From IMG/VR virus record IMGVR_UViG_3300025853_000194, positions 1 through 42,150 of that record: a stretch of DNA of 42,150 nt; one strand, 5' to 3'. The DNA comes from a virus. Positions 1 through 42,150 of the stretch are shown here, piece after piece (positions within the stretch are counted from its first letter, which is position 1; each line of letters begins with the position of its first letter). Under the pieces are notes generated by a model that was given only the letters and a program-made list of their open reading frames with translations, searched no databases and was not told where the DNA came from. The translations under genes were made by a program, and so were the position numbers.

Positions 1-1
1 T

Positions 2-811
2 TCAGGATCCTCTGGTAACTCAGGCTCTTCAGGATCTTCTGGAACCTCAGGATCTTCAGGATCTTCAGGTAACTCAGGCTCTTCAGGATCTTCAGGTAAC
101 TCAGGCTCTTCAGGATCTAGTGGTTCGTCAGGATCTTCAGGATCCTCTGGTAACTCAGGTACCTCTTTCGTAGGAAGCATTACTGGTACAACCTCCAATG
201 GTGTACTAACCTATATCAACGCAACCAATAACCTACAGGTAGAGCCCAATGTAACCATAAGCTCCGGTAACCTAGTCTTGAGTAGCTCTACAGGAGCTGT
301 CACTCTTAACGGTGGTAATATAGGAGGAGCAGCTACTATTACAGCCACAGCATACTTAGTAGTTGGACAGGATAATGATACAGGTGGTATACAAATAACC
401 AAACCCACTACAACAACAACGATCCTCCCTGGTGCTGGACATAGGTTAGCTGCACAGTGGGGAAGTCAGGCTTCAACCACCGTTGGTGGTGTTTATGCGT
501 GGCAAGGAAACTGGAACACCGCAGCTCAGGCTAATAATGGAACAACTACCGCTGATAAGCTACTAGGTATTTGTCTCGACGGAGCTAGCGGTAAGGGTAT
601 GCTTCTGGAGGGTACTATGAGACTTGGTTATACCGTTGCAGGTAGTCCTGGCCCCGGTGATATATTATATCTCTCCGATGTAACCGCTGGAAGAATAACT
701 GCTACTAAACCTACCGGTGCTGGTGAGATTATTAGAATAGTTGGCTATATGATCGACCCATCCAATAATTACATCTTCTTTAATCCGGATGCTACATATA
801 TAAAGCTATAA
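2..811 (+). CDS. Collagen-like tail fibre / virion structural protein (5' truncated)
   Basis: The reading frame is open from the window edge, so the N-terminus is missing; 269 residues are visible. Residues 2-55 are 18 uninterrupted Gly-X-Ser triplets (X is Ser 12 times, Asn 4, Thr 2). They are followed by a beta-rich Thr/Ser/Gly segment and a C-terminal domain ending in a VGYMIDPSNN-type motif and aromatic residues, a style common at the C-terminus of T4-like phage structural proteins. Collagen-like triplets in phages usually form trimeric shafts of fibres, so a fibre or whisker role is inferred. The TTG at 278 is internal to the open frame and is not a credible start. Eleven bases separate it from the methyltransferase gene. 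The Ser-rich repeat is a plausible substrate for the glycosyltransferases encoded downstream; this is inference. Confidence 0.75.
   Translation, partial: SGSSGNSGSSGSSGTSGSSGSSGNSGSSGSSGNSGSSGSSGSSGSSGSSGNSGTSFVGSITGTTSNGVLTYINATNNLQVEPNVTISSGNLVLSSSTGAVTLNGGNIGGAATITATAYLVVGQDNDTGGIQITKPTTTTTILPGAGHRLAAQWGSQASTTVGGVYAWQGNWNTAAQANNGTTTADKLLGICLDGASGKGMLLEGTMRLGYTVAGSPGPGDILYLSDVTAGRITATKPTGAGEIIRIVGYMIDPSNNYIFFNPDATYIKL
5..166 (+). repeat. In-frame tandem repeat encoding 18 Gly-X-Ser triplets
   Basis: The DNA is built of 9-base units (GGN TCN/AAC/ACC TCN) with locally exact 27-base repeats. Every unit keeps the reading frame and encodes Gly-X-Ser, giving 30 Ser in 54 residues and no Pro. Near-identical copies suggest length variation by recombination or slippage, and the left edge may cut the array. 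Confidence 0.85.
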
Positions 812-821
812 CGATAATTGA

Positions 822-1394
822 ATGGCGATGGTTTATACTAACGAGAACCTTTCTTTTTTAAATGATAGGATAGTCTATAATGATAACGGAGTAGATTTTC
901 AGGTGATGATGGACTGGGAGAGGAATTTAATGAAAGCCTCCGCCGATTACGTGTGTCAGAACGGGGGTGATATACTAGAAATTGGGTTTGGCATGGGCAT
1001 ATCTGCTGGGTATATACAATCAAATAGTATAAATTCTCACACAATAGTCGAGAATCACCCTGACGTTATAGAGAGATTAAAGGAGTGGGCAACGGATAAA
1101 CCAAATGTCATTATAATAGAGGGTGGCTGGTATCAGAATTTGGAAAATCTCTCTGTATATGACGGTATTTTTTACGATACCTTCGGTGACTTGGATGTTA
1201 TGCATTTTGGTTCTGTACTTCCGTCGCTCAGTAAACCAGGTGGAATAGCTACGTGGTGGAATCCACTTAATCGAGAGGAGAATATATGGGATTTACCCAA
1301 CGTCGAGTATGATGTGTATGATGTTAACCCGCCACCTAATGAGTATTTTAATCACGATAAATATTATTTACCAAGATGCCGTCAGCAACTATAA
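822..1394 (+). CDS. Class I SAM-dependent methyltransferase, guanidinoacetate methyltransferase-like
   Basis: The protein has 190 residues. The SAM-binding motif I is clear (ILEIGFGMGIS, residues 51-61), followed by the acidic ribose-binding position (VENHP, 76-80) and the DGIFYDTFGD motif (about 114-123). This order and wording closely match the guanidinoacetate/arginine N-methyltransferase group (GAMT, RMT2), which methylates guanidino groups or protein arginine. In a phage tail-fibre region the likely target is a virion protein or a host surface molecule, but the substrate cannot be read from the sequence. The start is ATG 822 (GCGATGG follows); ATG 828 is a weaker alternative. The 3' end overlaps the next gene by 19 bases, which suggests co-translation. 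Confidence 0.75.
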   Translation: MAMVYTNENLSFLNDRIVYNDNGVDFQVMMDWERNLMKASADYVCQNGGDILEIGFGMGISAGYIQSNSINSHTIVENHPDVIERLKEWATDKPNVIIIEGGWYQNLENLSVYDGIFYDTFGDLDVMHFGSVLPSLSKPGGIATWWNPLNREENIWDLPNVEYDVYDVNPPPNEYFNHDKYYLPRCRQQL

Positions 1395-2077
1395 ATTCGT
1401 CAGCACAGGGAAGTATATTAACTGGTACAGCTTCTACCGGAATACATTTTATTTGGAAAGATGCTGTTCTTGCACCTAATGGGATTGTTCAGACATCAAG
1501 TGTTGCTAATCAGCAGGACATAGGTCCATGGGTTATTTCAGGGAGGAGTGGGAATAATTATCGTCTTGGTAGGACTTTTTGCTATTTTAATACTTCAACA
1601 TATGCAGGTACGATCACTGCTTTGTCCCTAGACTTTGGTTCTAGCGGAACTAGAGGAATTAATGACTATATAGTTTGCGAGAGTTATGCATTTAATAACG
1701 GAAACTCAGGCACACTTTCCCCTGGAGAATTTGATAGAAGCACCGGATGGGATGTAAGTACCACATTATCTAGTCAGCAATCATTCGTCGGTGGTCTCAA
1801 TACTGTTACCCTTAACGCCTCTGCGGTTGCCCTTGCTAATGGTGGTTTGCTCAATTTAGTGTTGATAGATTATACCTATGATTATCCCGACTCCCCTCCA
1901 GGTGTTGGTACTCACTACGGAACTATAAATGTGGGTACATCTTTTCAACTCGATATAACCTATACTGCAGGATTCGATAGTATAAATGGGACAACATATA
2001 CGGGTCTTAGTCAGGTAAACTCAGTAAATCGAATTGGAATTCAACCTATAGACGAGATTAATTCAATTCAGGCTTAA
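1376..2077 (+). CDS. Putative virion structural protein (beta-rich, unknown)
   Basis: The 233-residue product is rich in Ser, Thr, Gly, Asn and alternating hydrophobic residues, as in beta-structured phage fibre or baseplate appendage proteins. I recognise no specific family. It has no signal peptide, membrane helix or catalytic motif. The C-terminus carries short Ile/Asn repeats (VNSVNRIGIQPIDEINSI). ATG 1376 lies inside the end of the methyltransferase gene, a 19-base overlap. Its position between a fibre protein and modification enzymes suggests a fibre accessory or another acceptor protein. Confidence 0.55.
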   Translation: MPSATINSSAQGSILTGTASTGIHFIWKDAVLAPNGIVQTSSVANQQDIGPWVISGRSGNNYRLGRTFCYFNTSTYAGTITALSLDFGSSGTRGINDYIVCESYAFNNGNSGTLSPGEFDRSTGWDVSTTLSSQQSFVGGLNTVTLNASAVALANGGLLNLVLIDYTYDYPDSPPGVGTHYGTINVGTSFQLDITYTAGFDSINGTTYTGLSQVNSVNRIGIQPIDEINSIQA

Positions 2078-2137
2078 TCCGGGAGTAATGAAATATTATA
2101 GGACTATCCCTATATAATAGATTAAACTGTTCACCGT

Positions 2138-2722
2138 ATGCGAGTCAAATCCATTGTAATAGATGATTTCTATAAAACCCCGGGGGATGTAAGGAATTTT
2201 GCCTTATCTCAGGAGTATTCTATTGATGTTAATACAGGATTACTTAGTTCACAGCCTTTCCTTACTGGATCGATTCAGGATTCAATATCTGATGTTATGT
2301 TACCTGTATGTGGTGAAATTACAGGTTGGGGTAACAAAAAAAGTGGATCCTTTGGAATTTTGACTTCCCTTGATCCGATAAAGACGCATTTTGATACTAC
2401 CTCGGACTGGACCGCGGTTATATTTCTTACCCCTAACGCTCCTTCAGATAGTGGTATATCTATATTGAAACATAGAGAAACAGGGCTTAGAAAATACGGG
2501 GATCCTGTTCTTTCCGACGATGATCCAGTGGTATCTATAGTTAATAAATCTTTGCCCGATGTTACGAAATGGGAGATTGTTGACTCTTTTGCTAATATCT
2601 ACAACAGAATGGTGATATACCGCAGTGAATATTTTAGTAGGGTAACCAATAATTTTGGTTTATGTAGGGAAAGTGGTAGACTGTGTCAAACTTTTAGCTT
2701 TAGTACATCTAATCCGAAATAA
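2138..2722 (+). CDS. DUF6445-like protein (2OG-Fe(II) oxygenase fold), possibly inactive
   Basis: The 194-residue protein fits the pattern of DUF6445, a phage and bacterial family with a 2-oxoglutarate/Fe(II) dioxygenase-like fold. It has the VIDDFYKTPGDVRNFAL opening (residues 7-23), the proximal metal pair H84-x-D86 followed by a WTAVIFLTP strand (91-99), and the closing NRMVIY...NNFG...GRLCQTFSF block (156-188) with R181. At the position where I expect the distal metal-binding His, the residue appears to be Ser167, so activity is doubtful. A CTATATAATAG box lies upstream near 2110. Neighbouring glycosyltransferases suggest a part in modifying virion proteins, but this is inference. Confidence 0.55.
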   Translation: MRVKSIVIDDFYKTPGDVRNFALSQEYSIDVNTGLLSSQPFLTGSIQDSISDVMLPVCGEITGWGNKKSGSFGILTSLDPIKTHFDTTSDWTAVIFLTPNAPSDSGISILKHRETGLRKYGDPVLSDDDPVVSIVNKSLPDVTKWEIVDSFANIYNRMVIYRSEYFSRVTNNFGLCRESGRLCQTFSFSTSNPK

Positions 2723-2753
2723 AGAAATATAAGTAACCATAAAAAAACGAAAA

Positions 2754-3029
2754 ATGGCAGAATCCGAAATTAAATTACCAGAGGAAGAGTTTAGAGAAAT
2801 AGTTGAACTCCGTGATAGAATCAAGGAAAATGTGGAAATTCTTGGTAGAATATCGATTAGGAAGCATTTTCTAGAAATGGATCTATCCTCATTAAATACT
2901 GAGATGTCCTTGAATCTAAAGGAATCCGAGGATCTTAATACCAGAGAGAAGGAAGTAACTGAAAAAATAGTGGAAAAATACGGGGAGGGTAAATTAGACT
3001 TTTCCACTGGTGTTTATATAAAATCTTAA
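2754..3029 (+). CDS. Small charged coiled-coil protein, unknown
   Basis: The protein is 91 residues and strongly helical: Glu/Lys/Arg-rich heptads run from about residue 8 to 72 (EEEFREIVELRDRI onward), followed by a short polar tail (GKLDFSTGVYIKS). It has no Cys and no membrane helix. The leader is A-rich (AAAAAAACGAAAA) with no Shine-Dalgarno, and the stop lies 3 bases before the glycosyltransferase ATG. It may be an adaptor or chaperone for neighbouring fibre proteins; nothing in the sequence decides this. Confidence 0.5.
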   Translation: MAESEIKLPEEEFREIVELRDRIKENVEILGRISIRKHFLEMDLSSLNTEMSLNLKESEDLNTREKEVTEKIVEKYGEGKLDFSTGVYIKS

Positions 3030-3032
3030 ACC

Positions 3033-4079
3033 ATGTTTGCCTCGACAGAACTTCGTAAAGCTAGATATGGACTTTTACGGACCGTAGGAGAGCTGGAGGG
3101 AAGAATAAGAGAGCTTTCTGGGGGTAAACCTAGAATACTATTCATTGCTCCTCATTTGTCCACTGGAGGTATGCCCCAGTATTTATATAAAAAGATAGAG
3201 TGCTTGTATGATGATGCTGAGATATACTGTATACAATACAGCAACACCACGGATCATTATGTGGTACAAAGGGATAGAATTTCTAAAAAACTTGGTGATA
3301 ATTTTTACTGTTTGGGCGAGGATAAAAAGGAGATATTATCTCTTATAAATGAGATATGCCCTGACGTTATTCACTTTGATGATTTCGTTGAGTTTTTTGT
3401 GGAAGAATCCATTTGTGACGAGATATTCTCGTTAGATAGGCCATATTTCATATATGAAACCTGTCACAGCTCAAACGTTTCACCGGAGGATAAGAGATGG
3501 GTTCCGGATAAGATAGTAATGGTGAATCAATGGATGGTTAATAAGTTTTCATCCCTCGGCACCCCTCTGGATATCCTGGAGTATCCGATAGAGGATAATG
3601 AAAGACCTCCTAGAGATGAGGCCCTAGAGAAATTAGGGCTAGATCCATCTCTTAAGCACATTATCAACGTGGGTCTTTTTACACCAGGTAAAAATCAGGG
3701 CCTTCTTATAGAATTTGCCAGGATGATGACTGATTATCCTGTACAATTTCACTTCATAGGGAATCAGGCTCCTAATTTTCAATCTTACTGGGAACCCTTA
3801 ATGACGGATCTCCCAAGTAATTGCAAAATATGGGGTGAAAGAAATGACACGGATGACTTTTATGCTGCTTCGGATTTATTTGTGTTCACATCAAATTGGG
3901 AATTGAACCCTATAGTTATAAAAGAAACATTATCATGGAAACTCCCCATCATGATGAGGAGATTGGAGCCATATATGGATTTTTATGATGACAATCCACT
4001 TGTTTCTTATTTAGTTTCCAGAGGTGGAAACATAGGAGCAGATGTGGATAAGATAAAGGAAATTCTCGGATTTGCGTGA
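3033..4079 (+). CDS. GT-B glycosyltransferase, family GT4-like
   Basis: The protein has 348 residues. After a short basic helical leader, a Rossmann-like N-terminal domain begins at ILFIAPHLSTGGMPQYL (about residues 35-51), with the acceptor-domain glycine-rich turn typical of GT4. The C-terminal domain starts at HIINVGLFTPGKNQ, where the Lys of the GKNQ turn corresponds to the conserved phosphate-contacting Lys. It contains DDFYAASDLFVFTSNWE followed by the E-x7-E signature (E in NWE to E in IKE). The enzyme should be a retaining transferase using a nucleotide sugar; donor and acceptor are unknown. It directly precedes, and is probably translationally coupled to, the heptosyltransferase-like gene. 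Confidence 0.8.
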   Translation: MFASTELRKARYGLLRTVGELEGRIRELSGGKPRILFIAPHLSTGGMPQYLYKKIECLYDDAEIYCIQYSNTTDHYVVQRDRISKKLGDNFYCLGEDKKEILSLINEICPDVIHFDDFVEFFVEESICDEIFSLDRPYFIYETCHSSNVSPEDKRWVPDKIVMVNQWMVNKFSSLGTPLDILEYPIEDNERPPRDEALEKLGLDPSLKHIINVGLFTPGKNQGLLIEFARMMTDYPVQFHFIGNQAPNFQSYWEPLMTDLPSNCKIWGERNDTDDFYAASDLFVFTSNWELNPIVIKETLSWKLPIMMRRLEPYMDFYDDNPLVSYLVSRGGNIGADVDKIKEILGFA

Positions 4080-4080
4080 T

Positions 4081-5268
4081 ATGAAAAAAAGAGGAATAAA
4101 AGTATACTTAAATAACAGCAGGGCTTCACTAAAGCAATATGAAAGGCCGCTGAGGTTCAAATTTATCTTCGATAGGGGCCCAAAAATCGATACACTAAGT
4201 GGAACCGGAAATGCTGTCGTTAAATTTAGGGAAAGGGAATCTTCATCCTATACTTATGTGGGCGATACAAAGGCAGGATTATACACGCAGCTCTTTAGAA
4301 AGTGGTTATCCCCCTGGGTTGTGGAAGTTTTACGGGATGATGATCTAATTTATTCCGCTGATCTGGAGATGGATATACTAATGAACTCCAAAATTAATGT
4401 TCAATTGGACAGCTCCTCTCTGGGCGATACGATAGCATGGATTCCTGTAATACACAAGTTAATAGAAAAGTATGATTGCGATCTCTACGTAAATTCTTTT
4501 TGGAATGAGCTGCTATCCATTTTTTATCCTGACATCAGATTTCACCCCCCGGGGTATAGGGAGAATGGTACAAGTGCGTATATAGGTATCGGGTGGTACG
4601 AAGAGGATAATTTAGATTATCATAAGAGGGATCCTAGAACTATTCCTTTACAGCATGTAGCGGGAGATCAGCTAGGTATCGATGTTGGCTCCGAGGTTTT
4701 ATTTCCAGACACTCCAGCTTTGATTAGAGATTCCTCTCCTTCTATAGAAGGAAAGTATGTTTGCATTGCTCTAGATTCTACTGCTAATGCTAAACACTGG
4801 CACTATCCGCAGGGATGGCAGCAATTGGTTAATTACCTCGATTCCATCGGATATAAGGTGGTAGTCATACAGAAGCAGGCTGTAAATCTAGAGGGTGTTA
4901 TTGACAAAACCGGAGATGTTAACATAATAGATAGAGCAGTTGACATATATCACTCGGATTTTTTCATAGGCATAGGATCGGGACTTAGTTGGCTGGCTTG
5001 GGCACTTAAGAAACCTGTGGTAATGATTTCCGGTTTTTCTTTGCCTTATTGCGAATTTGAAACATTAAACTATCGCGTTATAAATAGGGATGTTTGTCAT
5101 GGGTGTTTCAACGACCCTGAACATAAATTTGATAAGGGTGATTGGAATTGGTGCCCTAGATTAAAGGAAACCCCGGATAGGTTTATATGTACCACCTCTA
5201 TAACTCCTCAAATGGTTATTGATAAAATAGATCTTCTTATTTCCGAGAATAATCTATCATCTTATTAG
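4081..5268 (+). CDS. Autotransporter-heptosyltransferase-type (TibC/AAH, BAHT family) glycosyltransferase
   Basis: The protein has 395 residues from ATG 4081; a TTG at 4072 would add three. An N-terminal beta-rich domain is followed by a GT-B, GT9-like core: LDSSSLGDTIAWIP (sugar-nucleotide fold start), KHWHYPQGWQQLVNYLDSIG, and FIGIGSGLSWLAWALKKPV. The C-terminus carries four Cys in the pattern C-x2-C-x15-C-x11-C (C339, C342, C358, C370; VCHGCFND ... WNWCPR ... FICTT). This architecture matches bacterial autotransporter heptosyltransferases such as TibC and AAH, which use ADP-heptose to glycosylate Ser on adhesins and bind iron through such a Cys finger. In this phage the target is likely a Ser-rich virion fibre. 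A heptose-kinase-like gene at 31529 supports a heptose donor. Confidence 0.8.
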   Translation: MKKRGIKVYLNNSRASLKQYERPLRFKFIFDRGPKIDTLSGTGNAVVKFRERESSSYTYVGDTKAGLYTQLFRKWLSPWVVEVLRDDDLIYSADLEMDILMNSKINVQLDSSSLGDTIAWIPVIHKLIEKYDCDLYVNSFWNELLSIFYPDIRFHPPGYRENGTSAYIGIGWYEEDNLDYHKRDPRTIPLQHVAGDQLGIDVGSEVLFPDTPALIRDSSPSIEGKYVCIALDSTANAKHWHYPQGWQQLVNYLDSIGYKVVVIQKQAVNLEGVIDKTGDVNIIDRAVDIYHSDFFIGIGSGLSWLAWALKKPVVMISGFSLPYCEFETLNYRVINRDVCHGCFNDPEHKFDKGDWNWCPRLKETPDRFICTTSITPQMVIDKIDLLISENNLSSY

Positions 5269-5285
5269 CGATAAGCACTTTTAAA

Positions 5286-5333
5286 AATCGGATATATAAA
5301 GAGGGAAGAAGATTCCTCAAATAATATCCGATT
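5286..5333 (+). repeat. 10-bp perfect inverted repeat enclosing a promoter-like box
   Basis: AATCGGATAT (5286-5295) is perfectly complementary to ATATCCGATT (5324-5333). An inner GAGGGA/TTCCTC stem (5301-5306/5313-5318, one G-U pair) lies inside. The GATATATAA box begins in the left arm, so this intergenic region can form a two-tier hairpin as DNA or read-through RNA, just before ATG 5336. Confidence 0.7.
5291..5299 (+). promoter_or_regulatory. Candidate phage late promoter (GATATATAA)
   Basis: GATATATAA lies 37 bases upstream of ATG 5336, in the only gap between the modification cassette and the morphogenesis block. It matches the recurrent GATATATA box of this window and resembles the T4 late promoter TATAAATA. 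No transcription data are available. Confidence 0.5.
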
Positions 5334-5335
5334 GA

Positions 5336-7879
5336 ATGAGCTTTACACCAGAGAATAGACCTCTTAAGAAGGGTATACCGGTTTACGACGGTAACGGTGA
5401 TCAGAGGAATCTGTCAGATCCAAGATACCGATACCAAGACGATCTTGCAAATACTACTAAAATACCAGAATCGTCCACTGATAATTACTATGGAACTACC
5501 GGTGCTGCATTGGCAAGAGCTGAGCAGATAGGATGTAATGGATATCACACTGCTCTAGCTTCGGATGGGGTTTACTACTATCTACCCTGTGAAACCCCTG
5601 AATGGTATACTCAGAGAATAGAGCAGCTAGAAAGCTCTCTGAATTTTACCTATATAGGAAATTACCGTGTTCTTTCCTGGGATACACCATTTCAGTATGT
5701 AAAGGAGCTTAAGGGATGGATAATAGATACCGCGGGAGCTGTTGTTTCCAACTCTGTTATATTGGATGGGCAATCAGATTCTGAGATCCCTAATGACATT
5801 GCTATAGATTTTAGGTATTCGGTTGACGGGAAAAGTTGGTCCCTTTGGTCTAATGTTGGAACTGCTCTAACTGGTCTTTCCCAAAACTATACATCCAATC
5901 TTGATTCAGATGACTTTATAGTAAACTTGGATCCGGAAAAACCATTTTATCCGGAGTTTAGGTTTACCTCAGTGATAGTGAACCCTGACGGTTCGATAGC
6001 ATATGAATCAAGGGAACCTATAGATCCCTCTGTGGTAATAGTAGATTTCGATCTCGATTTAGTTTACGCGACAGGACCAAGTGGTCCCTCTGATGTTATC
6101 ATAAGAAGGCCTGTACCAAATTGCTCTGATGAAAAGTCTAACCGTCCTGTTGTTTTTGATAATTGTAATTACACATTTGACCCTTATGCAATTAATAAGG
6201 CGGTAAATCTCTATCAGGATCTAAGTCTTGTTGTTAATAAGATATTTGGATTTGAGACTAATTATTATTCTGTACAACCACAGGCTAGGGGAAAGGACGT
6301 GGTTCTTAAGGAATATACTCTTTTCGATGTTGTTGATGAGAAATGTGTAAAGGTTGTGGTTCCTTCTAATCAATTTCCGGATAACAAGGTTAATTATGAT
6401 CCCTTCGGTATACAATTCGAGGAACCTTTTGAAATACACATAGACAAGACATATTTTGAAAGTATATTCGGTCGAGGATCTCAACCTAGGAAGAGAGATA
6501 TTATCTACTTTCCGCTAACTAATAGGATATACGAGATCAACTCAACCTATTTATTTAGGGATTTCATGTATTCCCCTGTTTATTTTAAGATAGAGCTAAA
6601 GAAGTACAGTCAGAAATCAAATACCTATTTCAGAGATCCTGCTTATAAGGAGGAACTCGATGGAATTGTGGTTAATACGCAGAAGCTTTTTGGTGCCGAG
6701 GTAAAGGATGAAGAAGAAAAGATTACAAAGCCACAACAGTATGTGACCTCGAGCCAGAGGAGGGAGGAGGATCCAACCAGATCTTACATATATGAAAAAT
6801 TACCAATAGTGGGATATGATCTTAATAACAATTGGACTATAGTGTTCAATAACTATTATGACATGGCTGATGCTTTTGTAACTGACAGTGAGTTCGTTTT
6901 TGAACCCAATAAATATAGGAATGCTATCAGATATAAAAATAGTCCTTATCTAGAGGAGGATGGCGAAATCTCATACACTTGTTGGTTCAGTTTAAAGAAT
7001 TACATAAATGAGAGCAGTCTTGCAAAAAAACCATTCTCTCCAGCTCCGATAACTAAGGTTTCTGAGAATTCCTCGCAGATAGTGTTCTCCTCATACCCTT
7101 ATAAGCATGGCCTATCACCTTTTTATTCTTTTGCTGAGAATCCGGAGGGCTATGTTTCGGTTAGAATTGACGATAACCACTCTGGTGGATATAAAGTCCT
7201 TTCCACACCCGATGAATATAAATTTAGTATATCTAACACCAATTTACCATACAGGGATAATAGTCCAACCTGGAAAATGCAGAAAGCTCAGGCTAGAAAC
7301 CTTATAGATGGAACCTACACCGATATAAACTCGGAGCTGAAGGGATTAAGAATAGATATGGTTCATTCTGGTAGTAACGACCCGGCAAATAACAATTATA
7401 TAGAGCAGGGCAGTATAGAGATAATTCTTAACGACCTTACCTATGATTCAAGACTCCAGTTCGTACCTGAACAAGGGGAATGGTATGGTCTGGTTGTTAA
7501 CGTATCTAATCGATATAAGCAGATGGGTATAAACATTTGGAAAATGTCATACGATCCCACAAATCCTTCTCAACAATCCAGTGACCTCGTCAAAGTTCAT
7601 GAGGATTATCGGGCTTTAACTAAATCTTATACATTCGATGCCCCGAGGGATGAAGAAACTAATTATGATAATCCCTTATATGGAACTAACAATAATTCTT
7701 ATAAGATATGGACATCACCCATACTGCTTAGCAATGTCAGGCTATTTAAAAACATGATAGATATAGATAAGCAATCTATAGTTCTTAATCAGAATGTCGT
7801 TAGAGATGAGCAGCTTGCTTATATAATAGATAATGCTAAGCCTAAGCTGATACTACCTAAGTTTGCTAGAAATAGATAA
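5336..7879 (+). CDS. Large virion protein with neck-like segment and concanavalin/LamG-like C-terminal domain
   Basis: The protein has 847 residues. The N-terminus (1-240) looks like a fibre or adaptor region with a YSVDGKSWSLWS beta-sandwich-like stretch. The middle (about 360-430) has SIFGRGSQPRKRDIIYFPL followed by NRIYEINSTYLFRDFMYSP, which recalls the RPxxGDLIYFPL...LFEI block of T4 neck protein gp14. The C-terminal ~330 residues (EDGEISYTCWFSL ... GEWYGLVVNVSN ... ILLSNVRLFKNMID) look like a lectin-type jelly roll. It lies just upstream of terminase, where T4 has genes 13-15. A neck/collar protein with a carbohydrate-binding whisker is my best guess; the gp14 link is tentative. Confidence 0.5.
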   Translation: MSFTPENRPLKKGIPVYDGNGDQRNLSDPRYRYQDDLANTTKIPESSTDNYYGTTGAALARAEQIGCNGYHTALASDGVYYYLPCETPEWYTQRIEQLESSLNFTYIGNYRVLSWDTPFQYVKELKGWIIDTAGAVVSNSVILDGQSDSEIPNDIAIDFRYSVDGKSWSLWSNVGTALTGLSQNYTSNLDSDDFIVNLDPEKPFYPEFRFTSVIVNPDGSIAYESREPIDPSVVIVDFDLDLVYATGPSGPSDVIIRRPVPNCSDEKSNRPVVFDNCNYTFDPYAINKAVNLYQDLSLVVNKIFGFETNYYSVQPQARGKDVVLKEYTLFDVVDEKCVKVVVPSNQFPDNKVNYDPFGIQFEEPFEIHIDKTYFESIFGRGSQPRKRDIIYFPLTNRIYEINSTYLFRDFMYSPVYFKIELKKYSQKSNTYFRDPAYKEELDGIVVNTQKLFGAEVKDEEEKITKPQQYVTSSQRREEDPTRSYIYEKLPIVGYDLNNNWTIVFNNYYDMADAFVTDSEFVFEPNKYRNAIRYKNSPYLEEDGEISYTCWFSLKNYINESSLAKKPFSPAPITKVSENSSQIVFSSYPYKHGLSPFYSFAENPEGYVSVRIDDNHSGGYKVLSTPDEYKFSISNTNLPYRDNSPTWKMQKAQARNLIDGTYTDINSELKGLRIDMVHSGSNDPANNNYIEQGSIEIILNDLTYDSRLQFVPEQGEWYGLVVNVSNRYKQMGINIWKMSYDPTNPSQQSSDLVKVHEDYRALTKSYTFDAPRDEETNYDNPLYGTNNNSYKIWTSPILLSNVRLFKNMIDIDKQSIVLNQNVVRDEQLAYIIDNAKPKLILPKFARNR

Positions 7880-7903
7880 TTTAATTTTTTATAAGTAACA
7901 AAT

Positions 7904-8683
7904 ATGCCTAGAAGAAAGCCAAAACCTGAGAGGGTCGTACAAGAGCAAATAAAAGCTTCTCTAGATTCAATATTAAGTGACGAGAGTTTGGGTATAGAAT
8001 CAGTTAAACCTGATGAACTGCCTCGCTTAAAATCTACGGAAATTATGGATTTTAAGGAAGCTTCATTAACAACTGGGAGCGATGCTAAATCTCTAATGGA
8101 CTCGGTTGTTAAATTTTATCTTGATGAGAATTACATAGAGCAAACCGAGTATATTGAGTATAAGAAGAAGATAGATTCTATGAATCTGGCGTCTATGATG
8201 CTCCAATTAAAAACGGCCCAACACGCCATAACAAAACTTCTCGAAGAAATAGATCTTGGTAATGCTAACCCGCGGATGTTTGAGGTTTTAGCACAACTGC
8301 AATCCCAAATAATGCAGATGCCTAAAGACTATCAGGCTTATCTTAATAAGATGGAAGACGGATATAAGAAAATACAAGACCAGATAGAACAGGATGTTGA
8401 CAGTGGGTCATTACAAATAGAAGTTGGACAGGCTGGAGATAACGTATATAACCCCAAAAAAGTAGAAAGCGGAGGTATAAAAGTTAGAGGTACCAAGGGA
8501 TTGATGGAGGGACTTCGCGATATAATTGGGGCTGAGATTGAGGACGTAACTATAGATGATGATATAGACGAGAATGCCATTGTAAATGCTAAGAAAAAAG
8601 CTGAAATTGACTCGAATAGACATATAGAGATTGATGGTAACGAGGACTCTAATCTGGAGGTTGATGACGATTTATTTAATTAA
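7904..8683 (+). CDS. Terminase small subunit, T4 gp16-like
   Basis: The 259-residue protein is acidic and helical. The central block (about residues 60-150) has long amphipathic helices and the NPRMFEVLAQLQSQIMQMPKDYQ segment, which matches the nPRxxEVLaxLi pattern of T4 gp16 and related small terminases. These form rings that bind DNA and stimulate the large subunit. The C-terminus (180-259) is acidic and probably disordered. T4 gp16 is shorter (about 164 residues), so this one has extensions at both ends. It precedes the large terminase gene by 11 bases, as in T4. The start is ATG 7904 after an A/T-only leader without Shine-Dalgarno. Confidence 0.8.
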   Translation: MPRRKPKPERVVQEQIKASLDSILSDESLGIESVKPDELPRLKSTEIMDFKEASLTTGSDAKSLMDSVVKFYLDENYIEQTEYIEYKKKIDSMNLASMMLQLKTAQHAITKLLEEIDLGNANPRMFEVLAQLQSQIMQMPKDYQAYLNKMEDGYKKIQDQIEQDVDSGSLQIEVGQAGDNVYNPKKVESGGIKVRGTKGLMEGLRDIIGAEIEDVTIDDDIDENAIVNAKKKAEIDSNRHIEIDGNEDSNLEVDDDLFN

Positions 8684-8694
8684 CCCGAATTTTT

Positions 8695-10488
8695 ATGACG
8701 AGCGAAAAGGAAAAAGATTCTAATTACTGGACCACTAAGAGGGTTGAGGATTTGTTGTTTAAAGTGGAGGAGGAGGGGCTTGATTACAAATCCATTGATA
8801 ACCCGTTCCATGATGGAGATCCCGAATTAAAAAGATCCAACCTATTATGGGAATATACCGAGGATGAAATATTAGAAATGCAAAAGTGCGCCATGGATGT
8901 GGTTTACTTTGCTAAATACTGTAGGGTTATGACCGACGATGGTCTTTTTTACGTGAAGCTTAGGGATTATCAGGAGTCTGTTCTCAGGGAATATCAATCG
9001 AATAGATTTAACATTTTTTTAGCGCCCAGACAAGTTGGGAAATCCATAACCTCGGCTATCGTTTTGGTTTGGTATCTTCTATTTAACCACGACAAAAATG
9101 CTATGATACTAGCTAATGTTGGGTCTACTGCGGAGGAATTGATGGATAAAATAAAGGCTATAGTTAAGGGACTTCCCTGGTTTTTAAAACCCGGTATAGT
9201 GGTAAATAATGTGATGTCTATGAAATTTGACAATGGCTGTAGAGCTATTGCCAAGACAACTACGAAAACGTCAGCCATCGGTTTTACTATACATTTCTTG
9301 TATATGGATGAATTTGCTCACATACACCCGAATTTCATCGAGTCATTTTTCAGATCAACATACCCTACCGTATCCTCATCTAAAGTTTCCAGAATAATAA
9401 TTACATCTACCCCTAATGGTATGAATAAATTTTATGAGCTTTACCAGGGAGCAGTTAATGGAGAGAATAGCTTTAATCCAGTTAGAGTAGATTGGTGGCA
9501 GGTCCCTGGTCGAGATGAGACTTGGAAGGAGCAAGAAATAGCAAATTTAGGGTCTGTGGAGCTTTTTAATCAAGAATATGGGAATCAGTTCTTAAGCTCG
9601 TCCACCCTCCTTTTAGGCTCGAACGAGCTCAAAAAAATAAAGAGTAACCAGACAGAGTATGAATGGAGAGAGCTTGACTTTCTTGATGATCTGGGACTTA
9701 GCTATGATAAGTTCAGGTGGCATCCTAAATTTAATCTTGATAACGATGTTCTTAAGAGTAATAGGTTTGTTATTTCTGTCGATCTAGCTGGTGGGGGAAA
9801 GGGTGATTTTACAGTTTTGAATGTATTTAAGGTTATTCCGTTGCCAAAGAAGGTTATAGAATCAATGGATGATTATATGGATGAATCTGATTTCTTCGGA
9901 TTGCTACAGGTGGGTGTTTATCGTGATAATGAAATAGAGGTGGAGGATTTTAAAAAAATATTGGAAGCTTTAATGGTAAAAGCTTTTGATCCTGAGAAAA
10001 TAAGAGTTCTGTTGGAGATTAATTTCAAGGGGGAGCTCTTAATAGATAAGCTATTTAATAATGATGATATATCACCAGAAATAATCCTACACACAAAGCA
10101 CACTGAGTCTGCCAGAACATTAAAACCCGGGATTAAATATAACGAGAAGAATAAGCTAAAGTACTGTGAGCTTCTTAGATCCCTAGTTAGACAAAATAGG
10201 ATTATACTTAATGAGCAAGATTGGACAATTCCCGAGCTATTTTCCTTTGGCCTAAATACAAGAGGAACATATTCTAGCCAATCAGGTCACGATGATGTTG
10301 CTATGACTGTAGTGAACCTTAGTGGAATATTCGATTCCACCTCATTTTATGACCTTGTTGGTGAGATTTATGACGAGCTTGATGACGAGTATCGGGATCT
10401 GATAGATCTCAAGATGGAAGAGGGAAATGGTGATGACTCAGTTACCAAAGAGGGCGGATTTTATACATCGTTTAGCCAACTACTATAA
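8695..10488 (+). CDS. Terminase large subunit (DNA-packaging ATPase/nuclease), T4 gp17-like
   Basis: The protein has 597 residues, the usual gp17 size. The N-terminal ATPase shows Walker A (LAPRQVGKS, about 109-117) and Walker B with catalytic Glu (FLYMDE, 201-206), plus a TSTPNG coupling motif (238-242). The C-terminal RNase H-like nuclease begins with VISVDLAGGGKGDFT (D363, D371) and ends with GHDDVAMTVVNL, the conserved acidic metal site. It cuts concatemeric DNA and pumps it through the portal. The T4 order gp16-gp17-gp18 is preserved. The start is ATG 8695, and the leader (CCCGAATTTTT) has no Shine-Dalgarno. Confidence 0.95.
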   Translation: MTSEKEKDSNYWTTKRVEDLLFKVEEEGLDYKSIDNPFHDGDPELKRSNLLWEYTEDEILEMQKCAMDVVYFAKYCRVMTDDGLFYVKLRDYQESVLREYQSNRFNIFLAPRQVGKSITSAIVLVWYLLFNHDKNAMILANVGSTAEELMDKIKAIVKGLPWFLKPGIVVNNVMSMKFDNGCRAIAKTTTKTSAIGFTIHFLYMDEFAHIHPNFIESFFRSTYPTVSSSKVSRIIITSTPNGMNKFYELYQGAVNGENSFNPVRVDWWQVPGRDETWKEQEIANLGSVELFNQEYGNQFLSSSTLLLGSNELKKIKSNQTEYEWRELDFLDDLGLSYDKFRWHPKFNLDNDVLKSNRFVISVDLAGGGKGDFTVLNVFKVIPLPKKVIESMDDYMDESDFFGLLQVGVYRDNEIEVEDFKKILEALMVKAFDPEKIRVLLEINFKGELLIDKLFNNDDISPEIILHTKHTESARTLKPGIKYNEKNKLKYCELLRSLVRQNRIILNEQDWTIPELFSFGLNTRGTYSSQSGHDDVAMTVVNLSGIFDSTSFYDLVGEIYDELDDEYRDLIDLKMEEGNGDDSVTKEGGFYTSFSQLL

Positions 10489-10504
10489 AAGATCCATTTA
10501 AGCA

Positions 10505-10512
10505 GATATATA
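10505..10512 (+). promoter_or_regulatory. Candidate late promoter (GATATATA), distal copy for tail sheath
   Basis: GATATATAAAAG starts 16 bases after the terminase stop and 88 bases before the sheath ATG. It is followed by the AACCGGG/CCCGGTT hairpin, so a transcript starting here would carry a structured leader. Confidence 0.5.
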
Positions 10513-10520
10513 AAAGTAGA

Positions 10521-10556
10521 AACCGGGTAGCAGCTCCTTTTTAGAGAAGCCCGGTT
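10521..10556 (+). other. Leader hairpin AACCGGG ... CCCGGTT upstream of tail sheath
   Basis: A perfect 7-bp GC-rich stem (10521-10527 with 10550-10556) encloses a 22-base loop, in which CTC/GAG can pair further. It has no trailing T-run, so it is probably not a terminator. It lies between two GATATATA boxes and would be a 5' leader structure or processing site. Confidence 0.5.
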
Positions 10557-10557
10557 A

Positions 10558-10565
10558 GATATATA
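10558..10565 (+). promoter_or_regulatory. Candidate late promoter (GATATATA), proximal copy for tail sheath
   Basis: GATATATACT lies 27 bases before ATG 10593. It is the second box in this gap; two promoters in series would suit the very high demand for sheath protein. Confidence 0.45.
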
Positions 10566-10592
10566 CTAAGCAAAAATATCTCTTGAATAACA

Positions 10593-13500
10593 ATGGCAAA
10601 GAAAATCAAACTTGATTTATCACAATTCAAAGCCTCGGGTGTTTATACGCTGGAGTTTGATGCATCAGAGAATATAATTCTAACTTCCCAAACGATCAGA
10701 TTGGTTGTTGGATTTTCGAATAAAGGCCCTTTTAACGCCCCTGTATACATACCTGATGTCACAACTGCAGTAGCTATCTTTGGTGATATAGATAAGACTT
10801 TAGAATCAAAGGGTTCTTACTTCCATAGATCTATATTTTCTTGTTTATCTACTGGACCCGTATTTGCTCTGAACTTGTTGAAATTGAACAACGACGAAAG
10901 CAGCTCTAATGCTGACAAGGTAAATTACTTCGGATATTCCATAGACACCGAGCAATCTAATGGAGTTCTGACCTCCAGATTATATTCATCCTTCTATAAT
11001 AAGGAGAGATTCTGGTTCGCGGACACAAATTACTTTCTAGCCACTCTTTCTACTGTGGATACTGGTAGGCTATTCAACTTGGTTAACCTTGGAAAGGAAC
11101 CTATGAGTGTGATAGTTAGAAAATCTACCGATGCTAACCCGCCTCTTCAAGGTTTTGATGTTTTTGCTGTTGATTGGTATGGAGCGGATAATGTTCCTAG
11201 TTTCATGAACCCTTACGACTATATCTCAGATTACTTTATTGATGTGATAGCAGTATCTGGTGATTGGACTGATTATGAAACTCTTTCCTTGGATCCGAAA
11301 TGGAGTTCTTATTTCACTAATAATGGCTTTGTTAAGAGTACCATAAATAACTTTCTATCTCAGCCAGACGTTAATATAGTAACACAACAAACCGGGTGTT
11401 TAATACCTGATTTTGTTGACTTAAATGGCAACAATCAATACATACAGACCCTGGTAAACAATAACACTCCCTCTACCGGTTTATTCTGTGCGGTTGATGA
11501 GGAAGGTATGGAGTCACTTTGCACAAATCCATATAAGATAGATCTAGTTGGACACCATTTAATAGATGAATTAACTGCAGACCGTGATATAGCGGATGCT
11601 AGATTGAATTTCCTTAGTTATGATCAGAATCTAATTGCTGATTACCTATACTCTAAAAATTCTAATTTACTCACCGATGACGCCGGATCTTCGGATACGA
11701 TAAAAACAGGTACGCTCTTCTCCTTATTTAATAGTGCAGGTGCAACTGCTGGTATTACAATTGATGGATTTGACACTTATAACTCCTCGTTAACTTATGG
11801 AGGTTTACATTATATACAGACAAACAGTGGCGTTACTGGGGCTTCTCTGACTTCTTCCCAGAAGACAGATCTGGTTAATTTCGCACAACCTTCTGCCACA
11901 AGCGCTCCTTATATCGTCGGTAGAGTTACAGGGGTAACTGGTTTAACTGGATCTGTAATAAACCAATTCTCTGAGAATGATCTCGTTAAGCTTAAGATCT
12001 CTGGTGCAATTCAGAGTGGTGGTGAGGTTCTTCTGACTTTTACACACCCGCTTGATACGGCTTCTTACTCAGCCCAGGGGATCTCGGTTCAGCCTTATAG
12101 CGATATAGTGGGAGCTACCGGAGCGGTTGTTGTTGATTATTATCAGATAGCAGCATCTGATTATCTCGATATAGATAGTGTAAACTCAGTTACTGGTGGC
12201 ACCGCATCAAATGCTCTCAATGGTCAAATCTCCACTCAGTACTATCAGGACTTCCTCTATGATGAGCTTGCTGATGGTGATCAGCTTTGGTTAAATTCTG
12301 ACGGATCAAGTAGAAACTTCATAACTTATCAGAATACCATAGATAGGGATCAGTACAATGTAACTTATGCAAGAGCTTTCAATAATGAAGCTAGACAAAA
12401 TCCAGATCAGTTGGAAGACTATCCAGCATTCGGTAGCGTATATGCTTCTGATAATATAGGTTCCAGCGTATCTGCGAATAGAACTGATATAATTTCTTCC
12501 GTTGGTTCGATTAACGAGTTTGTAAACGTTGTGACTAATATAGATCCAACAAACTTTACAATATCCTCTTCTCCCTCATCCCCAATCTCTGTTGGTGATC
12601 TGCTTGTATCTACTGACTTGGATCTTTGTGAAACAGTAGGTCAGAATAGACAGAACAGACTTACTAGAGTAACAGCGGTTGCACAAACAGCTACATCTGG
12701 AATTGTCCAGGTTACTACAGCTAGACCTGTTTACTACTATGCTGGATCTCCTATACAGGTTCAGAAATTTAAATCAATTCCTCAGTTTACCAGATCCTTC
12801 GATTTTACATATCTGAACGGGTTCACGATGAACAATAGTCACAGACCGAATGGAACGGATGCGAGAGTCTCTGAACTATTGGATGTTATGTACGATACAA
12901 ACATCGCGGCTACCCTTGCTACTAAAGATGTGATATCGTTCAGATACATCGTTGATACATTCAGCGGTCAGATTTTACCAAATTCTAAGTATCAGCTAAG
13001 TAAACTTGCAATGATGAGACAGAAGGCTTTGGCTTTGATTAATGCCCCTTCGATGGATCAATTTAGAAACTCTACTGATCCTAGGTTTACTGATGCTCCA
13101 ACTTCAGCTAATCCTTACCCTCCGCTGAAATCTCAATATATCTCAGAGGGAGGAAATCTTTCTCTTAACCCTTCTTACACATTCAGTCTTCCGACTGAAG
13201 ATCAGGGTGCTAAATTTGCTGCCTATTTTACACCATACTTAACAGTAAGAGAAAATAACAAGAACATCAACGTTCCTCCGGCAGCATATATTTCTAATAA
13301 CTTTGTGAGAAAATTCGCCAACGGTGAACCTTACAATATTATAGCAGGACAGAAAAGGGGGGTTATATCAGGCAATAACCTTGTTGGGCTAGAATATGAC
13401 TTTACCGATGAGGATAGAGGATGGCTAGAACCTGTAGGCCTTAACCCTCTGATCAAGAAAAGAGGTATTGGTGTAGTTATATTCGGTAACCAAACTGCTT

Positions 13501-13859
13501 ACCAAACAGTAAATTCTGCATTCAACCTTATACATGTTAGAGATCTATTGATCAGTCTCGAAAATGATGTTGAGGAAATTCTAGCTAACTACTTGTTCGA
13601 TTTCAACGAAGATTCAATTAGACTCGAGATAAAAACCCTGGTTGATAACTATCTAGATGGAGTTAGAGCAGGAGGTGGAATTTATGCTTATCAGGTGATA
13701 ATGGATTCATCTAATAATACCCCCGCTATTATAGATCAGAACATGGGAATTATCGACGTGATAATAGAACCTGCCAGAGGAATCCAGAAGTTCATAAACA
13801 GAATAACTGTAACTAGAACTGGTGGTATCTCAGCAGGTGGATTCATACAATTTGTTTAA
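10593..13859 (+). CDS. Tail sheath protein, T4 gp18-like (large variant)
   Basis: The protein has 1088 residues, well above the 659 of T4 gp18. The N-terminus (SQTIRLVVGFSNKGPFNAPVYI, about residues 32-53) and C-terminal domain (about 880-1088: GWLEPVGLNPLIKKRGIGVVIFGN, LENDVEEILANYLFDFN, MGIIDVIIEPARGIQKF) are the conserved sheath core that contracts around the tube. The middle (about 380-760), rich in Ser, Thr, Gly and Asp, is an enlarged surface-insertion region. It follows terminase and precedes two tube genes, as in T4. Two promoter-like boxes and a leader hairpin precede ATG 10593. Confidence 0.93.
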   Translation: MAKKIKLDLSQFKASGVYTLEFDASENIILTSQTIRLVVGFSNKGPFNAPVYIPDVTTAVAIFGDIDKTLESKGSYFHRSIFSCLSTGPVFALNLLKLNNDESSSNADKVNYFGYSIDTEQSNGVLTSRLYSSFYNKERFWFADTNYFLATLSTVDTGRLFNLVNLGKEPMSVIVRKSTDANPPLQGFDVFAVDWYGADNVPSFMNPYDYISDYFIDVIAVSGDWTDYETLSLDPKWSSYFTNNGFVKSTINNFLSQPDVNIVTQQTGCLIPDFVDLNGNNQYIQTLVNNNTPSTGLFCAVDEEGMESLCTNPYKIDLVGHHLIDELTADRDIADARLNFLSYDQNLIADYLYSKNSNLLTDDAGSSDTIKTGTLFSLFNSAGATAGITIDGFDTYNSSLTYGGLHYIQTNSGVTGASLTSSQKTDLVNFAQPSATSAPYIVGRVTGVTGLTGSVINQFSENDLVKLKISGAIQSGGEVLLTFTHPLDTASYSAQGISVQPYSDIVGATGAVVVDYYQIAASDYLDIDSVNSVTGGTASNALNGQISTQYYQDFLYDELADGDQLWLNSDGSSRNFITYQNTIDRDQYNVTYARAFNNEARQNPDQLEDYPAFGSVYASDNIGSSVSANRTDIISSVGSINEFVNVVTNIDPTNFTISSSPSSPISVGDLLVSTDLDLCETVGQNRQNRLTRVTAVAQTATSGIVQVTTARPVYYYAGSPIQVQKFKSIPQFTRSFDFTYLNGFTMNNSHRPNGTDARVSELLDVMYDTNIAATLATKDVISFRYIVDTFSGQILPNSKYQLSKLAMMRQKALALINAPSMDQFRNSTDPRFTDAPTSANPYPPLKSQYISEGGNLSLNPSYTFSLPTEDQGAKFAAYFTPYLTVRENNKNINVPPAAYISNNFVRKFANGEPYNIIAGQKRGVISGNNLVGLEYDFTDEDRGWLEPVGLNPLIKKRGIGVVIFGNQTAYQTVNSAFNLIHVRDLLISLENDVEEILANYLFDFNEDSIRLEIKTLVDNYLDGVRAGGGIYAYQVIMDSSNNTPAIIDQNMGIIDVIIEPARGIQKFINRITVTRTGGISAGGFIQFV

Positions 13860-13880
13860 GTAATTTGAGCTTCAGTAGGA

Positions 13881-13896
13881 ATCTAGATAAATATAA
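13881..13896 (+). promoter_or_regulatory. Weak late-promoter-like box before tail tube
   Basis: AGATAAATATAAAAAA lies just upstream of ATG 13913 in the 53-base gap after the sheath gene. It is A/T-only and closer to T4 TATAAATA than to GATATATA. Similarity alone supports it. Confidence 0.3.
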
Positions 13897-13912
13897 AAAA
13901 GAAACTAACTAA

Positions 13913-14467
13913 ATGGCTGGTTTATCACATTATCAAAATTCATTAAATGCAGTGAATAAGTTTGAACCTGTATTCCTCAATCAGTTTGAGGTAACCGTGG
14001 TTCCTCCTTCTGCTGTAGCTGGTGGTCCTGTTTTATTGGAGCATGTTGTCTCTGTTGCAGGACTGGACGTTGATAAAAATCCTGGCTTCGTTTCTCAAAA
14101 GTATAAGTTTGCTAAAAGGAACTATGCGGGAGGTAAACCTGATACAACTACATTGGATCTTGGGGTAAAATTCACAGTAAACCTTGATGAGGCAAACTCG
14201 ATGTATGTATTTAAAACCTTAAGACAATGGACGGATCTGATCTATAATCCAATCACGGGTGCTCAGGGTATAAAAGCGGACTACACTGGAACTATAGTTA
14301 TATCTGTGTTCAACAAGAATGGCGATGTTTTTAGAAGAATTACATGTAAGGATTGTTTCCCTTTAAAAGCTATAGACCCCATGGAGCTCGAGTACATCAA
14401 CGGTACTAACCTCTATGAAATAAATATGACTTGGGCAGTTGATTACTGGCAGGATCTATTCCTATAA
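13913..14467 (+). CDS. Tail tube protein A, T4 gp19-like
   Basis: The 184-residue protein has the gp19 layout: MAGLSHYQNSLN start, FEPVFLNQFEV strand, a YKFAKRNYAGGKPD loop, LRQWTDLIYNPITGAQG, a GTIVISVFNKNGDVFRRI hairpin, and the ITWAVDYWQDLFL-type C-terminal strand. Subunits stack as hexamers to form the DNA conduit inside the sheath. The gene follows the sheath directly and is followed after 16 bases by a paralog of nearly the same length. Confidence 0.9.
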   Translation: MAGLSHYQNSLNAVNKFEPVFLNQFEVTVVPPSAVAGGPVLLEHVVSVAGLDVDKNPGFVSQKYKFAKRNYAGGKPDTTTLDLGVKFTVNLDEANSMYVFKTLRQWTDLIYNPITGAQGIKADYTGTIVISVFNKNGDVFRRITCKDCFPLKAIDPMELEYINGTNLYEINMTWAVDYWQDLFL

Positions 14468-14483
14468 AAAAACAGAAGCATAA

Positions 14484-15062
14484 ATGGCAGGTTTACCACA
14501 TTTTAATAATTCAAAAGCAGCTAGAAATAACTACGAACCAGTATTTCTAAACCAGTTTGAGGTCTTAATCACGCCCCCTTCTGCGATAACTGCTGCGAAC
14601 ACTACTTTTAACGGGGAGAGCATTTTAACACAACAAGTTAAAAATATAAGTGCGCTCCAGGTGGATATCCAACCCAGTGCTCCTGTAACACAGTACTATA
14701 AGTTTGCTGAAAGGAGATATGCTGGCGGTGAGCCATCAACTTCTGATGTACAGTTTACTGCATCTTTTGAGGTAAATCTCAGCGATAGTAACTCTATGAC
14801 GCTCTATAAGATACTGAGACAATGGTCTGATCTTATCTACAACCCATTAACTGGTGCCATGGGGCTTAAAAGGGATTATGTGGGCACAATGGTGGTATCC
14901 ATTTTCAATAAGCAGGGTGATGTCTTTAGAAGAATTACCTTAAATAATTGCTTCCCTGTAGAACCTATAAACCCAATGAATCTAAGTTATGACACTGGTG
15001 ATGCAATCTACACCATTGATACCACTTGGAAGTCTGATTACTGGAAGGACCTCTTCCTATAA
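14484..15062 (+). CDS. Tail tube protein B, tandem gp19 paralog
   Basis: The 192-residue protein matches the preceding tube protein along its whole length: MAGLPHFNNSK start, YEPVFLNQFEV, YKFAERRYAGGEP, LRQWSDLIYNPLTGAMG, FNKQGDVFRRIT, and TTWKSDYWKDLFL. An extra ~8-residue insertion near residue 35-45 (ANTTFNGESILTQQ) lengthens the first loop. It may be a second major tube component or a specialised tube-end or baseplate-proximal ring, as gp19-fold proteins gp48 and gp54 are in T4. High conservation of the inter-subunit strands argues that both copies are functional. Confidence 0.88.
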   Translation: MAGLPHFNNSKAARNNYEPVFLNQFEVLITPPSAITAANTTFNGESILTQQVKNISALQVDIQPSAPVTQYYKFAERRYAGGEPSTSDVQFTASFEVNLSDSNSMTLYKILRQWSDLIYNPLTGAMGLKRDYVGTMVVSIFNKQGDVFRRITLNNCFPVEPINPMNLSYDTGDAIYTIDTTWKSDYWKDLFL

Positions 15063-15100
15063 ACCGGAACTCATTTCTCCTACCATTCTATAATAGCTAA

Positions 15101-15126
15101 ATCCGAATTTCTACAATATTTCGGAT
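15101..15126 (+). other. Intergenic hairpin ATCCGAA/TTCGGAT
   Basis: A perfect 7-bp stem (15101-15107 with 15120-15126) has a 12-base A/T loop. No T-run follows, but a TTATATAAAATA box follows within 5-10 bases. It may mark the 3' end of the tube mRNA or a processing site before the baseplate gene. Confidence 0.45.
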
Positions 15127-15131
15127 GTGTG

Positions 15132-15142
15132 TTATATAAAAT
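15132..15142 (+). promoter_or_regulatory. Late-promoter-like box (TATATAAAATA) before gp26-like gene
   Basis: TTATATAAAATA lies about 12-20 bases upstream of ATG 15155 and is followed by AAAAAAAGGAG, one of the few Shine-Dalgarno-like sequences in the window (GGAG close to the ATG). Confidence 0.4.
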
Positions 15143-15154
15143 AAAAAAAGGAGA

Positions 15155-16225
15155 ATGAAAGATTCTTTATCACCCGAAGATATCCTAAGGCAGAAAGAGA
15201 TAAAAGGAGGGGTTAAATACGACAATCCCACCGATGCTCCGGTAACTGATGTTGAGGATTTAGGAGATGTGAGTAATGTTTACCAGAGGGATAGCGAAAA
15301 ATTAGACACCAATAATATCCCACCTAATCTAGGAAACGCTAATCCAACCCCGATAGAACCTGCAGTTGGTGTCAATGTAAATTCAATGGAGCTTGGATGG
15401 AAAAATCTCCCAGTTTCTATGCTTCCTTCTGGTGGTATGTTTTATCCCGAGGGTGCTAAGATAGCGATTAGGCCCGCAGAGGTGAGAGAGATTAGACTTT
15501 TTTCCACTATAGACGAGGGAGATATGGTTGATTTGGATACAAAACTCAACTTCATTCTGGAATCTTGCTCTCGAGTTAAATTTAATCAAGCCGGGACGGT
15601 AAGCTATCTGGACCTAAAGAAGGAAGATAGATTTTTTATAATTATGGCTATCCGGGATCTGACATTCGTAAAAGGTGAAAATCGGATCATAATAAAGCCT
15701 AGAAAAAAATGCACTACCAAAGGGTGTGAGGGAATAGAGGCTATAGAATTAAGAACTGGAGTCCTTAACAGCTATGAGCTGGATCCAAGACTAATGGAAT
15801 ATTATTCATCCACGGATAGAGCATTTGTATTTAATATAAGGAGATTAAATAAGAGGATAAGGATGACGATCCCGTCGATTGGTATTTCTAATATCATATC
15901 TGATTGGGTTACCAGAATGGTAAAATCTGGCAGAGATGTGGACGAGAGTTTTATCAAAATAGCTCCTTTTTATTTTGATGACTGGAGATCATTAAACGAT
16001 AATGTCATAAATGAAACCATGATAGAATCCAACAATTGGAGCAAGGAGGAGTTTTCGATGTATTTCCAGCTAGCAGATATGATTAAGGTTGGAACCAATC
16101 TTGACGTTAAAATAAAATGTGATAAATGCAGTGATGGGGAGGTCACTGCGCCCATATACTTTCCCGACGGGTTCAGATCTCTTTTCGTTATTTCAGATAT
16201 CTTTGGAGAACTACTTGGATCTTAA
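15155..16225 (+). CDS. Baseplate hub-associated protein, T4 gp26-like family
   Basis: The protein has 356 residues. A disordered acidic N-terminus (1-75) is followed by LPVSMLPSGGMFYPEGAKIAIRPAEVREIRLFSTID (86-120), the signature of the T4 gp26-type baseplate family (T4_baseplate), and a mostly helical C-terminal half. Two Cys pairs, C186/C191 and C322/C325, could bind one metal. T4 gp26 is shorter (208 residues). Relatives of this protein help assemble the baseplate hub. The gene has a GGAG just before ATG 15155 and overlaps the next short frame. Confidence 0.7.
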   Translation: MKDSLSPEDILRQKEIKGGVKYDNPTDAPVTDVEDLGDVSNVYQRDSEKLDTNNIPPNLGNANPTPIEPAVGVNVNSMELGWKNLPVSMLPSGGMFYPEGAKIAIRPAEVREIRLFSTIDEGDMVDLDTKLNFILESCSRVKFNQAGTVSYLDLKKEDRFFIIMAIRDLTFVKGENRIIIKPRKKCTTKGCEGIEAIELRTGVLNSYELDPRLMEYYSSTDRAFVFNIRRLNKRIRMTIPSIGISNIISDWVTRMVKSGRDVDESFIKIAPFYFDDWRSLNDNVINETMIESNNWSKEEFSMYFQLADMIKVGTNLDVKIKCDKCSDGEVTAPIYFPDGFRSLFVISDIFGELLGS

Positions 16226-16394
16226 GTTCCGCCTTTGGAAGGAGCATGGACTTGATCCAGGTTGGATAGAGAGCATACCTTTCTATGAGTATCAGATATG
16301 GATAGAGAAACTCAATCTTCATATAGAGAGGGAAAACAAGAAAGCCATGGAGGAATCTGGTAAGTCCGAGTTATTTAGTTTCTCGAATGGCTAG
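16215..16394 (+). CDS. Small baseplate-assembly companion ORF overlapping gp26-like gene
   Basis: The product has 59 residues from TTG 16215 (LDLKFRLWKEHGLDPGWIESIPFYEYQIWIEKLN...). The DPGWIESIPFYEYQIWIEKLN pattern recalls short partners found next to gp26-like or chaperone genes in other myoviruses. The frame is open further upstream (GTG 16119, ATG 16134), but those residues lie antiphase over the conserved end of the upstream gene. TTG 16215 has GGAGAA six to nine bases upstream and overlaps the previous stop by 11 bases, so translational coupling is the simplest start. Alternatively, a +1 frameshift at the upstream stop (TCT TAA G) would fuse the two, as tail-assembly chaperones often are. 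Confidence 0.55.
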   Translation: MDLKFRLWKEHGLDPGWIESIPFYEYQIWIEKLNLHIERENKKAMEESGKSELFSFSNG

Positions 16395-16408
16395 ATCTCT
16401 GGATTTGT

Positions 16409-16416
16409 GATATATA
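16409..16416 (+). promoter_or_regulatory. Candidate late promoter (GATATATA) before tape-measure-like gene
   Basis: GATATATAGAGG lies 21 bases before the TTG start at 16438, in a 43-base gap. It matches the recurrent box and is probably the start of the next transcription unit. Confidence 0.5.
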
Positions 16417-16437
16417 GAGGAAACATTATCTAACGAA

Positions 16438-18048
16438 TTGACTCAACCGGATACAAATAAGATGCTGAAGGAAATGTCCGATTTAACTCGGAATATGGAT
16501 GGACTTTTCCGTGAGCTTAAAGAAAGTAACGCCAACTTAAAGAAGATAGGTGAGAGCGTAGGTGATGTTGCTGAAGATATTTCTAAGAAAGACGGGGATC
16601 AGAAGGATAAGACCGAGGATATTTTTCGGGGGTTTACTGAGAGTATCATTAAATCCTTAGATAATAACAACAATGATATAGTTAGTACATTGAGCAAGAG
16701 TCTCAATGATAGCGTTAATCAATTTGCTAAAAGTATACCAGGTCAGATTGCATCTGTAAAGAGCAATGTTCCTATTGATTATGCCTCTTTGATAGGCGGC
16801 AATGGTATAAAGAATAGGGTTTCTGGTATAGCCTCTAAGATACCAGGCCTTAAAACGGGGGGTGAATCCTCGAAAAGCGGACTTGCTGTAGTCGGTGAAG
16901 AAGGGCCGGAGCTGGTTTCCCTTAATGTGGGGGATCAGGTGGTATCCAATGAAAAATTGGAATCTGTTGTTTCTGGTGGCAATCCTTCCCTTGATGCTTT
17001 AACCCAGCAGATATCCGATTCAGAGAAAGCAAGAAACGAGAGACAGGCATCTATAGAGGAAGCTATTCTCCAGGGTTCTAATACTGAGAGAGAACGTGAG
17101 AGCCAAATACCATTGGCAAAACAAGCAACTAAATTGATAACTGATGAGTCTCTTAGGAGTCAATTTTTGGATTATGCAAGAACAGAGCTTGATAGGAAAG
17201 ATCGGGATGAGCTTTCGTCCGATGAGGACTATTTTATGTCTGAATTTGATTACTGGAAAAGTTCGAAGGATGACGCCTATTTTACTGAGGAGGAAATAGC
17301 AAATATACGTCAAGGAAAATCTCTGAATAGTGCTCAGGATAATATGTATGATCCTAAGGGGGGAAAAGAAGATACTATGGGTGATTTGATCACTGATGAC
17401 ACCAAGATTAGAAGTGAGGAGAATTCGCCGGATGATTTATCCGATAGAGGATCTGAGATTATGAAGGAGAGGAGGAAACTATCGGCTATGTTCAAAAGGA
17501 AGCCTAAAAAAAAGAAGAATTCGAATGATGTGATCGAGAACCTTATGAATCCGTCTAACGAGATGGAATCCTCTGTATCTCAGCTGAATGAATCACAGAA
17601 TTCTACAAATACTGGTAATGAATCCGTATCATCTTCTCCTGAGTTAAAAAAACCGGAAGTGGCTGGTGGTTCTGAATTGGAAAAAAGCCAGAATGAGCTA
17701 AAGGTATCTGATGTAGAGTCACTTACAGCTAGATTAAGAGCTAAGCTAGAAGCAAAACAAGGAGAAATGGACAGCTCAAAAAAATCCGCGGATTCACTAC
17801 CCGCTGAGAGCTCCTCTTCTGGATCAACCACTACTGGAAGCTCTAGCGGTAGTGGAAATTCTAAAGGTGGTTCGTCATCATCGGAACAGCAGGGAATAAA
17901 GCAGATTATAGATTCCATGAATAGCCCACAGTCTAGCAAAGAATTGGGCGATATCAGGGCACTCCTCGTTAGCATCCTAGGAGTTTTAAAAGGTCCATTG
18001 AGCGCTACTAGGGATCAGCCTTACAGACCTCATTCGAATCAGTTCTGA
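16438..18048 (+). CDS. Tape-measure-like / baseplate virion protein
   Basis: The protein has 536 residues from TTG 16438; ATG 16462 is a weaker alternative. The N-terminus is helical (LKEMSDLTRNMDGLFRELKES). Residues about 140-172 contain KTGGESSKSGLAVVGEEGPELVSLNVGDQVVS, the GG..GLAxVGExGPELV motif common in tail tape-measure proteins. The rest is highly charged, with a basic patch (KRKPKKKK, about 353-360), a Ser/Gly-rich linker (about 460-485) and a C-terminal helix. It follows gp26-like genes, as gp29-type tape-measure and hub genes do. The length is near T4 gp29 (590), but low-complexity content makes this a family guess rather than a match. Confidence 0.45.
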   Translation: MTQPDTNKMLKEMSDLTRNMDGLFRELKESNANLKKIGESVGDVAEDISKKDGDQKDKTEDIFRGFTESIIKSLDNNNNDIVSTLSKSLNDSVNQFAKSIPGQIASVKSNVPIDYASLIGGNGIKNRVSGIASKIPGLKTGGESSKSGLAVVGEEGPELVSLNVGDQVVSNEKLESVVSGGNPSLDALTQQISDSEKARNERQASIEEAILQGSNTERERESQIPLAKQATKLITDESLRSQFLDYARTELDRKDRDELSSDEDYFMSEFDYWKSSKDDAYFTEEEIANIRQGKSLNSAQDNMYDPKGGKEDTMGDLITDDTKIRSEENSPDDLSDRGSEIMKERRKLSAMFKRKPKKKKNSNDVIENLMNPSNEMESSVSQLNESQNSTNTGNESVSSSPELKKPEVAGGSELEKSQNELKVSDVESLTARLRAKLEAKQGEMDSSKKSADSLPAESSSSGSTTTGSSSGSGNSKGGSSSSEQQGIKQIIDSMNSPQSSKELGDIRALLVSILGVLKGPLSATRDQPYRPHSNQF

Positions 18049-18080
18049 TAATTATTTTCAAAAACATTTTTTATATTCGG

Positions 18081-18118
18081 AGGGTGTAGATATATTTGTT
18101 TCGAGTTTTATACATCCT
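18081..18118 (+). repeat. Inverted repeat AGGGTGTA/TACATCCT bracketing a promoter-like box
   Basis: The eight-base arms (18081-18088 and 18111-18118, one G-U pair as RNA) flank GATATATT at 18089. This is the same arrangement as at 5286-5333: an inverted repeat around the box upstream of a gene. Confidence 0.5.
18089..18096 (+). promoter_or_regulatory. Candidate promoter (GATATATTTG) before dCMP deaminase
   Basis: GATATATTTG lies 34 bases before ATG 18131. It differs from the consensus in its last positions; TATATTTG also fits the Bacteroidota -7 element TAnnTTTG, so host sigma factor could read it. Confidence 0.45.
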
Positions 18119-18130
18119 AGCAAATCTATA

Positions 18131-18703
18131 ATGTCAAATTCCGAACCGTCTTTTCATAAGCTTGATCTGGATGAATTCTTCAGTAACATTGGGGAGTATG
18201 ATAACTTTTCGTGGATATCGAAATCCGGCTCCAATTATATTTACATAGGCCAAGCAAATTTTTCAAAGGTAGACGAAACAATATATTCCGCCAAGGATAA
18301 GAAAAGAGATCTTGTCTATCTAGAAATGGCGGAAGTCTGGTCTAAAAATTCTCATTGTACCCGCATGAAAGTGGGGAGTTTGATTATCAAGGATAAGTCT
18401 ATTATTTCTGATGGATATAATGGTTCTCCCACGGGTTTTTCTAACGTGTGTGAGAGCGAAGAAAACGTTACACTTCCTTATGTCTTGCATGCGGAAGCTA
18501 ATGCGATAACAAAATTGGCTAAGAGCACTCAAAGTTCAGATGGATCTACCCTTTATGTTACGGTATCCCCATGTTTTGAATGCTCAAAGCTAATCATACA
18601 GGCAGGGATTAAGCGTTTGGTTTTCCGTGATCTGTATAGGAAACCAGACTCTCTTAAATTTCTGCACGAAGCAGGAATAGAGATAATACGAATAAGGGAA
18701 TAA
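18131..18703 (+). CDS. Deoxycytidylate (dCMP) deaminase
   Basis: The protein has 190 residues. The zinc-dependent cytidine/deoxycytidylate deaminase core runs from about residue 58 to the end: CTRMKVGSLIIKDKSIISDGYNGSPTGFSNVCE, the catalytic H120-A-E122, and SPCFECSK with zinc ligands C148 and C151. It converts dCMP to dUMP and so feeds dTMP synthesis during phage DNA replication. About 57 extra N-terminal residues precede the core; they contain WISKSGSNYIYIG and match no domain I know. The gene starts a unit with a promoter-like box and is followed after 31 bases by a sigma factor gene. Confidence 0.9.
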   Translation: MSNSEPSFHKLDLDEFFSNIGEYDNFSWISKSGSNYIYIGQANFSKVDETIYSAKDKKRDLVYLEMAEVWSKNSHCTRMKVGSLIIKDKSIISDGYNGSPTGFSNVCESEENVTLPYVLHAEANAITKLAKSTQSSDGSTLYVTVSPCFECSKLIIQAGIKRLVFRDLYRKPDSLKFLHEAGIEIIRIRE

Positions 18704-18734
18704 AGAGAACAAAAAAAGGGGAAATAAAGGGCAA

Positions 18735-19349
18735 ATGACAAAAGAGAAAAATATACAAGTACTAGCGGAAGCATTCATAAAGACCAAGGGAGAAAGAGAA
18801 TTTAAACCACTCTATGATAGGGTACAGCCTGGTATCCTAAACCATTGTTATACCATACTTAAGGATTTTGAATTGGCTGAGGATGCATTCCTCAATGCAA
18901 TGTCTAAAGTGTGGCAAAAAATAGATCAATACGACAGCGGTAGGGGGAATTTTTCTACCTGGTGCTATAATATTGCCAGAAATGAATCTCTATTGCTTTT
19001 GAAAAGTAGGAAGAGGTATATTTCTCAGACTTCAGAGGAGATGGAGTATACCTCAGCAAAGGCGGAGGAAAGGAATCCTTCCTATGATTTAGAAGATGAT
19101 CCTTTATGGGATTTTTTATCGGGTGGATCTGATATAGATGAGATATACGAGCAGGTGATAGATGAAATTAAAGACTTGGACGCGTTATATCGTGATATCA
19201 TGATTGACCGAGAAATCAATGGTATGAAATATAAAGACATTGCGGACAAGTACGGACTTAAGAAAAGGTCTGTTGCAACAAGAATACGCAGAGCAAGGAC
19301 CAAGATTAGGAAAAGAATGGAAGATGCAGAAAAAGAAAGGAGATTATAA
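18735..19349 (+). CDS. ECF-type RNA polymerase sigma factor
   Basis: The protein has 204 residues. Region sigma-2 spans about 24-95 (FKPLYDRVQPGILNHCYTILKDFELAEDAFLNAMSKVWQ, then YDSGRGNFSTWCYNIARNESLLLLKSRKR). An acidic linker (96-140) is followed by region sigma-4 (about 143-195), a helix-turn-helix of the form KYKDIADKYGLKKRSVATRIRRARTKIRKRM. No sigma-3 is present, as in ECF sigma factors. It probably redirects host RNA polymerase to a phage gene class. A second, gp55-like sigma factor is encoded at 26791. The stop overlaps the ATG of the next gene (TAATG), and AGGAG lies just upstream of that junction. Confidence 0.88.
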   Translation: MTKEKNIQVLAEAFIKTKGEREFKPLYDRVQPGILNHCYTILKDFELAEDAFLNAMSKVWQKIDQYDSGRGNFSTWCYNIARNESLLLLKSRKRYISQTSEEMEYTSAKAEERNPSYDLEDDPLWDFLSGGSDIDEIYEQVIDEIKDLDALYRDIMIDREINGMKYKDIADKYGLKKRSVATRIRRARTKIRKRMEDAEKERRL

Positions 19350-19807
19350 TGTTAGGTAACCTATTGGCCATATTTAGAATATTTAAAGTTCTCAAAGAGC
19401 TGAGAACATATTCCCAATATAGAAGTATTATAAAGAAAGAGTCCCAGGATTCCCCAAATTGGCTTAAGCTGAGATTGAGGTACGACTGGATAGGTAGGGT
19501 GTATACAGTGGTTAATTTACCACCCGAGGTAACGATGTCAAGGGATTTCCCTGTTGACGCTAGACCAGCCTATGTTTTTGAGGAAATAAAACCTGTAAAT
19601 GAGTATCTAACTAAATTGAACCTTCAGGAAATTCTAACCCCGGTTTTGAAGCCGATCCCAGAAACTAACGGAGATTCTTACCTCGTTATTTACTATTATT
19701 TCTTTAGACAGATTAGTTGGATCTGGGTAATTAGATTTTTTCTGGAGATCATATGCTCGGTGCTTATCTATGCTAACTGGGAATATATTTCTTCCTTATT
19801 TAACTGA
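19349..19807 (+). CDS. Unknown protein with C-terminal membrane segment, coupled to the sigma gene
   Basis: The protein has 152 residues. An N-terminal amphipathic basic stretch (1-45) is followed by a compact domain (WIGRVYTVVNLPPEVTMSRDFP, KPVNEYLTKLNLQEILTP) and a hydrophobic aromatic segment (about 118-148: YLVIYYYFFRQISWIWVIRFFLEII) that should sit in the membrane. ATG 19349 overlaps the sigma stop codon, with AGGAG 7 bases upstream, so the two are probably translated together. A membrane-tethered partner of the sigma factor is conceivable but unproven. I recognise no family. Confidence 0.55.
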   Translation: MLGNLLAIFRIFKVLKELRTYSQYRSIIKKESQDSPNWLKLRLRYDWIGRVYTVVNLPPEVTMSRDFPVDARPAYVFEEIKPVNEYLTKLNLQEILTPVLKPIPETNGDSYLVIYYYFFRQISWIWVIRFFLEIICSVLIYANWEYISSLFN

Positions 19808-19815
19808 ATCCTCGT

Positions 19816-20619
19816 ATGGGAGATCTAAGTAAAATAAGGGATGAGTATCAGAAGAAGCTTGATATATTTAAGGATCCTTCTTTTATCTTTAATGAATCGG
19901 CACACACATACCATTTTGATGGTATAAAATATGACTCGGTTACAACGTTTCTAAGGATATTCAAAACCCCCTTTGACCGGATGTACTGGGCTAAAAGGAA
20001 GGCTAGAGAGAGGGGAATAGAGGTTGACGAGATACTAAATGAATGGCAGGAGAAAGCAAACATAGCTAATTCTCTGGGAACGGAGGTCCATAAATGGATT
20101 GAAGACTACTGGTCTGGACTAGATCCTGAAATTCCGGAAGATGACGACGTTAGAGATAGGGTTGAAAAATTCCTGCTTTTAAAGGAGGAGAGGTTTAGTG
20201 ATCTTGTTCCCCTTGAATCGGAGCTTAAGTTATTTTCCAAAAAATGGAGACTTGCTGGAACAGCCGACCAACCTTTCCTCATGTGGGACAAGAAGCAAGA
20301 TAAAATTTTATTTTTAATCGGGGACTGGAAAACTAATAAGGAATTCAAGGATGATAATCACCCCAAGGGAAGATATAAAAAGTTGCTCCATCCATTTTCG
20401 GATCTGTATGAAAATTCACATAATGAATATTCTATACAGATAAGCCTATATAGACTTATCATAGAGGAGGAGACCGGATTGGAAACCCATGGTGGGTTCT
20501 TATGCCACTTAGGACCTCAAGAAATACCCAAGCTCTATCCTGTGAAAGATCTCAGGGAAAGATTGAAGGTTTACCTCCAGCATAATAGGGAGGAATTCGA
20601 TATATTCGATGTCCTTTGA
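19816..20619 (+). CDS. PD-(D/E)XK nuclease, RecB/Cas4-like exonuclease
   Basis: The 267-residue protein shows the motif series of RecB-family nucleases: GTEVHKWIEDYW with H92, E135 in LESELKLF, G148-T-A-D151, the core IGDWKTNK (D170, K172), and Q208-x3-Y212 (IQISLYRLI). Together these form a two-metal DNA exonuclease or endonuclease site. Many T4-like phages carry such a protein for recombination or DNA-end processing. There is no four-Cys Fe-S cluster of the Cas4 kind. It lies 8 bases after the membrane protein gene. Confidence 0.82.
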   Translation: MGDLSKIRDEYQKKLDIFKDPSFIFNESAHTYHFDGIKYDSVTTFLRIFKTPFDRMYWAKRKARERGIEVDEILNEWQEKANIANSLGTEVHKWIEDYWSGLDPEIPEDDDVRDRVEKFLLLKEERFSDLVPLESELKLFSKKWRLAGTADQPFLMWDKKQDKILFLIGDWKTNKEFKDDNHPKGRYKKLLHPFSDLYENSHNEYSIQISLYRLIIEEETGLETHGGFLCHLGPQEIPKLYPVKDLRERLKVYLQHNREEFDIFDVL

Positions 20620-20669
20620 TGAAACAAAAGATCTTTTTGTAGTAAGAATTAAAACAAAAGAATTATAAA

Positions 20670-21194
20670 ATGGCAAAGAGCAATAAGCAGAAATCCCCAT
20701 CTAAGACTGTTTCAGTAGATGCTTCAGAGTTGGCTAACTTAAACTCCGATGACATGGTTGCTGGTCTTGATCAGAAAAGAATTGAACAAGCGCAGAAAGC
20801 ATTAGATGCATCCAGAGAGAAATTAAAGACTAAAGTATATGCGGTCCAGTTCGACTCGAAGGAGCACATTGATGCCTTCCAAAGTTTTATGGAGAATGAA
20901 GCTGAATGGAAGGAAAAGGAGGCACTAGGAGTTATGGAGATATGTAGGATCTTAGATGATTTAAAAAAGGAGGGGATAAAGGACAACATCCTTTATATGA
21001 CTGCTCTTCCACTTGAAGCTAGTCATTATTTTTTATCGAAGAGAACTGGTAGAGGATTATCAGAAGCTAAATCTTTTATATCTATGCTCAAACCCCTTGA
21101 AGGAGCTCTACAACTAGCTAAATCCGATTCCCAGGAGTATCAAGATCTAGAGAAAGAACTTGCTGCAGCTCAACAGGGAATATCCCTGGCTTAA
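20670..21194 (+). CDS. Unknown helical protein
   Basis: The product has 174 residues and is mostly helical with charged ends. The N-terminus is a basic, probably disordered tail (MAKSNKQKSPSKTVSVD); helices follow (QKRIEQAQKALDASREKLKTK, EEAEWKEKEALGVMEICRILDDLKKEG). It has no catalytic motif and no Cys-rich or membrane region. It is the last gene before a strong terminator, after a GAATTATAAA leader without Shine-Dalgarno. A structural or DNA-associated role is possible. Confidence 0.55.
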   Translation: MAKSNKQKSPSKTVSVDASELANLNSDDMVAGLDQKRIEQAQKALDASREKLKTKVYAVQFDSKEHIDAFQSFMENEAEWKEKEALGVMEICRILDDLKKEGIKDNILYMTALPLEASHYFLSKRTGRGLSEAKSFISMLKPLEGALQLAKSDSQEYQDLEKELAAAQQGISLA

Positions 21195-21213
21195 CTTTTA
21201 AGCTGACACTATA

Positions 21214-21248
21214 AAAAGGAGCATCCCATAAGTGGATGCTTTTTTTTT
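21214..21248 (+). terminator. Rho-independent terminator
   Basis: AGCATCC (21220-21226) pairs with GGATGCT (21234-21240) around a 7-base loop, followed by eight or more T residues. The A/G tract before the stem extends pairing with the T-run. It closes the unit that ends with the gene at 20670. Confidence 0.9.
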
Positions 21249-21268
21249 GTTTTAGGTTTTAGATGCTG

Positions 21269-21276
21269 GATATATA
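21269..21276 (+). promoter_or_regulatory. Candidate late promoter (GATATATA) after the terminator
   Basis: GGATATATAGAATG lies 26 bases before ATG 21303 and about 20 bases after the terminator T-run. This terminator-then-box layout is the clearest support in the window that the box is a promoter. Confidence 0.6.
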
Positions 21277-21302
21277 GAATGATAAATTTTAAATCATAAG
21301 AT

Positions 21303-21599
21303 ATGCTACAAAAAGTTAAAGACAATTTTCAGTACATCGTTCTTGGGTTCCTGGTGCTTGTTTTCTTTAGACAGTGCGGGGTAAACAATGAAATTTCTAG
21401 GATTAAGAAGGAATCCAGAGTTTATAACCAAGAGATCACAGCTAAGTTAGATTCTATTAATACTCTAACTAAGGATGAAATGAGACACGAGATGGAACAG
21501 GTCATGTTCCAATTCCTTATTTATGAGGATGATTTTGACAAGAAAAGGGTGTCCTTGTCTGAAATTAAAAACAAAATAGAATCAGGTGGCAACAAATAA
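21303..21599 (+). CDS. Small single-pass membrane protein, unknown
   Basis: The protein has 98 residues. A hydrophobic segment (about residues 9-26, FQYIVLGFLVLVFFRQCG) acts as a membrane anchor or uncleaved signal; the rest is a charged, coiled-coil-like domain. The Cys after the hydrophobic segment is not in a convincing lipobox. Its last 14 bases overlap the next gene, also a membrane protein. Lysis-related or envelope functions are possible, but no holin or spanin family is recognisable. Confidence 0.55.
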   Translation: MLQKVKDNFQYIVLGFLVLVFFRQCGVNNEISRIKKESRVYNQEITAKLDSINTLTKDEMRHEMEQVMFQFLIYEDDFDKKRVSLSEIKNKIESGGNK

Positions 21600-22503
21600 G
21601 AGGTCGAAGATAGTTAGTGGTTTTATAATAGGGACCTTCGTTTCTCTGTATTTGATGGTTTCTGTTATATCAACCATACATGTGATAGACTTTTTTAAGC
21701 TATCCAATCCTACTTGGTTAGCTGTTTCTCTGGCGATAGCTTTTGAAATAGGAGCAGCTGCATCTTTAGCATCTATTGTTGCTATGGAGAAGATGAATAA
21801 ATCTCTCGTTTGGATGCTTTTCTTCCTGCTAACTTTCATGCAAGCTATGGGTAACACCTATTATGCTTACGTAAACATAGAGAATTTTTCCAGCTGGAGC
21901 GAGCTTTTTGGTTTAATCGAGGAGGAGGTGATTTATCAAAAAAGAATACTTTCTGTTGTGAGTGGAGCGATACTTCCTATAGTTGCATTGGGCTTTATAA
22001 AATCTCTTGTTGATTACATCAAACCTGAACCTGAAAATTCTGATGCTCCTGAGAAATATCAGGAGGATGTGATTGGTGAAGAATTGGGGAATGGACAGCA
22101 GATTAATACGGAGGAAAAGTCAGATGAATTAGATAGCGATGTTGAATACTACTACGATTTACAGGATAGCTCGATAGGAAACTATGAGAATATAAATGAG
22201 CCCTTGGTACATGATCTTGGTAATTCACAGATTTTAAATGATGAGAATTCTGAGGATGTAAGCGCAGTTGATGATTACAGCACAAAACAATCCTTGGAGG
22301 TGTCTTCTGATAGTCTCATAGTTACTAGCTCATCGGATTTACCCGATTATCAAGATGCTGTTAATGTGGACAAAAAACCTCTCATACGGAATAACGAGGA
22401 AATTGTAAATGTTAATCAAAATAAGGAGAATTTGGGTCAAAGGAATAGACCTGTTTCAAAGGAGGCTCCAACCTCTCTTGACGCTAACCCAACTAGGATA
22501 TAA
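21586..22503 (+). CDS. Four-helix membrane protein with long acidic tail, unknown
   Basis: The protein has 305 residues from GTG 21586 (MATNKRSK...). Four predicted membrane segments are visible at about 10-32, 43-66, 73-92 and 120-140, with EIGAAASLASIVAMEKMN in the second. Residues 150-305 are an acidic, low-complexity tail rich in Asp, Glu, Ser and Asn, likely cytoplasmic and disordered. GTG overlaps the previous gene by 14 bases and has no clear Shine-Dalgarno; no better in-frame ATG precedes the first helix. The family is unknown. Confidence 0.6.
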   Translation: MATNKRSKIVSGFIIGTFVSLYLMVSVISTIHVIDFFKLSNPTWLAVSLAIAFEIGAAASLASIVAMEKMNKSLVWMLFFLLTFMQAMGNTYYAYVNIENFSSWSELFGLIEEEVIYQKRILSVVSGAILPIVALGFIKSLVDYIKPEPENSDAPEKYQEDVIGEELGNGQQINTEEKSDELDSDVEYYYDLQDSSIGNYENINEPLVHDLGNSQILNDENSEDVSAVDDYSTKQSLEVSSDSLIVTSSSDLPDYQDAVNVDKKPLIRNNEEIVNVNQNKENLGQRNRPVSKEAPTSLDANPTRI

Positions 22504-22508
22504 TTAGA

Positions 22509-23183
22509 ATGAGTTCTGTAACTGGAGATAATTTAGAAATATTCGGAGGTGGCTCTTCTGCCGGTGGCACCGCTGATGGTACCATGTTTGGTAGTGGGAG
22601 CAGTGTGAAAGGACTTTATCCTGGTCAAACCGGGGATTTTAAGACCGACTATACACTAATAGCCAACACTCCTGGATCTATGAGAAGGGTGAATCTAACT
22701 TTCACCAATTATAATGATCCAAAAGAGGTAAGATTGTTCAACACCTCTCTAAATGTTACCTATCATGCCGCGACGGAAGAAAAGCTTGATCTGAGTGAAT
22801 ATTTCCACCCGCTGCAAAGCTTTTCTGGTTATCAAAGGCAAACATTCGTTATTGCACCTGACACATCTGTAAACTTAGATCCTGGTGATTTCGATACCAC
22901 GATGGGGGAGGTAAGCTTACTACTAGCTAAAGCGGAATACTATGCTGATGCTACTGAGGATCAGAGGTTGTTATATTGGCACTACAATGGTATTAGGAGA
23001 TATGTTATGAGTGATATGCTGATGCTAACAGGTCAGGTGAAGGAAGACGCACCATGGAAAGGATGGGAGGTTAGAGCTGATGTTGAAAATCAGGTTGGTT
23101 ATACCGGGGCCGCTACTGGTGGATTCGTGTTTTCTAATCCTACTGAGTATTCAGTAAAACTAACAATATTAACTGCTAACTAA
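22509..23183 (+). CDS. Virion structural protein, paralog pair member 1
   Basis: The protein has 224 residues: a Gly/Ser-rich start (EIFGGGSSAGGTADGTMFGSG), a beta-rich middle, and a C-terminal block RRYVMSDMLMLTGQVKEDAPWKGWEV ... GGFVFSNPTEYSVKLTILTAN. The same block recurs in the next gene (VGELMILTGN ... GGIVFSNPHSNIDVKLELLIAR). The beta-rich style suggests a fibre or baseplate appendage. Its stop overlaps the next start (TAATG). Confidence 0.55.
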   Translation: MSSVTGDNLEIFGGGSSAGGTADGTMFGSGSSVKGLYPGQTGDFKTDYTLIANTPGSMRRVNLTFTNYNDPKEVRLFNTSLNVTYHAATEEKLDLSEYFHPLQSFSGYQRQTFVIAPDTSVNLDPGDFDTTMGEVSLLLAKAEYYADATEDQRLLYWHYNGIRRYVMSDMLMLTGQVKEDAPWKGWEVRADVENQVGYTGAATGGFVFSNPTEYSVKLTILTAN

Positions 23184-23728
23184 TGGCAACTAGACCTATA
23201 ATATGCCCTCCGGTTCCCGCTAATGGATTTATCTTTTATAAGGATAAATTTGTACTGGAGGAAGATTACAACAAAACTACTTTCATCGATTTTAGTGATA
23301 TGCTGGATGATGTGGTTGCTTATTCAAGGATGAGAATAACCTTGAAATCCGGTAAATCTGTGAAGATAAGTCAAACTGATTTGGGAGATGATAATGGCTA
23401 TGTCAGATGGATAGCAGTAAAAGTCAAATATCCGGAGCCTAAGGACCCTATTTTGTATGGTGCTCAAGTACCTATAATACCAGGGGTTCCAACCCCAACT
23501 AACGGGACTCCGCAGGTGAGAAAATACATAGAGTGGACTTATCAAGGGGTTACCTATAATGTAGGTGAACTTATGATATTAACAGGTAATAAATTGGGCT
23601 CCACTAATTCAGCTAAGAGCGGTTGGAATTTAAGCGAAGCTACTTTGCCCTATAATAATGGTGGAATAGTTTTTTCTAATCCACATAGTAACATAGACGT
23701 GAAGCTTGAGTTGCTTATAGCTAGATAA
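23183..23728 (+). CDS. Virion structural protein, paralog pair member 2
   Basis: The 181-residue protein shares with its upstream neighbour the order GELMILTG - W-x-[LV]-[SR] - GGIVFSNP - VKLELLIAR, indicating a tandem duplication. The N-terminal halves differ. A Pro-rich loop lies at about residues 90-108 (YGAQVPIIPGVPTPTNGTPQ). It starts at an ATG overlapping the previous TAA. Probably a beta-structured virion component; no family recognised. Confidence 0.55.
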   Translation: MATRPIICPPVPANGFIFYKDKFVLEEDYNKTTFIDFSDMLDDVVAYSRMRITLKSGKSVKISQTDLGDDNGYVRWIAVKVKYPEPKDPILYGAQVPIIPGVPTPTNGTPQVRKYIEWTYQGVTYNVGELMILTGNKLGSTNSAKSGWNLSEATLPYNNGGIVFSNPHSNIDVKLELLIAR

Positions 23729-23752
23729 TGCCCTTTTTTCTAGCTTTGAGCT

Positions 23753-23762
23753 GAATATATAA
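23753..23762 (+). promoter_or_regulatory. Promoter-like box, distal (GAATATATAA)
   Basis: GAATATATAA lies 58 bases upstream of ATG 23820 in a 91-base gap; a second box follows at 23789. Two boxes in one gap also occur upstream of tail sheath. Confidence 0.4.
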
Positions 23763-23788
23763 TTGTAAAGTTTCTACATCTACTGAAA

Positions 23789-23796
23789 GATATATA
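23789..23796 (+). promoter_or_regulatory. Candidate late promoter (GATATATA), proximal
   Basis: GATATATAGAAAG lies 23 bases before ATG 23820, at the same distance as the boxes before 16438, 21303 and 41081. Confidence 0.55.
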
Positions 23797-23819
23797 GAAA
23801 GTAAAAAAACTAAAGTAAA

Positions 23820-26552
23820 ATGGATTTACTCAATCAATTGAAAACTCTTAGGGATACTACCACATCGCCCGAGGTAAAATCAATCTGTGAGTCACATATA
23901 CACAGAATTGAATCTGGAGACGTCTCCAACTTGGACGAAAGTAAAATACTGGAGTCTGTACAAAATGCCGAAACGGATGTAAATGAACCTGGTAAAAACC
24001 CAATAGATATGATAAGGAATGAACAACTCGACAGATCTAAGGCTGCTGCTCAGAAGCTTATGGAGTCTTGGGGAGGAATAGGGACCATGAGGTCGTCTAC
24101 CGCAGGATCTTATGTTGATGGCAAAAAAGAGGAGACGAAGAACGATGTTGTTGATATATCGGAGAGTCTAAGAGAGGTTGCTAAGAAAGACCCTGCAGCA
24201 AAAGCTTTCGTTGATTCTCAGAGGGTTAACAATATGGGAATTTATGAGTCCATTTTAGAAATAAAGGGATCTGGTATTTATGAACACCCTCATGTGAAGG
24301 TACTTTGCGAGAAGTACTATAATTTAATTAAGGAGAGAGGAATACCGGAATTTTTGATTGCTGAAGCATTCATATCTGAAATATCCAATTTTACATGGGA
24401 TGATAAGATTAAGAAGTTTTACGAGTCTTTAAAGAATGTGGTAGATTCTTTAAGACCTGAGATTGAGGTATCCAAGGCAATCCATAATATCAAGAATAAT
24501 GCTGGATCTGATTTCTATTCTCCAGTTATAGAGTCTTTGAATAAATGGATGGTGTCTGAGAATAAATCGGTTTCTTTACTTTCCAAGGAAATCTCTAGAT
24601 GGGCTTTTAACCCTGCTGTACGGAACTTGGTTAATACCCTATCATTGATGGAAAATAACGAGGAGAAGCTTTCTATTCCGGTAAGTTCTGGGAATTCTTC
24701 AGTTAGTAGAATTTTCTCCCCTGTTCATGTAGGTGGAGGAAAAACAGTCTTTAGTATAGGTAGCAATATCTTCGAAGGATCTAATGAGGGACTAAGAAGA
24801 TTGACCAAGAATGAATATCAGAATCTACCTGAGGATTACAGGGCTTTGCTTGAATCTTTCTATTCATCATATGTTAAGGTCAATGAAAGAGGGTTAAACG
24901 TTTATGTTGGTGACAAGGTGTTTAAAATGGTGGAAGAGAATGAGCAGGTAAAGCTTTATAATCGATCTGCTGAAATGAATACTACGAACAAGAGTAATCT
25001 TGCTAAACAGATAGCACTGGAAATATCCGGAAGCTTTGGTGTGAATGAATCAAAGGTAGTCTCTGACATCATCAGGCTCTTGGAAAATTATGATAATATA
25101 GTAGAACTTGATTTTGCTAAAAAAATAGACTCCAAGGTATTCGAGGGAGCTTCTGTTAACCTGGTAAAATGGAACGGTAAAATATTCCTGAATAGAATAA
25201 ACACCGCGATGAATGAGAATTCCATATACGAGGTAAACGGAACACAGGCAACCAAGATGGTTAAGGAATTCTTAAAGTATGACATCTCCGAGGGACTAAC
25301 CGAATTTCTAGAGGGAGAGGACAGAATTAAGTCAATTATGCTGAACGATAGGAAGCAGATCATGGAGAATATCGCGATCGTAGAGACTGAAATTTCTAAG
25401 ATACAAGGTCTAATGGAGAATAATCCACTATATGCCAATTCAGAAGAAATAGAGAGAGCTCAACACCTTCTCGAGACCGAGCTAAAGTCACTCAGAAAGA
25501 AGTGGAAAACCGTAAACGAGGAGATTGAAAAAATAGAGAATGGTCAGAAAGAGCAAGTAGACAATATTAATGAGGATTCTCAATTTACCATTGGTGACTA
25601 TGTTAAAGTTAAGGAGTCCGGAAATACTGGTAAAATCATATCTGTTGATAGCACTACAGGATCATACACTGTCTTAATGGACAATGGAAGAACTGGAGAT
25701 TTTAGATTGGATGAGATTGTTAATATAGAAGATGCTCTTAAAGATGCTGGAGAAGAAAACCAAGAGGTTGCAGATTCTCAGGAGGAAGAAATCAAGGAAA
25801 ATGAATCCAAAGAATCCCTAGCTGAAGCAGCTACACCAGCTGCTACTCTGAAGGCTAATACCTCTCAAGCTCCATATGATAAGAAAGAACAGGAAGAAAC
25901 TAGCAAGAAGGATATAGAGGACGAGAAAAGAGCTAATCTAGAGGAAGCACCGGAAGGAACTGAAAAAGGAACAAAATTTGAGGTTAAACTAAAAGATTCT
26001 CTAGTTGATAAGATCGGATATAACGTAAACGAAAATGACGATGCCCCTGCGGAAGGACAAGAGCCAATGGCTACAGCTCCTTCTGATTCAAACAGCGAAG
26101 TTTCTGAAGCAGACATAGAAAATGTGGATCAGAATTTAGCGGAGGCCCCGGGAGGCAGACAACATGCAGATTATGATGTTAAGGTAGTTAAAGCAGAGAA
26201 AGGTGGAAAAGCTGATATAGTTAACACTGATCCGGAATTTGCTTCAGCGCCTGGTGATGGGACTGACAAAGAGTTACACCACGAAGTTAAAGGCGAAATG
26301 GGATATAACCTTGACGAAGCTGCTGATATCGAGAAGGTAAATCAGAATCTTGCTGAAGCTCCAGGTGGGAGAACGGAAGCTGATTATGACGTTGAGGTAG
26401 TTAAAGCTGAGAAGAAAGCTGCTGAGATTATGAAGACTAATCAGGAATTAGCAGAAGCCCCTTCAGCTGGTACCGAAGCAGAAACTGACGTAGAGGTTAA
26501 CAAAGAAATGGGTTATAATCTAGACGAAAGCGAGGAGTCAAAAAAAAACTAA
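23820..26552 (+). CDS. Large repeat-tailed virion-associated protein, unknown (0-frame product)
   Basis: The 0-frame product has 910 residues. It is helical and charged at 1-580, with a coiled-coil-like stretch near 505-580. At about 588-636 is a small SH3/KOW-like beta domain (FTIGDYVKVKESGNTGKIISVD...). The tail (about 700-905) has five imperfect units built on [EL]AEAPGG/SAPGDG...VKAEK/...MGYNLDE. No enzyme motif is visible. The size and its place before head genes suggest an internal head or scaffold-like protein, which is inference. The stop follows A AAA AAC, and a -1 shift there would add about 60 residues containing two more APxG units (see 26540-26731). Two promoter-like boxes precede ATG 23820. 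Confidence 0.6.
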   Translation: MDLLNQLKTLRDTTTSPEVKSICESHIHRIESGDVSNLDESKILESVQNAETDVNEPGKNPIDMIRNEQLDRSKAAAQKLMESWGGIGTMRSSTAGSYVDGKKEETKNDVVDISESLREVAKKDPAAKAFVDSQRVNNMGIYESILEIKGSGIYEHPHVKVLCEKYYNLIKERGIPEFLIAEAFISEISNFTWDDKIKKFYESLKNVVDSLRPEIEVSKAIHNIKNNAGSDFYSPVIESLNKWMVSENKSVSLLSKEISRWAFNPAVRNLVNTLSLMENNEEKLSIPVSSGNSSVSRIFSPVHVGGGKTVFSIGSNIFEGSNEGLRRLTKNEYQNLPEDYRALLESFYSSYVKVNERGLNVYVGDKVFKMVEENEQVKLYNRSAEMNTTNKSNLAKQIALEISGSFGVNESKVVSDIIRLLENYDNIVELDFAKKIDSKVFEGASVNLVKWNGKIFLNRINTAMNENSIYEVNGTQATKMVKEFLKYDISEGLTEFLEGEDRIKSIMLNDRKQIMENIAIVETEISKIQGLMENNPLYANSEEIERAQHLLETELKSLRKKWKTVNEEIEKIENGQKEQVDNINEDSQFTIGDYVKVKESGNTGKIISVDSTTGSYTVLMDNGRTGDFRLDEIVNIEDALKDAGEENQEVADSQEEEIKENESKESLAEAATPAATLKANTSQAPYDKKEQEETSKKDIEDEKRANLEEAPEGTEKGTKFEVKLKDSLVDKIGYNVNENDDAPAEGQEPMATAPSDSNSEVSEADIENVDQNLAEAPGGRQHADYDVKVVKAEKGGKADIVNTDPEFASAPGDGTDKELHHEVKGEMGYNLDEAADIEKVNQNLAEAPGGRTEADYDVEVVKAEKKAAEIMKTNQELAEAPSAGTEAETDVEVNKEMGYNLDESEESKKN
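25932..26546 (+). repeat. C-terminal imperfect amino-acid repeats in the 910-residue protein
   Basis: Five units share an APG/APxG core: EEAPEGTEKG, LAEAPGGRQHADYDV, FASAPGDGTDKE, LAEAPGGRTEADYDV and LAEAPSAGTEAETDV. Three are followed by an IGYN/MGYN-LDE phrase. The DNA copies have diverged, so the protein repeat is old. Confidence 0.7.
26540..26552 (+). promoter_or_regulatory. Candidate -1 ribosomal frameshift site (A AAA AAC, then TAA)
   Basis: Nine A residues (26540-26548) are followed by C and the 0-frame stop TAA (26550-26552). In the 0-frame the codons are AAA AAA AAC TAA, so A-AAA-AAC at 26543-26549 is a canonical X XXY YYZ slippery heptamer directly before the stop. The -1 frame is then open to 26731. 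A missing A in the assembly is the main alternative. Confidence 0.6.
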
Positions 26553-26731
26553 AAAAAATCCTAAGTAGGGTTTGGGCTTTTGCTCCAACCGGTAAGGATC
26601 AGAATGAGAAACCGGAAGCTTTTGTAGATAGTATAGAAGATAAAATGAGCGTAGCTCCAGACGGTAAGAAAAAACCATCTGAGGCTTCGCTCATTTCTGT
26701 TTCTGATGATGCTGAAGAAGAAAAGGCTTAA
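26549..26731 (+). CDS. -1 frame extension of the 910-residue protein
   Basis: The -1 frame is open from the slippery site to TAA at 26729-26731 and encodes 60 residues (LKKILSRVWAFAPTG..., KMSVAPDGKKKPSE..., ending AEEEKA). It contains two further APxGK units (FAPTGK and VAPDGK) like those in the 0-frame tail, so its coding character and relatedness are strong. It has no good start of its own. Expression by frameshifting would yield a fusion of about 969 residues with a more basic tail. Confidence 0.6.
   Translation, partial: LKKILSRVWAFAPTGKDQNEKPEAFVDSIEDKMSVAPDGKKKPSEASLISVSDDAEEEKA
26643..26696 (+). other. Long imperfect hairpin within the extension
   Basis: AAATGAGCG (26643-26651) is perfectly complementary to CGCTCATTT (26688-26696). 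Inside, AGACGGT can pair with ACCATCT (one mismatch), and AGCTCC partly with GAGGCT, leaving an A-rich apical loop. There is no following T-run. It could be an RNA stability or processing element at the end of this mRNA. Confidence 0.5.
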
Positions 26732-26790
26732 CCTGAAACTAACCCCGGGGTTTATACTAAAAATAAAAACATCTATCATAGATTATAGTT

Positions 26791-27147
26791 ATGGCTAATT
26801 ACGTAAAAAACGCTGATCTCATGAAGGCTATCTTAGAGTCTAAGGAGAAAGGTGAACTTACTCCTGCCACTATAGAGATGTTTTCGCTGATGATACAAGG
26901 AATATCTAAAAAAATGGCTTATAGGGATCCTGACGATAAAGCAGACTGTATGGCATTTGCGATGGAGGATTTATGTAAATATTGGAACAGGTTTAATCCT
27001 GAAAAATCCAACAATCCCTTTGCTTATTACACGCAGATAGCTAAAAATGGTTTTGCCAAAGGTTGGAAGAAAATACATCCTCCTAAAGCTCCCAAAATGA
27101 TACCTTTCTCATATATCACTGGTGATGACAACTCTTACAACGTGTAG
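26791..27147 (+). CDS. Late transcription sigma factor, T4 gp55-like (short)
   Basis: The 118-residue protein aligns by eye with T4 gp55: NYVKNADLMKAILESK (T4 NYVNNKELLQAIIDWK), IEMFSLMIQGISKKMAYRD (T4 IGLAIMLIAEGLSKRFNF), and FNPEKSNNPFAYYTQIAKNGFAKGWKK (T4 [27 protein letters not shown]). This is the sigma-2-like core that lets RNA polymerase recognise the late promoter box. T4 gp55 has 185 residues; this protein stops about 65 residues earlier and lacks an obvious C-terminal sliding-clamp-binding motif. It is followed 8 bases later by the gp4 gene. Confidence 0.8.
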   Translation: MANYVKNADLMKAILESKEKGELTPATIEMFSLMIQGISKKMAYRDPDDKADCMAFAMEDLCKYWNRFNPEKSNNPFAYYTQIAKNGFAKGWKKIHPPKAPKMIPFSYITGDDNSYNV

Positions 27148-27155
27148 GATTTTTA

Positions 27156-27641
27156 ATGACTGATATAAAAAAAATAAAACCCAATGGGGATTATAAATCT
27201 GGATTGTATGTTCCACAAAATCCGGAGAAATATATCGGTGATATCCATAATATAATATGCAGATCTTCCTGGGAGTTTAGATTCTGTCGCTATTGCGATA
27301 CCAACGAGAGAATCTTAAAATGGAGTTCTGAGCCCATCAAGATACCATATTACAATCCACTTGATAAGAAAGAGCACCAATACAATGTTGATTTCTACAT
27401 TATGACGCTTAAAGATGATGGGGAAACTCAGGAGTGGATAATAGAGGTAAAACCAGAGTCTCATTACAGAAAGCCCATACTGGAAGGGAATTCTACACTT
27501 AAAAAATTAAAATCCTACAACCACAAGATGCAGGTATGGATTACCAATCAAGCTAAATTTAAGTATGCCAAACAATGGGCTGATGCCAGGGGTTATAAAT
27601 TTGGTGTGGTTGATGAAAATTTCTTATTTAGGAGCAAGTGA
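27156..27641 (+). CDS. Head completion protein, T4 gp4-like
   Basis: The 161-residue protein carries the gp4 (gp50/4) signature: YVPQNPEKYIGDIHNIICRSSWEFRFCRYCDTNERILKWSSEPIKIPYYNP, then YNVDFYIM and EWIIEVKPESH. The fold belongs to the PD-(D/E)XK-like group (E in RSSWE, D in VDFY, E-x-K in IEVKP). In T4, gp4 completes the filled head before tail joining. Length and position next to portal genes fit. The 3' end overlaps the next GTG by 4 bases, with AGGAG immediately upstream. Confidence 0.9.
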   Translation: MTDIKKIKPNGDYKSGLYVPQNPEKYIGDIHNIICRSSWEFRFCRYCDTNERILKWSSEPIKIPYYNPLDKKEHQYNVDFYIMTLKDDGETQEWIIEVKPESHYRKPILEGNSTLKKLKSYNHKMQVWITNQAKFKYAKQWADARGYKFGVVDENFLFRSK

Positions 27642-28243
27642 AAACTTTCGATGAACAGGTAAAAGAATATAGAAATACCGCTAGTTCTATATCACTATTA
27701 TCCTCTAATACGGATTCTTACTTTTCTGAAGTTTATGGTATTTCAGGTAGTGGTGGTGAGGAACCATTCATGGACATTTACATTAATGGTAAGATTTACA
27801 CTGGCGAATACCTGACAAATTCAAAAGTAGGTGAGGGAAATAAGTTCATTAACAGGTATCCACTTTTTCTGTTTATCGATCAACAGAGGGTAGGTGACAC
27901 TACAATACTGAGATCCCTGGATCTTAATGTGATTCCACCTGATCAGAGAGGTCAGGTGTTGGCTAGAATTTTTAATCAATTCTTCCAGTTAATTAAGGAG
28001 AATCAGTATAATTTACCCAATTCTCAACAGCCCTTGAGATTGCCTTTATCTTCCCTGGGTACACTCCTTGGTGGCACCGGATACTCTTATGCTTTAACTG
28101 GATTTAAAAAAACATACTTGAGAGGAATCAAGGTTGTTGATTACAAGGATTGGTGCAAAATACCATATTTATCTGAGTCTATGATACAGGGACTTCCTAT
28201 TAACTCGATATATAGTGATTATAGATCGAAATTAAATCCTTAG
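27638..28243 (+). CDS. Putative head/neck structural protein, unknown
   Basis: The 201-residue product starts at GTG 27638 (GTGA overlap with the gp4 stop), preceded by TTTAGGAGCAA, a clear Shine-Dalgarno. It has a short helical N-terminus, a beta-rich middle (EEPFMDIYINGKIYTGEYL, RYPLFLFIDQQRVGD), and a C-terminal WCKIPYLSESMIQGLPIN segment. I recognise no family. The tight link to gp4 and portal genes implies a virion assembly role. Confidence 0.55.
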   Translation: MKTFDEQVKEYRNTASSISLLSSNTDSYFSEVYGISGSGGEEPFMDIYINGKIYTGEYLTNSKVGEGNKFINRYPLFLFIDQQRVGDTTILRSLDLNVIPPDQRGQVLARIFNQFFQLIKENQYNLPNSQQPLRLPLSSLGTLLGGTGYSYALTGFKKTYLRGIKVVDYKDWCKIPYLSESMIQGLPINSIYSDYRSKLNP

Positions 28244-28278
28244 ACTGATCTAGAAAAAATAACTGATAAGAATAATCT

Positions 28279-29892
28279 ATGGCAGGATTTACTGAAAGTC
28301 CACAGGGAAATCCCATATTTCAAAGGATTCGTGACTCCGTAAAGGGGCTAAGTAACTTTGGGATGCGCTATGGTGATATGGTTATTAAAAACTCCCAGGC
28401 TATAGGACAAACCGAGGCGGAGTTTATGAAGAAGGGTAATATAGAGGATGAAACCATGCTCTATTCTCTCGGACGTCAGGATACTTCAACGCGACAATTC
28501 ATAGGTTATTATGATAAGGACTACGTGGGAAAGAGAGACTACCTTCGTAAGTTCTCACTCAACCCTGAGATTGAATATATCATCGATACAATTTGTGACG
28601 AGTCAATTACTTACGACCCATACAACTTTTTTGCATATCCGGCTTTTCTGAATCTTACCGATGTTAAGGATAAAGTAAAAGATAGGATAGAATCTAACTA
28701 TAAGAAGCTGTATGATATGTTTGGCTTTGCTGATGATATAACAGCTTGGCAATACTTTAGACAACTTATAATAGATGGATTTTTAGCATTTGAGATTGTC
28801 TATGATGATAGTGGCAAAGAGATTATAGGATTTAAGGAATTAGATTCAACTACGCTCATGCCCTCCGTTGAAAAACAGAAGGATGGAACTTGGTTGAATG
28901 TATGGTATCAATATCCGAAAGACCAGAATAAGAGGAGGATGCTATATGATTCCCAGGTAATATACATTTCATATGCCAAGGGTAATTCGGTATCTAGGGT
29001 AAGCTATACTGAAAGGCTTATTAGACCATATAATGTATTAAGAATAATTGAATATACAAGGGTGATATGGTCTGTCATGAATGCTTCATTTAGAATGAAG
29101 ATGACAATACCTATTGGTTCTAGGTCCCCACAGAAGTCCATGCAAACCCTGGGGGAACTTATGAGTATTTATAAGGAGGATATAAGGTTTAATGACGAAA
29201 GTGGTGAATTGACAGTTGATGGTAGACCTAAGATACAGTTTTATAAAAACTATCTGATGCCTTCTGGTGTAAATGGTACACCTCAGATAGAACCCCTTAA
29301 TAATGCAGGACCTAATCTTAATGACCCACAGCCACTAGCATATTTCTTTGATAAATTAGTGCAGGAATCTAAAATACCTTTCTCTAGATTCCAGGGTCCA
29401 GATGGTGGTTCAATTGGAAATTATAGTAACGGTGCGGAAGGTCTCGATAAGGAGGAGATAAGGTTTTCTAAATTTATTAGCAGGCTAAGATCAATTTTTC
29501 AGGATATATTGATTAAACCGCTCTGGATCCAGATGTGTAGGGATTTTCCAGAGCTTGAGAAAGATTATCTGTTTAAAAGCCAACTTGGTCTAAATTTCGT
29601 TTCCGATAACCCATTCAAGGTTAACCAAGAGATAGAAATCATGCTAAAGAAGAAGGAATCCATTGATTCCCTTTACGCTCTCACTGATGATGACGAGAAA
29701 CCCTTCTTCTCACTTGCATATCTGATTGAGAGCTATCTAGGTATGACTGATGATGATATAAAAGCTAATAAAGAGGCTAAAGATAAAAGAGCTGAGGAGA
29801 AAAAGAAGGAGGAAGAGAAAAATAAGGAAGAGGGTGGAGAAGAATCTGGGGAATCCGCTCCAGAGGAGGAAGAAACCCCACCTGAAACCTAA
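28279..29892 (+). CDS. Portal vertex protein A, T4 gp20-like
   Basis: The 537-residue protein has the gp20-type portal layout. It shows IKNSQAIGQTEAEF near the N-terminus, KDYVGKRDYLRKFSLNPEIEYIIDTICDE, AWQYFRQLIIDGFLAFEIVYD, QVIYISYAKG, a stem segment (TLGELMSIYKEDIRFND ... QFYKNYLMP), FFDKLVQESKIPFSRF, and LRSIFQDILIKPLWIQMCRDFP. The C-terminal 45 residues are a Glu/Lys-rich tail. Portals are dodecameric rings that initiate head assembly and let DNA pass. The next gene is a full-length paralog. A GATATATAGTG box lies about 60 bases upstream, inside the previous gene. Confidence 0.88.
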   Translation: MAGFTESPQGNPIFQRIRDSVKGLSNFGMRYGDMVIKNSQAIGQTEAEFMKKGNIEDETMLYSLGRQDTSTRQFIGYYDKDYVGKRDYLRKFSLNPEIEYIIDTICDESITYDPYNFFAYPAFLNLTDVKDKVKDRIESNYKKLYDMFGFADDITAWQYFRQLIIDGFLAFEIVYDDSGKEIIGFKELDSTTLMPSVEKQKDGTWLNVWYQYPKDQNKRRMLYDSQVIYISYAKGNSVSRVSYTERLIRPYNVLRIIEYTRVIWSVMNASFRMKMTIPIGSRSPQKSMQTLGELMSIYKEDIRFNDESGELTVDGRPKIQFYKNYLMPSGVNGTPQIEPLNNAGPNLNDPQPLAYFFDKLVQESKIPFSRFQGPDGGSIGNYSNGAEGLDKEEIRFSKFISRLRSIFQDILIKPLWIQMCRDFPELEKDYLFKSQLGLNFVSDNPFKVNQEIEIMLKKKESIDSLYALTDDDEKPFFSLAYLIESYLGMTDDDIKANKEAKDKRAEEKKKEEEKNKEEGGEESGESAPEEEETPPET

Positions 29893-29902
29893 GAAAGAAT
29901 AG

Positions 29903-31495
29903 ATGGCAGGATTTCTAGATAACATACAGGAGAGAACATTCTTAGGTAATCTGTACCGCAACCTGAGTCGTATTGGAAGATTTGGTATGAAGTATGAGGA
30001 TATGGTAATTCGTAATTCTCAAGCTATAGGACAGACTGAGTCTAATTTTTTCGATCAGCAAGGAACTGGATTTACTGAGAATTCTGCTTTTAGGTGGACT
30101 CTTGGATACCAGGACACTAAGATTAGAAAGTATATCGCATATTTTGATAAGGATTATGTAGGTAAGAGAGATTTTTTGCGAAAGTTTTCTCTAAATGGTG
30201 AGATAGATTTTATACTTGACACGCTTACTGACGATGCGATAAATTATGACGATAAGAATTTCTTTTCGTATGCTAAAGTAGCCAATACTGAGCTCAAGGA
30301 GGAAGTTTTGGATGGTATAGATAGCAGATTTAGGAATCTTTATATGATGTTTGGCTTCCAGCAATCCATATTGGCTTGGCAATATTTTAGACAGTTCTTA
30401 ATTGATGGATTTTTAGCCTTTGAGATAGTATATTCTACTGATGGGAAAAAAATAGTTGGTTTTAAAGAGTTAGACCCCACTTCCCTTCAACCTGCCACGG
30501 AGCCTCAAGAAAACGGGGAGTTCAAGCAGATTTGGATCCAATATCCCGAGGATAATAAAATGACGAGAAAGCTTAGGGATGAGCAGATAATTTATCTGTC
30601 TTACGCTAAAGGGAACACGATTTCCAGGGTTAGCTATGTCGAAAGGCTTATAAGATCATATAACATACTGAGAATAATGGAGAATACCAGAGTCATATGG
30701 AATGTCATGAATGCTTCATATAGACTTAAATTTGTTATTCCTGTTGGTACTCAATCTCCTCAAAAAGCTATGAACACTCTGGGTCAGTTAATGTCTATCT
30801 ATAAAGAGGATATAGAGCTTAATGATTTTTCGGGGGAGCTTACAGTAAATGGAAGACCTAAAGTCCAATTCTATAAGAATTACCTATTCCCTGAAAAGGA
30901 TGGACAATCCCCTGAGATTTCCACATTGGATCCAGCAGGACCTGATTTCAATGTCATGGAAAATGTTGTTTACTTCTACAATAAGCTTAAATTGGATTCG
31001 AAGATTCCTTATGCTAGGTTCTCTTTCCGTGGTGGTACTCCAGCCAATTATCAAATAAGCATAGACCAGCTGGAGAGGGATGAGATAAGATATGAGAAAT
31101 TTCTAACCAGACTAAGGTCCATTTTCCAGGAGATATTAATCAAGCCATTGTACATACAGATGTGCTTGGACTATCCACACTTGGCTAAGGATCGGTCATT
31201 CAAAGTTAACCTTGGACTTAACTTTATGAGGGAGAATGTATTCGAGCAGTTCATACAATTGCAAAACTATACTAAAAGAGCTTCTTTCGTAAATGATCTC
31301 GGGGGTATGAATCAGAAGATAGGCGAGGAAGAGGTTCCTTATTTTGATAAAGAATTCCTGATAAAGAGGTGGATGGGATTAACCATGGATGAGTATAAGA
31401 AAAACGAGCAATATAAAGAGCGTGAAGATAAAGAAGCTGAGAAGAAGGCTAAGGAATCCGGTGGAGAGGAACCGGAGGGTGAATTTACGCTATAA
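29903..31495 (+). CDS. Portal vertex protein B, tandem gp20 paralog
   Basis: The 530-residue protein is collinear with portal A: IRNSQAIGQTESNF, KDYVGKRDFLRKFSLNGEIDFILDTL, AWQYFRQFLIDGFLAFEIVYS, QIIYLSYAKGNTISRVSYVERLIR, TLGQLMSIYKEDIELND, FYNKLKLDSKIPYARF and LRSIFQEILIKPLYIQMC. All blocks are retained and neither copy is truncated, which argues against decay. Differences concentrate in the middle insertion and the acidic tail. A hetero-dodecameric portal or two alternative portals are possible. It lies 10 bases after portal A. Confidence 0.88.
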   Translation: MAGFLDNIQERTFLGNLYRNLSRIGRFGMKYEDMVIRNSQAIGQTESNFFDQQGTGFTENSAFRWTLGYQDTKIRKYIAYFDKDYVGKRDFLRKFSLNGEIDFILDTLTDDAINYDDKNFFSYAKVANTELKEEVLDGIDSRFRNLYMMFGFQQSILAWQYFRQFLIDGFLAFEIVYSTDGKKIVGFKELDPTSLQPATEPQENGEFKQIWIQYPEDNKMTRKLRDEQIIYLSYAKGNTISRVSYVERLIRSYNILRIMENTRVIWNVMNASYRLKFVIPVGTQSPQKAMNTLGQLMSIYKEDIELNDFSGELTVNGRPKVQFYKNYLFPEKDGQSPEISTLDPAGPDFNVMENVVYFYNKLKLDSKIPYARFSFRGGTPANYQISIDQLERDEIRYEKFLTRLRSIFQEILIKPLYIQMCLDYPHLAKDRSFKVNLGLNFMRENVFEQFIQLQNYTKRASFVNDLGGMNQKIGEEEVPYFDKEFLIKRWMGLTMDEYKKNEQYKEREDKEAEKKAKESGGEEPEGEFTL

Positions 31496-31528
31496 ATAAA
31501 GAGTTGGATATTTTAAAATTGATTTTTA

Positions 31529-32299
31529 ATGATGAAGGTTTTAGTAGTAGGCGAGCTTTGCGTAGATAGGTTCGTTTATGGGAAAGTAAACAGGATGTGC
31601 CCAGAAGCACCTGTGCCTGTTTTAAATCCTATTGAGGTCATAGAAAACAACGGAATGGCGGGAAACGTTGTTGACAACTTAAATTCGTTAAGCGATGATA
31701 TAGAGGTTGTCCATTGGCACCAGAACAATAAGCTAGAAAAAATTAGATTTGTTGAGAAGAAGAGCAATCATATGATCGTTAGGGTCGATGAGGGAGAAAC
31801 CTCCCCAATAGATTCCTTTCCCTTCATGTCATCAGAAAAAAGAAATACCATAAATGAGTCGGACCTTGTAATAATTAGTGACTACAATAAGGGATTTCTA
31901 AACTCCTCAAGTATAAAGCAGATAGCAAGCCAAGGAGGATTGGTTCTCATGGACAGTAAAAAGAAATTAACCGAAGATCTCATAGAGGATATCACTTTCA
32001 TAAAGTTAAACGAGATTGAATATGGGAACAACAGGGAATTAGCTGATAGATATCCCGAAAAATTTATAATAACCCTAGGATCTGGTGGAGCTAAATATAA
32101 CGGGGTTACTTATCCAAGTACAAACCCACAGGATACTATAGATGTGAGCGGAGCTGGGGATACCTTTATAGCTACGTTTTCCTTGAAGTATCTGAAAACC
32201 GGAGATATTGAGAGGTCGATAAAGTTTGCTAATGATGCTTGTGCTAATGTGGTAAATAAAAAGGGTGTTGCAGTACCGGATTCTTCATTTAGGATATAG
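31529..32299 (+). CDS. PfkB-family sugar kinase, HldE/RfaE heptose-7-phosphate kinase domain-like
   Basis: The 256-residue protein begins VVGELCVDRFVYGKVNRMCPEAPVPV (6-31), close to the GDxxLDRYWYGxxxRISPEAPVPV phrase of the D-glycero-beta-D-manno-heptose-7-phosphate kinase domain of HldE. Also present are NGMAGNVVDNL (41-51), the ISDYNKG block (116-122) and the catalytic DVSGAGDT (205-212, base D211). It is shorter than the bacterial domain (about 320) and lacks the adenylyltransferase half. It would make heptose-1,7-bisphosphate for ADP-heptose synthesis. This fits the heptosyltransferase-like gene at 4081. The start could be ATG 31529 or 31532. A terminator follows. Confidence 0.8.
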   Translation: MMKVLVVGELCVDRFVYGKVNRMCPEAPVPVLNPIEVIENNGMAGNVVDNLNSLSDDIEVVHWHQNNKLEKIRFVEKKSNHMIVRVDEGETSPIDSFPFMSSEKRNTINESDLVIISDYNKGFLNSSSIKQIASQGGLVLMDSKKKLTEDLIEDITFIKLNEIEYGNNRELADRYPEKFIITLGSGGAKYNGVTYPSTNPQDTIDVSGAGDTFIATFSLKYLKTGDIERSIKFANDACANVVNKKGVAVPDSSFRI

Positions 32300-32326
32300 A
32301 ATACTGGTAATAAATATTTTTCCTGA

Positions 32327-32357
32327 GAATCCACTTTTGTAGTGGATTCTTTTTTTA
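32327..32357 (+). terminator. Rho-independent terminator after the sugar kinase
   Basis: GAATCCACT (32327-32335) pairs perfectly with AGTGGATTC (32341-32349) over a 5-base loop, followed by eight T residues. It separates the head/portal/kinase unit from the replication genes. Confidence 0.92.
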
Positions 32358-32398
32358 TTTACGCTGCACTTGATTACTTTTACTTAAAATAAAAAGAT

Positions 32399-33745
32399 AT
32401 GCTTAAAGAGCTAGAGATATTTTCCCAGATGGAGGAAACAACCGGTAATGGATCCCAGAAGGAGAAGCAGAGGTTAATCTCAGAAAATCTCTCTGAGAAG
32501 ATGCTATACATACTGGATGTTTGCTTTAATCCCTTTGTAACAACTAAGCTTCATAAGCTTGAGCTTAATCTGGATCAGCCATCTCGTAGATATTCAGAAA
32601 ATAGTGAACTTTATTGGGATTCCTTTGTTTCCCTTGTTGAAGATCTCAAGAAAGCACCGGCGGCTAATGATTCATTAAGAAGTAGAGCTCAAGATTTATT
32701 GGATTACTCATTCTTGGTATATCCGGATCAGGATCTGGATATAAGAAAAATGATCATGAAGATTCTTACGAAGAGGATGAATATCGGGATAGGAGCGAAG
32801 CTTGTAAACAAGGCGGTCGGAAGTGAAATCATTCCTGATCCATCCTTAATGCTTGCAACTGACAAACAGGAGGAGATAGAAAAATGGGGAAAAATATATT
32901 GTGAGGAGAAATATGATGGTGTTCGTGTTATAGCTATGATGAATCCCGATAGAACATTCTCTTTCTATACTCGTGCATTTAATGAGCTGGACTCTTCTAA
33001 ATTAAGCAAGATTGCCAAGGACCTTTCCGAAATATCAGATAAGGCCGGACATACTAGTATATTTTATGATGGGGAGCTAACAGACTTTGATAGGAAGTCG
33101 GTTTCTGGAAAGGTCACCCAGATTTTAAAAGGAACCGCCCCCGACAATATAGATGACAATTTCCTTTTCAATGTGTTTGACTTGGAAGACAATACAACGC
33201 TTGAAAAAGGCAAGGGCTCTGTACTGTATACGGAGAGAAGAAGGATTCTTGCAGAGACGCTGGACTTTCTACCAAAGGATTCTAACATCAGACTTGGTCA
33301 GATGTGGGAGGTTGATTCCATGGAGGATACACTTGTAATCTATAGGGATATCGTTTCCAAAGGGGGAGAGGGAGTTATTTGTAAGAATGATCATCTATAC
33401 GAGTGTAAAAGAAGTAAAAGCTGGATTAAGCTTAAAGAGGTAAACGATTGCGATTTGGTAGTAACGGGGTGGTACGAAGGTGAAGGAAAAAGAGAGGGCT
33501 ACATAGGGGGTTTAATTTGCACTGACAAATCCGGAACTTTAAAAGTAAAAATAGGAGCTGGTTTTACTGATAACGATCTCGAAACTCTGAGCCCAATAAG
33601 AGAGGAACTTATAGGTAAAATCGTAGCGGTTCAGTACAATGTTCCAATCACTGATAAACATGAAAATAGGAGTCTATTTTTGCCTAGATTTATAGAGGTG
33701 AGAAATGATAAAAATGAGGCTGATGACATGTCTCCACTATATTAA
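32399..33745 (+). CDS. ATP-dependent DNA ligase, T4 gp30-like
   Basis: The protein has 448 residues. After an N-terminal helical domain (1-165), the adenylation domain begins with motif I CEEKYDGVR (K171 forms the AMP adduct). It continues with motif III SIFYDGEL, motif IV KGGEGVICKN and motif V SWIKLK, and then an OB-fold domain ending near LPRFIEVRNDK. It seals nicks during replication, recombination and repair. Its size is close to T4 DNA ligase (487). The gene begins after a terminator and is followed by two hairpins before the clamp-loader gene. Confidence 0.93.
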   Translation: MLKELEIFSQMEETTGNGSQKEKQRLISENLSEKMLYILDVCFNPFVTTKLHKLELNLDQPSRRYSENSELYWDSFVSLVEDLKKAPAANDSLRSRAQDLLDYSFLVYPDQDLDIRKMIMKILTKRMNIGIGAKLVNKAVGSEIIPDPSLMLATDKQEEIEKWGKIYCEEKYDGVRVIAMMNPDRTFSFYTRAFNELDSSKLSKIAKDLSEISDKAGHTSIFYDGELTDFDRKSVSGKVTQILKGTAPDNIDDNFLFNVFDLEDNTTLEKGKGSVLYTERRRILAETLDFLPKDSNIRLGQMWEVDSMEDTLVIYRDIVSKGGEGVICKNDHLYECKRSKSWIKLKEVNDCDLVVTGWYEGEGKREGYIGGLICTDKSGTLKVKIGAGFTDNDLETLSPIREELIGKIVAVQYNVPITDKHENRSLFLPRFIEVRNDKNEADDMSPLY

Positions 33746-33755
33746 ATTATAACTG

Positions 33756-33779
33756 TTTAGTACACTCTAATGTACTAAA
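33756..33779 (+). other. Hairpin TTTAGTACA/TGTACTAAA downstream of ligase
   Basis: A perfect 9-bp stem (33756-33764 with 33771-33779) has a CTCTAA loop, and A residues rather than T follow. The structure starts about 10 bases after the ligase stop and precedes the second hairpin. It may protect the 3' end of the ligase mRNA. Confidence 0.55.
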
Positions 33780-33791
33780 AAGTGGAAACTT

Positions 33792-33828
33792 AAAGCTCTT
33801 ATGTCTGTAAGATAACAAAGAGCTTTTT
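33792..33828 (+). terminator. Terminator-like hairpin abutting the clamp-loader start
   Basis: AAAGCTCTT (33792-33800) pairs with AAGAGCTTT (33818-33826), with a 17-base loop and a T5 run (33824-33828) that touches ATG 33829. As a terminator it would end ligase transcripts; in read-through mRNA it would bury the start region of the gp44-like gene. Confidence 0.6.
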
Positions 33829-34776
33829 ATGATTGATCAGTTACTTACGGAGAAGCTAAGACCTAAAGAAATTAGGCATATGATTCTCCCTCCTAGGATA
33901 AGATCCCTCTTCGAAGAGAAGGGACTAAACCACAATGTATTATTAGCTGGATCCCCCGGATGTGGTAAGACCACATTGGCTAAAATCCTATCCAGGGACC
34001 TTCCCCACTTATTTATAAATGTTTCCGACGAAAGCTCAGTAGATACTATACGAACGAAAATCAATGATTTTTGTTCTACCATTTCAATAATGGATGGGAA
34101 ATCATCGAAGAAGGTGGTGGTTCTGGATGAGTTCGATGGGGCGTCGGATCAATTCTATAAAGCACTCCGTGGAACCATAGAGAAATTTGCAGGGAATACG
34201 AGATTCGTAGCCACCTGTAATTGGATAAACAAGGTTCCCGATGCCATACAGAGCAGATTTGAGGTGATAAATTTTGATCCTATAACTCCACAAGAGGAGG
34301 ATGATTTAAGGACAGAGTGGAGAAATCGTATAAAGCTAATACTCGGTAAACTTGGTATATCGATAGACGATGAGTCTCTATTGGAATTTGAGAAGGAGTA
34401 TTTCCCGGACCTTAGATCCTCACTTAATAGAATCCAGTCATGGATGATAGAGGGAATACAAGAGATAGACATATCGAGGATTAACGATGGAGGGTGGTCT
34501 TATGAGGAGGTTTACAGTATGTTATTTGACTCTAAGGATCCCGTGAAAAATTACCAGGTCATAGCTGGCCAATACTCAACCAAGGTAGATGATGTGATGA
34601 CGGCTCTGGGTGAAGAATTTATTAATTGGATAATTAAGAATAGGTCATCCCATGTTAAAATAATCCCTGGTGTTATCGTTTTAGTTGCAGAACATCAGGC
34701 ACAGAGACAGGTTGTAATAGATCCTGTTGTTAGTCTCTTGGCCCTTATGTTTAATATACAGAAACTTATAGATTAA
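33829..34776 (+). CDS. Clamp loader large subunit, T4 gp44-like AAA+ ATPase
   Basis: The 315-residue protein is an AAA+ ATPase of the T4 gp44/RFC group: the N-terminal EKLRPKEIRHMILPPRI, Walker A GSPGCGKTT (41-49), Walker B VVVLDEFD (96-103), a sensor-1 region VATCNW (127-132) and the SRF (142-144) version of the SRC arginine-finger motif. Like T4 gp44 (319), it should load the sliding clamp onto primed DNA. It starts right after a hairpin and overlaps the next gene by one base (TAATG). A candidate small partner (gp62-like) lies at 37053. Confidence 0.9.
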   Translation: MIDQLLTEKLRPKEIRHMILPPRIRSLFEEKGLNHNVLLAGSPGCGKTTLAKILSRDLPHLFINVSDESSVDTIRTKINDFCSTISIMDGKSSKKVVVLDEFDGASDQFYKALRGTIEKFAGNTRFVATCNWINKVPDAIQSRFEVINFDPITPQEEDDLRTEWRNRIKLILGKLGISIDDESLLEFEKEYFPDLRSSLNRIQSWMIEGIQEIDISRINDGGWSYEEVYSMLFDSKDPVKNYQVIAGQYSTKVDDVMTALGEEFINWIIKNRSSHVKIIPGVIVLVAEHQAQRQVVIDPVVSLLALMFNIQKLID

Positions 34777-35063
34777 TGGAGTTACTTGCTGAAGAAATAA
34801 GAAAAAATGGATACATCTACAAATTCTTTAAAAGAGGTTCTAAGACTTTGGTTTACGAGCAAGTGGAGCCAGACAGTAACAGAATCGTTGCATGGGAGGT
34901 TTTTAAAATAAAAGTTGATAAACCCAAGGTAGTTTTTGGGATCCAGCTTAACGAACGGGAGATATTTCCGGGTAATGAGGATTTTGGGAAATGGGCTTGG
35001 GCACATAGTGATTATGATTCTGCTATGAGAAAATTCCAAATCATTGAGGATTCTGATGAATAA
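34776..35063 (+). CDS. Small unknown protein
   Basis: The 95-residue basic/aromatic protein (NGYIYKFFKRGSKTLVYEQV, IVAWEVFKI) has an Asp/Glu-rich end (FQIIEDSDE). The pattern resembles small beta proteins found in many phages and plasmids, but I cannot name a family. It starts with ATG overlapping the clamp-loader stop, and its stop overlaps the next ATG by 8 bases. It is translated as part of a coupled set. Confidence 0.55.
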   Translation: MELLAEEIRKNGYIYKFFKRGSKTLVYEQVEPDSNRIVAWEVFKIKVDKPKVVFGIQLNEREIFPGNEDFGKWAWAHSDYDSAMRKFQIIEDSDE

Positions 35064-35400
35064 GGGCCCTTTACTTTTCTTTGTTGTTATTGCTCTATCA
35101 CAAACCGGTGCATGGATTCAGCAATTTTCCCATTTGAGGTGGGAATGGTTTAGGAATAATCAATGGTTCAATATAATTTTCCTTGGTGCGTTGTTAGGTG
35201 CTGGATTTGTGTTTGGAGCCAGGATAGGATACGATACTTGGGGAAGTGCATGGAAGGTTCGACTCCTCCAATTTTCAGTAGGAACCTTCGTTGTAACCTT
35301 TATGAATTTTCTATTACTAGGAGAGGGTATAGGCACAAAGAACATGATTTGTATATTCTTGTCCTTCCTAATAATAGCTATACAGATATTTTGGAAGTAA
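35056..35400 (+). CDS. Small four-helix membrane protein, unknown
   Basis: The protein has 114 residues from ATG 35056; a TTG at 35044 would add four. Hydrophobic segments lie at about 5-22, 38-56, 68-88 and 94-113. The last helix follows LLLGEGIGTKN, a phrasing like small drug/metabolite transporter (DMT/SMR) halves, where a LGE-type loop precedes the final helix. One such half could work only as a dimer. No signal peptide is separable from the first helix. It overlaps the previous gene by 8 bases and ends one base before the next. Confidence 0.5.
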   Translation: MNKGPLLFFVVIALSQTGAWIQQFSHLRWEWFRNNQWFNIIFLGALLGAGFVFGARIGYDTWGSAWKVRLLQFSVGTFVVTFMNFLLLGEGIGTKNMICIFLSFLIIAIQIFWK

Positions 35401-35401
35401 T

Positions 35402-35923
35402 ATGAAGAGACTAATAATAGTAGGTAAGGGAGGATCCGGGAAAGATTATATGAGAAAGATACTTGAAGACAGGGGATTTAGATATTGTGTTTCTCACACA
35501 ACCAGACCTCCTAGGGATGGAGAAGTTAACGGGGATGATTATTATTTCATCTCTGATGAGGATGCAAGGAAAAATTACATAGGTGGTGGTTTATTTTACG
35601 AGCACGTTTCTTTTAATAATTGGATATACGGAACCTCAAAAAAAGAATTCGAGGTGAGTAATCTCTTTATAATGACCCCGACTGGATTAGGATCTATGGG
35701 CAAGAAGGATAGGGAAGAATCTATTGTAGTCTACCTGGACATAGATGAGGGGATTAGAAGAGATAGACTTTCACTTAGAAATGATGCTGATATCCTAGAG
35801 AGAAGATTAAAAGCGGATGAGCTGGATTTCTCTGGGTTTAAAGATTTTGACGTGAGAATAACTGATCCAATGTTTAAGGATCTTGGTGAATGGGGAAATT
35901 TAAAATTTTATAATAATGATTAA
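35402..35923 (+). CDS. Guanylate kinase-like (deoxy)nucleoside monophosphate kinase
   Basis: The 173-residue protein has a P-loop G8KGGSGKD15. Also present are the NMP-binding block SHTTRPPRDGEVNGDDYYFIS (S-x-TTRxxRxGE-x-x-G-x-D-Y-x-F, the guanylate kinase signature), and YGTSKKEFE, equivalent to YGT in GMP kinases. A C-terminal lid region with RRDRLSLRNDADILERRLKAD resembles the ERL/RR lid. It would phosphorylate (d)GMP or related NMPs to supply dNTPs. It overlaps the 5' nuclease gene by 8 bases. Confidence 0.82.
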   Translation: MKRLIIVGKGGSGKDYMRKILEDRGFRYCVSHTTRPPRDGEVNGDDYYFISDEDARKNYIGGGLFYEHVSFNNWIYGTSKKEFEVSNLFIMTPTGLGSMGKKDREESIVVYLDIDEGIRRDRLSLRNDADILERRLKADELDFSGFKDFDVRITDPMFKDLGEWGNLKFYNND

Positions 35924-37046
35924 TATACTCATCGACGGTAATTACATATTCCACAAAACCTTTGGCGTTTTTGGTGGATGGGGTGCAAAGGATCCTGCTG
36001 AAATATTAGGTCCTAAGTCTGAACAAGCCATGTTTATTAGAAAAATAGCTACGGATCTCTGCGCTTCCCTTAGAAAAATACCTGGGGGAGGAAGGCTTGT
36101 TTTTACTGCTGATAGCAGAAGTTGGAGAAAAGACGTTGAGATAAAAGGCGGTGGGTATAAGTCCAATAGGATTAAAGATGAGAACGTGGACTGGAGTATA
36201 TTCTTTGATCTTATACAATCCTTCGGTGAACATCTAGAGAAGAACGGTTATATATTTTCAAAGGCGAATGGGGCAGAGGGGGATGATATACTATATTTTT
36301 GGGCGGATTACTTTAATTCTAAGGGTGAGAACTGTATAGTGATCTCGGGTGATAAAGACTTACACCAGTTAGCTAGATGGAAAGGTAATAACTGGACCAT
36401 AATATGGAATAGCAATTCAAAGAATAATGTACTTTCTATCCCCGACGGGTGGATAGAGCGATGGCTGGATATGGAGGCAGAGAGTTCCGTGTTTAATATG
36501 GGAGCAGTAATGGATCCTGATAAGGATAAGCTAAGATCCTTCATAAACGGGGTCTCGGTAAATGAGGTTCAGGTTAGGGATTTTGTATTTATTAAGATGC
36601 TTACCGGGGATAAGGGTGATGCTGTCCCCGGAATCTGGGAGTATGAAAAAAACGGAAAAATGCAAAAAATTACCCCGAAGAGGGCCGAGAAAATTATGGA
36701 GTCTTTGCTGGAATCTAAATGGAAGGATCATACATTTTCCCAGATGTTGGATGATGAAGAGTTTTTGGATTGGATATCCGGGTTTTCCCTGAGATTAATA
36801 AAAGATCTGGATAATAATGAAAATAGATCTCTAGCAGCTTCTAATTTAATAAGGAATTATAAGTTGATGTGGCTTGATAAGTCCGTTATTCCTAGACCCG
36901 TGATAGACTCTATAATTTCCGAGATTAAGAGAGGAATAAGTCTCGAGAAAAAACCTATAACCTTGGATAGGGTAAAAATATTGGAGGGCACATCCTGGAT
37001 CAGTACATCAGCTCCTAAATCTTTCGACCCGTTCAGTAATTTCTAA
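35916..37046 (+). CDS. 5'-3' exonuclease / RNase H, FEN-1-like (T4 rnh-like)
   Basis: The 376-residue protein has the FEN-1/T4 RNase H metal residues: D7 (LIDGNYIFHK), D66 (FTADSRSWR), E121/D123/D124 (GAEGDDILYFW), D146/D148 (VISGDKDLHQL), and D-rich MLTGDKGDAVPGI later. In T4 this enzyme removes RNA primers and adjacent DNA from Okazaki fragments. It is larger than T4 RNase H (305) because of an insertion around residues 175-215. Its position near ligase and clamp loader fits lagging-strand work. Confidence 0.88.
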   Translation: MINILIDGNYIFHKTFGVFGGWGAKDPAEILGPKSEQAMFIRKIATDLCASLRKIPGGGRLVFTADSRSWRKDVEIKGGGYKSNRIKDENVDWSIFFDLIQSFGEHLEKNGYIFSKANGAEGDDILYFWADYFNSKGENCIVISGDKDLHQLARWKGNNWTIIWNSNSKNNVLSIPDGWIERWLDMEAESSVFNMGAVMDPDKDKLRSFINGVSVNEVQVRDFVFIKMLTGDKGDAVPGIWEYEKNGKMQKITPKRAEKIMESLLESKWKDHTFSQMLDDEEFLDWISGFSLRLIKDLDNNENRSLAASNLIRNYKLMWLDKSVIPRPVIDSIISEIKRGISLEKKPITLDRVKILEGTSWISTSAPKSFDPFSNF

Positions 37047-37052
37047 TTGGTT

Positions 37053-37472
37053 ATGGAGCTTTTTGATATTATAAAAACTGTATTCAAATCTGATAAGGAT
37101 TGGTCTAAAGTTACTAGAAATGAAAAGGTGAAGAATTTTTTCATGCTTAATAGGATTATGGGCATACAGTTTCCTACGCAAGCGAATCAATTCAATCATA
37201 CTAAGATTTCCCCCAGACCTGTTGCGGATTGGTGGCATTCTACATTAAGTAGACATTACACTAAAGTACCAGGTTGGGTGTTTACTAAAACCAAAAAAGG
37301 AACTGTAAAATCTAAAGCGAGCGATAAGAATCCAATAGATCCCGTGGTGGAGGATTTCATTATGGGCAAGTTTGAGGTGTCTAGGAGAGAAATGGATGAC
37401 TTGAAAAAATTCTACCCTGAAAAATATACGGAGTGGATAAATCAGGTATCTGAGCAAATAGGTCTTGGCTGA
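37053..37472 (+). CDS. Unknown; candidate gp62-like clamp-loader small subunit
   Basis: The protein has 139 residues from ATG 37053; TTG 37047 would add two. The block KVKNFFMLNRIMGIQFPTQANQFN resembles the FivNrxmS...aNxMN core seen in phage gp62-type proteins. The rest (ADWWHSTLSRHYTKVPGWVFTKTKK) is rich in Trp, Tyr and Lys and would suit DNA or protein contacts. It is shorter than T4 gp62 (187). It lies two genes after a coupled run that begins with the gp44-like gene. The identification rests on weak pattern similarity. Confidence 0.4.
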   Translation: MELFDIIKTVFKSDKDWSKVTRNEKVKNFFMLNRIMGIQFPTQANQFNHTKISPRPVADWWHSTLSRHYTKVPGWVFTKTKKGTVKSKASDKNPIDPVVEDFIMGKFEVSRREMDDLKKFYPEKYTEWINQVSEQIGLG

Positions 37473-37478
37473 TGTTTG

Positions 37479-37486
37479 GATATATA
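37479..37486 (+). promoter_or_regulatory. Candidate promoter (GATATATA)
   Basis: GGATATATAAACT lies 16 bases before ATG 37503, in a 30-base gap. This is the shortest box-to-start distance in the window, leaving almost no 5' leader. Confidence 0.5.
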
Positions 37487-37502
37487 AACTATAGAGTTAA
37501 CG

Positions 37503-38048
37503 ATGAGGAAAGATTTCAAGAAGCTTGTGGACAAGATAATAGCTAGTTTAGATTGGGATTCAATACACGAAATCCATAGATCATTTAAGCTGGGTATTGG
37601 TGAAGGTAGCGAGGTTATACCTGGATTAAAAAGAAAGAAATACTCTGAGGACCTTACAAAGAATGATATTAAGGGTGAACTTAGAAAAGTTCTGAAGTTT
37701 GTTATCGAGAATGATATATCCAAGATAGTTTACGGCCCGTGGATGATATTCTGGTTTAATCAGGATTGGGAGATCCTATACGACCAAATGATGGATCCGG
37801 AGGATGCTGAAGAAATTGGAGAGCAGGAAGATTTAAGAGTTGATTCCAGATTAGAGGCAATTTACTCACCTCAGAGAATATGTCTGACCATTAATGCGGA
37901 TAGTGAAGATGCTGCATCATCAGATCCCGAGTTTAGTATTCTCTCACGAATGATGGATAAAGCTATTAAGAAGGAGAACTACGAGCTAGCTAAGAAGATA
38001 AAGGATATTCTGGATCTCACAAATACTGGATCAAGCGAAGATAAATAG
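37503..38048 (+). CDS. Unknown protein with C-terminal UVR-like motif
   Basis: The 181-residue protein has a mixed N-terminal domain (DWDSIHEIHRSFKLGIGEG ... VYGPWMIFWFNQDWEILYDQMM) and a C-terminal helical pair MMDKAIKKENYELAKKIKDILD (about 148-169). The pair fits the UVR motif of UvrB/UvrC and Clp-adaptor proteins, a short protein-interaction hairpin. No enzyme motif is visible. The gene has its own GATATATA box. Confidence 0.55.
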   Translation: MRKDFKKLVDKIIASLDWDSIHEIHRSFKLGIGEGSEVIPGLKRKKYSEDLTKNDIKGELRKVLKFVIENDISKIVYGPWMIFWFNQDWEILYDQMMDPEDAEEIGEQEDLRVDSRLEAIYSPQRICLTINADSEDAASSDPEFSILSRMMDKAIKKENYELAKKIKDILDLTNTGSSEDK

Positions 38049-38053
38049 CAGAT

Positions 38054-38548
38054 ATGGGATCCGATCTAAAACACATAAAACATATTAACGAGTTCTTCGA
38101 TGTTGGGGTATTCGGAGATACGTATGGATATGGCGGGGCTAATGGAATATTCAAGATACAGTATAAGCCATATAAGGATTTATCTGTTAGTGTGGGACCT
38201 AATCCAAACTTCAAAAGAAATGTAAACGGGTCTCAATTTCAGGTCGGAGATATTGTTATCGGTGTCCCTATAAATAAGAAAGATAAGGTTGCTGGAATGG
38301 TGGTAAGATCAGAAAGAACCCCAGATAACAAGTCTTACCGATATTTTGTTCAAGTAAGTTCTAAGGGTAAGGAGAAGGAAGAGGTCCTAGAGCTAATCCC
38401 GGATACCGTTGAATTTGCAGACAATGGGAATAAAGGACACATGGAGATCATATCAAAGTTTAAATTTGATGCTATGCCTTCTGACGTGTATAATTCACCA
38501 ACGGTTTACAACAACACCAAACTTGGAATAGAGGGAGTTGGAAGCTAA
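38054..38548 (+). CDS. Unknown protein with SH3/KOW-like domain
   Basis: The 164-residue protein has a central beta segment (about 60-122: FQVGDIVIGVPINKKDKVAGMVVRSERTPDNKSYRYFVQV ...). Its layout (VGD-V-GxxxGKVV-x-Y-V-V) recalls SH3-like barrels such as the one at residues 588-636 of the 910-residue protein. N-terminal and C-terminal parts are low-complexity. It follows the UVR-motif gene after 5 bases. Confidence 0.5.
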   Translation: MGSDLKHIKHINEFFDVGVFGDTYGYGGANGIFKIQYKPYKDLSVSVGPNPNFKRNVNGSQFQVGDIVIGVPINKKDKVAGMVVRSERTPDNKSYRYFVQVSSKGKEKEEVLELIPDTVEFADNGNKGHMEIISKFKFDAMPSDVYNSPTVYNNTKLGIEGVGS

Positions 38549-38585
38549 GGGAAACTTTTGAGCTACAACCTTCTAAAATCCATGT

Positions 38586-39464
38586 ATGATATTAAGCAAA
38601 AACACCAATAACATTGGGTATGTCTCATCCCCCTCTGAATTAAGCAATCGCGAATATTCGTGTGTGGATCTACTCGATTTTATTGTTGGTAGAGCAGAGA
38701 GAGATTCTAACCTTGGCTTAAGTATTACCTGCATTGAGATCCCTAGCAATTTTATATTTCCTGATTTTTCAAATTACGATGATTCTGGTGAATCTGATCT
38801 CTTACTCAGGATCTCCCGAGTTATAAGATCTGGGCAAAGATTGTTCTTTTATTTGCCCTCTTATTTTTTTCTCGGCTCCCAGATTCCAGATGTGGTTGAA
38901 AAAACCAGAATACTTTTGGTAAATCTAGCTAGATTTTTGGAGATGGTTGGGATTTCCTATAGGTCTATTGGACTGCGTGTTGGTAGTGCTTATGGTATGA
39001 GAAGGGTGACCATGAAGAGATTTTGTAATGAGTTATTAGACCTCGGTGCAGATGTAGCTGGTTTGGTCACTGTAATGAATGACGAGAAACCTAGTCTTTT
39101 CTCTGTAACCGATCTACTATCTGGGGTTTATTACGAAACACATATACCGATAACCTTCAGGTTCTTGGCTCATTCTTTTAATTCAGGTAATCTATCATAT
39201 AGGGAGGCAATATTCTTAAGCTCTTCGACTTGGGAGAAATCCGGTATTCCTGTTGTGATCCACTCAGAATCCTCTGAGGTTGATGATGATGGGTTTTTTA
39301 TCTCCCCAATCCCTTCTGATTTTTTAGAATACCGAATACCAACCTTTGGACTTTGCTTTGATTGTGTAATTGAATCCAACGGTGGTGAGAAATCATGTTT
39401 GAAGTACATGAGTGAGTGTAATTCCTTACGTCCTATGGTAATAAATAAAATTTCGCGCAAATAG
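38586..39464 (+). CDS. UV damage endonuclease (UVDE/UvsE)-like TIM-barrel protein, probably degenerate
   Basis: The 292-residue protein follows the order of UVDE: an N-terminal region with LSNREYSCVDLLDFIVGRAERDSNLG, a FFYLPSYF strand, an ISYRSIGLRVGSAYG strand-loop, NDEKPSLFSVTDLL (UVDE: LENDDxxFTxxDLL), IPITFRFLAHSFN (UVDE: hPVVxDxHH), LSYREAIFLSSSTW and GIPVVIHSESSE (UVDE: xKxHxSSP). At two places where UVDE has metal ligands (the Glu of LEND, the His of IHPG) other residues stand (Met; Val/Gly), so catalysis is doubtful. It heads a repair cluster with an Fpg/Nei glycosylase. Confidence 0.65.
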   Translation: MILSKNTNNIGYVSSPSELSNREYSCVDLLDFIVGRAERDSNLGLSITCIEIPSNFIFPDFSNYDDSGESDLLLRISRVIRSGQRLFFYLPSYFFLGSQIPDVVEKTRILLVNLARFLEMVGISYRSIGLRVGSAYGMRRVTMKRFCNELLDLGADVAGLVTVMNDEKPSLFSVTDLLSGVYYETHIPITFRFLAHSFNSGNLSYREAIFLSSSTWEKSGIPVVIHSESSEVDDDGFFISPIPSDFLEYRIPTFGLCFDCVIESNGGEKSCLKYMSECNSLRPMVINKISRK

Positions 39465-39511
39465 TTTTTTCTTTGCGTTACTAATTCTTATCATTGTAAA
39501 AAATATTAAAA

Positions 39512-40303
39512 GTGCCAGAATTAGCTGAATTAAAACTAACCGCGGACTACGTAAATTTCCTATCTGAGGGTAAGGTTTTCTCTCATATTACAAAGAATCC
39601 CGAGCATAAATGGAAGGAGGTGAAGTTTAATGACTTTACCATACGTGCGGAGAGCAGGGGTAAGGAGCTTAAGCTAAAACTAGATCCGGTGGGAGGAGAA
39701 GAATCCAGGGATCTCATTATGACCATGGGGATGGGTGGAAATTTCCAATGGGCTGATAAAGACACTCAAATAAAGCATACGCACCTTTTCTTTCACACCC
39801 CTGGAAATGAACATCTAGCTTTTGTTGATATCAGAAGATTTGGTAAGTGGAAGTGGGGTAACTGGAATGAAAGTAGGGGACCAGATCCTACCACCGAGTA
39901 TGAAGATTTCCGTGTGAATGTAATACGTAATCTTGGAAAGGTATCGTTCAATAAGCCCATATACGAGATGCTGATGGATCAGAGATACTTTAACGGTATT
40001 GGAAATTACCTCAGAGCTGAAATTTTGTATCGCATACCCGGGGCTAATCCTTTTTTATCGGCTAGGGAGTTTATAGTGAACCATGGGGATCGGCTGTTCG
40101 AGCTCTGTAAAGATATACCCCTGCATGTATATGAGATAGGTGGAGGTACTATAAAAGATTGGGAAAATCCCTTTGGTGGAAAGTCCAACATCTCCGATTT
40201 TATGAAATGCTACGGCAATCCTGATATGCTAAGACTATCTGATCGGGGAGGGAGGACATTTTGGTACGATCCTAAATGGAAATTAGAAACTGTTTTTGTA
40301 TGA
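39512..40303 (+). CDS. Fpg/Nei-family DNA glycosylase with zincless finger
   Basis: The 263-residue protein starts at GTG 39512, giving the essential N-terminus M-P2-E3-L-A-E (Pro2 is the catalytic nucleophile, Glu3 the acid). K51 (SRGKELKL) is the beta-hairpin Lys, D106-I-R-R-F-G equals the DxRRFG block, and YFNGIGNYLRAEILYRIPGANP (159-180) is the H2TH element. The C-terminal finger (MKCYGNPDMLRLSDRGGRTFWYDPKW, 231-256) keeps Arg248 but has only one Cys, so it cannot bind zinc in the normal way, as in NEIL1-type zincless fingers. It should excise oxidised bases. Its 3' end overlaps the exonuclease gene. Confidence 0.88.
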   Translation: MPELAELKLTADYVNFLSEGKVFSHITKNPEHKWKEVKFNDFTIRAESRGKELKLKLDPVGGEESRDLIMTMGMGGNFQWADKDTQIKHTHLFFHTPGNEHLAFVDIRRFGKWKWGNWNESRGPDPTTEYEDFRVNVIRNLGKVSFNKPIYEMLMDQRYFNGIGNYLRAEILYRIPGANPFLSAREFIVNHGDRLFELCKDIPLHVYEIGGGTIKDWENPFGGKSNISDFMKCYGNPDMLRLSDRGGRTFWYDPKWKLETVFV

Positions 40304-41016
40304 TAGAGAATAGAATAATAAATAATTGTCTTTTTTTTGATGTTGAAACTGCTACTGGTTATAGAAGCTTTGGATCTCTTTCTGAAGATAACCCCAGGAT
40401 GGCTTCTCTATGGAGTAAACGATGTGACTATTACAGAAGATCTGATGAGAAGCTTTCAAAGCTAAGCGATGCCGAGATATATCTCGAGAAAGCAAGTTTG
40501 GAGCCTGAATTTTCTAGGATTGTGTGCATCTCCTTTGGTCTGATTGAGGATAACGGGTCTAGTAGATTTATATCCTTCTATGGATCTGATGAAGTGGATA
40601 TTCTGGAGAAGTCTTCGAAGGTTTTTAATAATGCTTCGGCTAAGGGAATGAAGTTGTGTGGACATAACATAAAGGGATTCGATGTTCCGTGTATATCTAA
40701 ACGTATGCTATTTAATGGTATTAAAGATCTACCAAGATCTCTAGTTATATGGGATAAAAAACCATGGGATCTCCCATTCTTAGATACGTCCGAGATCTTT
40801 GCTTTTGGTAGTTGGGTACAACAGAAGTATTTAAGTCTAGATCTCCTATCCTGTGCACTTGATATAGATTCTCCTAAAGATGATATCGACGGGTCTATGG
40901 TGTCTGGTCTGTTTTGGGGCGGCGAAGATAATCAAGAATCCTTGGAAAGAATAAAGGAATATTGTGAGAGAGATGTAGATACAGTGATAAAAACATTGCA
41001 GAAGATATCTTCCTAG
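40300..41016 (+). CDS. DEDD-family 3'-5' exonuclease (DnaQ/PolB-exo-like)
   Basis: The protein has 238 residues from ATG 40300, overlapping the glycosylase stop by 4 bases; ATG 40276 would add eight and is less likely. Exo I is LFFDVETA (D14, E16), Exo II is KLCGHNIKGFDVPCISKR, and Exo III is YCERDVDTVI, the Y-x3-D (DEDDy) pattern. It resembles predicted 3'-5' exonucleases related to the PolB proofreading domain. It is probably a stand-alone repair or proofreading nuclease acting with the upstream glycosylase. Confidence 0.82.
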   Translation: MIENRIINNCLFFDVETATGYRSFGSLSEDNPRMASLWSKRCDYYRRSDEKLSKLSDAEIYLEKASLEPEFSRIVCISFGLIEDNGSSRFISFYGSDEVDILEKSSKVFNNASAKGMKLCGHNIKGFDVPCISKRMLFNGIKDLPRSLVIWDKKPWDLPFLDTSEIFAFGSWVQQKYLSLDLLSCALDIDSPKDDIDGSMVSGLFWGGEDNQESLERIKEYCERDVDTVIKTLQKISS

Positions 41017-41039
41017 GGGAATTTACCCCTGTTATATCT

Positions 41040-41080
41040 GGGATTGTTTGGATATATAAGATTCAAATAATCCCTTTTTT
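41040..41080 (+). terminator. Strong terminator hairpin with GATATATAA spanning stem end and loop
   Basis: GGGATTGTTTGGAT (41040-41053) pairs with ATTCAAATAATCCC (41061-41074): 14 base pairs counting two G-U pairs. The loop is ATATAAG and six T residues follow. This is a good intrinsic terminator after the exonuclease gene. The GATATATAA box (41051-41059) sits at the apex of the stem and in the loop. Confidence 0.85.
41051..41058 (+). promoter_or_regulatory. Candidate promoter (GATATATA) nested in the terminator
   Basis: GGATATATAAG lies 22 bases before GTG 41081. Reading the box from a terminator loop would let the unit end and the next start within about 40 bases. Confidence 0.5.
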
Positions 41081-41872
41081 GTGCTTGAAGTAATAGATTT
41101 TCGACTATTTGTTCTAAATGAAGATAAGGTTGGTCCCTTCTATAACGACGAACTAAATCCCAAATTTTGGGATTTGTACACATCATCTAGTAATACTGAA
41201 AAATGGGTCTTCGATCCCATAGTGAGGAGAAAGCTGCTTTCCATAGCCGAGGATTTTTATGAGAAGTTTGCTGAGCTGTTGCCAGGTGTACCAATAGAGG
41301 ATATACAGCTTACCGGTTCTCTTGCTAACTATAATTATACTGATTATTCGGACTTGGATGTCCATGTATTGGTTGACTTTTCCAAAGTCGATGTTAAAAA
41401 GGATGTCCTAAAAAAAGCGGTTGACGGGATAAGGTTCATATGGAATCTAAGACATAACATAATCATAAGGAATCATGATGTCGAGCTTTATCTGCAGGAT
41501 GTCTCTGAACCACACGCTTCTTCCGGTTTATATTCTCTTCTTAATAATAGATGGGTTAGAAAACCAAAGTTTGATCCACCCGAGGTTGATTCACAGGATG
41601 TTGATAAGAAATTTGAAGGAATAGCATCTGAGATAAATTCTATGCAGACTAAACTCATATCTATGCCTGATGTTCCTTCGGATGCTAAAAAAATGTACTC
41701 CAGGTTAACTAAGCTCAAGGAGAAAATACAGAATATGAGGAAAGAGGGGCTTTCCAAATCTGGTGAGTTCTCTGTGGGTAATCTTGCCTTTAAAAAGCTC
41801 AGAAACGAGGGATATATAGAAAAGATAATTAATTTAATATCCCAATCTTATGAGAGGATATACTCCGAATAA
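41081..41872 (+). CDS. Nucleotidyltransferase-fold protein (Pol beta-like)
   Basis: The 263-residue protein starts at GTG 41081. The core is LTGSLANYNYTDYSDLDVHVLVDF (about 85-108), the hG[GS]-x9-13-D-x-D metal motif of Pol beta-type nucleotidyltransferases; a third acidic residue may lie in HDVELYLQD. The C-terminal half is a helical domain with coiled-coil character (KFEGIASEINSMQTKLISM ... TKLKEKIQNMRKEG). Similar proteins are common and uncharacterised in T4-like phages; the substrate is unknown. The start abuts the T-run of a terminator. Confidence 0.72.
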   Translation: MLEVIDFRLFVLNEDKVGPFYNDELNPKFWDLYTSSSNTEKWVFDPIVRRKLLSIAEDFYEKFAELLPGVPIEDIQLTGSLANYNYTDYSDLDVHVLVDFSKVDVKKDVLKKAVDGIRFIWNLRHNIIIRNHDVELYLQDVSEPHASSGLYSLLNNRWVRKPKFDPPEVDSQDVDKKFEGIASEINSMQTKLISMPDVPSDAKKMYSRLTKLKEKIQNMRKEGLSKSGEFSVGNLAFKKLRNEGYIEKIINLISQSYERIYSE

Positions 41873-41888
41873 AACTAAATGATCTGAT

Positions 41889-42150
41889 ATGATATTAGCT
41901 TACAAAAAAGGACTCACATACAAGGGAACTGTAGGTGGGGAAGAACCAGGATCAGAGGAAAACATTTTCCCCCTTATGAATTTACCTCTTTCTATGGAGG
42001 GAGAGGAAATGGAATTGAATGATTTCCAATGGTGGTCTTACACAGATAAGTGGAAAAAATGGCTAGATGCAAACCCCAGAGAGTGGCAAGCTGAATCTGA
42101 GGATAGAAGATATAAAAAAGCTAAGGCCCTATTAGAGAGCGCAACCAATT
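41889..42150 (+). CDS. Unknown protein, 3' truncated by window edge
   Basis: The frame is open from ATG 41889 to the right edge (87 residues: MILAYKKGLTYKGTVGGEEPG..., Trp-rich FQWWSYTDKWKKWLDANPREWQAE). It is Glu/Lys/Trp-rich with no recognised family. It follows the nucleotidyltransferase stop by 16 bases; a GGATATATAGAAAAG sequence inside that gene, about 70 bases upstream, could serve as promoter. Confidence 0.55.
   Translation, partial: MILAYKKGLTYKGTVGGEEPGSEENIFPLMNLPLSMEGEEMELNDFQWWSYTDKWKKWLDANPREWQAESEDRRYKKAKALLESATN

What the first reader, a model, noticed from the sequence alone, without database searches (positions are those of the whole stretch)
4081..5268. A TibC/AAH-type O-heptosyltransferase with an iron-finger Cys pattern in a phage
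Seen: a GT-B/GT9-like core and C-x2-C-x15-C-x11-C at the C-terminus in the same context as in bacterial autotransporter heptosyltransferases. Known: those enzymes put ADP-heptose-derived heptose on Ser of adhesins. Inference: the phage uses it on its own virion proteins or on host surface proteins. I do not know of a described phage system of this kind.
Basis: partly seen in the sequence, partly recalled or inferred. Interest (0 to 1): 0.82.

Follow-up and report, generated by a model that had tools for sequence, protein, structure and literature searches.

The report
Phage sugar-coating enzyme for collagen-like fibres
This phage carries a relative of the bacterial enzyme that attaches heptose sugars to adhesins, and here, in hundreds of related phage sequences and in a few bacteria, its gene tends to sit beside a gene for a giant serine-rich, proline-poor collagen-like fibre, which suggests that many phages sugar-coat their own fibres; the chemistry has not been tested.

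Summary
Window 4081-5268 (+) encodes a 395-aa GT-B enzyme that passes NCBIfam's TibC/AAH O-heptosyltransferase model (255 bits, cutoff 200). Its nearest solved structure is TibC by sequence (E 2e-46) and by predicted fold (TM 0.82). The catalytic base, all sugar-contact residues and the four iron-finger cysteines are conserved.

Two features of classical family members are missing: the full beta-hairpin thumb that builds TibC's dodecamer (about 9 residues shorter here) and a neighbouring autotransporter. Instead, the window opens inside a collagen-like (G-S-S)n fibre gene just upstream of the cassette. Serine-rich, proline-poor G-X-Y fibres lie near the enzyme in 46 of 90 viral clusters, against 0 of 117 control loci. 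In bacteria, short-thumb enzymes pair with secreted (GTS)n proteins (8/10, no AIDA neighbours); full-thumb ones pair with AIDA autotransporters (22/53, no G-X-Y proteins). A heptose-7-phosphate-kinase-like gene is in the window and in 12/12 close relatives.

Best reading: the enzyme O-glycosylates, probably heptosylates, serines of the phage's own collagen-like fibre, with the adjacent GT4 extending or co-acting. Sugar, acceptor and activity are inferred. This is a new variant of a known kind, widespread in phages and apparently undescribed in the literature held.

The parts
4081..5268 (+). TibC/AAH-like protein O-glycosyltransferase (probable O-heptosyltransferase), 395 aa; mechanical ORF start is TTG 4072
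   Evidence: TIGR04414 255 bits, cutoff 200; PDB TibC E 2e-46; AF2 model pLDDT 87.9, Foldseek TibC TM 0.82
4426..4428 (+). Asp equivalent to TibC catalytic base D110 (LGD motif)
   Evidence: alignment A1, invariant column; residue table; role from PMC4358343
4933..4935 (+). Arg equivalent to TibC R286 (adenine contact); kept in the window clade, replaced by T/V/L/I in many other viral homologues
   Evidence: PMC4358343
4855..4935 (+). Region of the TibC beta-hairpin thumb, 27 residues instead of 36: thumb largely missing
5095..5190 (+). Iron-finger-type four-Cys site C-x2-C-x15-C-x11-C
   Evidence: direct sequence; invariant in A1; 76/76 unique bacterial and 102/109 other viral homologues
3033..4079 (+). 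GT4-type glycosyltransferase directly upstream (stop immediately before the enzyme's ATG); fused to the same enzyme in other phages
   Evidence: PF00534 E 2e-10; homologues in 146 loci, 68-82% identical in the clade; GT4-enzyme fusion L226:4768-6966
2..811 (+). 3' end of a collagen-like fibre gene, cut by the window start; (G-[SNT]-S)n repeat in about the first 54 residues, then a C-terminal domain; proposed acceptor
   Evidence: translation; Pfam Collagen E 8e-9; relative L002:2-4759 has 1585 aa with 462 triplets; C-terminus resembles a Flavobacterium phage tail fiber, E 6e-6
2754..3029 (+). Small probable coiled-coil protein directly upstream of the GT4; similar-looking small genes in the same place in L499 and L474
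   Evidence: similarity judged by eye
2138..2722 (+). phrog_1644 protein (DUF6445-like, below cutoff), homologues in 26 loci; tailoring role only guessed
31529..32299 (+). [quoted passage not shown]
   Evidence: TIGR02198 E 4e-37 but below cutoff; GAGD motif; PDB best hit heptose-7-phosphate kinase 4e84 E 7e-13; kinase in 12/12 relatives of the clade

Best explanation
The gene encodes a short-thumb branch of the TibC/AAH (BAHT) protein O-glycosyltransferases. Most likely it transfers a sugar, probably D-glycero-D-manno-heptose from ADP-heptose, onto serines of the phage's own collagen-like fibre, whose G-X-Y triplets carry Ser in the Y position about 82% of the time. The fibre is made in the infected cell, modified in the cytoplasm at many sites, extended or co-modified by the GT4, and assembled into the virion. 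The HldE-type kinase would boost the host's supply of heptose phosphate. The sugar coat would hydrate, stiffen and protect a proline-poor collagen-like stalk, doing the job hydroxyproline does in animal collagen. Shown: enzyme family, fold, conserved catalytic, sugar-contact and iron-finger residues, genetic linkage to the fibre, and presence of the kinase. Inferred: sugar identity, acceptor serines, order of steps, and benefit.
For: Family and fold. Linkage to G-X-S fibres: 73/160 viral loci of the enzyme against 0/80 clamp-loader loci of the same lineages at equal mean length (13.3 and 13.4 kb); after de-duplication 46/90 (90% identity) or 33/61 (70%) against 0/117 control loci (Fisher p 4e-21 for 46/90). 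Reverse direction: 10/40 contigs fetched by the repeat DNA alone carry the enzyme above cutoff, and in 9 of these 10 the fibre gene lies within 5.4 kb of it, even in contigs of 170-299 kb. Isolated Microcystis phage Mel-JY01 and a 735-kb phage record show the same pairing. Bacteria: short-thumb enzymes have a secreted (GTS/GSS)n neighbour in 8/10 and an AIDA neighbour in 0/10; full-thumb enzymes have a G-X-Y neighbour in 0/53 and an AIDA-type neighbour in 22/53; in L108, L132 and L143 the two genes are about 12, 40 and 7 bases apart. 9,656 triplets: Y = Ser 82%, X = Thr 51% and Ser 36%, Pro 0.3% in Y; TibC modifies Ser, not Thr (PMC4358343). HldE-type kinase in the window and 12/12 clade relatives, with heptose-7-phosphate kinase as best solved match. 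A related enzyme lies in an overlapping enzyme-nucleotidyltransferase-kinase operon in L474/L475.
Against: No activity, sugar or glycopeptide has been measured. Linkage is one-sided: 30/40 fibre-bearing contigs show no such enzyme, though many are fragments. The window cuts the fibre gene, so its full length here is unknown. No GmhA in 46 records and no heptose nucleotidyltransferase in the window clade. If the host is a flavobacterium, as sheath, neck and fibre similarities hint, 0/61 family genomes hold an HldE nucleotidyltransferase above cutoff, leaving the donor's source open. The sister phage clade lacks the kinase (0/6). R286 is lost in many other viral homologues, so they may use another donor. 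Some phage enzymes keep a 36-38-residue thumb and still have fibres, so thumb length does not sort acceptors cleanly in phages.
Confidence: 0.6

Rival explanations
1. Same acceptor (collagen-like fibre), different donor: the enzyme is a protein O-glycosyltransferase but transfers a hexose or another nucleotide-activated sugar (for example a CDP-sugar in the branches that lost R286).
For: R286 (adenine contact) is T/V/L/I in many viral homologues; the nucleotidyltransferase beside one of them (L226) is closest to cytidylyltransferases among solved structures; the putative flavobacterial hosts lack HldE nucleotidyltransferase.
Against: The window clade keeps all TibC donor contacts including R286 (15/15) and carries an HldE-type kinase (13 records).
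Confidence: 0.2
2. Host-surface modification: the enzyme and GT4 alter host LPS or surface proteins to block superinfection, as proposed for other marine phage glycosyltransferases.
For: This is the reading published for pelagimyophage glycosyltransferases and rfaE genes (PMC7029224); phage O-antigen modification is known biology.
Against: The fold is the protein-modifying TibC type, not WaaC type (TM 0.82 against about 0.5); no AIDA-type autotransporter in any of 160 viral loci; the gene sits between fibre and neck/terminase genes.
Confidence: 0.1
3. Another virion protein (for example the neck-domain protein at 5336-7879) is the acceptor, and the fibre is merely a neighbour in a structural gene cluster.
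For: The neck-domain gene follows directly and is the most constant neighbour in the window clade.
Against: Outside the window clade the shared neighbour is the G-X-S repeat protein, in both orientations, and also in bacterial chromosomes where no phage neck gene is present.
Confidence: 0.07

Closest known systems
BAHT family: TibC and AAH (TIGR04414; PDB 4RAP, 4RB4)
   Same: Overall fold, N-terminal beta-barrel plus GT-B core, LGD catalytic base, T/K/R/W donor contacts, four-Cys iron finger; paired with a repetitive serine-rich acceptor in the same locus.
   Different: About 30% identity; beta-hairpin thumb with tip residues F265/V266 (needed for the active dodecamer) shortened by about 9 residues; no autotransporter; partner is a collagen-like G-X-S fibre; GT4 partner adjacent or fused; in a phage.
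GT9 LPS heptosyltransferases WaaC/WaaF
   Same: GT-B/GT9 core, ADP-heptose class donor site.
   Different: Only about 0.5 TM, no iron finger or beta-barrel; WaaC/WaaF act on the lipid A core.
Mimivirus L230 collagen hydroxylase/glucosyltransferase
   Same: A virus-encoded enzyme that glycosylates the virus's own collagen-like protein (PMC9614988).
   Different: L230 acts on hydroxylysine with glucose, is from another enzyme family, and belongs to an amoeba virus; here Ser with probable heptose in bacterial viruses.
Glycosylated bacterial collagen-like proteins such as BclA
   Same: Collagen-like G-X-Y filament carrying O-glycans, thought to aid hydration and stability (PMC8968730).
   Different: No BAHT-like enzyme is described for them there; the present repeats are nearly proline-free and Ser-dominated in Y.
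Viral NDP-heptose biosynthetic enzymes
   Same: HldE-like kinase and nucleotidyltransferase in phages are known; their purpose was called unsolved (PMC11573728).
   Different: Here some are tied to a protein O-heptosyltransferase-like gene and a candidate acceptor, a possible use for them.

Membership tests
BAHT (TibC/AAH) autotransporter heptosyltransferase | TIGR04414 equivalog model above curated cutoff | tested here: met
   255.3 bits, cutoff 200
BAHT (TibC/AAH) autotransporter heptosyltransferase | Four-Cys iron finger | tested here: met
   Sequence-level: all four Cys aligned with TibC C339/C342/C358/C370; iron binding itself not testable
BAHT (TibC/AAH) autotransporter heptosyltransferase | Catalytic base D110 and donor contacts T226, K230, R286, W305 | tested here: met
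   All five conserved, 15/15 in the window clade
BAHT (TibC/AAH) autotransporter heptosyltransferase | N-terminal beta-barrel plus GT-B catalytic core | tested here: met
   Predicted model, TM 0.82/0.84 to TibC over 380 columns
BAHT (TibC/AAH) autotransporter heptosyltransferase | Beta-hairpin thumb for the active dodecamer | tested here: not met
   27 residues instead of 36 in the thumb region, tip F265/V266 region deleted or shortened
BAHT (TibC/AAH) autotransporter heptosyltransferase | Autotransporter partner gene | tested here: not met
   No AIDA-like protein in 160 viral loci and none found in the window; the partner is a G-X-S fibre
BAHT (TibC/AAH) autotransporter heptosyltransferase | Transfer of heptose to Ser from ADP-heptose | not testable with these tools
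   Needs biochemistry
GT9 LPS heptosyltransferase (WaaC/WaaF) | TIGR02193-type model and closest fold | tested here: not met
   TIGR02193 25 bits, cutoff 185; WaaC/WaaF TM about 0.4-0.5
HldE domain I kinase (window 31529-32299) | TIGR02198 above curated cutoff | tested here: not met
   128 bits, cutoff 345; full-length clade relatives reach 313
HldE domain I kinase (window 31529-32299) | PfkB catalytic GAGD motif and heptose-7-phosphate kinase as closest solved relative | tested here: met
   GAGD at residue 208; 4e84 best hit
Collagen-like protein (window 2-811) | Pfam Collagen (PF01391) above gathering score | tested here: met
   35.5 bits, cutoff 27.2
Collagen-like protein (window 2-811) | Triple-helical fold | not testable with these tools
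   Nearly proline-free repeat; fold needs CD or electron microscopy

The most novel reading that the evidence does not exclude
Many phages, and a few bacteria such as Methylobacter luteus, make a proline-poor collagen whose triple helix is stabilised and armoured by dense O-heptosylation of the Y-position serine, carried out by a short-thumb branch of the TibC family that swapped a beta-helix adhesin for a collagen-like rod as substrate; viral heptose-nucleotide genes exist in part to feed it.
Probability: 0.3. Interest if true: 0.9.

Novelty: new variant of a known kind. Interest (0 to 1): 0.78.

Why it matters
It would give at least some viral heptose-synthesis genes a use, a question stated as open in PMC11573728. 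It would offer a bacterial-virus counterpart to mimivirus collagen glycosylation, and explain how a nearly proline-free collagen repeat could be stable. It also suggests that one enzyme family has two substrate classes (beta-helix adhesins and collagen-like rods) partly tracking one structural insertion, which is directly testable with an isolated phage and a named bacterial strain.

Tried and rejected
LPS heptosyltransferase: rejected on fold and family score. Autotransporter target in the phage: no AIDA-like gene in viral loci. A complete ADP-heptose pathway in the phage: GmhA not found in 46 records, and no heptose nucleotidyltransferase in the window clade, so donor supply must be at least partly the host's. 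Kinase as a constant partner of the enzyme: true in the window clade (12/12 relatives) but 0/6 in the sister clade, so it is a boost, not a requirement. Thumb length as a perfect predictor of acceptor: holds in bacteria but some phages with 36-38-residue thumbs also have fibres. PHROGs gave no match for the enzyme, so it is not covered by that reference set. The literature held gave no paper joining this enzyme family with collagen-like proteins or phages; subscription papers and preprints could not be searched.

Full report
What was checked. The four-Cys spacing C-x2-C-x15-C-x11-C is exact. The protein scores 255 bits on NCBIfam TIGR04414 (cutoff 200) and matches TibC in the PDB at E 2e-46. 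An AlphaFold model from 21 phage sequences (mean pLDDT 87.9) has TibC as its best PDB match, TM 0.82/0.84, E 1e-29, with the LPS heptosyltransferases far behind at about 0.5. From the TibC paper (PMC4358343), the catalytic base D110, donor contacts T226, K230, R286, W305 and cysteines 339/342/358/370 are all conserved in 15/15 unique sequences of the window's clade. The residue that sets TibC's heptose stereoselectivity (P300) is Gly here; AAH, which takes both epimers, has Ser.

Where it departs from TibC. The beta-hairpin thumb, whose tip residues F265/V266 hold the TibC dodecamer together and are needed for activity, is about 9 residues shorter here (27 against 36 residues between the two anchor positions). 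No autotransporter is present. In a maximum-likelihood tree of 109 sequences (quick search, SH-aLRT support only) a fully supported split separates 27 bacterial sequences, all but one with a full-length thumb, from 82 rows that hold the window, 72 other phage sequences and nine bacterial sequences (three of the phage rows come from contigs binned in bacterial genomes).

What lies beside it. The window starts inside an ORF (2-811) that begins SGSSGNSGSSGSSGTSG... and matches Pfam Collagen. Its relative in L002 has 1,585 aa with 462 G-X-Y triplets. I counted such repeats systematically. They occur in 73 of 160 viral loci of the enzyme, and in none of 80 loci of a clamp-loader gene from the same phage lineages at the same mean length, nor in 37 sugar-kinase loci. 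After clustering the enzymes, 46 of 90 clusters (90% identity) or 33 of 61 (70%) have the fibre, against 0 of 117 control loci (Fisher p 4e-21 for the first comparison; the controls were not clustered, so the p-value is a guide only). Many negative loci end at a contig edge, and the window itself breaks in the repeat. In 9,656 triplets Y is Ser in 82%, X is Thr 51% or Ser 36%, and Y-position Pro is 0.3%. Bacterial collagen-like proteins at large are reported to have 19% Pro in X and 32% Thr in Y (PMC8968730).

Reverse test. Contigs fetched purely by the DNA of the repeat carried the enzyme above cutoff in 10 of 40 cases; in 9 of those 10 the fibre gene lay within 5.4 kb of the enzyme, including contigs of 170-299 kb. 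Thirty of the 40 lacked it, so fibre repeats also exist without this enzyme. The 230-kb relative L019 also has a fibre gene several kilobases upstream of its GT4, with glycosyltransferase-, methyltransferase-, sulfotransferase- and APS-kinase-like genes between (functions read by eye). Among deposited phages, the isolated Microcystis phage Mel-JY01 and a 735-kb environmental phage have the pair; in Mel-JY01 the 1,016-aa repeat ORF is not annotated as such.

Independent support from bacteria. Eight of ten bacterial loci with a shortened thumb (27-32 residues) have a neighbouring protein with an apparent secretion or lipoprotein signal and (GSS/GTS)n repeats, among them L132 from the named strain Methylobacter luteus IMV-B-3098; in L108, L132 and L143 the two genes are about 12, 40 and 7 bases apart. 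Of 53 loci with a full thumb none has such a neighbour, while 22 have an AIDA-type autotransporter (identity of six of these confirmed by Pfam). The same split, in chromosomes with no phage structural gene nearby, makes mere neighbourhood in a tail cluster an unlikely cause. Related species inflate these counts.

Donor supply. The window also encodes an HldE-domain-I-like kinase with its GAGD motif; the best solved relative is heptose-7-phosphate kinase. All 12 other records of the clade that were examined have an HldE-type kinase, in two divergent forms that occupy the same portal-kinase-ligase site, which looks like replacement of one form by another. Other viral branches have cupin-nucleotidyltransferase-kinase triads, and in L474/L475 the enzyme, a nucleotidyltransferase and the kinase overlap as one operon. 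Against a simple ADP-heptose story: no GmhA; R286 is lost in many other viral enzymes, and the L226 nucleotidyltransferase is closest to cytidylyltransferases among solved structures; putative flavobacterial hosts lack the HldE nucleotidyltransferase (0/61 above cutoff). Host assignment rests on sheath, neck and fibre similarity to Bacteroidota phages and is tentative.

Mechanism proposed. The fibre chain is O-glycosylated on many Y-position serines by the TibC-like enzyme and further by the GT4, whose fusion to the enzyme in other phages argues that they act together. The modified chain then forms a long hydrated rod. I give 0.6 to a sugar on Ser of the fibre from this enzyme, and 0.3 to the full version with heptose and triple-helix stabilisation. 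The literature held describes related ideas separately: TibC on autotransporters, mimivirus collagen glycosylation (PMC9614988), phage glycosyltransferases as LPS modifiers (PMC7029224), and viral heptose enzymes without a known purpose (PMC11573728). I found no paper that joins them.

Filing. The enzyme meets the sequence, fold, active-site and iron-finger criteria of the TibC family, and fails two features of its classical members (thumb, autotransporter partner). It is therefore filed as a new variant related to that family, not as a classical member. It probably works like TibC.

Noticed in passing
window 31529-32299; L082-L086: Two divergent HldE-type kinases (about 27-29% identical) occupy the same site between portal and DNA ligase genes in close relatives, which looks like replacement of one form by another.
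   Followed up: partly
L226:6953-8455, L463, L466, L469, L486, L088: Conserved viral triad cupin + nucleotidyltransferase + HldE-like kinase; the cupin (weak D-lyxose and mannose-6-phosphate isomerase matches) might stand in for GmhA as a sedoheptulose-7-phosphate isomerase.
   Followed up: partly
PP395634.1 (Microcystis phage Mel-JY01) 2-3049: A 1016-aa collagen-like + strand ORF is not annotated in the record, which lists two - strand hypothetical proteins over most of it.
   Followed up: yes
L499:4931-9998: Between fibre and GT4 in a 230-kb relative lie glycosyltransferase-, FkbM-methyltransferase-, sulfotransferase- and APS-kinase-like genes, hinting at a sulfated or methylated glycan.
   Followed up: no
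window 28279-31495: Two tandem portal protein genes (both phrog_213).
   Followed up: no
window 13913-15062: Two tandem tail-tube-like genes (both phrog_32623/phrog_45).
   Followed up: no
window 38586-40303: Phage-borne DNA repair pair: UvdE-like UV endonuclease and Fpg/Nei-like glycosylase.
   Followed up: no
L502 (G067), L509 (G084): Single phage contigs with three or four TibC-like ORFs close together near a collagen-like fibre.
   Followed up: no
L098, L099, L101: Phage contigs binned into Flavobacteriales, Winogradskyella and Chloroflexi MAGs; all three carry the enzyme, and L098 and L099 also the fibre.
   Followed up: partly

Follow-up and report, generated by a model that had tools for sequence, protein, structure and literature searches.

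Genomic context of the locus

The window, which is the whole analysed stretch of viral DNA (42,150 nucleotides), carries T4-like late genes for a large terminase, a tail sheath, two tail-tube-like proteins, a tape-measure-like protein and a gp55-like late sigma factor. A gp4-like head closure gene and two gp20-type portal genes were also found. Together, the gp20 portal, contractile sheath, gp55-like sigma factor, gp4-like head closure protein and large terminase are markers of a T4-like myovirus. The top-ranked matches of the portal proteins were uncultured phages of 462-735 kb and Prevotella Lak phages, and contigs of up to 434 kb carry relatives of the gene described below; the window is therefore probably part of the genome of a huge phage of the T4-like kind. 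Judged from the portal relatives, a Bacteroidota host is plausible. Scans of genome contigs for a host found none and the plasmid search was negative.

The gene under study has 910 codons in the ORF list and its translation, and occupies positions 23820-26552 of the plus strand, on which the slip site, the extension, the hairpin and the sigma gene described below are also found. The tape-measure-like ORF (16438-18048) is situated upstream of it, with nine ORFs in between. The next gene downstream (26791-27147) encodes by homology a T4 gp55-like late sigma factor of 118 aa and served as the anchor for fetching relatives. Directly 3' of the sigma gene, two huge phages possess long ORFs (L006 7786-9399, 537 aa; L115 8423-10375, 650 aa) which by eye look like homing endonucleases.

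Some other arrangements were observed in the window. The T4-like portal genes stand side by side (28279-31495), show 52% mutual identity and are both strong Pfam Portal_T4 matches, as if the pair had been formed by duplication. The tail-tube-like genes (13913-15062) are also an adjoining pair matching the same PHROGs. Just upstream of the tape-measure-like gene, ORF 15155-16225 is overlapped in the +1 frame by ORF 16119-16394, which matches the PHROG 'baseplate hub assembly catalyst' (T4 gp51-like, E 2e-4). The overlap and its frame were also found in L120 at 62% identity. This overlap (15155-16394) may mark another recoding site, or else the overlapping gene may be started independently.

A run of nine adenines and an extension in the -1 frame

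The 910-codon gene ends with GAG GAG TCA AAA AAA AAC TAA. The nine adenines (A9) occupy positions 26540-26548 and are the sole plus-strand A-run of at least nine in the window. The 0-frame stop TAA (26550-26552) is placed directly 3' of this slip site. Two overlapping heptamers are in frame at the site, A_AAA_AAA (26540-26546) and A_AAA_AAC (26543-26549). The -1 frame is open for 60 codons and closes with a TAA at 26729-26731. This extension (26549-26731), which is marked out by its sequence, conservation and pN/pS, reads LKKILSRVWAFAPTGKDQNEKPEAFVDSIEDKMSVAPDGKKKPSEASLISVSDDAEEEKA and contains two AP units, FAPTGK and VAPDGK. An earlier note, written from the letters of the window, had given the same coordinates, codons and A9 position, the same open -1 frame and two such units, and all of these were confirmed. 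It had also called the site a canonical -1 slippery site. A_AAA_AAC is present, but the second heptamer A_AAA_AAA had not been named, and a run kept at nine or more, with no stimulator found, fits RNA-polymerase slippage at least as well as the ribosome implied by the term. The claim that the extension has no start codon of its own was borne out in substance. Codons 1-15 lack ATG, GTG and TTG in all 70 distinct sequences, but the window has an ATG at 26645-26647, which is codon 33 of the extension and the earliest start in it.

Conservation of the run and of the -1 phase among relatives

Relatives were collected from public virome contigs by means of the downstream sigma gene, a DNA pattern, a divergent member and a family profile. 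In the first set, the extension was present in 109 of 115 sequences, representing 45 distinct groups. The run was visible in 44 of these (L009 is a contig end with no run to score) and the phase was -1 in 44/44. The full set comprised 213 loci with the core C-terminus. Eleven were cut before the stop, while the other 202 gave 70 distinct 230-nt gene ends, which are kin and hence not 70 independent tests. A9 was found in 68 of the distinct ends and A10 in two (L075/76 and L144). Runs of seven or eight A's were seen in 0/70, and the run was present at every locus whose gene end could be read. Across 527 kb of coding sequence surveyed at the related loci, five other A9 runs and none longer were counted; as A9 is so rare elsewhere and A9 or A10 is present in every one of the 70 ends, its occurrence at the gene end exceeds chance.

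The extension was in the -1 phase in all 69 distinct sequences which read past the stop, and fused in frame in none of them (L004 and L215 end just after the stop, and the extension is not visible in these). The independent contigs sharing A9 and the -1 phase showed 40-99% protein identity. Among the 67 sequences in the standard register, the last codon was AAC in 49, AAT in 13 and AAG in 5, and the stop was TAA in 64 and TGA in 3. In L056 the run is placed one base earlier in the codons (GAA AAA AAA ACC); it is still A9 with the extension still in -1, and the 0-frame continues for about a dozen codons past the run. The 0-frame stop was situated at most 3 nt from the run in 69/70. ATG, GTG and TTG were all absent from the extension in 23 of 69 readable sequences (24/70 including the truncated L004), and the first start codon in it was ATG in 42/70. 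The homolog comparison proposed in the earlier note thus found the A-run kept in 70/70 and the extension in -1 phase in 69/69, and this supports its alternative of programmed frameshifting with two tail lengths. What the sequence shows directly is the site with its conservation, the -1 phase of the extension and the selection described below. As the run is kept in all relatives examined, always with an extension of the same phase, A9 is almost certainly a programmed -1 recoding site, by which a short and a long protein would be made from one gene.

Selection on the extension and on the run

Among the 45 distinct extensions, pN was below pS in 233/233 usable pairs, with medians of 0.153 and 0.525, respectively; pairs were counted only when pS was below 0.6 with at least six changes, and they are not independent of one another. 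By this substitution pattern, the extension is under purifying selection. Most sequences carry a motif near FAPxxxxQNxxPxxFVDxxxGKxSxAPxGK, from which the L038 clade deviates most, in the middle of the motif. The part of the extension 5' of the ATG is also conserved at the protein level.

Comparison of the window with the 88%-identical L002 revealed 311 synonymous and 107 non-synonymous differences among the 910 codons, and none in the last 10 codons. Codon changes at the site were counted on a tree of 37 tips (length 7.0), of which 35 were used, with L056 and L075 set aside for their register. MAFFT misplaced the end of L070, so codons at the site were counted with the stop as the reference point. 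Codon -4, which precedes Lys-Lys, underwent at least six changes among TCA, TTA, CTA and GTA (Ser, Leu and Val) with no third-base step, against a median of 11 third-base steps per column on the same tree (737 columns). Both Lys codons at the site were AAA in 35/35 members, while other conserved Lys columns had AAA in 43-86%. All 67 sequences in the standard register have A as the third base of codon -4, and AAC, AAT or AAG as their last codon. The register variants (L056, and L075 and L144 with A10) also retain a run of at least nine. Since the third base of codon -4 stayed fixed through at least six changes and the Lys codons are AAA throughout, the length of the run looks like what selection holds at this site.

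RNA structure near the site and inside the extension

No consensus pairs were found from -30 to +75 around the site by RNAalifold with 31 sequences, in which pseudoknots were not modelled, and single-sequence folds of this region gave modest z-scores. A 7-bp hairpin near the site (AAATCCT/AGGGTTT) is visible in the sequence of the window by itself and was not taken to be conserved, as the 31 sequences gave no consensus pair. A conserved purine-rich element resembling a Shine-Dalgarno sequence was not found upstream, where the window has GAGGAG and the L038 clade has CCTGAA.

A strong hairpin is located further downstream, inside the extension (26643-26696). It lies in a stretch whose predicted fold is much more stable than that of shuffled versions (z -5.1, none of 200 as good). 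In 28 relatives (25 distinct) with 19 pairs counted, 86.7% of the cells were paired. Four pairs had changed on both sides, a number which 57/500 shuffles reach, while the 29 cells with changes on both sides were reached by 0/500. The covariation was 0.214 against 0.114 for shuffled alignments and at most 0.090 when the structure was slid. The clearest pair is C-G in 12, U-A in 12 and U-G in one of the distinct sequences, and both changes are silent in the extension frame. The search pattern for the hairpin matched in 28 of 46 distinct sequences; among the other 18, L010 was unreadable because its contig starts near the run. The hairpin is missing from the SFAPTGK clade and from the deep clade. 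Being absent in whole clades, it is not needed for the frameshift, and at about 105 nt from the run it was rejected as a stimulator. It may be a leaky terminator or an RNA-processing element.

Domain organization of the 910-aa protein

In the AlphaFold model, the protein is composed of a core (about 113-490 aa), a coiled coil (491-578 aa), an SH3/KOW/Tudor-like domain (about 587-643 aa) and an acidic tail (646-910 aa). The coiled coil and the SH3-like domain were also recognized by coiled-coil and SH3-like matches, and the motif count of the tail is eight 'AP' motifs of the type N-L-A-x-A-P-G, to which the extension adds two. The mean pLDDT is 62. The core mostly scores 70-90 with a mixed fold, while the tail is of low confidence from residue 646 and, going by the model, presumably disordered. 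No Pfam or PHROG family of known function was found for the protein. It matched one PHROG of unknown function (E 0.00097), and a Pfam SH3-like match fell below the cut-off. There was no sequence match in the PDB and no fold match at E<=0.001. Among predicted viral structures, seven matched at E<=0.001, including A0A5S9HXP5 of Tenacibaculum phage PTm1; six of these are uncharacterised and one is annotated as DNA ligase. The VIA-align matches fall mostly on the coiled coil and on the SH3-like domain, and barely test the core. No gene of comparable length was found near the PTm1 portal in the 30 kb inspected.

The regions used for comparison were LR756504, LR756502, Lak-B5 and MA9V-2. Homologues of the core without the AP tail were found in LR756500 (617 aa), LR756504 (435 aa) and LR756502 (427 aa), and on this ground the AP tail and the slip site seem to be a joint acquisition of this lineage. 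The T4 prohead protease cuts the motif LxEA between E and A. Such sites in the tail repeats (LAEAPGG) were rejected, since the E is not conserved and is replaced by Q, K or S in other members. Two variations were observed around the tail. In L066 and L070 an unrelated insert of roughly 30-60 aa precedes IDESEESKKN, while the slip site and the ten residues at the end are retained; judged from these two sequences, the end of the AP gene behaves as if it were a cassette. In the L038 clade, extra genes are situated between the AP gene and the sigma gene (L038 3918-5917 and relatives), and the last of them ends with ...KAPEPGEKSWF, a tail resembling the AP motif. The gene neighbourhood suggests that the 910-aa protein is a virion or assembly protein.

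Proposed mechanism and alternative explanations

We propose that most transcripts would give the 910-aa form, while a minority would gain one A by RNA-polymerase slippage (A9 to A10) and so join the -1 frame. The A10 transcripts would be translated into a form of about 970 aa, S907-KKK-LKKILSRVWAFAP..., having about two extra AP motifs and a conserved acidic end. By analogy with recoding in other phages and in secretion machines, both forms may be needed in a certain ratio. Judged from the comparisons above, programmed recoding with two products from one late gene, mostly by RNA-polymerase slippage, is moderately probable. We infer that the slip occurs, that the polymerase more than the ribosome is its main agent, and that the ratio is required. 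The polymerase is placed ahead of the ribosome because none of the 70 ends has a run shorter than nine and no conserved structure is found close by.

Homopolymer runs are prone to errors, and the other alternative of the earlier note was a single ORF broken by a one-base error of assembly; such an error, or one of sequencing, is excluded, as the identical A9 and -1 phase recur in independent contigs down to 40% protein identity and fused forms are found in 0/69. It is also very improbable that the locus holds two separate genes, with the extension translated by re-initiation or from an internal ATG. The window offers such an ATG (26645-26647) and ATG is the first start of the extension in 42/70, but one third of the readable extensions (23/69) have no start codon at all, none lies in the first 15 codons anywhere, and the protein is conserved also 5' of the ATG. 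Phase variation, by which changes of the run length in DNA would switch the long form on and off, is hardly more credible: a genome in the fused state is found in 0/69 and the off state would have to be maintained by selection throughout, even though replication slippage does mutate poly-A runs according to PMC3711429.

The same two products could also be formed by -1 ribosomal frameshifting on A_AAA_AAA and/or A_AAA_AAC/T/G, aided by the nearby downstream stop, which we regard as possible, though on the doubtful side. A_AAA_AAA is in frame in 70/70 and A_AAA_AAC/T/G in 67, and in 69/70 no more than 3 nt separate the run from the 0-frame stop. A_AAA_AAA is open to slippage of lysyl-tRNA and would alone account for the conserved A of codon -4, and a need for Asn or Lys in the protein could explain why the last codon keeps its AA, which goes against the argument from run length. 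In IS1, ribosomes are proven to use A_AAA_AAC, with no stimulator established in the account of PMC4066793. However, seven A's (A_AAA_AAA) or six and one further base (A_AAA_AAN) would suffice for the ribosome, and yet 0/70 have seven or eight; a conserved structure or Shine-Dalgarno-like element was also not found near the site. Moreover, AAC is the dominant last codon here (49/67), although E. coli shifts frame far less readily on A_AAA_AAC than on A_AAA_AAG, as outlined in PMC5009743. The A9 of Thermus dnaX acts through polymerase slippage (PMC3711429). In one gene cluster described in the same source, efficiency rose with the length of the run, from 10% with 7 A's to 40% with 9 and 63% with 11, a series which by itself does not separate polymerase from ribosome.

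Comparison with known recoding systems

Short and long forms of a virion protein are known from gene 10A/10B of T7. The capsid and tail-shaft frameshifts of Listeria phage PSA likewise let one late gene encode a virion protein in two lengths (PMC5009743), and a capsid/tail-shaft case of Lactobacillus phage A2 is given in the reference list of that source. The PSA, A2 and T7 cases involve other proteins and other slip sites; a place of the 910-aa protein in the virion is suggested by its neighbours. The tail chaperones of the lambda G/GT type are also encoded at a late phage gene end with a frameshift and a minor, C-terminally longer form (PMC5009743). Unlike them, the 23820-26552 gene does not adjoin the tape-measure gene, is much larger and has A9/A10 as its slip site.

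Transcriptional slippage is known from tssM1 of Citrobacter rodentium (A11) and dnaX of Thermus thermophilus (A9), which likewise have poly-A near the 0-frame stop and products of two lengths. In tssM1 the C-terminus of the long form is read in a different frame, and the two forms are both required, as is their ratio (PMC4256274). These are bacterial genes with experimentally shown slippage, whereas the phage site is known from its sequence; on the other hand, a whole phage family retains its run, in no case fused. Transcriptional slippage was also suggested for a poly-A frameshift in a methyltransferase gene, that of Campylobacter phage CPt10 (PMC2853527). That suggestion concerns one genome and a different gene, while the present site is kept over 70 distinct sequences. 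Apart from it, no published case of such conserved polymerase slippage in phages was found in the literature, which was surveyed mostly in outline.

Significance of the site

The kind of recoding is known, while the gene family and its poly-A form in these phages are new to us. The recoding site at this locus is new and, within its gene family in huge T4-like phages, strongly conserved. Gene callers will stop at the 0-frame stop, and the long form is likely absent from annotations. The protein is probably a counted part of an assembly, because the phages never merge the two lengths. The apparent selection on run length provides a natural experiment able to separate slippage by the polymerase from slippage by the ribosome. 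It may well be that this huge-phage family sets the ratio of the two lengths of a late, probably structural, protein by programmed polymerase slippage, with the run kept at nine to ten A's despite deep divergence, a chance we rate as even. If true, it would be a conserved transcriptional counterpart to the frameshifts which ribosomes make in the head and tail genes of phages.
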